Of a stretch of 45,692 nucleotides of DNA, positions 1 through 45,692 are shown one piece after another. Made by a program: the position numbers and the translations under genes. The notes beneath the pieces were generated by a model. It made no database searches. It was given only the letters and a program-made list of their open reading frames with translations, and was not told the DNA's origin. Every line of letters begins with the position of its first letter. Positions within the stretch are counted from its first letter, which is position 1. The stretch is from an uncultured Ruminococcus sp. (GTDB lineage Bacteria > Bacillota > Clostridia > Oscillospirales > Acutalibacteraceae): contig CAJOLF010000001.1 of assembly GCA_905235295.1 (NCBI GenBank), positions 1-45,692 of the forward strand. The letters are read 5' to 3'.

Positions 1-61
1 ATAATGAGAATGTTTTTATGACTAACGGCACCCGCCTCTTGGTACTGATTTTCCGAGTTTA

Positions 62-105
62 ATAAAACGCTTCACAACATATCCCTATGCTGTGAAGCGC
101 TTTAT
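62..105 (-). terminator. Rho-independent terminator (probably usable in both directions) downstream of the SCIFF maturase
   Basis: Inverted repeat CGCTTCACA...TGTGAAGCG (68-76/91-99) flanked by A/T tracts. Confidence 0.8.
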
Positions 106-108
106 TTT

Positions 109-1485
109 TTATTCCTGTTCCGCCTGAGCCGCTTTCATAATAATTGCACACTCAATGCGCTTTTTGAACAGCTCGCAGCCGTATTTGTAAACTCCGCTGA
201 TTGAGCCTGTGGCGTGGTAGGCGTTCGCGGCGCAGCCGCCGCTGCAGTAAAGCCTTGCCCAACAGTCCTTACATTCCTCCCGCGCGTAAGCGTTGCAGAG
301 CTTGAACTCGTTTTGAATTTCAAAATTGTCAACACCGTTATAAATATCGCCGAGCTTGTATTTTTCATCGCCGACAAACTGGTGGCAGGGGTACAAATCT
401 CCCCACGGAGTAACAGCCATATATTCGGTGCCCGAGCCGCAGCCTGAAATTCGCTTGTATATGCACGGACCGCCTGTGAGGTCAATCATATAGTGATAAA
501 ACGTAATCGGTCTGCCCTCTTTTTCGCGTTTCAGCATCTCCTTGGCGAGAATTTCGTACTGCTCAAAGAGAATAGGCAAATCATCGTACGTAAGCGCGTA
601 AGGATCGTCGGGAGCGCATACAACAGGCTCCATAGAAAGCTCGGTAAAGCCCAAATCCGCCATGTGAAAAATATCGTTTGTAAAGTCGGTGTTGTTGTGG
701 GTAAAGGTTCCGCGAACGTAATAGCCGCGGTTGCCCCTTTTCTTAACAAATTCCTGAAATTTAGGAACGATAATGTCGTAGCTTCCCTTGCCGTTTACGG
801 TCTTGCGAAGATTATCGTGGATTTCTTTTCTTCCGTCAAGGCTTAAAACCACGTTGTGACATTCCCTGTTCGCAAAATCAATCACGTCGTCGTCAAGCAA
901 CATTCCGTTTGTTGTAAGCGTAAAGCGGAAATTTTTGTTATGCTCTTTTTCAATGCTCCTTGCGTAGGCGACAATTCCCTTTACAACATCAAAGTTCATA
1001 AGAGGCTCACCGCCGAAGAAATCGACCTCGAGGTTAACCCTGCTGCCGGAGTTCTCGATAAGAAAGTCGATAGCCCTTTTGCCTACCTCAAGGCTCATTA
1101 AAGCGCGCTCGCCGTGGTATTTGCCCTGGCTTGCAAAGCAGTATTCGCAGTTAAGGTTGCAGGTGTGAGCAATATGCAGACAGAGCGCCTTGATAACCGT
1201 GTTGCGCTTTTTGAAGTCAAAAGCGAGGTTTTCGTACTTGTCCTCGGTGAAGAGCTTGCCGTTTTGCTTAAGTTCCTCTACGTCGTCAATGCAGTCGGAA
1301 ATCTCCTGCTCGGTAATCTCGGGATTGTCATTGTACTTTTCAAGCATAGCGCAAATAATCGCGGCTTTATCCAAATTTTCATACATTTTTATAATATCGT
1401 AAGCGAGCTCGTCAACAAGGTGAACGCTGCCGCTGTTGACGTCGAGCACGATGTTGTAGCCGTTAAGTTTGTACTGATGTATCAT
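109..1485 (-). CDS. scfB: Radical SAM/SPASM SCIFF peptide maturase (thioether-forming)
   Basis: CNLNCEYCFA radical SAM motif; SPASM-type Cys clusters (CGSGTEYMAVTPWGDLYPCHQF, CKDCWARLYCSGGC); adjacent to a SCIFF precursor. Confidence 0.92.
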   Translation of the reverse strand: MIHQYKLNGYNIVLDVNSGSVHLVDELAYDIIKMYENLDKAAIICAMLEKYNDNPEITEQEISDCIDDVEELKQNGKLFTEDKYENLAFDFKKRNTVIKALCLHIAHTCNLNCEYCFASQGKYHGERALMSLEVGKRAIDFLIENSGSRVNLEVDFFGGEPLMNFDVVKGIVAYARSIEKEHNKNFRFTLTTNGMLLDDDVIDFANRECHNVVLSLDGRKEIHDNLRKTVNGKGSYDIIVPKFQEFVKKRGNRGYYVRGTFTHNNTDFTNDIFHMADLGFTELSMEPVVCAPDDPYALTYDDLPILFEQYEILAKEMLKREKEGRPITFYHYMIDLTGGPCIYKRISGCGSGTEYMAVTPWGDLYPCHQFVGDEKYKLGDIYNGVDNFEIQNEFKLCNAYAREECKDCWARLYCSGGCAANAYHATGSISGVYKYGCELFKKRIECAIIMKAAQAEQE

Positions 1486-1564
1486 ATAAATTAACCCCTA
1501 ACAGTAGGAAAGCCGTTACCCATAATTGAATAACGGCGTAAAATCCTTTTAGTTTTAAGAAAAA

Positions 1565-1714
1565 TTATTTCTCAAGACACTTTTCGCACTGCTGGTTAGC
1601 AACGCCGCATGAAGTCTTGCAAGCTGACTGGCAAGAGGTCTGGCACTCGCCGCAGCCGCCTGTCTTTACGCTCTTTTTAAGGTCGCGTGTCTCGATGGTT
1701 TTGATTCTTTTCAT
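1565..1714 (-). CDS. scfA: SCIFF ribosomal peptide precursor, 49 aa (absent from the ORF track)
   Basis: Manual translation: MKRIKTIETRDLKKSVKTGGCGECQTSCQSACKTSCGVANQQCEKCLEK; AGGAGA-type RBS upstream; directly precedes the maturase. Confidence 0.95.
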   Translation of the reverse strand: MKRIKTIETRDLKKSVKTGGCGECQTSCQSACKTSCGVANQQCEKCLEK

Positions 1715-1775
1715 TGAAATCAATCTCCTTTAAACTTTATAAATAAATCTTATCATACAAGGCTGAATTTGTCAA

Positions 1776-3167
1776 TTACAAATCTGCAACCAAAAGCTTG
1801 CCGGGGCAGTTATTTTGACTTGAAATCACATTTATCCCCTGCCCTTTTAAGCTGTTTATCAATTCTATCACCTTTTTGTCGGCGGCTTCTCCCGAAACAA
1901 GAAGCGGAACCCCGGGCGGATAGGCAAAAACATCCTCAAGCGAGATTTTCCCTTCGCAAAGGTTAATATCGAGTAGCTTTTGACGATAATTTTCACATTC
2001 GCAGGGCTCAATCACTTTTTCGGGAATATGGTAAGGCTGAAAGTTTTTATTTTTTTCTCGGAAAACGCAGTCGCTGTCAATCTCAGTCAGCGCGTCATAC
2101 AGGCGGTTAAAGCCCTCTTTGGTGTCGCAAACCGAGGTTACGGCGATTATGTAATCAGACGCCGCCATTTCAACCTCAATTTGATATTTATTGCGTAAAA
2201 TATCCGCAAGCTCAGTACCGCTCAGGTTTGTGCCCGAGGTTGAAATCACAAGCTTTCCGCAGTCATAATCAAAAACATTTTCTTTCCCGCTTTCAAACAA
2301 CAGCTTAATATGCCTAAAGCCTTGCGACCTTTGCTCAAAGTCTTTAAGAAGCTTTACATATTTTTCAAACGCAGCTTTGTTATTTTCAACATAATCAAGG
2401 CAGACGTCAACAGACGACATCAGCACGTAAGAGGGGCTGCTGGTTTGGAAAACCGCTGAATAATACTGAAATTCGCTTTCAAGCTCGGTAAGATTTGTAA
2501 GCAATAACGCCGTTTGCGTCAGCGCGGGCAAGGTCTTGTGCAGGCTGATTACGGAAGCGTCTGCACCGAGCTCAATCGCGCTCTTCGGAAAAAACTCCGA
2601 AAACGGAAAATGCGCTCCGTGAGCCTCGTCAACAAACAGCCGTGCGCCGTAACGCCTGCATATTTCGGAAATGCTTTTTATATCCGACGCAACGCCCTCG
2701 TAAGTGGGCGAGGTTATGATTACAAGAGAAGCCGCGGGATTGCTTTTCAGCGCGTTTTCAACCGAATTTGGGCTTATTGAGCCGAAAATATCATCATAAG
2801 CGTTTTCCGGCATAATGTATTTTGGCTTTAAGCCGAAAAGCCTGACAGCCCTGCAAACAGAAATATGGCAGTTGCGCGCGGCAATAACCGTATCTCCCCT
2901 TTTTGTCAGCGAACCGATTGCCGCCATAATTCCGCCTGTTGAGCCGTTTACAAGCATAAAGGCTCTTTTTGCGTTGTAAATTTTCGCGGCTTTGTCCTCG
3001 ACCTCTTTTATGCAGGTTTTAGGGTTATGAAGATTATCAAAGCCTTCAATCTCTGTCAAGTCGAGCGAATACGGCAAGCCGGGATTAAGACACGCCCTCT
3101 TGTGCCCGGGCATGTGAAAGGGATAAACCGGGCTGTCGGTGTAGCTTTTAATCTTATTAATAAGCAT
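1776..3167 (-). CDS. Orn/Lys/Arg decarboxylase family, PLP-dependent
   Basis: FHMPGHKR N-terminal motif, SLHKTLPALTQTALLL PLP-Lys region; start overlaps the prfC stop. Confidence 0.88.
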   Translation of the reverse strand: MLINKIKSYTDSPVYPFHMPGHKRACLNPGLPYSLDLTEIEGFDNLHNPKTCIKEVEDKAAKIYNAKRAFMLVNGSTGGIMAAIGSLTKRGDTVIAARNCHISVCRAVRLFGLKPKYIMPENAYDDIFGSISPNSVENALKSNPAASLVIITSPTYEGVASDIKSISEICRRYGARLFVDEAHGAHFPFSEFFPKSAIELGADASVISLHKTLPALTQTALLLTNLTELESEFQYYSAVFQTSSPSYVLMSSVDVCLDYVENNKAAFEKYVKLLKDFEQRSQGFRHIKLLFESGKENVFDYDCGKLVISTSGTNLSGTELADILRNKYQIEVEMAASDYIIAVTSVCDTKEGFNRLYDALTEIDSDCVFREKNKNFQPYHIPEKVIEPCECENYRQKLLDINLCEGKISLEDVFAYPPGVPLLVSGEAADKKVIELINSLKGQGINVISSQNNCPGKLLVADL

Positions 3168-4753
3168 TAGTTTGTACCAAATTCCCTGAGCTCAAGCCCT
3201 TTGTTGTGGTCGAGCGCCCAGTCAATGCTCCAGTAGCTTGTAAACAGCAGCAAATAATTGCCCTTTAAGTCCTGAATACGCTTTGTGTCGGAAGCGAGGT
3301 CAAGCGTTTTGGGGTCAACGTCCTCGTTGACAATCCAGCGGATATACTCGTAAGGCAGGTTTTCCATTATAATATCTACGTTATACTCATTTTCAAGACG
3401 GTATTTAAGCACGTCAAACTGCAAAACGCCAACTACTCCGACGATTACCTCTTCCATACCCGCGTCAAGCTCCTGAAAAATCTGAATCGCGCCCTCCTGG
3501 GCAATCTGGTTGGTGCCCTTAATAAACTGCTTGCGCTTCATTGTGTCCTTTTGCCTTACGCGAGCAAAGTGCTCGGGCGCGAAGGTCGGGATTCCCTTGA
3601 ACTGAACCTTGTGCGACGGAGAACAGATTGTATCGCCGATTGAAAAAATACCCGAGTCAAAAACTCCGATAATATCTCCGGCGTAGGCTTCATCTACAAT
3701 CTCACGCTCCTGAGCCATAATCTGCTGAGGCTGGGAGAGGCGCAGCTTTTTGTTGCCCTGAACGTGGAAAACCTCCATATTTTTCTCAAACTTACCGCTG
3801 CAAATTCGCATAAAGGCTATTCTGTCACGGTGAGCCTTGTTCATATTCGCCTGAATTTTAAATACAAACGCCGAGAATTCGTCGGACATCGGGTTGACCT
3901 CCTCGTCTACGGTTTCACGCGCCAAAGGCGAGGTTGTGAGCTTTAAGAACTGCTCCAAAAACGGCTCTACGCCGAAGTTTGTTAAGGCAGAGCCGAAGAA
4001 CACGGGAGTAAGCTTACCCTCGCGTACAGCATCAAGGTCAAATTCATCTCCCGCGCCGTCAAGCAGCTCAATCTCGTCAAGCAAATCCTGTTTAAGATAC
4101 TGACCGAGCTTTTCGTCAAGAATCGGGTCGTCAAGGTCAAATTCCTCTTTTTCAACCTCTTTTTGTCCGTTGTTAGCGGTGAATGAAAGTATTTTGCGTG
4201 TATTGCGGTCAAAAACTCCCTTGAACTCCTTGCCCGAGCCGATAGGCCAGTTTACCGGGTAGGTATTGATACCGAGCACATTTTCAATATCTTCAAGCAA
4301 ATCAAAGGGATTTTTAGAATCGCGGTCCATTTTATTAATAAAGGTAATAATCGGAATGTTTCGCATTACGCAGACCTTAAAAAGCTTGATTGTCTGCTTT
4401 TCCACGCCCTTGGAGCCGTCGATTACCATTACCGCGGAATCTGCCGCCATAAGCGTGCGGTAGGTATCCTCGGAAAAGTCCTCGTGTCCGGGAGTATCGA
4501 GAATATTGATACAGTAGCCGTCATATTTGAACTGCAAAACCGAGGAGGTAACAGAGATACCTCTTTGCTTTTCAATCTCCATCCAGTCGGAAACCGCGTG
4601 TCTTGCGGTTCTTTTGCCCTTTACCGAGCCTGCAAGGTTAATCGCTCCACCGTATAACAAAAGCTTTTCGGTCAGCGTGGTTTTTCCCGCGTCAGGGTGC
4701 GAGATTATTGCGAAGGTCCTGCGCTTTGTAATTTCATCCTTTAATGAGCTCAT
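3167..4753 (-). CDS. prfC: Peptide chain release factor 3
   Basis: SHPDAGKTTLTEKLLLYGGAI, DTPGHEDFSEDTYRTL, NKMDRDSKNPFDLLEDIE, typical of RF3. Confidence 0.95.
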   Translation of the reverse strand: MSSLKDEITKRRTFAIISHPDAGKTTLTEKLLLYGGAINLAGSVKGKRTARHAVSDWMEIEKQRGISVTSSVLQFKYDGYCINILDTPGHEDFSEDTYRTLMAADSAVMVIDGSKGVEKQTIKLFKVCVMRNIPIITFINKMDRDSKNPFDLLEDIENVLGINTYPVNWPIGSGKEFKGVFDRNTRKILSFTANNGQKEVEKEEFDLDDPILDEKLGQYLKQDLLDEIELLDGAGDEFDLDAVREGKLTPVFFGSALTNFGVEPFLEQFLKLTTSPLARETVDEEVNPMSDEFSAFVFKIQANMNKAHRDRIAFMRICSGKFEKNMEVFHVQGNKKLRLSQPQQIMAQEREIVDEAYAGDIIGVFDSGIFSIGDTICSPSHKVQFKGIPTFAPEHFARVRQKDTMKRKQFIKGTNQIAQEGAIQIFQELDAGMEEVIVGVVGVLQFDVLKYRLENEYNVDIIMENLPYEYIRWIVNEDVDPKTLDLASDTKRIQDLKGNYLLLFTSYWSIDWALDHNKGLELREFGTN

Positions 4754-4876
4754 AAATTCAACCCTTTTTTAGTTATTTCCAAAATATTATTTTACAATTA
4801 TTATATGGCTTATGTCAACAAAAACAGGATAATAATTGTAAAAAATAAAAATAATGAAATAAATTGATACAAAACC

Positions 4877-4905
4877 TTGACAAAAAGGTTAAGATATTGT
4901 AATAT
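4877..4905 (+). promoter_or_regulatory. SigA-type promoter of the hemW leader
   Basis: TTGACA (4877-4882), 17-bp spacer, TAATAT (4900-4905). Confidence 0.75.
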
Positions 4906-4953
4906 ATATGTGTAAAAGACAGATTATTCCTATCTTTTCATATACCTTCCAAA

Positions 4954-4985
4954 TTGAGGCAGAAACTTTTTGGTTTCTGCCTCAA
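4954..4985 (+). promoter_or_regulatory. Perfect 13-bp stem hairpin in the hemW 5' leader (attenuator or sRNA terminator candidate)
   Basis: TTGAGGCAGAAAC tttttg GTTTCTGCCTCAA followed by an AT-rich tract. Confidence 0.6.
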
Positions 4986-5016
4986 ATATTTTAGCGATTA
5001 ACTTTAAGAGGCTGTT

Positions 5017-6117
5017 ATGTCAGAAAAACTCGGCTTGTATATTCACATTCCCTTTTGCAAGCAAAAATGTCTGTACTGCGACTTTTTCAGCGGAAAAGCT
5101 GACGGGAGCGAATACGACGGCTATGTTGACGAACTTAAAAATAAAATTGAATTTTGGAGCCGGCAAACCGACAAAAAGCTGACGAGCGTTTACTTTGGCG
5201 GCGGAACGCCGAGCATTATGGGCAGCGAAAGGCTTTGCGATGTTCTGTACAGCGTTAAATCACATTTTAACGTTAATAGCGACGCGGAAATCACGCTTGA
5301 GGTTAACCCCGAGTCGGGAAAGTCGCTTGATTTCGTTAAATTAAAAAAGCGCGGATTTAACAGAATATCAGTCGGAATGCAGAGCGCTGACGAAAAAGAG
5401 CTTAAAGCCCTGGGAAGAATCCACAGCACAGGGGACGTTAAGAACACAATAAATAACGCAAAATCCGCCGGTATTAATAACATATCCGTTGATTTAATGC
5501 TCGGTATTCCCTATCAGACAAAAGAAACCCTGAAAAATTCAATTGATTTTTGCGCCGAATGCGGTGTAACCCATATTTCTTCATACATTCTGAAAATAGA
5601 AGAAGGCACTCCGTTTTATAAAAACAGAGAAAAGCTTGTTTTGCCCGATGATGACGAGCAGGCAGAGCTGTATCTGTTTGCCGTGGATTACCTTGACCGC
5701 CTCGGCTTTAAGCAGTATGAAATCTCAAATTTTGCGATACCGGGCTTTGAGAGCCGTCACAATACGTCCTACTGGAAGCTTGACGAATACATCGGTATCG
5801 GACCTTCCGCGCACTCCTTCTTTGGCGGAAAAAGGTTCTATTACGGCAGAAGTATGAAGGATTTTATTGATAACAAGCTTACCGACGACGGAACCGGCGG
5901 CACAGAGGAAGAATTTATTATGCTTTCCCTGCGTTTGAAAAGCGGACTTGATTTTGACTTGTACAAAGAAAAATTCGGCAAGCCCGTTGCGGATTACGTC
6001 ATAAAAAATACGGAAAAATATATCCAAATGGGTTTAATGCAAAAATCCGGCAGCTCGGTATTTTTTACTCCCAACGGATTTTTGGTATCGAACTCAATAA
6101 TCAGCAAACTGATATAA
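5017..6117 (+). CDS. hemW: HemW-like radical SAM protein (coproporphyrinogen III oxidase-like heme chaperone)
   Basis: GLYIHIPFCKQKCLYCDF, YFGGGTPS, NPES, FKQYEISNFA motifs. Confidence 0.92.
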   Translation: MSEKLGLYIHIPFCKQKCLYCDFFSGKADGSEYDGYVDELKNKIEFWSRQTDKKLTSVYFGGGTPSIMGSERLCDVLYSVKSHFNVNSDAEITLEVNPESGKSLDFVKLKKRGFNRISVGMQSADEKELKALGRIHSTGDVKNTINNAKSAGINNISVDLMLGIPYQTKETLKNSIDFCAECGVTHISSYILKIEEGTPFYKNREKLVLPDDDEQAELYLFAVDYLDRLGFKQYEISNFAIPGFESRHNTSYWKLDEYIGIGPSAHSFFGGKRFYYGRSMKDFIDNKLTDDGTGGTEEEFIMLSLRLKSGLDFDLYKEKFGKPVADYVIKNTEKYIQMGLMQKSGSSVFFTPNGFLVSNSIISKLI

Positions 6118-6185
6118 CTAATCACCGGGCAGCCTCAGCTCCTGCGGTTAGATTGCATCGGGTTTGCTCCGAGTTAAAGAATAAA

Positions 6186-6216
6186 GCCACCGTTTAATTA
6201 AGCGGTGGCGATTTTT
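6186..6216. terminator. Terminator between convergent hemW and nadE
   Basis: GCCACCG...CGGTGGC plus T-tract. Confidence 0.8.
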
Positions 6217-6949
6217 ATTCAAAAAACTGCTTTGTTTCAAAGCAAGGCATATATTTCAGCTTAAACAGGTTTCTTTTGTGCAGGGTATCAATTCTTTCCT
6301 TTGTTTTCGGATTGTCAATCTCGCCCGTTCTGATGTATTTATCGAGCACTTCGTAGGTAAAGCCGAGGTTTTCCTCGTCGGTTTTTCCGCAAAGTCCGTC
6401 AATCGGAACCTTGTCAATCAAAACCGAGGGAAGCCCGAGCAGTCTGCCTATCTGCCTTACTTCGTCAACCGTAAGGTTTGAGCAGGGGCTGAAATCCCCC
6501 GCCTGGTCTCCGTAACGGGTTGAATATCCAACCCAGTCCTCCGAAAGATTGCAGGTGTTCGCAACTCTGCCGTTGTTGCTTTGAGCGACGGCGTACAGCG
6601 TAGTCATACGGATTCTCGGCGGAATATTTGTCAAAGTCTGAACCGACGGATTGAACGGCAGGCTGTTTTTAACTCCGTCAACAGCTTCTTTTACGTTGAT
6701 TACAAAGTGCTTGATACCAAGGTGCTCAACAAGCAGCTTTGCCATATCAATGTCCGCCTGCTCGCCGTTTGGCATAAGCACGCCGATTACCCTGTCCTTT
6801 CCGAGAGCTTCTACGCATAGAGCGGCTACGATTGAGCTGTCCTTACCGCCCGAAATTCCGACTACGGCGTTGCAGTCAGGACCGTTCTCCTCAAAAAACT
6901 CTCTTATCCATTTTACACATTCATCCTTAACAAGCTTTGCGTCAAACAT
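6215..6949 (-). CDS. nadE: NAD(+) synthase
   Basis: GISGGKDSSIVAALC PP-loop; SEDWVGYSTRYGDQAGDFSP. Confidence 0.93.
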   Translation of the reverse strand: MFDAKLVKDECVKWIREFFEENGPDCNAVVGISGGKDSSIVAALCVEALGKDRVIGVLMPNGEQADIDMAKLLVEHLGIKHFVINVKEAVDGVKNSLPFNPSVQTLTNIPPRIRMTTLYAVAQSNNGRVANTCNLSEDWVGYSTRYGDQAGDFSPCSNLTVDEVRQIGRLLGLPSVLIDKVPIDGLCGKTDEENLGFTYEVLDKYIRTGEIDNPKTKERIDTLHKRNLFKLKYMPCFETKQFFE

Positions 6950-7132
6950 TTTTTACCCCCTGAATTATATTTATTTGGCAGCTTTGCAAATCCACAACTA
7001 CCAAAAATTTGACCATATTATTTCCTGTATAATAATATACCACAAATAATTAAGTATTTCAACAAATATGTTAATTGACATAATCGCGTAATACTGATAA
7101 AATATATGTTAGCCTATTAAGGAGATCTTTAT

Positions 7133-7837
7133 ATGAGCATCAGGAAAAAAATTGCATTGATTCCTGCGTTTATGCCTGACGAAACGTTAATTGATTTGGT
7201 AAATGAATTAAAAAGCCGTGAATTTGACATTGTTGTTGTTGACGACGGAAGTCAAGATGATTTTGCCGAGATTTTTGAACGCGCGGAAAACAGCGCGAAG
7301 GTCATTCACCTCAGCTCAAACAAAGGCAAAGGCGTTGCGCTCAAACGCGGACTGAAATTTATTAAAGCCAATTTTGAGCCGCCCTACACCATTGTTACGG
7401 TTGACGCTGACGGTCAGCATAAAATTACCGATGTAGTTAATGTTTACAACTACGCCGCAAAATATCCCGACGACGTAGTAATCGGCTGCCGCAAGCTTGA
7501 AAAGGACGACCCGATTAAAAGCAGAATCGGCAACAGTATCACAAATTTTCTGTATAAAGTCACAACAGGCTCCCGTTTGTCTGACACTCAAACAGGGCTG
7601 AGAGCGTTTTCCGACGGCTTGGTCGATATGGCGATTAACTCCGAGGGCTCGCGGTATGAGTATGAAATCAATATGCTGCTCGACTTTACACGCACAAATA
7701 AAATCAGGGAAATTCCGATAGAAACGGTCTACATCAACAACAACAGAGCTTCGCATTTTCGGCCGTTAAAGGATTCCGCAATTATTTACAGCCAATTTTT
7801 TACAAATAAAATCTCAAATAAAAACAAAAAGAGGTAA
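7133..7837 (+). CDS. Glycosyltransferase family 2 (dolichyl-phosphate mannosyltransferase-like)
   Basis: IALIPAFMPDETLIDLV, VVVDDGSQDD, TVDADGQH, SDTQTGLRAF. Confidence 0.88.
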   Translation: MSIRKKIALIPAFMPDETLIDLVNELKSREFDIVVVDDGSQDDFAEIFERAENSAKVIHLSSNKGKGVALKRGLKFIKANFEPPYTIVTVDADGQHKITDVVNVYNYAAKYPDDVVIGCRKLEKDDPIKSRIGNSITNFLYKVTTGSRLSDTQTGLRAFSDGLVDMAINSEGSRYEYEINMLLDFTRTNKIREIPIETVYINNNRASHFRPLKDSAIIYSQFFTNKISNKNKKR

Positions 7838-7846
7838 TGAGTAATT

Positions 7847-9127
7847 ATGAAAAAGAAAAACAAGCTTATCCCCGTTACGGTGCTCACAGGATACCTTGGC
7901 GCGGGAAAAACAACGGTGCTTAATCACGTGCTTTCTAACCAGCAGGGTTACAAGGTCGCGGTAATTGTAAACGACATAGGCGAGGTAAACATTGACGCGT
8001 CGCTGATTGCCAAGGGCGGAGCTGTTACTCAAAAGGACGAAAACCTTGTTCCGCTTTCAAACGGCTGCATCTGCTGTACGCTCAAGGTAGACCTTATGAA
8101 ACAGATTATTGAGCTTGCTCAGTCAAACAGATTTGATTATATTTTGATTGAGGCTTCGGGTATCTGCGAGCCCGGTCCTATCGCGGGTTCAATTTGTATG
8201 CTTGACGGAACAGACAAATCCGCCGATTTGCCCGCCGTTGCCTACCTTGACAACGTTACAACCGTTGTTGACGCCAAGAGAATGGCAGACGAGTTCGGCT
8301 CGGGTTCAAGCCTTCTTCAGGATAATCTTGACGAGGACGATATTGAAAACCTGCTGATTCAGCAGATTGAGTTCTGCACAAACATCATTCTCAACAAGGT
8401 TGACGACGTAACCGACGAGGAAAAAGCGGAGGTGCTTGAGGTAATCAGAGCGCTGCAGCCCGAAGCAAAGATTATTGAGACTAATTTTGGCAAGATTGAC
8501 CCTGCCGAGATTTTGGAAACCCACAGCTTTGATTTTGAAAAAATCGCGCAGAGCTCAGGCTGGATGAGAGCTATGGAGCTTGAGGGCGAAAATTCCGACA
8601 ATTTAAAAGACGAAGATGCGCATCACGAGCATCACCACGACCACGACGAGGATGAGCACCACGAGCATCATCACGACCACGACGAGGATGAACACCACGA
8701 GCACGGACATCATCACCACCATCACCATCACGACGAAGGAGAAGCCGAGGAATACGGAATCGGCACCTTTGTATATCAGAACGTAAAGCCGTTTGTAAAG
8801 GATAAATTTGAGGATTTTGTATTTAAAAAATGGCCCAAAGAGGTTATCAGAGCAAAGGGCTTGTTCTGGATAAAGGAAGACCCCAACACCGCTTATATTT
8901 TTGAACAGAGCGGTAAGCAAAAGACCGCTACCGACGACGGAGACTGGATTGCGGCGTTCCCCGAAAGAGACCGCAAGGAAATTTTGGCTCTTAATCCCGA
9001 CCTTGCCGCAACGTGGGATCCCGTTTACGGCGACAGAATCAACAAGCTTGTGTTCATAGGCAGAAAAATGGATAAAAAAGCGATTATCAGCGCGCTTGAC
9101 GACTGCATAGACAAAAACTCAAAGTAA
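7847..9127 (+). CDS. COG0523/CobW-type G3E GTPase (putative metallochaperone) with His-rich linker
   Basis: TVLTGYLGAGKTTVLNHVL, SNGCICCTLK (CxCC), NKVD; His/Asp/Glu-rich repeats. Confidence 0.92.
   Translation: MKKKNKLIPVTVLTGYLGAGKTTVLNHVLSNQQGYKVAVIVNDIGEVNIDASLIAKGGAVTQKDENLVPLSNGCICCTLKVDLMKQIIELAQSNRFDYILIEASGICEPGPIAGSICMLDGTDKSADLPAVAYLDNVTTVVDAKRMADEFGSGSSLLQDNLDEDDIENLLIQQIEFCTNIILNKVDDVTDEEKAEVLEVIRALQPEAKIIETNFGKIDPAEILETHSFDFEKIAQSSGWMRAMELEGENSDNLKDEDAHHEHHHDHDEDEHHEHHHDHDEDEHHEHGHHHHHHHHDEGEAEEYGIGTFVYQNVKPFVKDKFEDFVFKKWPKEVIRAKGLFWIKEDPNTAYIFEQSGKQKTATDDGDWIAAFPERDRKEILALNPDLAATWDPVYGDRINKLVFIGRKMDKKAIISALDDCIDKNSK
8618..8742 (+). repeat. Intragenic tandem repeat encoding the metal-binding-like HHEHHHDHDEDE unit
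   Basis: About two 36-bp copies followed by CATCACCAC-rich sequence, in frame. Confidence 0.85.
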
Positions 9128-9165
9128 TTTTTTTACAGGGTAATTAATGAGAAAGGATGATGAAA

Positions 9166-9765
9166 ATGGTTATTACTTGTCTTGATTTAGAGGGTGTTCT
9201 TGTTCCCGAAATTTGGATTGCGTTCGCGAACGCTACGGGTATTCCCGAGCTTAAAAAGACTACCCGCGACGAACCTGATTACAACAAGCTTATGAGATAC
9301 AGGCTTGATATTTTGAAAGAGCACGGTCTGGGACTGAAAGAAATTCAGGACGTCATAGCAACTATTGACCCGATGCCGGGCGCAAAGGAGTTCTTGGACG
9401 AGCTGAGATCGCTTTGCCAGGTAATTATTATCAGCGATACATTTACTCAGTTTGCCTCTCCCCTTATGAAAAAGCTCGGCTGGCCTACAATCTTCTGCAA
9501 TTCGCTTGTCGTAGCCGATAACGGCGAGGTTACCGACTTCAAAATGCGTGTTGAAAACTCCAAATACACAACCGTTAAAGCGCTGCAGTCAATCGGATTC
9601 GAAACCGTTGCCAGCGGAGACAGCTATAACGACCTCGGTATGATTAAGGCGAGCAAAGCAGGATTTTTATTTAAGAGCCCTGATAATATCAAGGCTGAAA
9701 ATCCCGACATTCCCGCGTTCGAAACCTACGACGAGCTTTTGAACGCTATTAAAAAAGTTTTATAA
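9166..9765 (+). CDS. thrH: ThrH-like bifunctional phosphoserine phosphatase/homoserine phosphotransferase (HAD family)
   Basis: CLDLEGVLVPEIWIAFA, SDTFTQFASPLMKKLGWPTIFCNSL, GDSYNDLGM. Confidence 0.9.
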   Translation: MVITCLDLEGVLVPEIWIAFANATGIPELKKTTRDEPDYNKLMRYRLDILKEHGLGLKEIQDVIATIDPMPGAKEFLDELRSLCQVIIISDTFTQFASPLMKKLGWPTIFCNSLVVADNGEVTDFKMRVENSKYTTVKALQSIGFETVASGDSYNDLGMIKASKAGFLFKSPDNIKAENPDIPAFETYDELLNAIKKVL

Positions 9766-9766
9766 A

Positions 9767-9862
9767 CAATCCCGGGGATTTGAAGCTCCTGCTGTGAGAT
9801 TACCTCGTCGCATCCGATGTCAAGCAAGCTTGCGTCGGGCTTTACTCCGAGTTAAATACTAT
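9767..9862. repeat. Dispersed 3'-UTR repeat element (family B copy)
   Basis: CCGATGTCAAGCAAGCTTGCGTCGGGCTTTACTCCGAGTTAAA with internal hairpin; related sequences at 6119-6174, about 9950-10000 and 30887-30945. Confidence 0.55.
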
Positions 9863-9871
9863 TTAAAATTT

Positions 9872-9900
9872 GCCTGCCGTAATCAAGCGGCAGGCTTTTT
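9872..9900 (+). terminator. Rho-independent terminator after thrH
   Basis: GCCTGCCG...CGGCAGGC TTTTT. Confidence 0.85.
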
Positions 9901-10064
9901 CCATTATTAATCTTACGCTCAATAAGCTTCCGACTGCATTTATTATAACCAATCACCATTGTTATGCGAGCTTGCGTCGTGTTTTGCTTCGAATTAAATA
10001 AAATTTTGAATAGAAAAAACTATATTGCAAATCCTTAATATGTACTAAAAATTTGGGAGCGGAT

Positions 10065-10769
10065 ATGATGGAAAACTCAACGGCAGTTAAATCTCAGGAA
10101 TATATGTCTGTCAGGTTTATATATAAAAAACAGCTTAATATAATCTTTTCCGCGACAATAGCGGTTCTGGGCATTTGCTCTTTTTTTATATCCGTAATTA
10201 AAGATATGAACTGGGATTTTCTCGCTAATTTCAGGTATATGACGATAGTGGGAACTTTGTTTACTTCTTTAGTTTCTTTATTGACAGTCGTTATAAGCGT
10301 TATTGAGCTGATAACTATGAACGATATTAAATCAAGAGGATTGTACTTCTTAAAACTAACCTCGGTGGTGACCGAAAGTATAATCTCAATTATAATTTTA
10401 ATGTCATTATTCCCATTTATTCCCGACAGTCCTAACATACTTAGGTTTGACTCTTTTAATATGCATATAGTTATACCTATGCTGACTATATTATCATTTC
10501 TGATTACCGAGCCGCCGATTGTCAAAATAAAGCCGATAATGAGGTTTAACGGAGCTTGGCTGATTACAATTTACGCAGTAGTAATAATCAGTATGATAGT
10601 CCTTGGAATGATACCGCAGGATAAAATTCCGTACTCGTTTTTAGAAGTAAACACACGTCCGTTTTGGTATGTTTTGCTGGCGGGATTAATCATATATTCC
10701 TGCGCTTATTTTTTGTCGTGGGGATATATCGAATGGAACAAAAAGATTTCGGAGTATTGGTATCGGTAA
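10065..10769 (+). CDS. Hypothetical polytopic membrane protein
   Basis: Several hydrophobic segments; GGGAGCGG RBS before ATG 10065; flanked by a terminator. Confidence 0.7.
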   Translation: MMENSTAVKSQEYMSVRFIYKKQLNIIFSATIAVLGICSFFISVIKDMNWDFLANFRYMTIVGTLFTSLVSLLTVVISVIELITMNDIKSRGLYFLKLTSVVTESIISIIILMSLFPFIPDSPNILRFDSFNMHIVIPMLTILSFLITEPPIVKIKPIMRFNGAWLITIYAVVIISMIVLGMIPQDKIPYSFLEVNTRPFWYVLLAGLIIYSCAYFLSWGYIEWNKKISEYWYR

Positions 10770-10775
10770 AACTAA

Positions 10776-10810
10776 AAGGAGCACTTTAATCAGCGGCTCC
10801 TTAAAAAATT
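10776..10810 (+). terminator. Terminator of the membrane protein gene
   Basis: AAGGAGC...GCTCCTT AAAAAATT. Confidence 0.6.
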
Positions 10811-10831
10811 AAACAATTATGTAAAATAAAT

Positions 10832-10861
10832 AATCGGAATCCGCAACTGCAGATTCCGATT
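10832..10861 (-). terminator. Terminator-like hairpin downstream of the alpha/beta hydrolase
   Basis: AATCGGAATC...GATTCCGATT perfect arms. Confidence 0.65.
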
Positions 10862-10880
10862 AAATTTAGTTTGATTTATT

Positions 10881-12095
10881 TTATTCCTGAGGTTTTTCTT
10901 CCGTTTCGGGTTCAACAATCTCGACTTCTTCAACCACAACCTCTTCTGCGGGCTCTTCGGTCTCGGCTGCTTCGCCGTCCTCCTGCGCCGCTGCTTCGTC
11001 GGTATTCTCCGCGGTCTCTTCCCCGTTCTCTTCCCCGTCCTCTTCAACTTCTTCAATGCCATAGATTTCGGACGCCATAATAGCGAAGGCTGTTTCTGCC
11101 TCGGGAATCGGCAGACCTACAAAGAAATGCATTTGGTTCTTGAAGATATTAACATCAATGTCAAGATCAAATTCGTCGGCAATATCCTTGAGTTTATTAA
11201 CATCAGCGCAGAAAATCTCTCTTGTTCCGGCAAAAACAGTAATCTTGCAAAGACCTGTCAAATCGCCGTAAATCGGGCTTACAGCGGGATGAGTAAGCTC
11301 GAGGTCGCCCGCGTACTGCTCGCCCTTATCTCTGAGGGACTCGGCGTTAAGAATGGTGTCATAAGGCTGAATTTCATCAATCTCGGGGTTGCTGTTAGTA
11401 ACGTCAAGCCACGGAGAGATCAGGAAAGCTTCTCTGGGCATCGGCATAGTCTGATACTTAATCTTCTGAATAAGAGAAAGCGCAATTCCGCCGCCCGCAG
11501 CGTCGCCCGCGAAAATAATCTTATCCGCAGGGATTCCCTTTTCTTCGATAAGATAAGCATAGCGGTCAAGAAGCATCTTCTGAATGTCTACAGCTGAATG
11601 AGCCGGAGCCTTGGGATATACAGGGAAAATAACCTCTGCGCCGAGCTTATTGGAAAGCTTTTTGATAAAAGAGTAATGGAATCTTGTGGGAGCATTCCAA
11701 AAATCACTGCCGTGAATGTAGAAAATTACATCCTCGGTTGTCTTTTCCTTAGGCTCATAAACAAAGGTATCCTCAAATTCGTCAAGCTCTTCCAAATGCA
11801 AAGCTCTTCTTACCTGAGAAGGAATGGAATAGGGCTTTGAGCTTTGTTCAAGGCTCTTTTCAAAGTTCACGTTCTTTTTAACAGAGAGCGGAAGGAGCTT
11901 TGAAGCATCCTCTAAAACAAGGCTCTTGACGCTTCTTTCCTGTTTTTTTGCCTGATTCTTTTTTGCAATAGCTGTTCCTGTGGCAGCCGCTGTGACTGCG
12001 GAAGCAACACCGATTGCGATTTTTTGAGATTTTTTCATATTTAACACCTTTCCTATAATATAAGTTGCTGCTGATGTGATTTTATTAAATTTCAT
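10881..12095 (-). CDS. HSL-type alpha/beta hydrolase-fold protein with N-terminal hydrophobic segment and acidic C-terminal tail; predicted non-catalytic
   Basis: YIHGSDFW, YPKAPAH, FAGDAAGGGIALS, LISPWLDVT, AGTREIFCAD, NQMHFF. AGGAGG RBS 4 nt before ATG 12095; alternative start at 12038. Confidence 0.82.
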   Translation of the reverse strand: MKFNKITSAATYIIGKVLNMKKSQKIAIGVASAVTAAATGTAIAKKNQAKKQERSVKSLVLEDASKLLPLSVKKNVNFEKSLEQSSKPYSIPSQVRRALHLEELDEFEDTFVYEPKEKTTEDVIFYIHGSDFWNAPTRFHYSFIKKLSNKLGAEVIFPVYPKAPAHSAVDIQKMLLDRYAYLIEEKGIPADKIIFAGDAAGGGIALSLIQKIKYQTMPMPREAFLISPWLDVTNSNPEIDEIQPYDTILNAESLRDKGEQYAGDLELTHPAVSPIYGDLTGLCKITVFAGTREIFCADVNKLKDIADEFDLDIDVNIFKNQMHFFVGLPIPEAETAFAIMASEIYGIEEVEEDGEENGEETAENTDEAAAQEDGEAAETEEPAEEVVVEEVEIVEPETEEKPQE

Positions 12096-12199
12096 AAGTC
12101 CTCCTAAATATAACATTATGTTGATGTTTAATTATATCATATAATTACGGATTTGTCATTAGTTTTTTAAAAATTTTATTCACTTGTCAAAAATTGTCT

Positions 12200-12229
12200 A
12201 AAAAAAGCGCGGACGCTTATGCGTCCGCT
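12200..12229 (-). terminator. rnpB terminator
   Basis: Minus strand GCGGACGC ATAA GCGTCCGC followed by a T-tract. Confidence 0.85.
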
Positions 12230-12235
12230 TGAAAA

Positions 12236-12582
12236 GCGACTGTGTCTGTAAGCCGGGTTCTGTCTTGAACAGCCATCTATCTTGGCAGCGGGTTGCCCCA
12301 ACTGCTCGATGCCACCTCCAAAGAACTCGCCGAGCAAGCGATAAATGTTCTACCACGGTGTTGCTTCAAATAGGGTTTACACGGCAGGTTGGTCTCCCAA
12401 CCTCCGGTGAGCTCTTACCTCACCTTTCCACCTTTGCGCCGAAAAACGGCGTAGTTTATTTCTGTTGCACTATCCCTGGAGTCGCCTCCGGCGGCCGTTA
12501 GCCGTTATTTTGCTCTGTGAAGCCCGGACTTTCCTCGCACAGGTCTTTTCAGTTCCTGCCCGCAGCTGTTCGGCACACTCGC
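12236..12582 (-). ncRNA. rnpB: RNase P RNA (class A)
   Basis: Minus strand GAGGAAAGTCCGGGCTTC, ACAGAACCCGGCTTAC and P1-type pairing of GCGAGTGTG with CACAGTCGC. Confidence 0.95.
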
Positions 12583-12584
12583 TT

Positions 12585-12641
12585 ATACTATTATCAAATA
12601 AAATCCTTTAACATTTGTTTTAAAGCATTTTAATTGAAAAT
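12585..12641. repeat. Left arm of the 57-bp inverted repeat flanking the malic-enzyme cassette (family A end)
   Basis: ATACTATTATCAAATAAAATCCTTTAACATTTGTTTTAAAGCATTTTAATTGAAAAT; 55/57 match to the reverse complement of 13975-14031. Confidence 0.9.
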
Positions 12642-12684
12642 TATATTATTTATAATAAATCATTTTTTTGCCTTTGTCAAATAC

Positions 12685-12713
12685 TTGATAATTGCGACAA
12701 ATTAGAGTATAAT
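12685..12713 (+). promoter_or_regulatory. SigA-type promoter of the malic enzyme gene
   Basis: TTGATA, 17-bp spacer, TATAAT. Confidence 0.75.
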
Positions 12714-12742
12714 ATACCGGAATGACAGAAAGGAGTAATTTT

Positions 12743-13915
12743 ATGGATATAAGACAGGAATCGCTTAAAAAGCATTATGAATGGAAAGGCAAAATCGAAG
12801 TAATTTCTACCGTACCGATTTCTTCCTCGGAGGATTTGGCTCTTGCCTACACTCCCGGAGTTGCCGAGCCGTGCCTTGAAGTTCAAAAGGACGTCAACAA
12901 ATCATACGAGCTGACAAGGAGAAGCAACCTTGTTGCCGTAATCACGGACGGTACCGCTGTTTTGGGTCTCGGAGACATCGGTCCCGAGGCGGGTATGCCG
13001 GTTATGGAAGGAAAATGCGCGCTGTTCAAGGAGTTCGGCGACGTTGACGCCTTCCCAATCTGCATAAAGAGCAAGGATGTTGACGAGATAGTAAACGCGA
13101 TTTACCTTATCAGCGGATCATTCGGCGGAATTAACCTTGAGGATATTTCGGCGCCGAGGTGCTTTGAAATTGAAAAAAGGTTAAAGGAAAAATGCGATAT
13201 TCCGATTTTCCACGACGACCAGCACGGCACGGCGGTTATCGTCGCGGCAGGTCTGCTTAATTCGTTAAAGATTGTCGGCAAAAAAATTGAAGATATTAAG
13301 GTCGTAATGAACGGCGCGGGCGCAGCGGGTATCGCGATTGCCAAGCACCTGATGAATATGGGCGTAAAAGACGTTACAATGTGCGACAGCAAGGGTATAA
13401 TCTGCAAGGGCGATGAAAGGCTGAACCCGATTAAGCAGGAAATGGCAGAGATTACAAACCTCAGCCGCAAAACAGGTACGCTTGCGGACGCTATGGTCGG
13501 CGCGGACGTATTCCTCGGAATTTCCGCCGCAGGCTGCGTAAGTCAGGAAATGGTTAAATCAATGGCTGAAAATCCGATTATTTTCGCAATGGCTAATCCC
13601 ACACCCGAGATTATGCCCGACCTCGCGAAGGAAGCCGGAGCGGCGGTTGTCGGAACGGGAAGAAGCGATTTCCCTAACCAGATTAATAACGTGCTCGCCT
13701 TCCCGGGAATTTTCAGAGGAGCTCTCGACTGCAGAGCGAGCGATATTAACGAGGAAATGAAGATTGCCGCTTCCTACGCGCTCGCTTCCATTATTGACGA
13801 CGACAAGCTTTCCGCCGATTATATTCTGCCCCACGCTTTTGACCCGAGGGTGGGCAAAACCGTAGCTGAAGCTGTTAAAAAAGCTGCTGTCGAAAGCGGA
13901 GTAGCGAGAATCTAA
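12743..13915 (+). CDS. NAD(P)-dependent malic enzyme (oxaloacetate-decarboxylating malate dehydrogenase)
   Basis: YTPGVAEPC, TDGTAVLGLGDIGPEAGMPVMEGK, FHDDQHGTAVI, MNGAGAAGIAIAK, FAMANPTPEI; AAAGGAG RBS before ATG 12743. Confidence 0.95.
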   Translation: MDIRQESLKKHYEWKGKIEVISTVPISSSEDLALAYTPGVAEPCLEVQKDVNKSYELTRRSNLVAVITDGTAVLGLGDIGPEAGMPVMEGKCALFKEFGDVDAFPICIKSKDVDEIVNAIYLISGSFGGINLEDISAPRCFEIEKRLKEKCDIPIFHDDQHGTAVIVAAGLLNSLKIVGKKIEDIKVVMNGAGAAGIAIAKHLMNMGVKDVTMCDSKGIICKGDERLNPIKQEMAEITNLSRKTGTLADAMVGADVFLGISAAGCVSQEMVKSMAENPIIFAMANPTPEIMPDLAKEAGAAVVGTGRSDFPNQINNVLAFPGIFRGALDCRASDINEEMKIAASYALASIIDDDKLSADYILPHAFDPRVGKTVAEAVKKAAVESGVARI

Positions 13916-13938
13916 AACAAAAATATATTACATAATTT

Positions 13939-13970
13939 AACCCTTCTGATTATGCTCAGAAGGGTTATTT
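13939..13970 (+). terminator. Terminator of the malic enzyme gene
   Basis: AACCCTTCTGA...TCAGAAGGGTT ATTTT. Confidence 0.85.
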
Positions 13971-13974
13971 TATT

Positions 13975-14031
13975 ATTTTCAATTAAAATGCTTTAAAGCA
14001 GATGTTAAAGGATTTTATTTGATAATAGTAT
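13975..14031. repeat. Right arm of the 57-bp inverted repeat (family A end), overlapping the 3' end of cca
   Basis: Reverse complement matches 12585-12641 at 55/57 positions; encodes the last residues of the cca ORF. Confidence 0.9.
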
Positions 14032-15351
14032 TATAATTTTAATCAGCTCTTCCCTGTCGTTTTCAACCTCTCCGCTGATTACCTTTTCAAGAAGTTCATT
14101 CAATATATTTCCGATTTCTTTTCCCTCGGCAATTCCGAGCGATTTGACATCCTCTCCGCTGATACTGAGCTGTTTAAGGCTGCAGCACTCATTATTTTTA
14201 ATTATTTCTTCAAATTGAATTTCCGCAGAATTGAGATCGTTCAGCTTTTGTTCCCTGCGGTAATCGGACTGGGCAAGAATATCGGCTCTCTGAATCTTAA
14301 AAAGCCTTTGCGTGTTTTGCTCGCCGATTTTGCCGATAACGCGCTTTAAGGCGGTTTTGCTGCCCTTGAAACGAACATCATGATATTCAATAAGAGTTAC
14401 GCAGTCCGAAATAAAATCATTCGGAAATCTTAGCCGCCTTAAAATATCATCAGCCATTTGAGCGCTGATAAGCGGATGACCTTTGAAATGCCTTCTGCCG
14501 TTTTTATCGGTTGTGCATACCTTAGGCTTGCCGACGTCGTGGAGCAGCATTGTAATTCTCAGCAGTGGCTCCGGCTCTATATTACAGACTGTACGCGCGA
14601 TATGAGCGTAAACGTCAAGATAGTGATGAGGAGTTCTCTGCTCAAAATCAAAGCAGGGCTTCAGCTCGGGTATTATCTCGGCAAAAACGTCCCTATATTC
14701 AAGCAAAATTCTCTCGGCGGATTCCCCTGCCGTTATTCCGATTAATTCCTCACGGATTCGCTCAGCGGCAATGTTATTAAGCGAGGCCTTGAGCGCGTGA
14801 ACAGCGTTTACGGTTTCCTGTTCAAGCGCAAAATCAAAGCGCGAGGCAAACCGCAAGCCGCGCAAAATTCTCAGCGCGTCCTCGGAAAACCTTTTTTCGG
14901 GACTTCCGACGCACTTAATCAGCCTGTCTTTTAAATCCGCTTTACCGCCGAAGGGATCAATCAAGCCGCTTCCCTCGCTGTAAGCCATCGCGTTGATTGT
15001 AAAATCACGCCGCGAAAGGTCGGTAATAACGTCTCGGGAAAACTCAACCTTTTGCGGGTGACGGCTGTCAAGATATTCTCCGTCAACCCGAAAGGTAGTA
15101 ATCTCATAAATATTTTTACCGATAATTACGCTGATTGTGCCGTGTTTTTTGCCGACTTCGAGCGTTTTGAAATCCTCAAAGCAGGATTCAATTTGCTCAG
15201 GCACGGCGCTTGTGCAAATATCATAATCCTTTGGCGTAATATTCATCATACTGTCGCGGACACAGCCGCCGACAATATAAGCTTCAAAGCCGCGGCTATT
15301 CAATTTTTTCAGAATAAAATTTACTTCATCAGGAATATTAATATTTAACAT
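14005..15351 (-). CDS. cca: CCA tRNA nucleotidyltransferase with HD domain
   Basis: YIVGGCVRDSMMNITPKDYDICTSA, RRDFTINAMAY, LLHDVGKP. Confidence 0.93.
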   Translation of the reverse strand: MLNINIPDEVNFILKKLNSRGFEAYIVGGCVRDSMMNITPKDYDICTSAVPEQIESCFEDFKTLEVGKKHGTISVIIGKNIYEITTFRVDGEYLDSRHPQKVEFSRDVITDLSRRDFTINAMAYSEGSGLIDPFGGKADLKDRLIKCVGSPEKRFSEDALRILRGLRFASRFDFALEQETVNAVHALKASLNNIAAERIREELIGITAGESAERILLEYRDVFAEIIPELKPCFDFEQRTPHHYLDVYAHIARTVCNIEPEPLLRITMLLHDVGKPKVCTTDKNGRRHFKGHPLISAQMADDILRRLRFPNDFISDCVTLIEYHDVRFKGSKTALKRVIGKIGEQNTQRLFKIQRADILAQSDYRREQKLNDLNSAEIQFEEIIKNNECCSLKQLSISGEDVKSLGIAEGKEIGNILNELLEKVISGEVENDREELIKIIILLSNKIL

Positions 15352-17681
15352 TGATTTTTGTCTTTTTCTATAAGCTTTACAGCTATGTTATAAAGTATAT
15401 TGAAAATAATAATTATGGCTGCGGATATTGAGACGAATAAAATTGTGCTTTGTACGCTCAGGGTTGTAAGCGAGAAAAATTCGTCTAAAAATATAAAGGC
15501 TATCGAAAATCCAGCCGCGCTGATTAAAAGCATAGCCGACCTGAGGTAATTCAGCGGCAAAGACAGCCTGATGATGAACAAATATCCTGTCAGCGCAGTG
15601 AGATAAACAGAGATTGTTGAAAATTCAGCGTAAGGAATATTTAATACGGAGCACATTATTACCGCAATAATAATATTAACCACAACGCAAAACGCCGCGG
15701 GTATCGCTCTTGCTAATATGTTAAAGGTAAAGTTACCCCTGACAATGTCTTTGTTTGGCTGCAGAGCAAGCACAAAGGACGGGAAGCCGATTGTAAGCGA
15801 GCTGATTAGAGTAAGCTGAATAGGCTCGAACGGATACGGCATTGTACAAAAGATAAAAAACAGCGAAAGTAAAATTGAGTAAATTGCCTTTACAATGAAA
15901 AGCGAAGAGCTGCGCTCAATATTGTTGATTGTTTTTCTGCCCTCATAAACAACGCTTGGCATTGAGGCAAAGTCGTTGTCGGTCAGCACAAGCTGAGAAA
16001 CGTTCCTTGCGGCTTCGCTTCCCGAAGCCATCGAAATCGAGCAGTCGGCTTCCTTGAGCGCGAGAACATCATTAACGCCGTCGCCTGTCATTGCGACCTT
16101 GTGCCCTTTTGCCTTTAAGGCGAGCACAAGCTTTTTCTTTTGTTCGGGAGTTACCCTGCCGAACACGTTGCAGTTTTCGGCAGCCTCGGCAAGCTGTTCG
16201 TCGGTTTTGACCTCTGTCATATCAACAGCTTTTTCGGCGCCCTCAATTCCGCAATCCTTGGCGATATTCAGAACCGTTTGTACGCTGTCGCCGGAAATTA
16301 CCTTCAGGGTAACGCCCTGTTCCTTGAAGTAGTTGATTGTTTCTCCGACGTTATCCCTGAGTATATCCTTGATTAAAATGAGAGCCATAGGCTCCAAATC
16401 CGAGGGCAGCTTTCCGCTTTCTATCGCGGAATCTGAGGAAACGAGCGCGAGAACCCTGACCGTGTCTGAAATTTGATTAAACCGCTCAAAAACCTCGCTG
16501 TATTTTTCCCTGTCATTAAAAACAAATTCACAAGCGCCGACAATGTAAGATTTTCCGTTATCAAAATTTCCGCCCGACCACTTTGTTTCGGAAGAAAATT
16601 CGATGAAGCTTTTACAATTTATCGGCTGAGCGTCACCTGCATAACCGCCGATTGCGTTCATAGTGGCGTTTTTGTCCTCGGAAGCGCTGAAAATTGAAGA
16701 TAAAGCGATTTTTATTTCTTCTTCGGAATTATTAAATTCTATAACGTCGGTAACTGACATATTTTCCGAGGTAAGGGTGCCCGTTTTGTCAAGGCAAAGC
16801 ACATCAACGCGCGCAAGCGTTTCTATGCAATACATCTCGTTAACAAGTACCTTTTTTCGGGATAATTTAATTACCGAAACCGCCAAAACCGTACTTGTCA
16901 GAAGAATCATACCCGACGGCAGAATACCGACAAGCGCGCCGACGGTGCTGATTACCGACTCCTGAAATTCGGTGTGATGAATAAAATACCTGCTGACAAA
17001 AAGAAGCGCTCCCAACGGGAAAATTATAAACGTACAAAGCTTAATAATAAATTTAAAAGTTTTTAAAATTTGAGAATTATTCTTTTTTATGTATTTCGCT
17101 TCGCTGTTAATTTTCGCGGCGTAGCAATCGGCGCCGATTCGGATAATCTTCGCGACGCATTTTCCCGCGGAAACAAAGCTTCCCGACAAAAGCTCGTCGC
17201 CGACGTTCTTTTCAATCAAATCCGATTCGCCGGTAAGCATACTTTCGTTTGCCTTACACTCGCCGCTGATAAGTACACAGTCAGCGGGAATTTGGTCGCC
17301 TCTTGAAAGGACGATAACGTCGTCAAGCACAAGCTCTTCCTTGCCGATTTCGGTTTCCTTTCCGTCACGGATGACTGCCGATTTGCTCTCGGTCAGAATT
17401 GTCAGCTTGTCCACGCTGATTTTTGAACGGATTTCCTGAACAATACCGATTATCGTGTTGAAAATAATAACGCCGATAAACAGCAGGTTCTTGTAGGAGC
17501 CGACAAGAATTAACAGCAAAAATAAAATTACGTTAATCGCGTTAAAAAGCGTGCAGATATTATCGTAAAAAATACGCCTTATTGATTTGGTTTTTATTGT
17601 AGATGATACGTTTGTTTTTCCCTCGGACTTTCTTTGAGCAACTTCGTCCGAGCTTAATCCGTTTAATAAATCATTATCCAT
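15345..17681 (-). CDS. Cation-transporting P-type ATPase (CtpE-like HAD-IC)
   Basis: LCLDKTGTLT, MTGDGVNDVLALKEAD, MLTGESD, ILPSGMILLTS. Confidence 0.9.
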   Translation of the reverse strand: MDNDLLNGLSSDEVAQRKSEGKTNVSSTIKTKSIRRIFYDNICTLFNAINVILFLLLILVGSYKNLLFIGVIIFNTIIGIVQEIRSKISVDKLTILTESKSAVIRDGKETEIGKEELVLDDVIVLSRGDQIPADCVLISGECKANESMLTGESDLIEKNVGDELLSGSFVSAGKCVAKIIRIGADCYAAKINSEAKYIKKNNSQILKTFKFIIKLCTFIIFPLGALLFVSRYFIHHTEFQESVISTVGALVGILPSGMILLTSTVLAVSVIKLSRKKVLVNEMYCIETLARVDVLCLDKTGTLTSENMSVTDVIEFNNSEEEIKIALSSIFSASEDKNATMNAIGGYAGDAQPINCKSFIEFSSETKWSGGNFDNGKSYIVGACEFVFNDREKYSEVFERFNQISDTVRVLALVSSDSAIESGKLPSDLEPMALILIKDILRDNVGETINYFKEQGVTLKVISGDSVQTVLNIAKDCGIEGAEKAVDMTEVKTDEQLAEAAENCNVFGRVTPEQKKKLVLALKAKGHKVAMTGDGVNDVLALKEADCSISMASGSEAARNVSQLVLTDNDFASMPSVVYEGRKTINNIERSSSLFIVKAIYSILLSLFFIFCTMPYPFEPIQLTLISSLTIGFPSFVLALQPNKDIVRGNFTFNILARAIPAAFCVVVNIIIAVIMCSVLNIPYAEFSTISVYLTALTGYLFIIRLSLPLNYLRSAMLLISAAGFSIAFIFLDEFFSLTTLSVQSTILFVSISAAIIIIFNILYNIAVKLIEKDKNQC

Positions 17682-17853
17682 ATAATACCCCTAAATGTAA
17701 ATTTAATAATTGCAGAAAATTTTTTGATAAAAAATCGGCTTAATCAAAAAATTCGCCGATTAAATTCCAAGATTATTTTTAATAATTAAAACGTAATTTT
17801 AATTATATTATAAACGCAAATGATAATAAAGGCAACGGAAAGAAGGTGATTTT

Positions 17854-18870
17854 TTGAAAAAAATAAAAAAATTAATTACAGTTGCCGTTTGTGCCGTGAT
17901 GATGGTTAACATCTCAACGACTTACACGTTCGCGGAAGAAACCGCGAAAAAAGTATATCTCGGAGGTCAGCCGTTCGGGGTGAAATTTTATAACGACGGC
18001 TTGATTGTTGTTGAGCTTGAAGAATTTTTTGACGGCGCAAAGTACGTTTGCCCAGCCAAAGAAGGCGGATTAAAGGTAAACGATATTATTAAGGAAATAA
18101 ACCAAAATCCTGTTAAAACAAATGAGGAAATGCAGAATTTGACAATCAACAGCGGCGGAAAACCTATTAATTTTACCGTTGAAAGAAACGGTCAAAGGAA
18201 AAACATTGTGGTAAATCCCGTTAAGAATACTGCGGGAATGTACCTTTTGGGCGCGTGGATCAGAGACAGCTGCGCCGGAATAGGAACAATAAGCTACTAC
18301 GATGAGTCACAAAATTATTTTGCCGCGTTAGGTCACGGAATATGCGACAATGACACAGGAGCTCTGCTTCCGCTCGGCTCCGCGGAGATTGTAAAGGCAA
18401 ATATAAGCTCGGTAACAAAAAGCGTTGACGGCAAAGCGGGAAGCCTTAACGGTTATTTCGGCGACGAAGAACTCGGCACGCTGACCGAAAATTCCGATTT
18501 GGGTATTTACGGAACAGCCGAAAATGTTAATTACAAGGACTATCCCCTGCTTGAAATCGCCGATTTTTCCGAGATTAAAAAGGGTGAAGCCGAAATTTAT
18601 ACGACAATCAACGGCGAAAACACCGAGAGTTACACTGTCGAGATTACCAAAATATGTAACAGCGACGCAGGCAGTAATGAAAACTTTGTAATTAAAATTA
18701 CAGACGAGTCGCTTCTTGACGGCTGCGGAGGTATTGTTCAGGGTATGAGCGGCAGCCCGATTGTGCAAAACAATAAGCTAATCGGCGCCGTAACCCATGT
18801 TTTTTTAAACAACACTACCGAGGGCTACGGAGTAGCGGCACAATTTATGGTGTCGAATTATGAGCAATAA
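17854..18870 (+). CDS. spoIVB: SpoIVB serine peptidase (PDZ plus S55 domain), TTG start
   Basis: Signal-like N-terminus, PDZ segment, FAALGHGI and GMSGSPIVQNNKLIGAVTH; directly upstream of spo0A. Confidence 0.93.
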   Translation: MKKIKKLITVAVCAVMMVNISTTYTFAEETAKKVYLGGQPFGVKFYNDGLIVVELEEFFDGAKYVCPAKEGGLKVNDIIKEINQNPVKTNEEMQNLTINSGGKPINFTVERNGQRKNIVVNPVKNTAGMYLLGAWIRDSCAGIGTISYYDESQNYFAALGHGICDNDTGALLPLGSAEIVKANISSVTKSVDGKAGSLNGYFGDEELGTLTENSDLGIYGTAENVNYKDYPLLEIADFSEIKKGEAEIYTTINGENTESYTVEITKICNSDAGSNENFVIKITDESLLDGCGGIVQGMSGSPIVQNNKLIGAVTHVFLNNTTEGYGVAAQFMVSNYEQ

Positions 18871-18894
18871 CACAATATATTGATGTTTACTGTT

Positions 18895-18901
18895 TGTCGA
18901 A
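18895..18901 (+). promoter_or_regulatory. 0A box upstream of spo0A
   Basis: TTTGTCGAAAAA contains TGTCGAA; another TGTCGAA at 18851-18857. Confidence 0.6.
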
Positions 18902-18954
18902 AAAAGTTGAGTAAAAAAATATTAACTTTTTTCAAAAAAATTAATTGGAAACTA

Positions 18955-18983
18955 TTGCCAATGTTACCATTTTGTGGTAAAAT
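18955..18983 (+). promoter_or_regulatory. spo0A SigA-type promoter with a palindrome in the spacer
   Basis: TTGCCA (18955-18960), 17-bp spacer, TAAAAT (18978-18983); TTACCAttttgTGGTAA at 18964-18980. Confidence 0.75.
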
Positions 18984-19019
18984 CAACTCGTAATAAAAAA
19001 TTTGATAGGAGTTTGACAA

Positions 19020-19787
19020 ATGGATAATAGTTATAAGTTGATTATTACCGAAGAAGCCGTTGATTTTTCTCAGGAAAGTTTACAAATATTTCAAGATTTT
19101 AATATTTGTACAGCCTTCTGCGTAAAGGACGGAGAGGAGCTTTGCTCAAGAATCAGAAGCGAGGAACCCGACGTTGTGTTTATGGACGCGTTTATGACGC
19201 GGCTTGACGCAATCGGCGTTATGAGAAGCATTAAGAAGGAAAACATCAAGCAGCCTTTGTTTATTGTTTTCTCATCTTTCCACAGCACTGTGCTCGAACG
19301 CGAGATTATGAACAGCGGCGCGGATTATTTTATGCTAAAGCCGTATGACATTGAACAGCTTTGCGAGAATATTTCCGTTCTGCTTAAAAACGGCGACGAC
19401 AAGCCTCTTGCTCCGCTTCGCTTTGACGCGTTCGGTATCGAGCTGAGAGTTACTCAGATTTTGCACGAAATCGGCGTACCCGCTCACATCAAGGGTTACC
19501 ACTACCTCAGAGATTCTATTATTATGTCGGTAGAAAAGCCCGAGATTATTAACGCCGTAACAAAACAGCTCTATCCCTCCGTTGCCAAAAAATATCAGAC
19601 TACCTCGTCAAGGGTAGAACGCGCGATTCGCCACGCGATTGAGGTGGCTTGGGACAGAGGCGATGTTGACGTGCTTAACTCGTATTTCGGATACACTATC
19701 CACAACGACAGAGGCAAGCCGACAAACAGCGAATTTATCGCGATGATTTCCGACAGGCTCAGACTGCAGATTAAAAACGCGGGTTAA
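19020..19787 (+). CDS. spo0A: Sporulation master regulator Spo0A
   Basis: Receiver [15 protein letters not shown]-terminal [24 protein letters not shown] and [22 protein letters not shown]. Confidence 0.96.
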
Positions 19788-19841
19788 ATTTCAGTGATAA
19801 TCAGCGCCGCCAATTCAAAAACAACAGTAAAAAACAAGGGT

Positions 19842-19873
19842 ACGCCGTGCTTTTCAGACAGAAAGCACGGCGT
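19842..19873. terminator. Terminator between convergent spo0A and purD
   Basis: ACGCCGTGCTTT...AAAGCACGGCGT perfect 12-bp arms. Confidence 0.85.
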
Positions 19874-19916
19874 AACTTTGCGCTTATATAAAGCAAATAT
19901 TTTTAATTTAAAAAAT

Positions 19917-21182
19917 TTATTTTGTTCTGCCGATGTCCTTGCGGTAGTGCATACCCTCAAAGCTGATTTTAGAAACGGCGGAATAAGCCTTGTCAAGAGC
20001 TTCGTCAAGGGTATCCGCGGTCGCGGTAACGCCCAAAACTCTGCCACCGTTTGTATAGAACCTGCCGTTTTCGTACTTTGTTCCGGCGTGATAAACAATC
20101 GCTCCGCCAACCTGGCCGTTATCATCCATACCGAACATCTCGATTCCCTTTTTATAGGAAACGGGATAACCGCCGCTCGCCATAACCACGCAGGCGGCAG
20201 CGCCGTCGTACCACTCGATATCAAGGTCGCTGAGCTTTTCGTCAATAACAGCCTCGCAAATGTCAACCAAATCGGTTTTGAGCCTGGGCAAAACAACCTG
20301 CGCCTCGGGATCGCCGAAGCGGGCGTTGTATTCAATAACCTTTGGGCCGTTCGGAGTTATCATAAGTCCGAAGTACAGGCAGCCCTTGAACGGTCTTCCC
20401 TCTTTGTTCATAGCCTTGATTGTCGGCTCAAAAATTGTACGCATACACTCGTCGGCAATCTCGTCGGTGTAGTAAGGATTGGGACTTACCGTGCCCATTC
20501 CGCCGGTGTTGAGCCCCTCGTCGTTATCGTAGGCGCGCTTGTGATCCTTTGAGCTTACCATGGGTTTAACGCACTTGCCGTCGGTAAACGCGAGCACGGA
20601 AACCTCGGGACCTGTCAAAAATTCCTCGATAACAATGTTGTTTCCGGAATCGCCGAACTGCTTGTCCTCCATAATTGACTTGACAGCCTTTACAGCGTCG
20701 TCAATAGTCTGAGCGATAATTACGCCCTTTCCGAGCGCGAGACCGTCCGCCTTGACAACAACGGGAACGGTGTTTTCGGACTTAATATAGTCAATAGCCT
20801 TATCGGGGTTATCAAAAACCTCGTACTTGGCGGTGGGAATACCGTATTTTTTCATCAGATTTTTGGAGAAAACCTTTGAAGCCTCAATTATCGCCGCGTT
20901 CGCATTCGGGCCAAAGGCTCTGATTCCGGCTTCCTCAAAAGCGTCAACCATACCGTCGGCAAGGGGATCGTCGGGAGCTACAAAAACAAGGTCAATCGCG
21001 TTTTCCTTTGCGAACTTCACCATATTTTCCTTGTCCATTACGCCGATATTTACAATCTCGGCATCGCGGGAAATTCCTCCGTTGCCGGGAGCGCAGTAAA
21101 GCTTTGTGCACTTGGGACTTTCAAGCAGCTTTTTTATGAGAGCGTGCTCTCTGCCGCCTGAACCAATCATTAAAATATTCAT
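19917..21182 (-). CDS. purD: Phosphoribosylamine-glycine ligase
   Basis: MNILMIGSGGREHALIKKL, KADGLALGKGVI, FGDPEAQVVLPRL. Confidence 0.96.
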   Translation of the reverse strand: MNILMIGSGGREHALIKKLLESPKCTKLYCAPGNGGISRDAEIVNIGVMDKENMVKFAKENAIDLVFVAPDDPLADGMVDAFEEAGIRAFGPNANAAIIEASKVFSKNLMKKYGIPTAKYEVFDNPDKAIDYIKSENTVPVVVKADGLALGKGVIIAQTIDDAVKAVKSIMEDKQFGDSGNNIVIEEFLTGPEVSVLAFTDGKCVKPMVSSKDHKRAYDNDEGLNTGGMGTVSPNPYYTDEIADECMRTIFEPTIKAMNKEGRPFKGCLYFGLMITPNGPKVIEYNARFGDPEAQVVLPRLKTDLVDICEAVIDEKLSDLDIEWYDGAAACVVMASGGYPVSYKKGIEMFGMDDNGQVGGAIVYHAGTKYENGRFYTNGGRVLGVTATADTLDEALDKAYSAVSKISFEGMHYRKDIGRTK

Positions 21183-21195
21183 AAGCTACCTCTTA

Positions 21196-22374
21196 TCAAT
21201 GGTGGAAAAGTCTTATGCCTGTAAACGACATTGTCATTCCGTACTTGTTGCAGGTTTCGATTACATTATCGTCGCGGATTGAGCCGCCGGGCTGAGCAAC
21301 AAACTCAACGCCCGAGCGCTTTGCTCTCTCGATATTATCGCCGAACGGGAAGAACGCGTCGGAACCGAGCGAAACTCCGCTGAATGTTTTGAGCCAATCC
21401 TTTTTCTCCTGAGCCGTAAGGGGTTCGGGCTTGGTCTTAAAGAACTGCTGCCATACTCCGTCCGCAAGAACATCCTCATAATCGTCGGAAATGTAAACGT
21501 CAATGGTGTTATCTCTGTCAGGTCTGCGGATATTGTCTACGAACGGCAGGCTCATAACCTTCGGATGCTGCCTAAGATACCAAATATCAGCCTTGTTGCC
21601 CGCAAGACGGGTGCAGTGGATTCTTGACTGCTGTCCTGCTCCGACGCCGATAGCCTGTCCTCCCTTTGCGTAGCAAACGGAATTTGACTGTGTGTATTTT
21701 AAGGTGATAAGAGCGATAAGAAGGTCGCGCTTTGCTTCCTCGGTAAGCTCCTTGTTTTCGGTAACAATGTTCTGCATAAGCATAGCTTCGTCGATTTTAA
21801 GCTCGTTTCTGCCCTGCTCAAAGGTGATTCCGAAAACATCCTTGTGCTCTATCGGAGCGGGAACGTAATCGGGATCTATTTTTACAACATTGTAATTTCC
21901 CTTTCTCTTGGTTTTGAGAACCTCGAGAGCCTCATCTGTGTAACCGGGAGCTATAATTCCGTCGGAAACCTCGCGCTGCAAAAGCTTTGCGGTCTGAACG
22001 TCGCAGGTGTCGGAAAGCGCAACCCAGTCGCCGTAGGACGACATTCTGTCGGCTCCTCTTGCCATCGCGTAGGCGGAAGCAATCGGAGAAAGCTCGAGGT
22101 CGTCTACAAAATAAATCTTTTTAAGGGTGTCGGAAAGCTCTGTCGCAACAGCGGCGCCGGCAGGGCTTACGTGCTTGAAGGAAGCCGCCGCGGGCAGTCC
22201 CGTAGCCGCCTTGAGCTCGCGTACAAGCTGCCATGAGTTGAACGCGTCAAGGAAGTTGATGTAACCCGGCTTGCCGTTCAGCACCTCGACAGGAAGCTCG
22301 GAGCCGTCCTTCATAAAGATTTTTGATGGCTTTTGGTTGGGATTACAACCGTATTTAAGCATTAATTCGTTCAT
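21196..22374 (-). CDS. Stand-alone AICAR formyltransferase (PurH C-terminal activity, no IMPCH domain)
   Basis: LKYGCNPNQKPSKIF, ASFKHVSPAGAAVA, KYTQSNSVCYAKGGQAIGVGAGQQSRIHCTRLAG; 392 aa. Confidence 0.92.
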   Translation of the reverse strand: MNELMLKYGCNPNQKPSKIFMKDGSELPVEVLNGKPGYINFLDAFNSWQLVRELKAATGLPAAASFKHVSPAGAAVATELSDTLKKIYFVDDLELSPIASAYAMARGADRMSSYGDWVALSDTCDVQTAKLLQREVSDGIIAPGYTDEALEVLKTKRKGNYNVVKIDPDYVPAPIEHKDVFGITFEQGRNELKIDEAMLMQNIVTENKELTEEAKRDLLIALITLKYTQSNSVCYAKGGQAIGVGAGQQSRIHCTRLAGNKADIWYLRQHPKVMSLPFVDNIRRPDRDNTIDVYISDDYEDVLADGVWQQFFKTKPEPLTAQEKKDWLKTFSGVSLGSDAFFPFGDNIERAKRSGVEFVAQPGGSIRDDNVIETCNKYGMTMSFTGIRLFHH

Positions 22375-22388
22375 TTTAATATATCCCC

Positions 22389-23105
22389 TTATTTATTTTT
22401 ATTGATAATTTTTGATTTGGCTTCTCCTGTCGCGATGTCTATGTATCTTACGTAAAGAGAAACCTTGTTATCATTATCAAGCGCGTTCCAAATTTTATCC
22501 GCGAAAACGTCAATGCTGTCGTTTTCGATTTCTACCAATGTAGGCTCGCCCTCAAAGCTCGGAAGCGGATTTCCGTCGCCCATATAGGTGTGGATAAATC
22601 TGCCCTTGCCCGCGAGAGGAGCGTCATAGGTGAATGTGTAGCGCTCGCAGCACTCGGGGTTTCCTTCGGCGCTTTTGAGGATTGATAAAGCGTAGTTCAT
22701 CTTGCCGTCCGAGCATTTTACAATACCCGAAATTCTCGGCGTGTAGTTAGGCGCGTCAGGCTCAAATTCCCGGGTTCTGAGCGCCTGCTCAAAGGTGAGC
22801 TGCTGATTCATCAAATCATAGATTGTATCGGTCTGGTCGCCGTTGGTAACAATCGTTTTGTTGCCGAGCACCCTTACGGGCGAATAGATGATGAGCGAGG
22901 GATCGACAAGCTTTGACGGATCAAAAGCCTCGGTTTTAATTCCGTCCTCTGTGGGAGCGAAAATTCTGTTGCGGCTGTTCTCGCTTCTTCCCATAATAAA
23001 ATAAGCGATTACCGCCTTTGCGCCGTCGGCTGTTCTGCCGAGCACAATGCCTCTGCCGGGGTAGCTGGTTGAGGCGATTTCTTTTTCTAAAGATACTGCT
23101 TTCAT
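22389..23105 (-). CDS. IMP cyclohydrolase, PurO-like
   Basis: YPGRGIVLGRT, YFIMGRSENSRNRIF, NYTPRISGIV; located beside AICARFT in the pur operon. Confidence 0.88.
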   Translation of the reverse strand: MKAVSLEKEIASTSYPGRGIVLGRTADGAKAVIAYFIMGRSENSRNRIFAPTEDGIKTEAFDPSKLVDPSLIIYSPVRVLGNKTIVTNGDQTDTIYDLMNQQLTFEQALRTREFEPDAPNYTPRISGIVKCSDGKMNYALSILKSAEGNPECCERYTFTYDAPLAGKGRFIHTYMGDGNPLPSFEGEPTLVEIENDSIDVFADKIWNALDNDNKVSLYVRYIDIATGEAKSKIINKNK

Positions 23106-23122
23106 TTTATTCCTCCGTAAAA

Positions 23123-23749
23123 TTATTCTATAATTTCGGTTTTATTGCCGATTACTTTAATTTTATCCTCGCAGAAAAGCGCGACTGCTTTGGGAAGAAT
23201 CTTCCACTCGGCTTGTTCCATTACTCTCTTTTGGAGAATCTCGGGAGTGTCGCCGTTTTTGACTTCAACCGCCTTTTGAATAATAATCGGACCGCCGTCG
23301 CAGATTTCATTTACAAAATGCGCCGTAGCTCCCGTTACCTTAACTCCCTTTTTAAGGGCCTCCTCGTGAACTTTAAGTCCGTAGTAGCCCTCGCCGCAAA
23401 AGGACGGAATAAGTGCGGGATGAATGTTGATAATTCTGTTTTCAAAGGCTTTAATCACCTTTTTGCCCAAAATTGTCATAAATCCCGCCAAAACTACAAC
23501 GTCGGCGCCTACGCTTTGCAAAAGCTCGGTCAGGGCTGAGTCGTAGCTGTCAAAGGAATCGTAATCCCTGCGCCTGATAATCAGAGTATTAATGCCGTTT
23601 TTTTCGGCGCGTTCCAAAGCGTAGGCATTCGGGTTGGAGGAAATAACGGTTGAGATGTATCCGTTCTTAATCTCCCCTCTGCCCTGCGCGTCAATGAGCG
23701 CCTGCAGGTTTGTGCCGCCGCCCGAAACGAGAACAACAATGTTTTTCAT
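23123..23749 (-). CDS. purN: Phosphoribosylglycinamide formyltransferase
   Basis: VLVSGGGTNLQALIDA, LAGFMTILG, NIHPALIPSF, GATAHFVNEICDGGPII. Confidence 0.95.
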   Translation of the reverse strand: MKNIVVLVSGGGTNLQALIDAQGRGEIKNGYISTVISSNPNAYALERAEKNGINTLIIRRRDYDSFDSYDSALTELLQSVGADVVVLAGFMTILGKKVIKAFENRIINIHPALIPSFCGEGYYGLKVHEEALKKGVKVTGATAHFVNEICDGGPIIIQKAVEVKNGDTPEILQKRVMEQAEWKILPKAVALFCEDKIKVIGNKTEIIE

Positions 23750-24783
23750 TATACAAAAACAACTCCTTCGCTGCCCTCAATTACTCTGCCGAGCACAACA
23801 GCGTCCTCGCCGTTTTCTTTGAGAATGTCAATCGCCTTTCCTGCGTCGCTCTCGGCAACCGCGAGAACCATTCCGACGCCCATATTGAAGGTATTGAACA
23901 TATCGTGCTCGCTGATGCCTCCTACGCGCTGCATAAGATTGAAGATTGGAAGAACGGGAATATTGTCCTTTTTAATTTCAGCAGACATTCCTTCTTTGAG
24001 CATTCGGGGAATATTCTCATAAAAACCGCCTCCCGTGATGTGAGAAAGCGCCTTGACCTCAACCTGCTCCATAAGCGCCAAAACAGGCTTGACGTATATT
24101 TTGGTAGGAGTCAGCAGCGTTTCTCCGAGGGGCTTGTCAAGCTCGGGATAAGTATTGTTAATCGTATTTTCATCAATATCAAAAATCTTCCTGACCAGAG
24201 AAAAACCGTTTGAGTGAACGCCCGACGAGCGTAAGCCGATAAGAACGTCGCCCTGAGTAAGCTTTGAGCCGTCAATCATCTTGGGCTTGTCTGCGATTCC
24301 TACGCAAAAACCTGCCACGTCGTACTCATTCTCCGGCATAAGCCCCGGGTGCTCGGCGGTTTCTCCGCCGATTAACGCGCAGCCCGACTGAACGCAGCCC
24401 TCGGCAATACCCTCAACGATAGAAGCTACCTTTTCGGGAATATTTTTGCCGATTGCGATGTAGTCAAGGAAAAACAGCGGCTTTGCTCCGCAGCAGATTA
24501 CATCGTTAACGCACATTGCAACGGAGTCAATACCGATGGTGTTGTGCTTATCAAGCAAAAAAGCAAGCTTTATTTTGGTGCCTACTCCGTCGGTACCGCT
24601 GATTAAGACCGGCTCTTCCATTCCCTTGAAATCGGGAGCGAAAAGTCCGCCGAAGCCGCCGATTCCCGAAACAACGCCCGGAATATTGGTGCGAGCAACG
24701 TGCTTTTTCATCAGCTCAACCGATTTGTAGCCGGCAGTAATGTCAACGCCTGCCGCCTTGTAACTCTCTGAAAAGCTTTCCAT
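23749..24783 (-). CDS. purM: Phosphoribosylformylglycinamidine cyclo-ligase
   Basis: SGTDGVGTKIKLA, GGETAEHPG, HITGGGFYENIPRML. Confidence 0.96.
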   Translation of the reverse strand: MESFSESYKAAGVDITAGYKSVELMKKHVARTNIPGVVSGIGGFGGLFAPDFKGMEEPVLISGTDGVGTKIKLAFLLDKHNTIGIDSVAMCVNDVICCGAKPLFFLDYIAIGKNIPEKVASIVEGIAEGCVQSGCALIGGETAEHPGLMPENEYDVAGFCVGIADKPKMIDGSKLTQGDVLIGLRSSGVHSNGFSLVRKIFDIDENTINNTYPELDKPLGETLLTPTKIYVKPVLALMEQVEVKALSHITGGGFYENIPRMLKEGMSAEIKKDNIPVLPIFNLMQRVGGISEHDMFNTFNMGVGMVLAVAESDAGKAIDILKENGEDAVVLGRVIEGSEGVVFV

Positions 24784-24795
24784 AAAATTCCTCCG

Positions 24796-26244
24796 TTAAT
24801 TTTTGTTGATTTTATACGCGTATTTGTCCACAAAGAAGGTTGTCGGCACTTTCGCGCTGAATTCCTTGGTAAAGCAGCCGTCGCAAAGGTCAATGTCAGC
24901 GTCCTTTGCGATTTTTCTCAGGCTTTCCACGCTGAGATAGCCGAGCGTATCGGCGCCGATTTCTTCTCTGATTTGTTCTTTTGTCATTTTATTGGCTATT
25001 AGGTTTTCTTTGTCGTAAATATCAATTCCAAAATAGCAGGGGAATACAAACGGCGGAGAGCTGACGAGCATGTGCACCTCTTTTGCCCCCGCTTCTCTGA
25101 GCAGGTTTACAATGTGCTTGGAGGTTTCTCCCCTTATAATCGAATCGTCAATTACAATTATCCTTTTTCCCTCAACGTTGGATTTCAAGGCGGTGAGCTT
25201 TGTTTTCATCAGCCTGTTCTTTTTATCCATACCAGTGCCGACAATCCGACCTATGAATTTATTTTTCATAAATCCCATTCCGTAAGGAATTTTTGACGCT
25301 TTCGCGTAACCCTCGGCGGCAATTATGCCCGAATCGGGAACGCCGCAAACCATATCGGCTTCAATCGGATATTCCTTATAGAGGAGCTCGCCCGCTTTAA
25401 TACGCGCCGAATGAACGCTTACGCCGTCAATAACGCTGTCGGGGCGCGCAAGGTAAACATACTCAAAGATACAAAGAGAGGTCTTGACGGGCTCTGCTTC
25501 AAGCTGATATGTGTGGAAGCCGTCATCATCAACGACAACCATTTCTCCCGGCTTTACATCTCTGATAAACTTCGCTCCGATGCTGTCAAACACACAGCTT
25601 TCCGACGAAAAGACATAGCTGTTTTTCAGCTTGCCCATGCAAAGAGGACGAAAACCGTGTTTATCCCTGAACGCCATTAACCTTGACGGACCGCAGATTA
25701 CCGTTGAATAAGCGCCTTCAAGCTTTTTCATCGAGTTCAGCACAGCGTCCTCAAGGTTATCTGTCCGGCAGCGCTCGGTCGCGATTACATACGCCATCAG
25801 CTCGGCGTTTGAATTTGACTGAAAGATAGCGCCGCCGCGTTCAAGCTCCTTGCGGATTGACGGAAAGTTAGTGATTGAGCCGTTGCTTGAAATCGCGATT
25901 GAGCCCTCTTTATACCTTAAAACAAGCGGTTGATTTGCCGCCCGGTCAAGGCTTTGGTTTGCTGTAAAGCGGACGTGACCGACAGTGATTTTTCCGCTTT
26001 TAAGCTTTTCAAGCACCTTGGGCGTAAACACCTCGGATACCATTCCGAGCTCCTTGACCGTGGAAAAATTGCGGTCTGTATTAACCGTAATGCCCGCGCT
26101 GATTTGTCCGCGGTGCTGCAAGCTGTAAAGCGCGTCGTGGGTAATGGCGACGGTGTCAAGATTATCGTTATTATAAATTCCGAAAACTCCGCACTCGTCG
26201 TTCGCCTTATCAAGGCGCGAATCTATTTCTGCAAATTTTGTCAT
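24796..26244 (-). CDS. purF: Amidophosphoribosyltransferase
   Basis: DECGVFGIY, LQHRGQISAGI, VIDDSIIRGETSKHIV. Confidence 0.96.
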   Translation of the reverse strand: MTKFAEIDSRLDKANDECGVFGIYNNDNLDTVAITHDALYSLQHRGQISAGITVNTDRNFSTVKELGMVSEVFTPKVLEKLKSGKITVGHVRFTANQSLDRAANQPLVLRYKEGSIAISSNGSITNFPSIRKELERGGAIFQSNSNAELMAYVIATERCRTDNLEDAVLNSMKKLEGAYSTVICGPSRLMAFRDKHGFRPLCMGKLKNSYVFSSESCVFDSIGAKFIRDVKPGEMVVVDDDGFHTYQLEAEPVKTSLCIFEYVYLARPDSVIDGVSVHSARIKAGELLYKEYPIEADMVCGVPDSGIIAAEGYAKASKIPYGMGFMKNKFIGRIVGTGMDKKNRLMKTKLTALKSNVEGKRIIVIDDSIIRGETSKHIVNLLREAGAKEVHMLVSSPPFVFPCYFGIDIYDKENLIANKMTKEQIREEIGADTLGYLSVESLRKIAKDADIDLCDGCFTKEFSAKVPTTFFVDKYAYKINKN

Positions 26245-26741
26245 TAAAGCTCTGCCACCTTAGTCTGCATTGCCTTGTCCTTTTCGGCAACGCCTTTTTC
26301 CATTTCGGTTTTCATATCCTCAAGCTTTTGAGCCAAAGCGTCGTCGGAAAGCGCCAGCATTTCCACCGCGAGAATAGCGGCGTTAGCGGCTCCGTCAACT
26401 GCGACTGTCGCAACGGGAATACCAGTGGGCATCATAACCGTCGCCAAAAGCGCGTCCATACCGTCAAGCTGAGCGGATTTGCAGGGGATTCCGATTACGG
26501 GAAGCGTGGTTTTTGCCGCCAAAACACCCGCAAGGTGAGCCGCCATTCCCGCTGCCGCTATGATTACTCCAAAGCCGTTTTCCTTTGCGCCTGAGGCAAA
26601 GCTCATAGCCGCGTCGGGAGTTCTGTGCGCGCTCATTACGTGAACCTCGTACGGAACGTCAAACTCTTTAAGCTTTTTTACCGCCTTTGAAACTACGGGA
26701 AAATCGCTGTCAGAACCCATTATTACTGCTACTTTTTTCAT
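26244..26741 (-). CDS. purE: 5-(carboxyamino)imidazole ribonucleotide mutase
   Basis: VAVIMGSDSDFPVV, SAHRTPDAAMSFA, GMAAHLAGVLAAKTTLPVIGIP. Confidence 0.96.
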   Translation of the reverse strand: MKKVAVIMGSDSDFPVVSKAVKKLKEFDVPYEVHVMSAHRTPDAAMSFASGAKENGFGVIIAAAGMAAHLAGVLAAKTTLPVIGIPCKSAQLDGMDALLATVMMPTGIPVATVAVDGAANAAILAVEMLALSDDALAQKLEDMKTEMEKGVAEKDKAMQTKVAEL

Positions 26742-26801
26742 ATTGAATCCCCTTTTTTAACATTTTTTATTAATGTATATTTTACATTATCAAAGTCACT
26801 A

Positions 26802-26862
26802 CGTCGGCAGGCGCCGACGGTTATACACAACTCATTATATAAAAAATCAAATGAAATTTCAA
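26802..26862 (-). promoter_or_regulatory. pur operon promoter with strong stem-loop at the predicted 5' end of the transcript
   Basis: Minus strand TTGAAA-N17-TATAAT (26862-26834), then CGTCGGC GCCT GCCGACG at 26819-26802. Confidence 0.65.
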
Positions 26863-26898
26863 TAGCGTAAAAGAATTATAAATACATAACAGAAAAAA

Positions 26899-26923
26899 AC
26901 ACAGGACAAAAGCTGTCCTGTGT
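26899..26923. terminator. Terminator-like hairpin downstream of the COG4905-like gene
   Basis: ACACAGGACA...TGTCCTGTGT with an A-tract on one side. Confidence 0.75.
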
Positions 26924-26924
26924 A

Positions 26925-26948
26925 ATACTATAATCAAATAAAATCATT
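26925..26948. repeat. Solo end of repeat family A
   Basis: ATACTATAATCAAATAAAATCATT vs ATACTATTATCAAATAAAATCCTT. Confidence 0.65.
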
Positions 26949-28389
26949 ATTTGGCGTTCCCTGCGTTACCGGAATTAGTCTCTAACTCTTCAAGGCTTTC
27001 CGAATCGCGCATGTGCGGAAACAGCAGCTTCATACGCTGATCGTCAAAGCGTTCGTCAAGGTATTCCTCAAAAACATTTGACGCGGGTACTTTCTCTATG
27101 CGCTGATTCCAGCGATAAATTGCGGCAACGGTCATAAATCCGTCATAGATTGCCAATATGAAAACCACAAGCAATATTACAGAGCCTTGTTTTTTCGGTA
27201 TTTTTTCAATCAGCCTTGAAGCCATAGGATAAAGATACCTTATCCAGATAAGCCCCAAAAAGCCCCAAAAGCAGGCGAACAGCAGACAGGTTCTGCCGCC
27301 GATATTTAAGGGATAATCGCTGTAATCCCATGAAACGGTGCCCAAAAAGGTTTCCTGTCCCCAAGAGCAAATATACTCAAAAAACGCGCCGAGCAAACCG
27401 CCGATGATAAAAACAAGCGTATCGCTGAGCTTATACATCTTGTACAAAACAATCGTTAAAAGCACAGCTCCGCCGCCGTAAACAGGTATAAACGGTCCGT
27501 AAACCACGCCGACGCGAAATTCAAAATGCCCTTCCGTAACCAAAGCGTAAACCGTTTCAATACAGGTTCCGACAAATGAACCGATGACGAAAAGAATGAA
27601 AAGCTTTGAAAAGCAAAGACCAGAGGCAAACGGCTTATCCTCTTTATTCTCATAAACCGCGGTAAACTGCTTTTTGTTTTCTTCCTTTAACTTGTTAAGC
27701 TTGGCTTTGAGCTGCTTAATATATGCGGTGTGCTTTAGCTCGGGAAACGCCGTTACCAATCTTTTTCTGAGAATACTGTCGGCGAATATTTTGTTATAGT
27801 TTTCCTCAAGCTCAACAAGCTCTTCTTCCTTAATGTTATCGCTGAGAAGCTTCGTGTTGTTAATCAGCGTATTAACGCGTTTTTTCAGCCTGAAAACCGT
27901 GACTAAAGAAAGCGCAAAGTCAATCAAAATTAAAACGGCGATTGACAGCGAGATAATTATACTTAAAAATTCGGGAATCATCCCGACAAAAAGTAAAATT
28001 GCAGGTATAATAACCCTTACCGAGCATACGCCGCCGACTCCCAAAAGCAGAGCGTACGGCAGCGTGATAAAGCTACCGATGTTAAAGCGCATTGAGGAAT
28101 AGTCCCACGGCTTGCAGCTTAGGATTTTTTCTCCGATTAACCCTGAAATAACCATAAAGAAAGACAGCAGCAGAGCGGAGCCTATAAAAATTATAAAAAT
28201 ATTATCGGTCAGTGGTTGAAAAATAAGGTAGCATATCAACGCTCCAGCGCCGTAAGTAGAACAAAAGGGCAGAGTTAAAAATCCCTTGCTGTAAAACTTA
28301 CCTTCGCCTATAAAGTGGTAAAAGCAACTGAACAGCCACCCTAAAAAAGATACTATTAAAAAGCACCACAGAAGATTTATCCAGTACAA
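26947..28389 (-). CDS. Membrane protein with duplicated COG4905/CmpB-like (ABC-transporter type IV) domain
   Basis: Two related halves (WCFLIVSFLGWLFSCFYHFIGEGKF... and LFILFVIGSFVGTCIETVYALVTEGHF...); likely TTG start at 28389 after AGGTGAT, upstream ORF extension overlaps the SPFH gene. Confidence 0.75.
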   Translation of the reverse strand: MYWINLLWCFLIVSFLGWLFSCFYHFIGEGKFYSKGFLTLPFCSTYGAGALICYLIFQPLTDNIFIIFIGSALLLSFFMVISGLIGEKILSCKPWDYSSMRFNIGSFITLPYALLLGVGGVCSVRVIIPAILLFVGMIPEFLSIIISLSIAVLILIDFALSLVTVFRLKKRVNTLINNTKLLSDNIKEEELVELEENYNKIFADSILRKRLVTAFPELKHTAYIKQLKAKLNKLKEENKKQFTAVYENKEDKPFASGLCFSKLFILFVIGSFVGTCIETVYALVTEGHFEFRVGVVYGPFIPVYGGGAVLLTIVLYKMYKLSDTLVFIIGGLLGAFFEYICSWGQETFLGTVSWDYSDYPLNIGGRTCLLFACFWGFLGLIWIRYLYPMASRLIEKIPKKQGSVILLVVFILAIYDGFMTVAAIYRWNQRIEKVPASNVFEEYLDERFDDQRMKLLFPHMRDSESLEELETNSGNAGNAK

Positions 28390-28402
28390 AAAATCACCTA
28401 AA

Positions 28403-29311
28403 TTACTTGCTTTCGTCCTTCCAGATTTCCTTGATTGCAGCGACGTTGCCCGCAAGCCCCTGAATGTCGGACGGAATGATTATCTTGGTCGCCTGTCCGT
28501 CGGCTGCCTTTCCGAACGCCTCAAGACTCTTCAACTGAATGATTTTATCGGTCGGCGCTGCTTCGTTGAGCATTTTAAGTGCGTCGGCGTTAGCCTTTTG
28601 AACCGTCAAAATCGCCTCTGCCTCACCCTGAGCCTCACGAATTTTTTGCTCCTTTACCGCGTCGGCTTTAAGAATAGCGGATTCCTTCAAGCCCTCGGCA
28701 ACAAGAATCTGACTGCGCTTTTCGCCCTCGGCGTCAAGGATTCTCGCGCGTCTTTCGCGCTCCGCCTTCATCTGCTTTTCCATCGCGTCCTGAATTTCGC
28801 GCGGCGGAAGGATGTTTTTCAGCTCAACTCTGATTACCCTGATTCCCCAGGCGTCGGTTGCTTCGTCAAGAATAATCCTGATTTTGTCGTTGATTGTATC
28901 GCGCGAGGTGAGAGTGTTGTCAAGCTCCAAATCGCCGATGATGTTTCTCAGGGTTGTGGCGGTCAGGTTTTCAATCGCGCTAAGCGGACGCTCAACACCG
29001 TAGGTGTAAAGCTTAGGATCGGTAATTTCAAAATATACAACCGTGTCAATTTGCATTGTTACGTTATCCCTTGTGATTACAGGCTGAGGCGGAAAATCCA
29101 CTACCTGCTCTTTGAGAGATACTTTTTTAGAGATTCTGTCAATAAACGGAACCTTTAGATGCAATCCCGTTTCCCATGTTGAATGATAGGTTCCCAAGCG
29201 CTCGATTACGTATGCGTGCGCCTGAGGAACGATTTTGATATTGCGAACAATTAAAATCAAAATTATCAAAGCGATAATACAAATAACCGCAATTCCTATA
29301 AATGCTCCCAT
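28403..29311 (-). CDS. SPFH/Band 7 (stomatin-like) membrane protein
   Basis: VPQAHAYVIERLGTYHSTWETGLHLKVPFIDRI, QMKAERERRARILDAEGEKRSQILVAEG. Confidence 0.93.
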   Translation of the reverse strand: MGAFIGIAVICIIALIILILIVRNIKIVPQAHAYVIERLGTYHSTWETGLHLKVPFIDRISKKVSLKEQVVDFPPQPVITRDNVTMQIDTVVYFEITDPKLYTYGVERPLSAIENLTATTLRNIIGDLELDNTLTSRDTINDKIRIILDEATDAWGIRVIRVELKNILPPREIQDAMEKQMKAERERRARILDAEGEKRSQILVAEGLKESAILKADAVKEQKIREAQGEAEAILTVQKANADALKMLNEAAPTDKIIQLKSLEAFGKAADGQATKIIIPSDIQGLAGNVAAIKEIWKDESK

Positions 29312-29757
29312 TATTTTTCCTCCTTTACCGGCTCTACAATCAGCTTAACTCCGTCGATTGAAAGAACCTTTACTTTTGAATTTTTAGTAACCGGAGCGAA
29401 GTCTGACCTTGCGCTCCAGATTTCTCCGTTAATCTTTACCTGTCCGACGTCCTGATTTGAAAGTATATCGGCAATAACTACACCGGTCTGTCCAATCAGC
29501 CTGTCGGCGTTGGTGCTTACGTTTTTTGTTTTTTTCAGTAATTTTTTTGCAAGAGGTCTTGTAATTATCAGCGAAGCTGCGGTAAACGCGAGAAATACAA
29601 CAACCTGAATAAAAATACTCGGCGTAAAAATAGTTGTGATTGCCGCGGCAACCGCGCCGATTACAAACCAAATTGACACAAGCTGAGTTGTGGCGGCTTC
29701 ACAAACTGCCATTATTACAGCAAAGACAATCCATATAAAAGGCATCAATTCTTCCAT
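29311..29757 (-). CDS. NfeD family membrane protein
   Basis: N-terminal TM segments then OB-like C-terminus (LIGQTGVVIADILSNQDVGQVKINGEIWSARS); paired with SPFH; GGAGAGG RBS. Confidence 0.88.
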   Translation of the reverse strand: MEELMPFIWIVFAVIMAVCEAATTQLVSIWFVIGAVAAAITTIFTPSIFIQVVVFLAFTAASLIITRPLAKKLLKKTKNVSTNADRLIGQTGVVIADILSNQDVGQVKINGEIWSARSDFAPVTKNSKVKVLSIDGVKLIVEPVKEEK

Positions 29758-29890
29758 AATACCTCTCCTTTCCCCTATATAATAACACAACAACATTATT
29801 CAGTCAATTTTTAAATATTACTACACTTTTTAAATATTATGTGCTATAATATAGCATATATAAAAAAATAATTCATTTGCGGGTGATTAT

Positions 29891-30496
29891 ATGCTGTTTA
29901 ATACATTTGACGAGGGAATCGCTCCCGGCGGGCTCAGGAGCAAATATGAAATTAAAACGCTGATTTGTTATCTTTATTATTCTGTAAGAGAAAATATGAG
30001 CAGAAGCCTGATAATTGAGGCAATACGCGAGGACGAGCTCGCAAACTTTTTTGAGGTAAGCGCGGCGTTTGACGAGCTTGTCGGCGACAACAACCTTATC
30101 AAGGGCGGAGAAATTGACGGAGAACCCACCTATTCCCTCAGCGAGAACGGAAAAATGATTGCCGAACAGCTTGACACTACCCTTGCCTATTCGGTTAAGG
30201 AAAAGGCGCTCAAATGCGCGCTAAAGCTCCTTGCGGAAAGGAAAACCGAGAGAGAAAATTTTGTTAATATCAATCATACCGAAAACGGCTACGAGGTTGA
30301 GTGCACGGTTTCGGGCGGAGAGCTTGATTTGCTTTCTTTCAGGCTTTACGCGCCCGAGCTTGAACAGGCAGAGATTATTAAAAAGAGCTTTTTGAGCTAC
30401 CCGTCAACCGTATATAAAACCATGCTCGCGCTGATGACCAAGGACAGAGATAACGTCGGAGAAGCGCTTGAAGAGGTTTACGGTCAAATTGATTGA
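29891..30496 (+). CDS. DUF4364-like protein
   Basis: Winged-helix-like N-terminus followed by a family-typical C-terminus; assigned from memory of the family. Confidence 0.7.
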   Translation: MLFNTFDEGIAPGGLRSKYEIKTLICYLYYSVRENMSRSLIIEAIREDELANFFEVSAAFDELVGDNNLIKGGEIDGEPTYSLSENGKMIAEQLDTTLAYSVKEKALKCALKLLAERKTERENFVNINHTENGYEVECTVSGGELDLLSFRLYAPELEQAEIIKKSFLSYPSTVYKTMLALMTKDRDNVGEALEEVYGQID

Positions 30497-30508
30497 TTAT
30501 AAAAATTC

Positions 30509-30538
30509 AGCACTGCCGTTTTTGGCAGTGCTTTTTTG
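30509..30538 (+). terminator. Rho-independent terminator
   Basis: AGCACTGCC...GGCAGTGCT TTTTTT. Confidence 0.9.
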
Positions 30539-30601
30539 TTGAAAATATTTTTGAGCAGTAAAAGCCGCGGTTAATCTTATACCGCAAAAATCAGGTCAAA
30601 A

Positions 30602-30862
30602 TCAGAAAAAAAGGTTAAGTACAAGCATCAGCGTTACCCCGGGCACTCCGCCGATTACCGACACAAGAAACGACAGCAGGCTGACGGGTACGCTTACATT
30701 TGTAAAGCCGGAGGTCAGATTTACCGCCAAAAGAGTTAAAAATCCGATTATCATAGACAGCAGCGCGCTTTTCATCGGGTGCTTTTTGTGAGAAGAATAA
30801 TGAATTAAAGAAAACAAAACAAAGCATCCAAGCAAAACCGCCGCAATTCCCCACCAAGGCAT
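30602..30862 (-). CDS. BofA-like (pro-sigmaK processing inhibitor family) small membrane protein
   Basis: 86-aa hydrophobic protein with AVNLTSGFTNVSVPVSLLSFLVSVIGGVPGVTLMLVLNL. Confidence 0.72.
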   Translation of the reverse strand: MPWWGIAAVLLGCFVLFSLIHYSSHKKHPMKSALLSMIIGFLTLLAVNLTSGFTNVSVPVSLLSFLVSVIGGVPGVTLMLVLNLFF

Positions 30863-30943
30863 ATTAACATCTCCGATTTATAATATCGCCGGTGAGGCAG
30901 GCTCGTCACAGCCGATGTCAAGCGAGCTTGCATCGGGCTTTGC

Positions 30944-30967
30944 AAGGATTTTATTTGATAATAGTAT
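30944..30967. repeat. Solo end of repeat family A
   Basis: AAGGATTTTATTTGATAATAGTAT, identical to the corresponding end at 14008-14031. Confidence 0.8.
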
Positions 30968-30969
30968 AA

Positions 30970-31004
30970 AATAAAAAAAACAGACCGCCGATCACCGACG
31001 GTCT
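30970..31004 (-). terminator. secG terminator
   Basis: AGACCG...CGGTCT with A-tract (T-tract on minus). Confidence 0.7.
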
Positions 31005-31033
31005 ATTATATGCTTTAAGATAAAAAGTTATGC

Positions 31034-31288
31034 TTAGCCCAAAAGTCCGAAATAGGAAAGCGTGTTAAGAGCGATTACAAAGGCAACAAATACAGCGGCA
31101 AAAACCTTTGTCCAGCGCGAAAGGAACGCGTCGATTGAACGTGCCTTGTTCTTTGAAAAATAAGAATCAGCCGCGCCTGTTACAACGCCGAGCCCCTGCT
31201 GGTTGCCTTCCTGTAAGATGATAATTACAATAATAGCTATTGATACTAACGCGAGTAAAATTCCGAGAATATATCCAAATGCGTTCAT
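31034..31288 (-). CDS. secG: Preprotein translocase subunit SecG
   Basis: Two TM segments, IVIIILQEGNQQGLGVVTGAADSYFSKNKARSIDAFLSRWTK. Confidence 0.9.
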   Translation of the reverse strand: MNAFGYILGILLALVSIAIIVIIILQEGNQQGLGVVTGAADSYFSKNKARSIDAFLSRWTKVFAAVFVAFVIALNTLSYFGLLG

Positions 31289-31397
31289 TAATTTATCTCC
31301 CTTTCTTTTGCGAAATTCGCCTTTAATTCTAATTCAACTTAATTATATTACCATATAATTATCACTTTTGCAAGTGTTTTTTTACATTTTTCTAAAC

Positions 31398-33638
31398 TTA
31401 TATCAGTGAAATCTGCGCGTCCCGGGTGTCCTCGTTAGACGGAAGCGCTCCGAGCGCGGGCAGAGAACGGGTGCGGTAACGCTGAGGCTTTAGGAAGGTT
31501 CCCTCTTTATATTCGCTCATTTCAAACAGAGTGTGGCCTTTTTTGAGCTTCATAACCGCTACGCCCTGGGTTGACCTTGTGGTTTTTAACGCCAGCGCGC
31601 CTGTATGAACAAGCAACATTCTGCCCGAGGAAGCCTTTAGCAGCACTTCCCTGTCCTCGTCTATAAACAGCGCCGCTGAAAGCTTTGATTTGTCCGAATA
31701 CGCGTTTGTCAGCTTTTTGCGGTTGGTTTTTGTGGCGTAGGCTTCAAGCGGGAGCTTCGCGATTTTTCCGTTTTCAAAGGCAAAGAGAAGGATACCCTTG
31801 TAGTCCTTTGTTGCCACCATATAAACAGCGTTTTCGCCCTCGTCCATTCCGAGCTTCGCGGCAACGTAATCGCCGAGAACGCTTGCTTTTGTGTCGGAAA
31901 ACTCACTCGCCTTGGATTTGTAAACCTGAGCCTTGTCTGTAAAGAACAAAAGGTCGCAGTTATTTGAAAACTCAATTTCCTGAGTGATTTCGTCGCCGTC
32001 CTTTAGCTTTTGCGCTCCGCTCATTCTGAGCGACTGAGGAGTAATTTTTTTGAAATAACCCTCTTTTGTAAAGAAGAGTGTGCAGGCGTAGTCGGGTACG
32101 TTTTCGGCTTCCTCCTCATAAACAGCGGTATCCTCATAGATTATAATGCTGCGGCGGGGCTCTCCGTATTTTTCGGCGACCGCCTTTAGCTCTTTTACAA
32201 TTATGGTTTTTACCCTTGCCTTGCTTTTGAGGATGTCGTCGAGCTCGGCAATCTCCTTTTCCAAATCCTCAATATCCTTTGTGCGCTTGAGGATGTATTC
32301 GCGGTTGAGGTGTCTGAGCTTGATTTCTGCGACGTACTCCGCCTGGGTTTTATCAATTCCGAAGCCGATCATAAGGTTTGGAACAACCTCGATTTCCTCG
32401 TCGGTTTCGCGAACAATCTTGATAGCCTTGTCAATATCAAGCAATATTTTTTCAAGACCTTTAAGCAGGTGCAGCTTGTCGGCCTTTTTCGTGCGGTCAT
32501 AATATGTGCGGCGCTTTACGCACTCAATTCTGAACGCAATCCACTCCTCGAGAAGCGCCTTTACGCCGAGCACCATCGGGACTCCGCCGATAAGCACGTT
32601 AAAGTTGCAGGCAAAGGAATCCTCGAGCGTTGTAAACTTGAACAGCTTTGCCATAAGCTTGTCGGGATTAACGCCGCGCTTCAGGTCAATGGTAATTTTC
32701 AGTCCGTCAATACCCGTTTCGTCGCGTATATCGGAAATTTCCTTTACCTTGCCCTGTTTTACAAGGTCAATTATCTTCTCGATTATAACCTCGCAGGTTG
32801 TTGTGGCGGGAATTGACAAAATATCAATGCAGTTCTGCGATTTATCATATTCGTACTTTGCCCTGAGCCTGATGCTGCCCTTGCCTGTTTCGTAAATTTG
32901 GTCGATTACCTTTTCGTCATAAATAATCTGGCAGCCGCCGATAAAATCGGGCGCAGGCAGGGTTGACTTTATATCGTGATCGGGGTCGCGGATAAGCGCC
33001 GCGGTAGTTTCGCAAATCTCCTTTAGGTTAAAGGAGCAGATATTGGAAGCCATACCGACGGCGATACCTGTGTTCGCGTTTACAAGCACCGACGGAAAAA
33101 CCGTTGGAAGCAGCGACGGCTCCTTCATTGTATTGTCGTAGTTATCTACAAAATCAACAGTGTCCTTGTCGATGTCGCGAAAAAGCTCGTTGCAGATTGG
33201 AGCGAGCTTTGCCTCGGTATAACGGGACGCCGCCCACGCCATATCACGGCTGTAAAATTTACCGAAGTTACCCTTTGAGTCAACATACGGATGCAACAGA
33301 GCCTCGTATCCGCGCGAAAGGCGTACCATTGTGTCATAAATCGCAGAATCGCCGTGAGGGTTCAGCTTCATTGTAGCGCCGACAATATTCGCCGACTTTG
33401 TGCGTGAACCCGTTAGCAAGCCCATTTTGTACATAGTGTAGAGCAGCTTGCGGTGAGAGGGCTTGAAGCCGTCAATTTCGGGAATGGCGCGCGACATAAT
33501 TACGCTCATGGCGTACGGCATATAATTTTCACGGATGGTGGAAACAATCGGCTGTTCCACAACATCGCCCGCGCCGTTAATTACTCCGTGAGTTTTGGCG
33601 GGCTGAGATTTTTTTGTGCTTTTCTTTTTCGGAGCCAT
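31398..33638 (-). CDS. Type II topoisomerase subunit A (ParC/GyrA-like)
   Basis: YMPYAMSVIMSRAIPEIDGFKPSHRKLLYTM, LNPHGDSAIYDTMVRL, SRYTEAKL. Confidence 0.9.
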   Translation of the reverse strand: MAPKKKSTKKSQPAKTHGVINGAGDVVEQPIVSTIRENYMPYAMSVIMSRAIPEIDGFKPSHRKLLYTMYKMGLLTGSRTKSANIVGATMKLNPHGDSAIYDTMVRLSRGYEALLHPYVDSKGNFGKFYSRDMAWAASRYTEAKLAPICNELFRDIDKDTVDFVDNYDNTMKEPSLLPTVFPSVLVNANTGIAVGMASNICSFNLKEICETTAALIRDPDHDIKSTLPAPDFIGGCQIIYDEKVIDQIYETGKGSIRLRAKYEYDKSQNCIDILSIPATTTCEVIIEKIIDLVKQGKVKEISDIRDETGIDGLKITIDLKRGVNPDKLMAKLFKFTTLEDSFACNFNVLIGGVPMVLGVKALLEEWIAFRIECVKRRTYYDRTKKADKLHLLKGLEKILLDIDKAIKIVRETDEEIEVVPNLMIGFGIDKTQAEYVAEIKLRHLNREYILKRTKDIEDLEKEIAELDDILKSKARVKTIIVKELKAVAEKYGEPRRSIIIYEDTAVYEEEAENVPDYACTLFFTKEGYFKKITPQSLRMSGAQKLKDGDEITQEIEFSNNCDLLFFTDKAQVYKSKASEFSDTKASVLGDYVAAKLGMDEGENAVYMVATKDYKGILLFAFENGKIAKLPLEAYATKTNRKKLTNAYSDKSKLSAALFIDEDREVLLKASSGRMLLVHTGALALKTTRSTQGVAVMKLKKGHTLFEMSEYKEGTFLKPQRYRTRSLPALGALPSNEDTRDAQISLI

Positions 33639-33650
33639 ATTTCCACCTCC

Positions 33651-35636
33651 TTAGCTTACGTCAAGATTGTCAATATATTCGCTGCCGTGCTCAACAATAT
33701 AGTCCTTGCGTCCCTGTAAATTGTCGCCGAGCAGAATGTCAAAAATTTCAGCGGTCTGCGCGGCGTCGTCGGGCATAACCTTAATCAAACGGCGGGTGTC
33801 GGGATTCATAGTTGTTAGGTTCATCATATCGGGTTCGTTTTCACCCAGTCCCTTGCTCCGCTGAACGGTAAACTTTTCGTTGCCGATTTGCTCGATAAAC
33901 TTATCCTTTTCAAGCTCGTCGTAGGCAAAGTAAACGTCATTTTTTGATGTAATCTCATAAAGCGGAGATTCGGCGATAAAAACCTTTCCCTCGTCAATAA
34001 GGGTTGGAGTAAGGCGGTAGAGCATTGTTAAAAGCAGGGTGCGGATTTGGAAGCCGTCAACGTCCGCGTCGGTACAGAGAATTATCTTGTTCCAGCGCAG
34101 AGCGTCCAAATCAAAGGTCGCGAGGTTTTTGTTCGCCTTTGATTTAACCTCGACTCCGCAGCCGAGAACCTTTAGCAAATCTGTGATAATCTCGCTCTTG
34201 AAAATTTTATCATAATCTGCCTTGAGGCAGTTCAGAATTTTACCTCTGATTGGCATTATAGCCTGAAAATCGGGATCGCGCGCCTGTTTGCAGGCGCCGA
34301 GAGCCGAATCGCCCTCTACTATAAACAGCTCGCGGACTTCAACGTCCTTGCTGCGGCAGTCAACAAACTTTGCCACGCGGTTGTTGATGTCGAGATTTCC
34401 CGAGAGCTTCTTTTTGATATTGAGCCTGGTTTTCTCGGCGTTTTCGCGGCTGCGCTTGTTGACAAGCACCTGTTCGGCGATTTTTTCGGCTTCAATCGGA
34501 TTTTCTATAAAATAAATCTCTATGCTCTGGCGCAGAAAAGCCGTCATAGCGTCTTGAATACCCTTGTTTGTAACCGCTTTTTTGGTCTGGTTTTCGTAAG
34601 AGGAAACGCTCGAAAATGAGGAAATTACGCACACAAGGCAGTCCTCTACGTCGTCATACTTAATCTTGCTTTCGGTTTTGTTGTATTTATTGTTATTTTT
34701 CAGATAATTGTCAATTTGATAAACAAACGCGTTCCGCACCGCCTTGTCGGGAGCGCCGCCGTGCTCAAGCCAGCTTGAATTGTGGTAATACTCGGTAAGG
34801 CACACCTTGTTTGAAAAAGCGACGGCTATGTTCATTTTGCATTTATATTCGGGTTTGTCGTCACGGTCGCGGGTTTTTACCTCGGATTCCCAGTGCTGGA
34901 CTGATGTAAGCGCGCCGTCGCCGACTATCTCGGAAACATAGTCAACAATTCCGTTTGCGTAGTTGAACGCGGTTGTGTCAAAGCTTCTGCCGTTTTGGTT
35001 GCGGAAAATAAATTCAACGCCTGCGTTGACAATCGCCTGACGCTTTATCGCGTCAATAAAGTATTCGGGCTGAATATCAATGTCGGTAAAAACCTCAAGG
35101 TCGGGCTTCCACGTGATTTTTGTTCCCGTATCCTTTTTTGCGTAAGGCTCCTTTTTAAGCCCGCCGATGTTCTCACCTTTTTCAAAATGCAGGGTGTAGC
35201 GGTAACCGTCGCGGCGAATATCAACGTCCATATACTCCGAGCTGTACTGGGTTGAGCAAAGTCCGAGACCGTTCATTCCAAGGGAAAATTCGTAGCTTTC
35301 GCCCTCGTTGTTGTTGTATTTTCCGCCCGCGTACATCTCGCAGAAAACCAGCTCCCAGTTGTAACGGTTTTCCTTTTCGTTAAAATCAACCGGGATTCCG
35401 CGTCCGTGATCCTCGACCTCGATTGAGCCGTCGGAGAATTTTGTAACGGTAATTTTTTTGCCGTAGCCCTCTCTTGCCTCGTCAATGGAGTTTGAAAGAA
35501 TCTCAAAAACCGAGTGCTCACAGCCGTCAATTCCGTCTGAACCGAAGATTACGGCAGGGCGTTTGCGAACTCTGTCGGCGCCCTTTAGCGTTGTAATACT
35601 GTCGTTGCCGTATTCGGCAGTCTTTTTCCTTGCCAT
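33651..35636 (-). CDS. Type II topoisomerase subunit B (ParE/GyrB-like)
   Basis: LSNSIDEAREGYG, VEDHGRGIPVD, FIVEGDSALGACKQARD, LCTDADVDGFQIRTLLLTM. Confidence 0.92.
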   Translation of the reverse strand: MARKKTAEYGNDSITTLKGADRVRKRPAVIFGSDGIDGCEHSVFEILSNSIDEAREGYGKKITVTKFSDGSIEVEDHGRGIPVDFNEKENRYNWELVFCEMYAGGKYNNNEGESYEFSLGMNGLGLCSTQYSSEYMDVDIRRDGYRYTLHFEKGENIGGLKKEPYAKKDTGTKITWKPDLEVFTDIDIQPEYFIDAIKRQAIVNAGVEFIFRNQNGRSFDTTAFNYANGIVDYVSEIVGDGALTSVQHWESEVKTRDRDDKPEYKCKMNIAVAFSNKVCLTEYYHNSSWLEHGGAPDKAVRNAFVYQIDNYLKNNNKYNKTESKIKYDDVEDCLVCVISSFSSVSSYENQTKKAVTNKGIQDAMTAFLRQSIEIYFIENPIEAEKIAEQVLVNKRSRENAEKTRLNIKKKLSGNLDINNRVAKFVDCRSKDVEVRELFIVEGDSALGACKQARDPDFQAIMPIRGKILNCLKADYDKIFKSEIITDLLKVLGCGVEVKSKANKNLATFDLDALRWNKIILCTDADVDGFQIRTLLLTMLYRLTPTLIDEGKVFIAESPLYEITSKNDVYFAYDELEKDKFIEQIGNEKFTVQRSKGLGENEPDMMNLTTMNPDTRRLIKVMPDDAAQTAEIFDILLGDNLQGRKDYIVEHGSEYIDNLDVS

Positions 35637-35666
35637 TTCTTATACCTTCTTAAATGCTTATTACCT

Positions 35667-37625
35667 TTATTTATCTCCGCGCAGCTTCTTGATTTTATCA
35701 CGCAGATACGCCGCGTGCTCAAACTCAAGCAACCGCGCCGCTGCCTTCATTTCTTTTGTCAGGCTGTCAATAAGCTGCTGACGCTGAGCCTTTGAAAGCT
35801 TTTTGGTGTTCTTAAATTCATTTTCGTCGTGGGTGGAAATTTCAAGAATTTCGCTGACCTTTTTTTCAATGGTTTTGGGAACAATTCCGTGTTCCTTGTT
35901 GTATTTTTGCTGAATCTCGCGGCGGCGGTTAGTCTCCTCAATGCAGACGCGCATAGATTCTGTAACGCTGTCGGCGTACATAATTACCATACCCTCGCTG
36001 TTGCGCGCGGCTCGTCCCGTAATCTGAATAAGCGAGCGCGTGCTTCGCAAAAAGCCTTCCTTGTCGGCGTCGAGCACCGCGACCAAAGAAACCTCGGGAA
36101 TATCAAGACCTTCCCTGAGCAGGTTGATTCCGACAAGCACGTCAAATTCTCCGAGCCGCAAATCGCGGACAATTTCCATTCTTTCAACGGTGTCGATATC
36201 GTGGTGCATATAGCGAACCCTGATTCCCATTGTTTCAAGGTAAGCGGTCAAATCCTCCGCCATTTTTTTGGTGAGGGTAGTTACAAGCGTGCGCTGGTTT
36301 TTCTCCGCTCTTATGTTGATTTCCGAAACCAAATCATCAAGCTGACCGTCTGTCGGGCGAACGGAGATTTCGGGATCAAGCAGTCCTGTCGGGCGGATAA
36401 TCTGCTCGGCAACAAGCTTGCTTTTCTCGATTTCCAAATCTCCCGGAGTCGCGCTGACAAAAACGACCTGATTAATTCTGTCGTAAAATTCGTCAAAATT
36501 CAGCGGACGGTTATCATACGCCGACGGAAGTCTGAAGCCGTAATCTACAAGGCTTTTTTTGCGCGCGTGATCTCCCGCGTACATTCCCCTGACCTGGGGA
36601 AGCGTTACGTGGGATTCGTCCACAAACAGCAAAAAGTCCTTTGGAAAATAATCGAGCAAGGTGTACGGCGAAGAACCCGGTTCCCTGCCCGACAATACGC
36701 GCGAATAATTTTCGATACCCGTGCAAAAGCCGATTTCGCTGAGCATTTCCATATCGTATCTTGTGCGCTGTTCAATTCTCTGAGCCTCCAGCAGCTTGCC
36801 GTTTTCCCTGAAATACTCAAGCCTTTCCTCAAGCTCGCGCTCAATTTCGGCAAGCGCGGTATTCATTTTGTCTTTGGAAACAATGTAGTGCGAGGCAGGA
36901 TAAACAGCCGCGTGCCTGAGCGTCGCCTTTAACTCGCCCGTGAGCGGATTAATCTCGGAAATCCGGTCAATCTCGTCTCCGAAAAACTCAACGCGGATTA
37001 CGGAATCGTTTGAAGCCGCCGGGAAAATCTCTACAACGTCTCCCCTAACCCTGAATTTGTTGCGGATAAAGTTAACGTCGTTGCGCTCGTATTGCAGCTC
37101 CACAAGCTTTTTTACAAGCTCGTCACGGGATTTTTCCATACCCGGACGGAGTGAAATAACCATATTCCGGTAATCAATAGGGTTACCCAAGCTGTAAATG
37201 CAGGAAACCGAGGCTACGATTATGACGTCTCTGCGTTCCGACAGCGCAAGGGTGGCGCTGTGCCTGAGCTTGTCAATTTCATCATTAATCGAGCTGTCCT
37301 TTTCAATGTAGGTATCCGTTTGGGCAACGTAAGCCTCGGGCTGATAGTAGTCGTAGTAGCTGACAAAATACTCAACCGCGTTATCTGGGAAAAATTCCTT
37401 GAACTCGCTGCAAAGCTGAGCGGCAAGCGTTTTGTTATGCGCCAAAACAAGAGTAGGTCTTTGAACGCGCTCAATGATGTTCGCCATTGTAAAGGTTTTT
37501 CCCGAGCCCGTTACGCCGAGCAGGGTTTGCTCTCGGTTGCCTGAATTAATGCTGTTCGTCAGCTTTTCTATTGTTTCGGGCTGGTCGCCGGTTGGTTTGT
37601 ATTTTGAATGAATTTTAAATTCCAT
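35667..37625 (-). CDS. uvrB: Excinuclease ABC subunit B
   Basis: [53 protein letters not shown]-terminal UVR motif. Confidence 0.97.
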
Positions 37626-37626
37626 A

Positions 37627-38316
37627 TTAATCTTCCAGCATATTGCTTTCTCTGAGAGAAACGTAGTCGTCGTCAGTGATAATAAAATGATCAAACAGCC
37701 TTACTCCCACCGCCCGCAGGGTTTTTGCAAGAGTTTTGGTTGTATTAACGTCAGCGGTTGACGGCAGAGCGTTTCCGCTCGGATGATTGTGGGCGACAAA
37801 CGCGAGCCTGGCGTTGTGGCGTATTGACAAATCTACGATTTTCCTAATCGGCATATCGGAAGAATTAATCGACCCCTTGGCGACAACGTCAAAAAAGATA
37901 ATTTTACCCTTCGCGTCGCCCAAAAGGAGCACAACGACCTCTTCTACCCTGCCGATAAACTTTGTCTTTATGACGTCTCCGATTGTGTCAAGCTCTATTG
38001 TGTTGTCGCTGTTCAGCTTTGACTCGTTATAAAGTCTCGACATGTGAGGAAGAAGCTTTAGCAGCACCGCCGTGTTCTCGGACAAGCCGAATTCATCCAT
38101 CAGCTCGTCAATGGGCGCGTCGCAAACACCCGCAATGGTAACAAAACGGTCAAGCAGCCTGTGCGCCAGCGGATTTGTGTCTTTTCTCGGAATCGCGTAA
38201 TATAGGTATAATTCAAGAGCCTCGTGCGGATTAAAGCCGTCAAGCCCGTTATTAATAAACTTTTTCTTTACCGATTGTCTGTGACCGTTGTGTACGGACG
38301 AATTTGATGAAGCCAT
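37627..38316 (-). CDS. radC: RadC/JAB-domain protein
   Basis: [48 protein letters not shown] before ATG 38316. Confidence 0.9.
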
Positions 38317-38342
38317 TTTTCTCTCCCAAACAGCAAATTTTA

Positions 38343-38466
38343 GACAATACTGCATAATTCAGGTTTGCGGATTGCGCAGAAGGATTTTTGGGCACTCTGA
38401 CGGAATAATATTCATACCCAAAAGGGCACTTAGCAAGGCGTGCGCCGTGAATTGTGCGGTGTTGCC
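38343..38466. repeat. MITE-like palindromic element C between pyrE and radC
   Basis: Imperfect TIRs gacaatactgcataattcagg / revcomp ggcaacaccgcacaattcacgg; inner stem TTTTGGG...CCCAAAA. Confidence 0.6.
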
Positions 38467-38467
38467 T

Positions 38468-39142
38468 TTATTTTACGCCGTATTGCTCGTAATAGGCGTC
38501 AATCGCTTCCTTCAGCTTGTCATCAATAATAACCTTGCCTTTATACTCCTTATTATACAGGTGCTCCACAACCTCTGCCATGGTTACAATGGCGGTTGTT
38601 TTCAGTCCGTATTTTTCCTCAATCTCTGCAAGAGCGCTTTTTTCGCCCTGTCCGCGCTCCATTCTGTCTACGGACACAACAAGACCTACCGGGTTAACCT
38701 TGCCCTGAGCCTTGATTATCGGCAGGGTTTCTTCAATGGATGTTCCCGCGGTTGTGACGTCCTCGATGATAACAACCTTGTCGCCGTCGTTAATCGGGCT
38801 TCCGAGCAGGATTCCCTTGTCTCCGTGATCCTTTATCTCCTTGCGGTTTGAGCAATAGCGGACGTCGGCGCCGTATTTTTCGCTGATTGCGATTGCCGCG
38901 GCTACGGAAAGCGGGATTCCCTTGTACGCGGGTCCGAACAGAACGTCAAAGTCAAGACCGAAGCTGTTATTAATCGCTTCCGCGTAATACGCTCCGAGCC
39001 TCCTGAGCTGAGCGCCGGTTCTGTAAAAGCCTGTATTTACAAAAAACGGCGTTTTGCGGCCGCTTTTGGTTACAAAGTCGCCGAATTTCAAAACCTGACA
39101 ATCCACCATAAATTCAATAAATTCCTTTTTATAACTCTCCAT
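38468..39142 (-). CDS. pyrE: Orotate phosphoribosyltransferase
   Basis: GRKTPFFVNTGFYRTG, FGPAYKGIPLSV, VVIIEDVTTAGTSIEETLPII. Confidence 0.93.
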   Translation of the reverse strand: MESYKKEFIEFMVDCQVLKFGDFVTKSGRKTPFFVNTGFYRTGAQLRRLGAYYAEAINNSFGLDFDVLFGPAYKGIPLSVAAAIAISEKYGADVRYCSNRKEIKDHGDKGILLGSPINDGDKVVIIEDVTTAGTSIEETLPIIKAQGKVNPVGLVVSVDRMERGQGEKSALAEIEEKYGLKTTAIVTMAEVVEHLYNKEYKGKVIIDDKLKEAIDAYYEQYGVK

Positions 39143-39407
39143 TTTAAACCTCCGTAATTTTCAAATATTTGTTTGCATATTTTTACATTTTCAATTCTAC
39201 CACAAGATATTGATTTTGTAAATGAGAATTACACAGATGTAATCAATATACAGTGTTTTCGCCGGTAATTAAAAAGATGAACTTGCCGCGGTTTATACTA
39301 ACACCTAATGAAAAACTGTATGTATGATTAGAAAAATCTTACTACCGCTCCCTGCAAAATATTATGTTTATAACAAAGCTCCGCCCGACAAATCACAAAA
39401 TTTGCCA

Positions 39408-39455
39408 TTGACATTATAGAACAAGTGTTCTATAATAATATCAAACATACGTTTG
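39408..39455 (+). promoter_or_regulatory. Consensus SigA promoter with LexA-type SOS box in the spacer and a second degenerate box downstream
   Basis: TTGACA (39408-39413), N17, TATAAT (39431-39436); AGAACAAGTGTTCT at 39418-39431; CAAACATACGTTTG at 39442-39455. Confidence 0.85.
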
Positions 39456-39469
39456 TTTTGAGGTGTAAA

Positions 39470-39706
39470 ATGAAAAGATATGTCAGCGTCAAGGTAATGT
39501 TTGAAGAAAACGGAAATATTGTTCCCGAAGCCATAACGTGGGATGAGGAGCACTGCTACCCTATCAGCAAAATAATTGATATAAGATGTAAAAAAATTAC
39601 CGCCAAAATTACCGAAATTAAATTCACCTGCGTTATCCTCGGGCAAATCAAGTATTTATATTATGACGAAAAAAGATGGTATGTTATACTGAGAAATGCA
39701 AAATAA
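39470..39706 (+). CDS. Small (78 aa) putative SOS-regulated protein of unknown function
   Basis: MKRYVSVKVMFEENGNIVPEAITWDEEHCYPISKIIDIR...YYDEKRWYVILRNAK; AGGTG RBS; LexA-like operators upstream. Confidence 0.8.
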   Translation: MKRYVSVKVMFEENGNIVPEAITWDEEHCYPISKIIDIRCKKITAKITEIKFTCVILGQIKYLYYDEKRWYVILRNAK

Positions 39707-39864
39707 TACTATTCTTTGATAAAAGACTTTAAAACAGATGTCGATGGAAAATTCCGCATAACAAGGCGGAGGACGCAGGAATCCTGACGGATTCCGAGGA
39801 CAACAACGCAGTTATGCGAAATTTTACACGGCAGATGTTAAAGGATTTTATTAGAGAATAGTAT
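39706..39864. repeat. Full-length family A MITE-like element (159 bp)
   Basis: Long imperfect TIRs starting ATACTATTCT/AGAATAGTAT; inner arms AAAATTCCGCATAAC/GTTATGCGAAATTTT; central hairpin GGAATC ctgacg GATTCC. Confidence 0.75.
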
Positions 39865-39865
39865 A

Positions 39866-39902
39866 AAATCTCCCGCTCGGATTTTTACCCGATGGGAGAT
39901 TT
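39866..39902. terminator. Terminator-like hairpin abutting the MITE-like element
   Basis: AAATCTCCC...GGGAGATTT. Confidence 0.75.
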
Positions 39903-39925
39903 GATTTGTTTTGTTTTGTTTTGTT

Positions 39926-40444
39926 TTAATCAGCGGTGTTTTCTTCGGCGCTCTCGCCAAAATACACCTTGTAATCCTCGTAATTTACCAAAATTGTTTT
40001 TATATATCCGTTTTCACGCGTAAGAGCAAACTCCGTTTGGGTGCCTTCGTCAAAATTCGCGATGATTTTATCATCCTCAACCTCAAACTTACCCGTGTGT
40101 GTTCCGTCCTCGGGTATTCCGGGAGTCATCCAAAACTCAAACGTTCCGTCCTTGTTAAAGCTTAGTCTGCCTTTGTAATTGCTATACATAACGTTGTATA
40201 TCTCGGACAAATCCACCTCGTCATCGCTCGCGTTTTTCGCGCTTACGGGCGTCCAAACATACTTATAAATCTGATTTGCCCTGTCAAGATACTGCGAAAC
40301 CAAAATGCAGGCAACAACAATGCAGGCAATAACAACTGCGGCGATTACCGAGACAACAACGGTTTTAGTTCTTTTTCTTTTTTTAGTCAGCTCCTTTTTC
40401 TGAGCGATAAGCTCGGGAGAGGACTTTTTTGTTTTCTTACTCAT
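39926..40444 (-). CDS. Single-TM protein with extracytoplasmic beta-rich domain (paralogue of next gene)
   Basis: N-terminal charged/TM segment; ...KDGTFEFWM...GKFEVEDDKIIANFDE...VNYEDYKVYFG. Confidence 0.75.
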   Translation of the reverse strand: MSKKTKKSSPELIAQKKELTKKRKRTKTVVVSVIAAVVIACIVVACILVSQYLDRANQIYKYVWTPVSAKNASDDEVDLSEIYNVMYSNYKGRLSFNKDGTFEFWMTPGIPEDGTHTGKFEVEDDKIIANFDEGTQTEFALTRENGYIKTILVNYEDYKVYFGESAEENTAD

Positions 40445-40447
40445 AAC

Positions 40448-41077
40448 TCACCCAAAATAAACGTTATATCCCGCATAGGTGATATAAAAGCTGACAGGAA
40501 CGTTTCCGTCCCAGTCGGTAACTGTAATTTCCATATTTTTATCGTTCGAATAGGTAGCGATAATTTTTTCATTCTGGACAACATATCCGCCGGACATGGC
40601 TTCGTCGGAAGAAACGGAATCCTTAAACGAGCCGTCGCTGTTAAAGGTAATTACGCCTTCGGTGTTGTAACCGCTGCCGAACACCTCCCTGAGCGAGGTA
40701 TTCGCTCCCGTATAGGTATCGACAACCGTGCCGTTCGGAATAAAGGTTGCGTTGAAGTAGGTAATATCCCCGCTTTCCTCTGTGGGAACAATAACCGACG
40801 ACTGAATTTCCTGCTGTGACGACTGATTGGATGAGCCGGAGGCTGTTGAGGAAGCCTGAGCTGTTGTCGTCTGTGCTGTTCCTGCAACAGTCGTCGCCGC
40901 CGCGGACGTTGCGGTCGGAGCGGTGGTTGCCTGCTGATTGTCTTTATTACCGAACGCTCCGTTAAAGTACAAAATCGCGATAACAGCCGCGGCGATTACC
41001 GCAGCCGCCGCAACAGAAATAATTATGATTACCGGAGCCTTGGATTTTTTTGAAGCCGCACTGTGTTTTCCCGCCAT
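40448..41077 (-). CDS. Single-TM protein with Thr/Ser/Ala linker and beta-rich domain
   Basis: ...TFNSDGSFKDSV...GGYVVQNEKIIATYSN...ITYAGYNVYFG. Confidence 0.78.
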   Translation of the reverse strand: MAGKHSAASKKSKAPVIIIISVAAAAVIAAAVIAILYFNGAFGNKDNQQATTAPTATSAAATTVAGTAQTTTAQASSTASGSSNQSSQQEIQSSVIVPTEESGDITYFNATFIPNGTVVDTYTGANTSLREVFGSGYNTEGVITFNSDGSFKDSVSSDEAMSGGYVVQNEKIIATYSNDKNMEITVTDWDGNVPVSFYITYAGYNVYFG

Positions 41078-41079
41078 AA

Positions 41080-42048
41080 TTAACTCTCCTTTTCCTTTTC
41101 AAGCGCCTCTTTTTTTAGCTTTATAAGCGCGCCTCGCTTTATCATTCTTCCGTTAAAATACACAAACTCGTCGGGATCCGCCGACTCGTCGATTTCAAGC
41201 TTTTTGAATTCGTCAAGGCTTTCCCCGGGTATTTTATTTTTATTCTTTTTATCGGCAAGCTCGCTGCGTTTGTCGCTCATTTTTTTATCAATATTCTTGC
41301 TCTGGGAAGCATTGTCGGCAATCATAATGTACATTCTTCTGTAAATTGCCGAATTAATTATAAACGCCGCGACCGAAGGAACAATTAACAGCGCCAACAG
41401 CGCCGTCGCGATTAACAGCGCAATTGTTGAGGCTGAACAGCAAAGGATAACCGACGTGCAAAAAGCAAACAGTAAAAACAAGCCGAATACAGCGATAAGA
41501 TTGTGATTTAGCTCGCCGAAGCTCATCAAAAAGCTGTTTTTGTAGATGTCCTTCATTGGAATGTCAAACGTGACCGTCATTGACGGAATGTAGAAAAACA
41601 TAAACATAAAGAACAAAGCTATTATTATACTTATTGCCAAAAGTACAAAAAATATCCAGCTTTGCTTGCCTAAATTCGCGTAAAGAGAGATTGACCAGTA
41701 GCTGAAAAATACCGCTAAGTATGCCACAACTCCGTGAACTAAAAATCTGAGAAAATTACCCTTGAACGCAGCGACAAAGTTTTTGAAAACATCAATGTCC
41801 TCTGTTCCCTGCGAAATATGTATGGAAACCTGAACCACACCCGAATAAAACGGAAACAGCGGAATAATAGTCAACAGATTTATAAATGTTGAGTTAATTC
41901 CCGTCAGCGTATTTATTGAATAAAAAACAGCGAAAAATACCGCGAACGGAACCGCGAAAATAAGGTTAGTCAGCAGAAGCTTTGGAAAACCGTGAAATAA
42001 GTTGCCGAAAACCTTAGCAAGAGGAAAGGTAGTGTTTCTTGACGCCAT
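41080..42048 (-). CDS. DUF624/YesL-like integral membrane protein
   Basis: Multiple TM segments; N-terminal layout resembles DUF624; assignment tentative. Confidence 0.6.
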   Translation of the reverse strand: MASRNTTFPLAKVFGNLFHGFPKLLLTNLIFAVPFAVFFAVFYSINTLTGINSTFINLLTIIPLFPFYSGVVQVSIHISQGTEDIDVFKNFVAAFKGNFLRFLVHGVVAYLAVFFSYWSISLYANLGKQSWIFFVLLAISIIIALFFMFMFFYIPSMTVTFDIPMKDIYKNSFLMSFGELNHNLIAVFGLFLLFAFCTSVILCCSASTIALLIATALLALLIVPSVAAFIINSAIYRRMYIMIADNASQSKNIDKKMSDKRSELADKKNKNKIPGESLDEFKKLEIDESADPDEFVYFNGRMIKRGALIKLKKEALEKEKES

Positions 42049-42086
42049 ATCGTCCTCCGTAATTTTAAAAATCCTTTATCTGCAAA

Positions 42087-42758
42087 TCAAAAATTAAACG
42101 CGCCCGCGAAAAGCGACCACAGCAGAGTATCGAGCAGCGAAGCCGCAAAGGTGATAATCAGGGCGGTTAAAAGCCTGGAGCTGAGTTTAACAAGTCCGTC
42201 GCGAGGCGGATTCTGCGGCGGATTTTTGCTGACCGCAAGCAAAAACATCTCTTTGGAAAAGTTAAACGCAGAGGTTGAGAAAACTGCAAGGGCAACGCAA
42301 AACAAAAATGTTCCCGGCAAAAGCACAAGCAAGTAAAACCCTACTCCGCCGAGCCCGTGAGAAATAAACAGGTACGCCGAGGTGATTCCTATTCCAAAGC
42401 CCTTGAACATAACGGCAAACAGCTCAAACGGCAGCCCCCACGGAGCGGTGCCGAAAAGATAAACGCTGATTAAAAATATAAAATCCGACGCAAAGCAGGC
42501 ACAAAACGTGCCCAAGGCGCTTTGACTGAGCCTTGCATCAAGGTTGGTCGTAAACAAAAAGTCAAGCGAATTAAGGGTTTGCGCTTCTGCGGATTTTGCG
42601 TAAAGTGCGCCGAGAACCATTCCAAGCAAAATCAGAAGAACAAAAACCAGCGTTACTCCGTATCGCTTAAAAATATACGAGAAATCGGGCAGCCGGAATT
42701 TTTTGAAGCTCCTGTTTGTCCGTTTGGGTCTGCTGAGTGAAAATACAATTCCTTTCAT
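42087..42758 (-). CDS. SpoIIM-like (stage II sporulation protein M family) membrane protein
   Basis: FKGFGIGITSAYLFISHGLGGVGFYLLVLLPGTFLF and overall TM pattern. Confidence 0.72.
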   Translation of the reverse strand: MKGIVFSLSRPKRTNRSFKKFRLPDFSYIFKRYGVTLVFVLLILLGMVLGALYAKSAEAQTLNSLDFLFTTNLDARLSQSALGTFCACFASDFIFLISVYLFGTAPWGLPFELFAVMFKGFGIGITSAYLFISHGLGGVGFYLLVLLPGTFLFCVALAVFSTSAFNFSKEMFLLAVSKNPPQNPPRDGLVKLSSRLLTALIITFAASLLDTLLWSLFAGAFNF

Positions 42759-42762
42759 AAAA

Positions 42763-42807
42763 CATTCCTCTCTTTAACAGTTTGTCCGTTAAAGTATATT
42801 AGGAATG
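42763..42807 (-). promoter_or_regulatory. Hairpin that may sequester the RBS of the SpoIIM-like gene
   Basis: Nested arms CATTCCT...AGGAATG and CTTTAAC...GTTAAAG overlapping GAGAGG. Confidence 0.5.
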
Positions 42808-42818
42808 ATTTACAAATA

Positions 42819-43616
42819 TTACTTTCCGAGTTCTTCCGCACGTTTTGTGCACGCCTGCATAGCTTCTTTTATTGCTTCGGCAAAGCCGCGCTCGTTTAGC
42901 TTATTAAGGGCTTCAATCGTCGTGCCGCCCTTTGAGCTGACCTTTTGTATCAGCGTTTCGGGAGAATCTCCGCTTTCGCGCAGCATTGCCGCAGAGCCTT
43001 CAAGCGTAGCGCAAATCAGGTTCATCGCCTTGTCGTATTCAATGCCTACGCTTACGGCGTAATCCGCCATAGCCTTTGCGAACAGATAAATGTACGCAGG
43101 GCTGCTTCCGTTAACGGCGATAATTTCGTTCATGTGCTCCTCGGTGATATACTCGCAAACGCCGCTGCCCGCGAACATATCGTAAACAATTTGCCTGTCC
43201 TCGTTGCTGATGTTTTCGGACGGACAAAGCGCGCTCGCGCCTTTTTTGAGCAGCAAGGGAGTGTTTGGCATAACCCTGACGACAGGGCAATCGCACTCAA
43301 GAGCCTTTTGAACATAGCCGATGGAAATTCCAGCGGCGATTGACACAAAGGTTTTGCCGGTATTAACAACGCCTTTGAGCGAATCAAGCACCTCGGGATA
43401 ATTCTGAGGCTTCACCGCCAAGACTATAATATCGCTTTTATTGACAATTTCTTCCGATGAACCGAGAGCGTTTACGCCCAAAGCGGCGATTTCGCTTAGC
43501 TTTTCATTGCTGACATCATACGCGTTAATAAAACAGGCGTTGCCGTTTTGAGCAATCAAGCCCTTAATGATTGCGGTAGCCATATTTCCCGCGCCGATGA
43601 ATCCGATTTTCTTCAT
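42819..43616 (-). CDS. proC: Pyrroline-5-carboxylate reductase
   Basis: KIGFIGAGNMATAIIKGL, VLAVKPQNYPEVL, VVRVMPNTPLLLKKGASAL, KGGTTIEAL. Confidence 0.95.
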   Translation of the reverse strand: MKKIGFIGAGNMATAIIKGLIAQNGNACFINAYDVSNEKLSEIAALGVNALGSSEEIVNKSDIIVLAVKPQNYPEVLDSLKGVVNTGKTFVSIAAGISIGYVQKALECDCPVVRVMPNTPLLLKKGASALCPSENISNEDRQIVYDMFAGSGVCEYITEEHMNEIIAVNGSSPAYIYLFAKAMADYAVSVGIEYDKAMNLICATLEGSAAMLRESGDSPETLIQKVSSKGGTTIEALNKLNERGFAEAIKEAMQACTKRAEELGK

Positions 43617-43722
43617 TTATATTCCTTCCTAATACCGCAATAATGGAATAGCGCGATAACGCTATTCCAAAATGCGTAAATTATTACCGCAAGGCTTTCG
43701 CCGCAAAATAAGCGGCATAGCC

Positions 43723-45692
43723 TTAGCTGATAGAGAATCCGCCGTTGACCTGGCAGGTAAACCTAAAGTGCTTTTTGTTGTACTGCCCGTCGCGGGTGTA
43801 ATCTCCGTAGAAGAAGATTTCTCCCTCGTCAATTCTTCTGTAAAGCAGTCCCCAGTAGCAAGAGCCTGCGGCGTGATGATACTGGAAGAACTGGTTGATA
43901 AAGCTTTGAGTGTTGACGTTCTTTAAGTCCCTTGTTCCGCCTGAAGCGGTGGCGTAGTCGGAATAAATATAACCGACTGTGCCGTTTGAAAGCTTAATTT
44001 TGTACCAGTGGGAGCTGTAGAGCACTCCGTCCACAAATGTGAATTGGGTGTTCTGCGCCATTAAAGTGACAACCGAATAATTAGTGCCCGGACCGCTCCT
44101 GAGATTTACCGAGCTGTCGTTGACAAATCCCGAACCGCCCGCCTTGACTGTTCCCGCCGAGCCTGTGTTGAGCAATACCGACTGCAATGTCGAGTCGTTA
44201 TATATTGCATAAGAGCCGACGTTGTAGGCGAAGCATACAAGCGCGTCAAACTGGCGCTGGTTGAATTTGATGCTGTTGCCTGTCAGAAAAGCGTTTGTTC
44301 TGGTGGTATAACCGCCCGAGTTTACTGTTTGGCAAAGATAAGCGTAAGCCTCGTAAAGATTTAGGTTATTGTAGAACATCTCGTTAGTGGTAACGACCTT
44401 GCCGTAACCGAGAGTCGGGTCTGATGTGATTGAATCCGCCGTAACGGTAGGCAAAAAGCCCTCGTAGTCAGAGATTAGGTTGATAATTTGGTCGCTCGCT
44501 CTGCGCTCTCCCAAAACGGTGGTCGTTGTATCTGTGGAATTGGTAACAAATACCTCTCCCTCGCCGCTTATATTTGTAGTGGCGTATGTTGACGACGTAC
44601 CGATTTTTGAATAAGCTTTTATCGTCCACTTGCCCGAGATACCGAGGGAATGACTTCCTGACCAAACCAATGTGTTGTCAACTTTTTGCTTGCTTGTGGC
44701 GGCAACCTTGTAAGAGGTTGAGCCGTTGGAAACCATAAAGTATACATCAGTTTTATCAAGGTCGGTAATCGCCCTGAAAGTTACGTTTGAGTTCTTAGGA
44801 GCGGAGTTTGGAGTAGCATATACAAAACGGATGTTTTCCTTGGCGTCTACCTTGATAAGACAGGTTGACGAACCGTAGGAGGTATATGCCGAAATGGTTA
44901 CATAACCTGTCGCCTTTGTGTCAACAACGCCGTTCTTGACGGTAGCTATGCTTGTATTTGAAGAGTACCATTTTACTCCGCTTGTGCTGGATTTGAGCAA
45001 AATTGATTTTCCGCACGGAATACTCGATACGTTCTTGGTGGAAATATTTACACTTGAATTTGTTTTTACGTATACCTGACATTTTGCCGAACTGCTGCCC
45101 GACTTTGCGGTAATAACGCAACTGCCTGCCGCCTTTGCCGTGACTACGCCTCTGCTGTCAACCGTAGCTACATTTGTGTTGGAGCTCGACCATGTTGCAG
45201 AGCTTACATTATAGGCGGTAATCGCAAGCTGAGTACCCGTGTAAATTGTGTTACTTGTGTTGGAAAGCTTGATTGATGCAGGCGGATCGGTTACCTGAAC
45301 AAGGCAGGTTGCCGAACCTGTGCTTGTATAGGCGGAAATAGTTGCGTAGCCCTTGCCGACCGCCTTTACAACACCGCCTGAAACGGTAACTACCTTTGGA
45401 TTGCAGGTGTACCACTTTACTCCTGCGGTTGTTGAAGTAAGTGTAAACGAATTGCCGAGGTACGCAAGCGCCGAGATCTTTGAAATATTTACGGCTGTGC
45501 CATCCTTAACATAAACATTGCAGGTTCCCGTTCTGTTGTCAGACTTCGCAGTAATAACACAATTTCCCGCCGCCTTAGCGGTGACAACGCCTTTGCTGTC
45601 TACAGTAGCAACATTTGTATTCGAGCTTGACCATGTTACCGAGCTGACATCATAGGCGGTAATAGCGAGCTGAGTGCCCTTGTAGATTGTAT
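43723..45692 (-). CDS. Multidomain secreted/surface protein: tandem Ig-like (BIG2-type) repeats, GH24-type lysozyme with SH3b insertion; 5' end beyond window
   Basis: ORF track starts at an internal TTG (45000), but the frame stays open to 45692 with no stop; DYEGF...TLGYGK, CFAYNVGSYAI, VNLRSGPGTNYSVV, AGSCYWGLLYRRIDEGEIFFYGDY. Confidence 0.88.
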   Translation of the reverse strand, partial: TIYKGTQLAITAYDVSSVTWSSSNTNVATVDSKGVVTAKAAGNCVITAKSDNRTGTCNVYVKDGTAVNISKISALAYLGNSFTLTSTTAGVKWYTCNPKVVTVSGGVVKAVGKGYATISAYTSTGSATCLVQVTDPPASIKLSNTSNTIYTGTQLAITAYNVSSATWSSSNTNVATVDSRGVVTAKAAGSCVITAKSGSSSAKCQVYVKTNSSVNISTKNVSSIPCGKSILLKSSTSGVKWYSSNTSIATVKNGVVDTKATGYVTISAYTSYGSSTCLIKVDAKENIRFVYATPNSAPKNSNVTFRAITDLDKTDVYFMVSNGSTSYKVAATSKQKVDNTLVWSGSHSLGISGKWTIKAYSKIGTSSTYATTNISGEGEVFVTNSTDTTTTVLGERRASDQIINLISDYEGFLPTVTADSITSDPTLGYGKVVTTNEMFYNNLNLYEAYAYLCQTVNSGGYTTRTNAFLTGNSIKFNQRQFDALVCFAYNVGSYAIYNDSTLQSVLLNTGSAGTVKAGGSGFVNDSSVNLRSGPGTNYSVVTLMAQNTQFTFVDGVLYSSHWYKIKLSNGTVGYIYSDYATASGGTRDLKNVNTQSFINQFFQYHHAAGSCYWGLLYRRIDEGEIFFYGDYTRDGQYNKKHFRFTCQVNGGFSIS
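44860..45692 (-). repeat. Tandem repeat of about 444 bp (two Ig-like domains per unit)
   Basis: acatttgtgttggagctcgaccatgttgcagagcttacattataggcggtaat (about 45168) recurs at about 45610; other matching blocks about 444 bp apart. Confidence 0.75.

Follow-up and report, generated by a model that had tools for sequence, protein, structure and literature searches.

What is a gene for a protein of 78 amino acids doing alone behind a consensus promoter overlapped by LexA-type boxes? We analyzed a 45,692-nt stretch of contig CAJOLF010000001.1 (the window) from an uncultured Ruminococcus sp. (assembly GCA_905235295.1). In it, the gene for this small protein (SP), 78 codons beginning with ATG, lies between a divergent pyrE upstream and a convergent gene downstream. 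The first-pass annotation had described the gene as standing alone, which is true at this locus. We conclude that the locus is probably an SOS-regulated operon of a Pol IV-type polymerase and SP that has lost its polymerase, so that a LexA-type promoter now directly precedes SP. The features on which the argument draws are collected in Table 1.

Table 1. Features of the SP locus, in window positions
Feature	Position	Strand	Remarks and basis
pyrE, divergent syntenic neighbor marking the locus	38468..39142	-	Pribosyltran
SigA-type promoter, TTGACA-N17-TATAAT	39408..39436	+	exact consensus, letters TTGACATTATAGAACAAGTGTTCTATAAT
24-bp perfect inverted repeat	39413..39436	+	LexA box core at center, -10 included; sequence
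LexA box core GAACAAGTGTTC	39419..39430	+	fills end of spacer, abuts -10
Second, weaker LexA-type box CAAACATACGTTTG	39442..39455	+	24 bp downstream of the first
Ribosome-binding site, GAGGTG	39460..39465	+	sequence
SP open reading frame, 78 aa, all-beta; taken as divergent standalone ImuB-C/DUF6504-like	39470..39706	+	translation, model, homologues, profile link
Codons of the beta3-beta4 hairpin loop (~residues 38-52)	39581..39625	+	site of SxKxGGxG in linked homologues, absent here

Promoter and operators

The first-pass annotation had read a full consensus SigA promoter at this site, an SOS box core at the end of its spacer abutting the -10, and a second, degenerate box ahead of the ribosome-binding site; all three elements were borne out. 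When spacers of 16 to 18 nt were allowed, this promoter was the only exact TTGACA/TATAAT pair in the window, where shuffling predicted 0.01. The arms of the inverted repeat match perfectly over 11 bp (ATTATAGAACA-AG-TGTTCTATAAT). L142, the closest relative, has the same second box letter for letter, though non-coding DNA further upstream has diverged; between the two intergenic regions, both boxes and the promoter hexamers were kept and the remainder changed. The core alone, GAACNNNNGTTC, is expected 0.71 times per window by chance, which is not significant, and has 13 exact sites genome-wide. We rejected this count as evidence because chance accounts for it. A -10 element directly behind the box was absent at the other 12 exact genomic boxes.

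The same arrangement recurred among relatives. TTGAC[AT]-N17-TATAAT was present at 15 of 15 loci at which SP has no adjoining polymerase gene (solo loci), and all 15 solo genes had a box (no more than one mismatch) directly before TATAAT. The Pol IV operons of relatives combine TTGAC[AT], an exact or near-exact box and the -10 at once; 11 of the 12 examined fit the full architecture, with TATTAT in the twelfth. Most relatives have a further box 24-32 bp downstream of the first. At SP copies linked to a polymerase, the 110 bp upstream of SP itself contained a box in 0 of 62 instances (chance rate ~0.02 per region).

A LexA protein is encoded in the same genome (L001; PF01726, E=7e-16; TIGR00498, E=4e-61). 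The annotation had staked its reading on finding the motif ahead of core SOS genes, and this expectation held: the genome's own lexA has the box GAACAAACGTTT upstream, and a one-mismatch box was found in 20 of 21 recA upstream regions of relatives, in which recA boxes were read, the window genome's own recA sitting at a contig end. The box at the genome's lexA has the form shown to bind LexA in C. difficile, where the lexA box is AGGAACAAATGTTTGC; this GAAC....GTTT form is listed there for both lexA and recA, with binding of LexA observed by SPR (PMC4234289). GAACAAGTGTTC is a Gram-positive LexA box shared with core SOS genes (lexA and the relatives' recA) and with the Pol IV operons. Given the conservation of promoter and box at solo loci and Pol IV operons, together with the boxes at lexA and recA, LexA control of the SP promoter is well supported by comparative sequence evidence. 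The tight repression and very strong induction that were also foreseen are a plausible prediction from this layout.

Homologues of SP and kinship with ImuB-C

The orphan status of SP is local: elsewhere in Clostridia, homologues are normally encoded by the second gene of a Pol IV operon. Within the genus, made up of relatives of Ruminococcus bromii, 40 of 60 genomes had a homologue, as did 67 of 392 genomes across the class; R. bromii is itself among the named relatives with SP. At 62 of 80 named loci, SP lies directly behind a Y-family polymerase ending in ..HPVGY[LF], in agreement with the earlier impression that it resembles small proteins of SOS/Y-family polymerase operons. The linked polymerase is of the Pol IV type (IMS, IMS_C; best NCBIfam model NF002848). 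A neighborhood check for lexA and polymerase genes, as the annotation had proposed, placed a Pol IV-type polymerase (25 loci) or lexA (one locus) near SP at 26 of 30 class-wide loci. The pairing of polymerase and ImuB-C has already been reported (PMC6511836).

Three variations were seen among these genomes. One genome that has no SP (G005) encodes a Pol IV (L046) lacking the RecA-NT/HPVGY tail, which fits SP going only with tailed polymerases. A single open frame in another genome (L325, G091:C175) encodes two tandem SP-like domains. Some genomes have multiple SP matches (seven in G386, two neighboring in G384), suggesting expansion.

Scans of Pfam, NCBIfam and PHROGs gave no usable match for SP, and a sequence search of the PDB gave none. 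The AlphaFold2 model (pLDDT 89.9) is all-beta with six strands; Foldseek found no significant match to it in the PDB, and the best match in a viral library was an uncharacterised siphovirus protein (E=1.5e-3). We compared SP with DUF6504 by profiles, the right comparison since the ImuB-C of D. deserti (Deide_1p01890, PMC8072749) is annotated as DUF6504; it fits the DUF6504 profile at 6e-17. The profile-profile probability was 27-63% before divergent members were added and, with them, 89-92% by HH over nearly the full length. In the first comparison of the two profiles, the global score was above 400 of 400 column shuffles. SP sequences scored far above 3450 shuffles against the DUF6504 profile, and intermediate sequences matched both profiles (L315 at 2e-6 and 3e-6, L320 at 8e-13 and 6e-5). 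None of 292 Clostridia genomes contained PF20114 (DUF6504), and a DUF6504 search across the phylum found it in 97 of 399 genomes. A single-sequence structure prediction of one DUF6504 protein reached pLDDT 55 and was kept out of the comparison.

ImuB-C proteins are described as ~80 aa, beta-rich, and carrying a conserved C-terminal Trp and positive residues (PMC3765255). SP has these features, with 78 aa, six strands, and K2, R69 and W70 invariant. A further feature, location beside a translesion polymerase gene, is absent in this genome and present in most homologues. As SP has no match to the curated DUF6504 models of Pfam or NCBIfam, we call it ImuB-C-like and do not file it as a DUF6504 member; we take it to be a divergent standalone protein of this kind, beyond the reach of curated models. 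Kinship with YolD was rejected, with no PF08863 match in Pfam and an HH probability of 3-7%.

Several known systems are similar in part. Clostridial YqjH-type polymerases with a standalone ImuB-C, found mostly in Clostridia (Timinskas and Venclovas 2019, PMC6511836), resemble the relatives' Pol IV-SP operons in having a RecA-NT-like C-terminal motif and a small beta-structured partner gene, a likeness drawn by description that does not claim the SP family as a member of that ImuB-C set. The window locus differs from these operons in that the polymerase is gone and SP lies directly behind the SOS promoter. The ImuB-C of the Deinococcus lexA-imuY-imuB-C-dnaE2 operon (DUF6504, PMC8072749) is, like SP, ~80 aa and beta-rich, with a C-terminal Trp and a place in an SOS operon, but SP is below Pfam/NCBIfam detection of DUF6504 and has neither DnaE2 nor ImuY beside it. 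The YolD/YqjX proteins of Gram-positive UmuC-type polymerases are also small SOS-linked partners, sometimes encoded apart (S. aureus); SP lacks profile similarity to them, however, and in this genome the UmuC-type polymerase already has a YolD-like gene behind it. In actinobacteria, DnaE2 can be linked only to ImuB-C, without PolY (PMC12926913). That ImuB-C shares with SP the lack of an adjacent Y-family polymerase, but it stands beside DnaE2, whereas SP stands beside no polymerase.

Probable loss of the polymerase gene

We compared gene order around SP in 20 relatives. A pyrE 89-94% identical to that of the window stands beside 8 other solo SP copies, and the same pyrE adjoins Pol IV-SP operons in relatives. 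The order pyrE, SOS promoter, Pol IV, SP was found in G002, G029 and G032 and, interrupted by one or two further genes, in G038 and G030; the order pyrE, same promoter, SP was found in the window, G046, G027, G021 and G056, with outer neighbors in common in most. At a second locus, pgm (phosphoglucomutase) is followed by Pol IV and SP in G016, G045, G055, G023, G039 and G048, and by SP without Pol IV in G028 and G054. Beyond the window, eight solo SP copies lie by pyrE and five by pgm. SP is therefore alone in the window because a conserved locus here lacks its polymerase gene, and the class-wide occurrence of the Pol IV-SP operon indicates that the direction was loss of the polymerase, not its insertion.

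On a midpoint-rooted tree of RecA and LexA, the solo state needs 4 changes, at least 3 of them forced by well-supported branches; among the species sampled, solo G028 is sister to linked G045, and solo G054 to linked G023. The only Pol IV-type match among the 15 solo genomes was a 120-aa fragment in G027. As the window genome is a draft assembly of 142 contigs (97.5% complete), a Pol IV gene could lie unassembled elsewhere; the intact locus excludes one here, and the 14 other solo genomes are alike.

Two observations concern the same loci. A RadC-like JAB protein adjoining pyrE (37627-38355, minus strand) belongs to a gene cluster (c9) that recurs at the pyrE locus of relatives. In G072, the Pol IV beside SP (L251) appears as two overlapping matches with one internal stop, which may reflect either a misassembly or a polymerase gene already broken but not yet lost.

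The history that we favor would begin with an operon in which the ImuB-C-like SP came second, after a Pol IV-type Y-family polymerase; the polymerase gene would then have been removed. RNA polymerase would be blocked by LexA dimers bound at the box next to the -10 and, probably, at the second one as well. DNA damage would then lead, through RecA-triggered cleavage of LexA, to a burst of SP.

Selection on solo SP and its possible roles

That SP and its SOS switch were kept after the polymerase was lost suggests that SP is useful without that polymerase. Between the window SP and that of L142 (~72% identical protein), dN was 0.20 and dS ~2.2, giving a dN/dS of ~0.09 that is approximate because dS is near saturation; by this comparison, solo SP is under purifying selection. 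Core residues were invariant across all 15 solo copies. The SxKxGGxG motif of the hairpin loop was present in 65 of 65 polymerase-linked copies and in 1 of 15 solo copies, and was gone in the other 14. Of the positions conserved in linked copies, solo copies kept 81% outside the loop versus 39% inside it, although the loop is intact or almost so in two solo copies (L193 and L204); these counts treat related sequences as independent, and the independent lineages number approximately four. Erosion of the loop in a protein that is as a whole under purifying selection points to the loop as the part that probably touched Pol IV, the rest of SP presumably having another job. SP would have been kept since its other surface may still serve translesion synthesis, with RecA, the replicase or a UmuC-type polymerase as its most likely partner.

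ImuB-C is the least understood module of the mutasome, the one "characterized least" (PMC6511836). By losing the polymerase repeatedly and keeping the subunit together with its SOS switch, natural lineages separate the function of the subunit from that of the polymerase, and the loop lost each time becomes a candidate contact surface. We put forward, with some reserve, that ImuB-C-type subunits may serve the SOS response independently of their polymerase: after replacement of the cognate Y-family polymerase by UmuC/YolD, the subunit would persist as a free SOS-induced factor whose target is RecA, the replicase or the new polymerase, and would shed only its polymerase-binding loop. As far as we could find in the literature, no earlier work describes an SOS-controlled ImuB-C-like subunit kept after its polymerase was lost.

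SP could also have passed to the UmuC-type polymerase that stands in for Pol IV. A polymerase of this type (~500 aa) is present in 15 of 15 solo-SP genomes; most linked genomes contain the Pol IV type alone. Behind the UmuC-type gene of the window genome comes a 145-aa YolD-like gene (PF08863 E=0.09, below the cut-off), and the promoter of the operon has a degenerate box, GAACAAACGTGC, before TATAAT; a box abuts the -10 of the UmuC operon in this genome, in G046 and in a few others. The C-terminus of both polymerase types is a RecA-NT-like motif, with probabilities against RecA of 81% for the UmuC type and a weak 18% for Pol IV alone, and of 95% between the two tails. A precedent exists in S. 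aureus, where YolD is encoded in trans under shared SOS control (PMC6511836). SP may accordingly have been reassigned as a second small subunit, acting in trans in a UmuC-YolD-RecA mutasome, which would refine the last step of the favored history and leave the history of loss the same. We regard this reassignment as possible but lean against it: three genomes (G015, G022 and G033) lack SP and still have the UmuC type, for which SP is therefore not strictly needed; the loop was lost with no new conserved loop in its place; and most UmuC operons lack the box at the -10. In one relative, a solo SP gene and a UmuC-type polymerase gene (L172:3248-4675, minus strand) converge, the latter ~500 bases downstream of the former; the arrangement may be a relic of replacement at this locus.

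That SP is instead a decaying leftover, its polymerase lost too recently for SP to have vanished as well, appears improbable. Loop erosion would agree with decay, as would UmuC-type genomes without SP, which are expected if loss is ongoing, but the low dN/dS between two solo species largely refutes it. Moreover, both operators were kept while flanking non-coding DNA diverged, the core is invariant in every solo copy, and the solo lineages are repeated and partly old. Control by another palindrome-binding repressor (e.g., of the TetR or MarR type), with LexA uninvolved, is very unlikely: the 11-bp arms exceed a LexA box in length and the core alone could occur by chance, but the relatives differ in the outer left arm and agree in the GAACNNNNGTTC core and in its position ahead of the -10, the same site serves Pol IV operons with boxes also at lexA and the relatives' recA, and no regulator gene is adjacent.

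Two further features of the window lie apart from the SOS locus proper. Downstream of SP, at 39753-39860, is an imperfect inverted repeat (GCATAAC...GTTATGC) with GGAATCCTGACGGATTCC inside, possibly a terminator or a mobile repeat; its core occurred nowhere else among all loci compared. At 12233-12581 (minus strand), the window encodes an ordinary bacterial class A RNase P RNA (Rfam RF00010, 264 bits).
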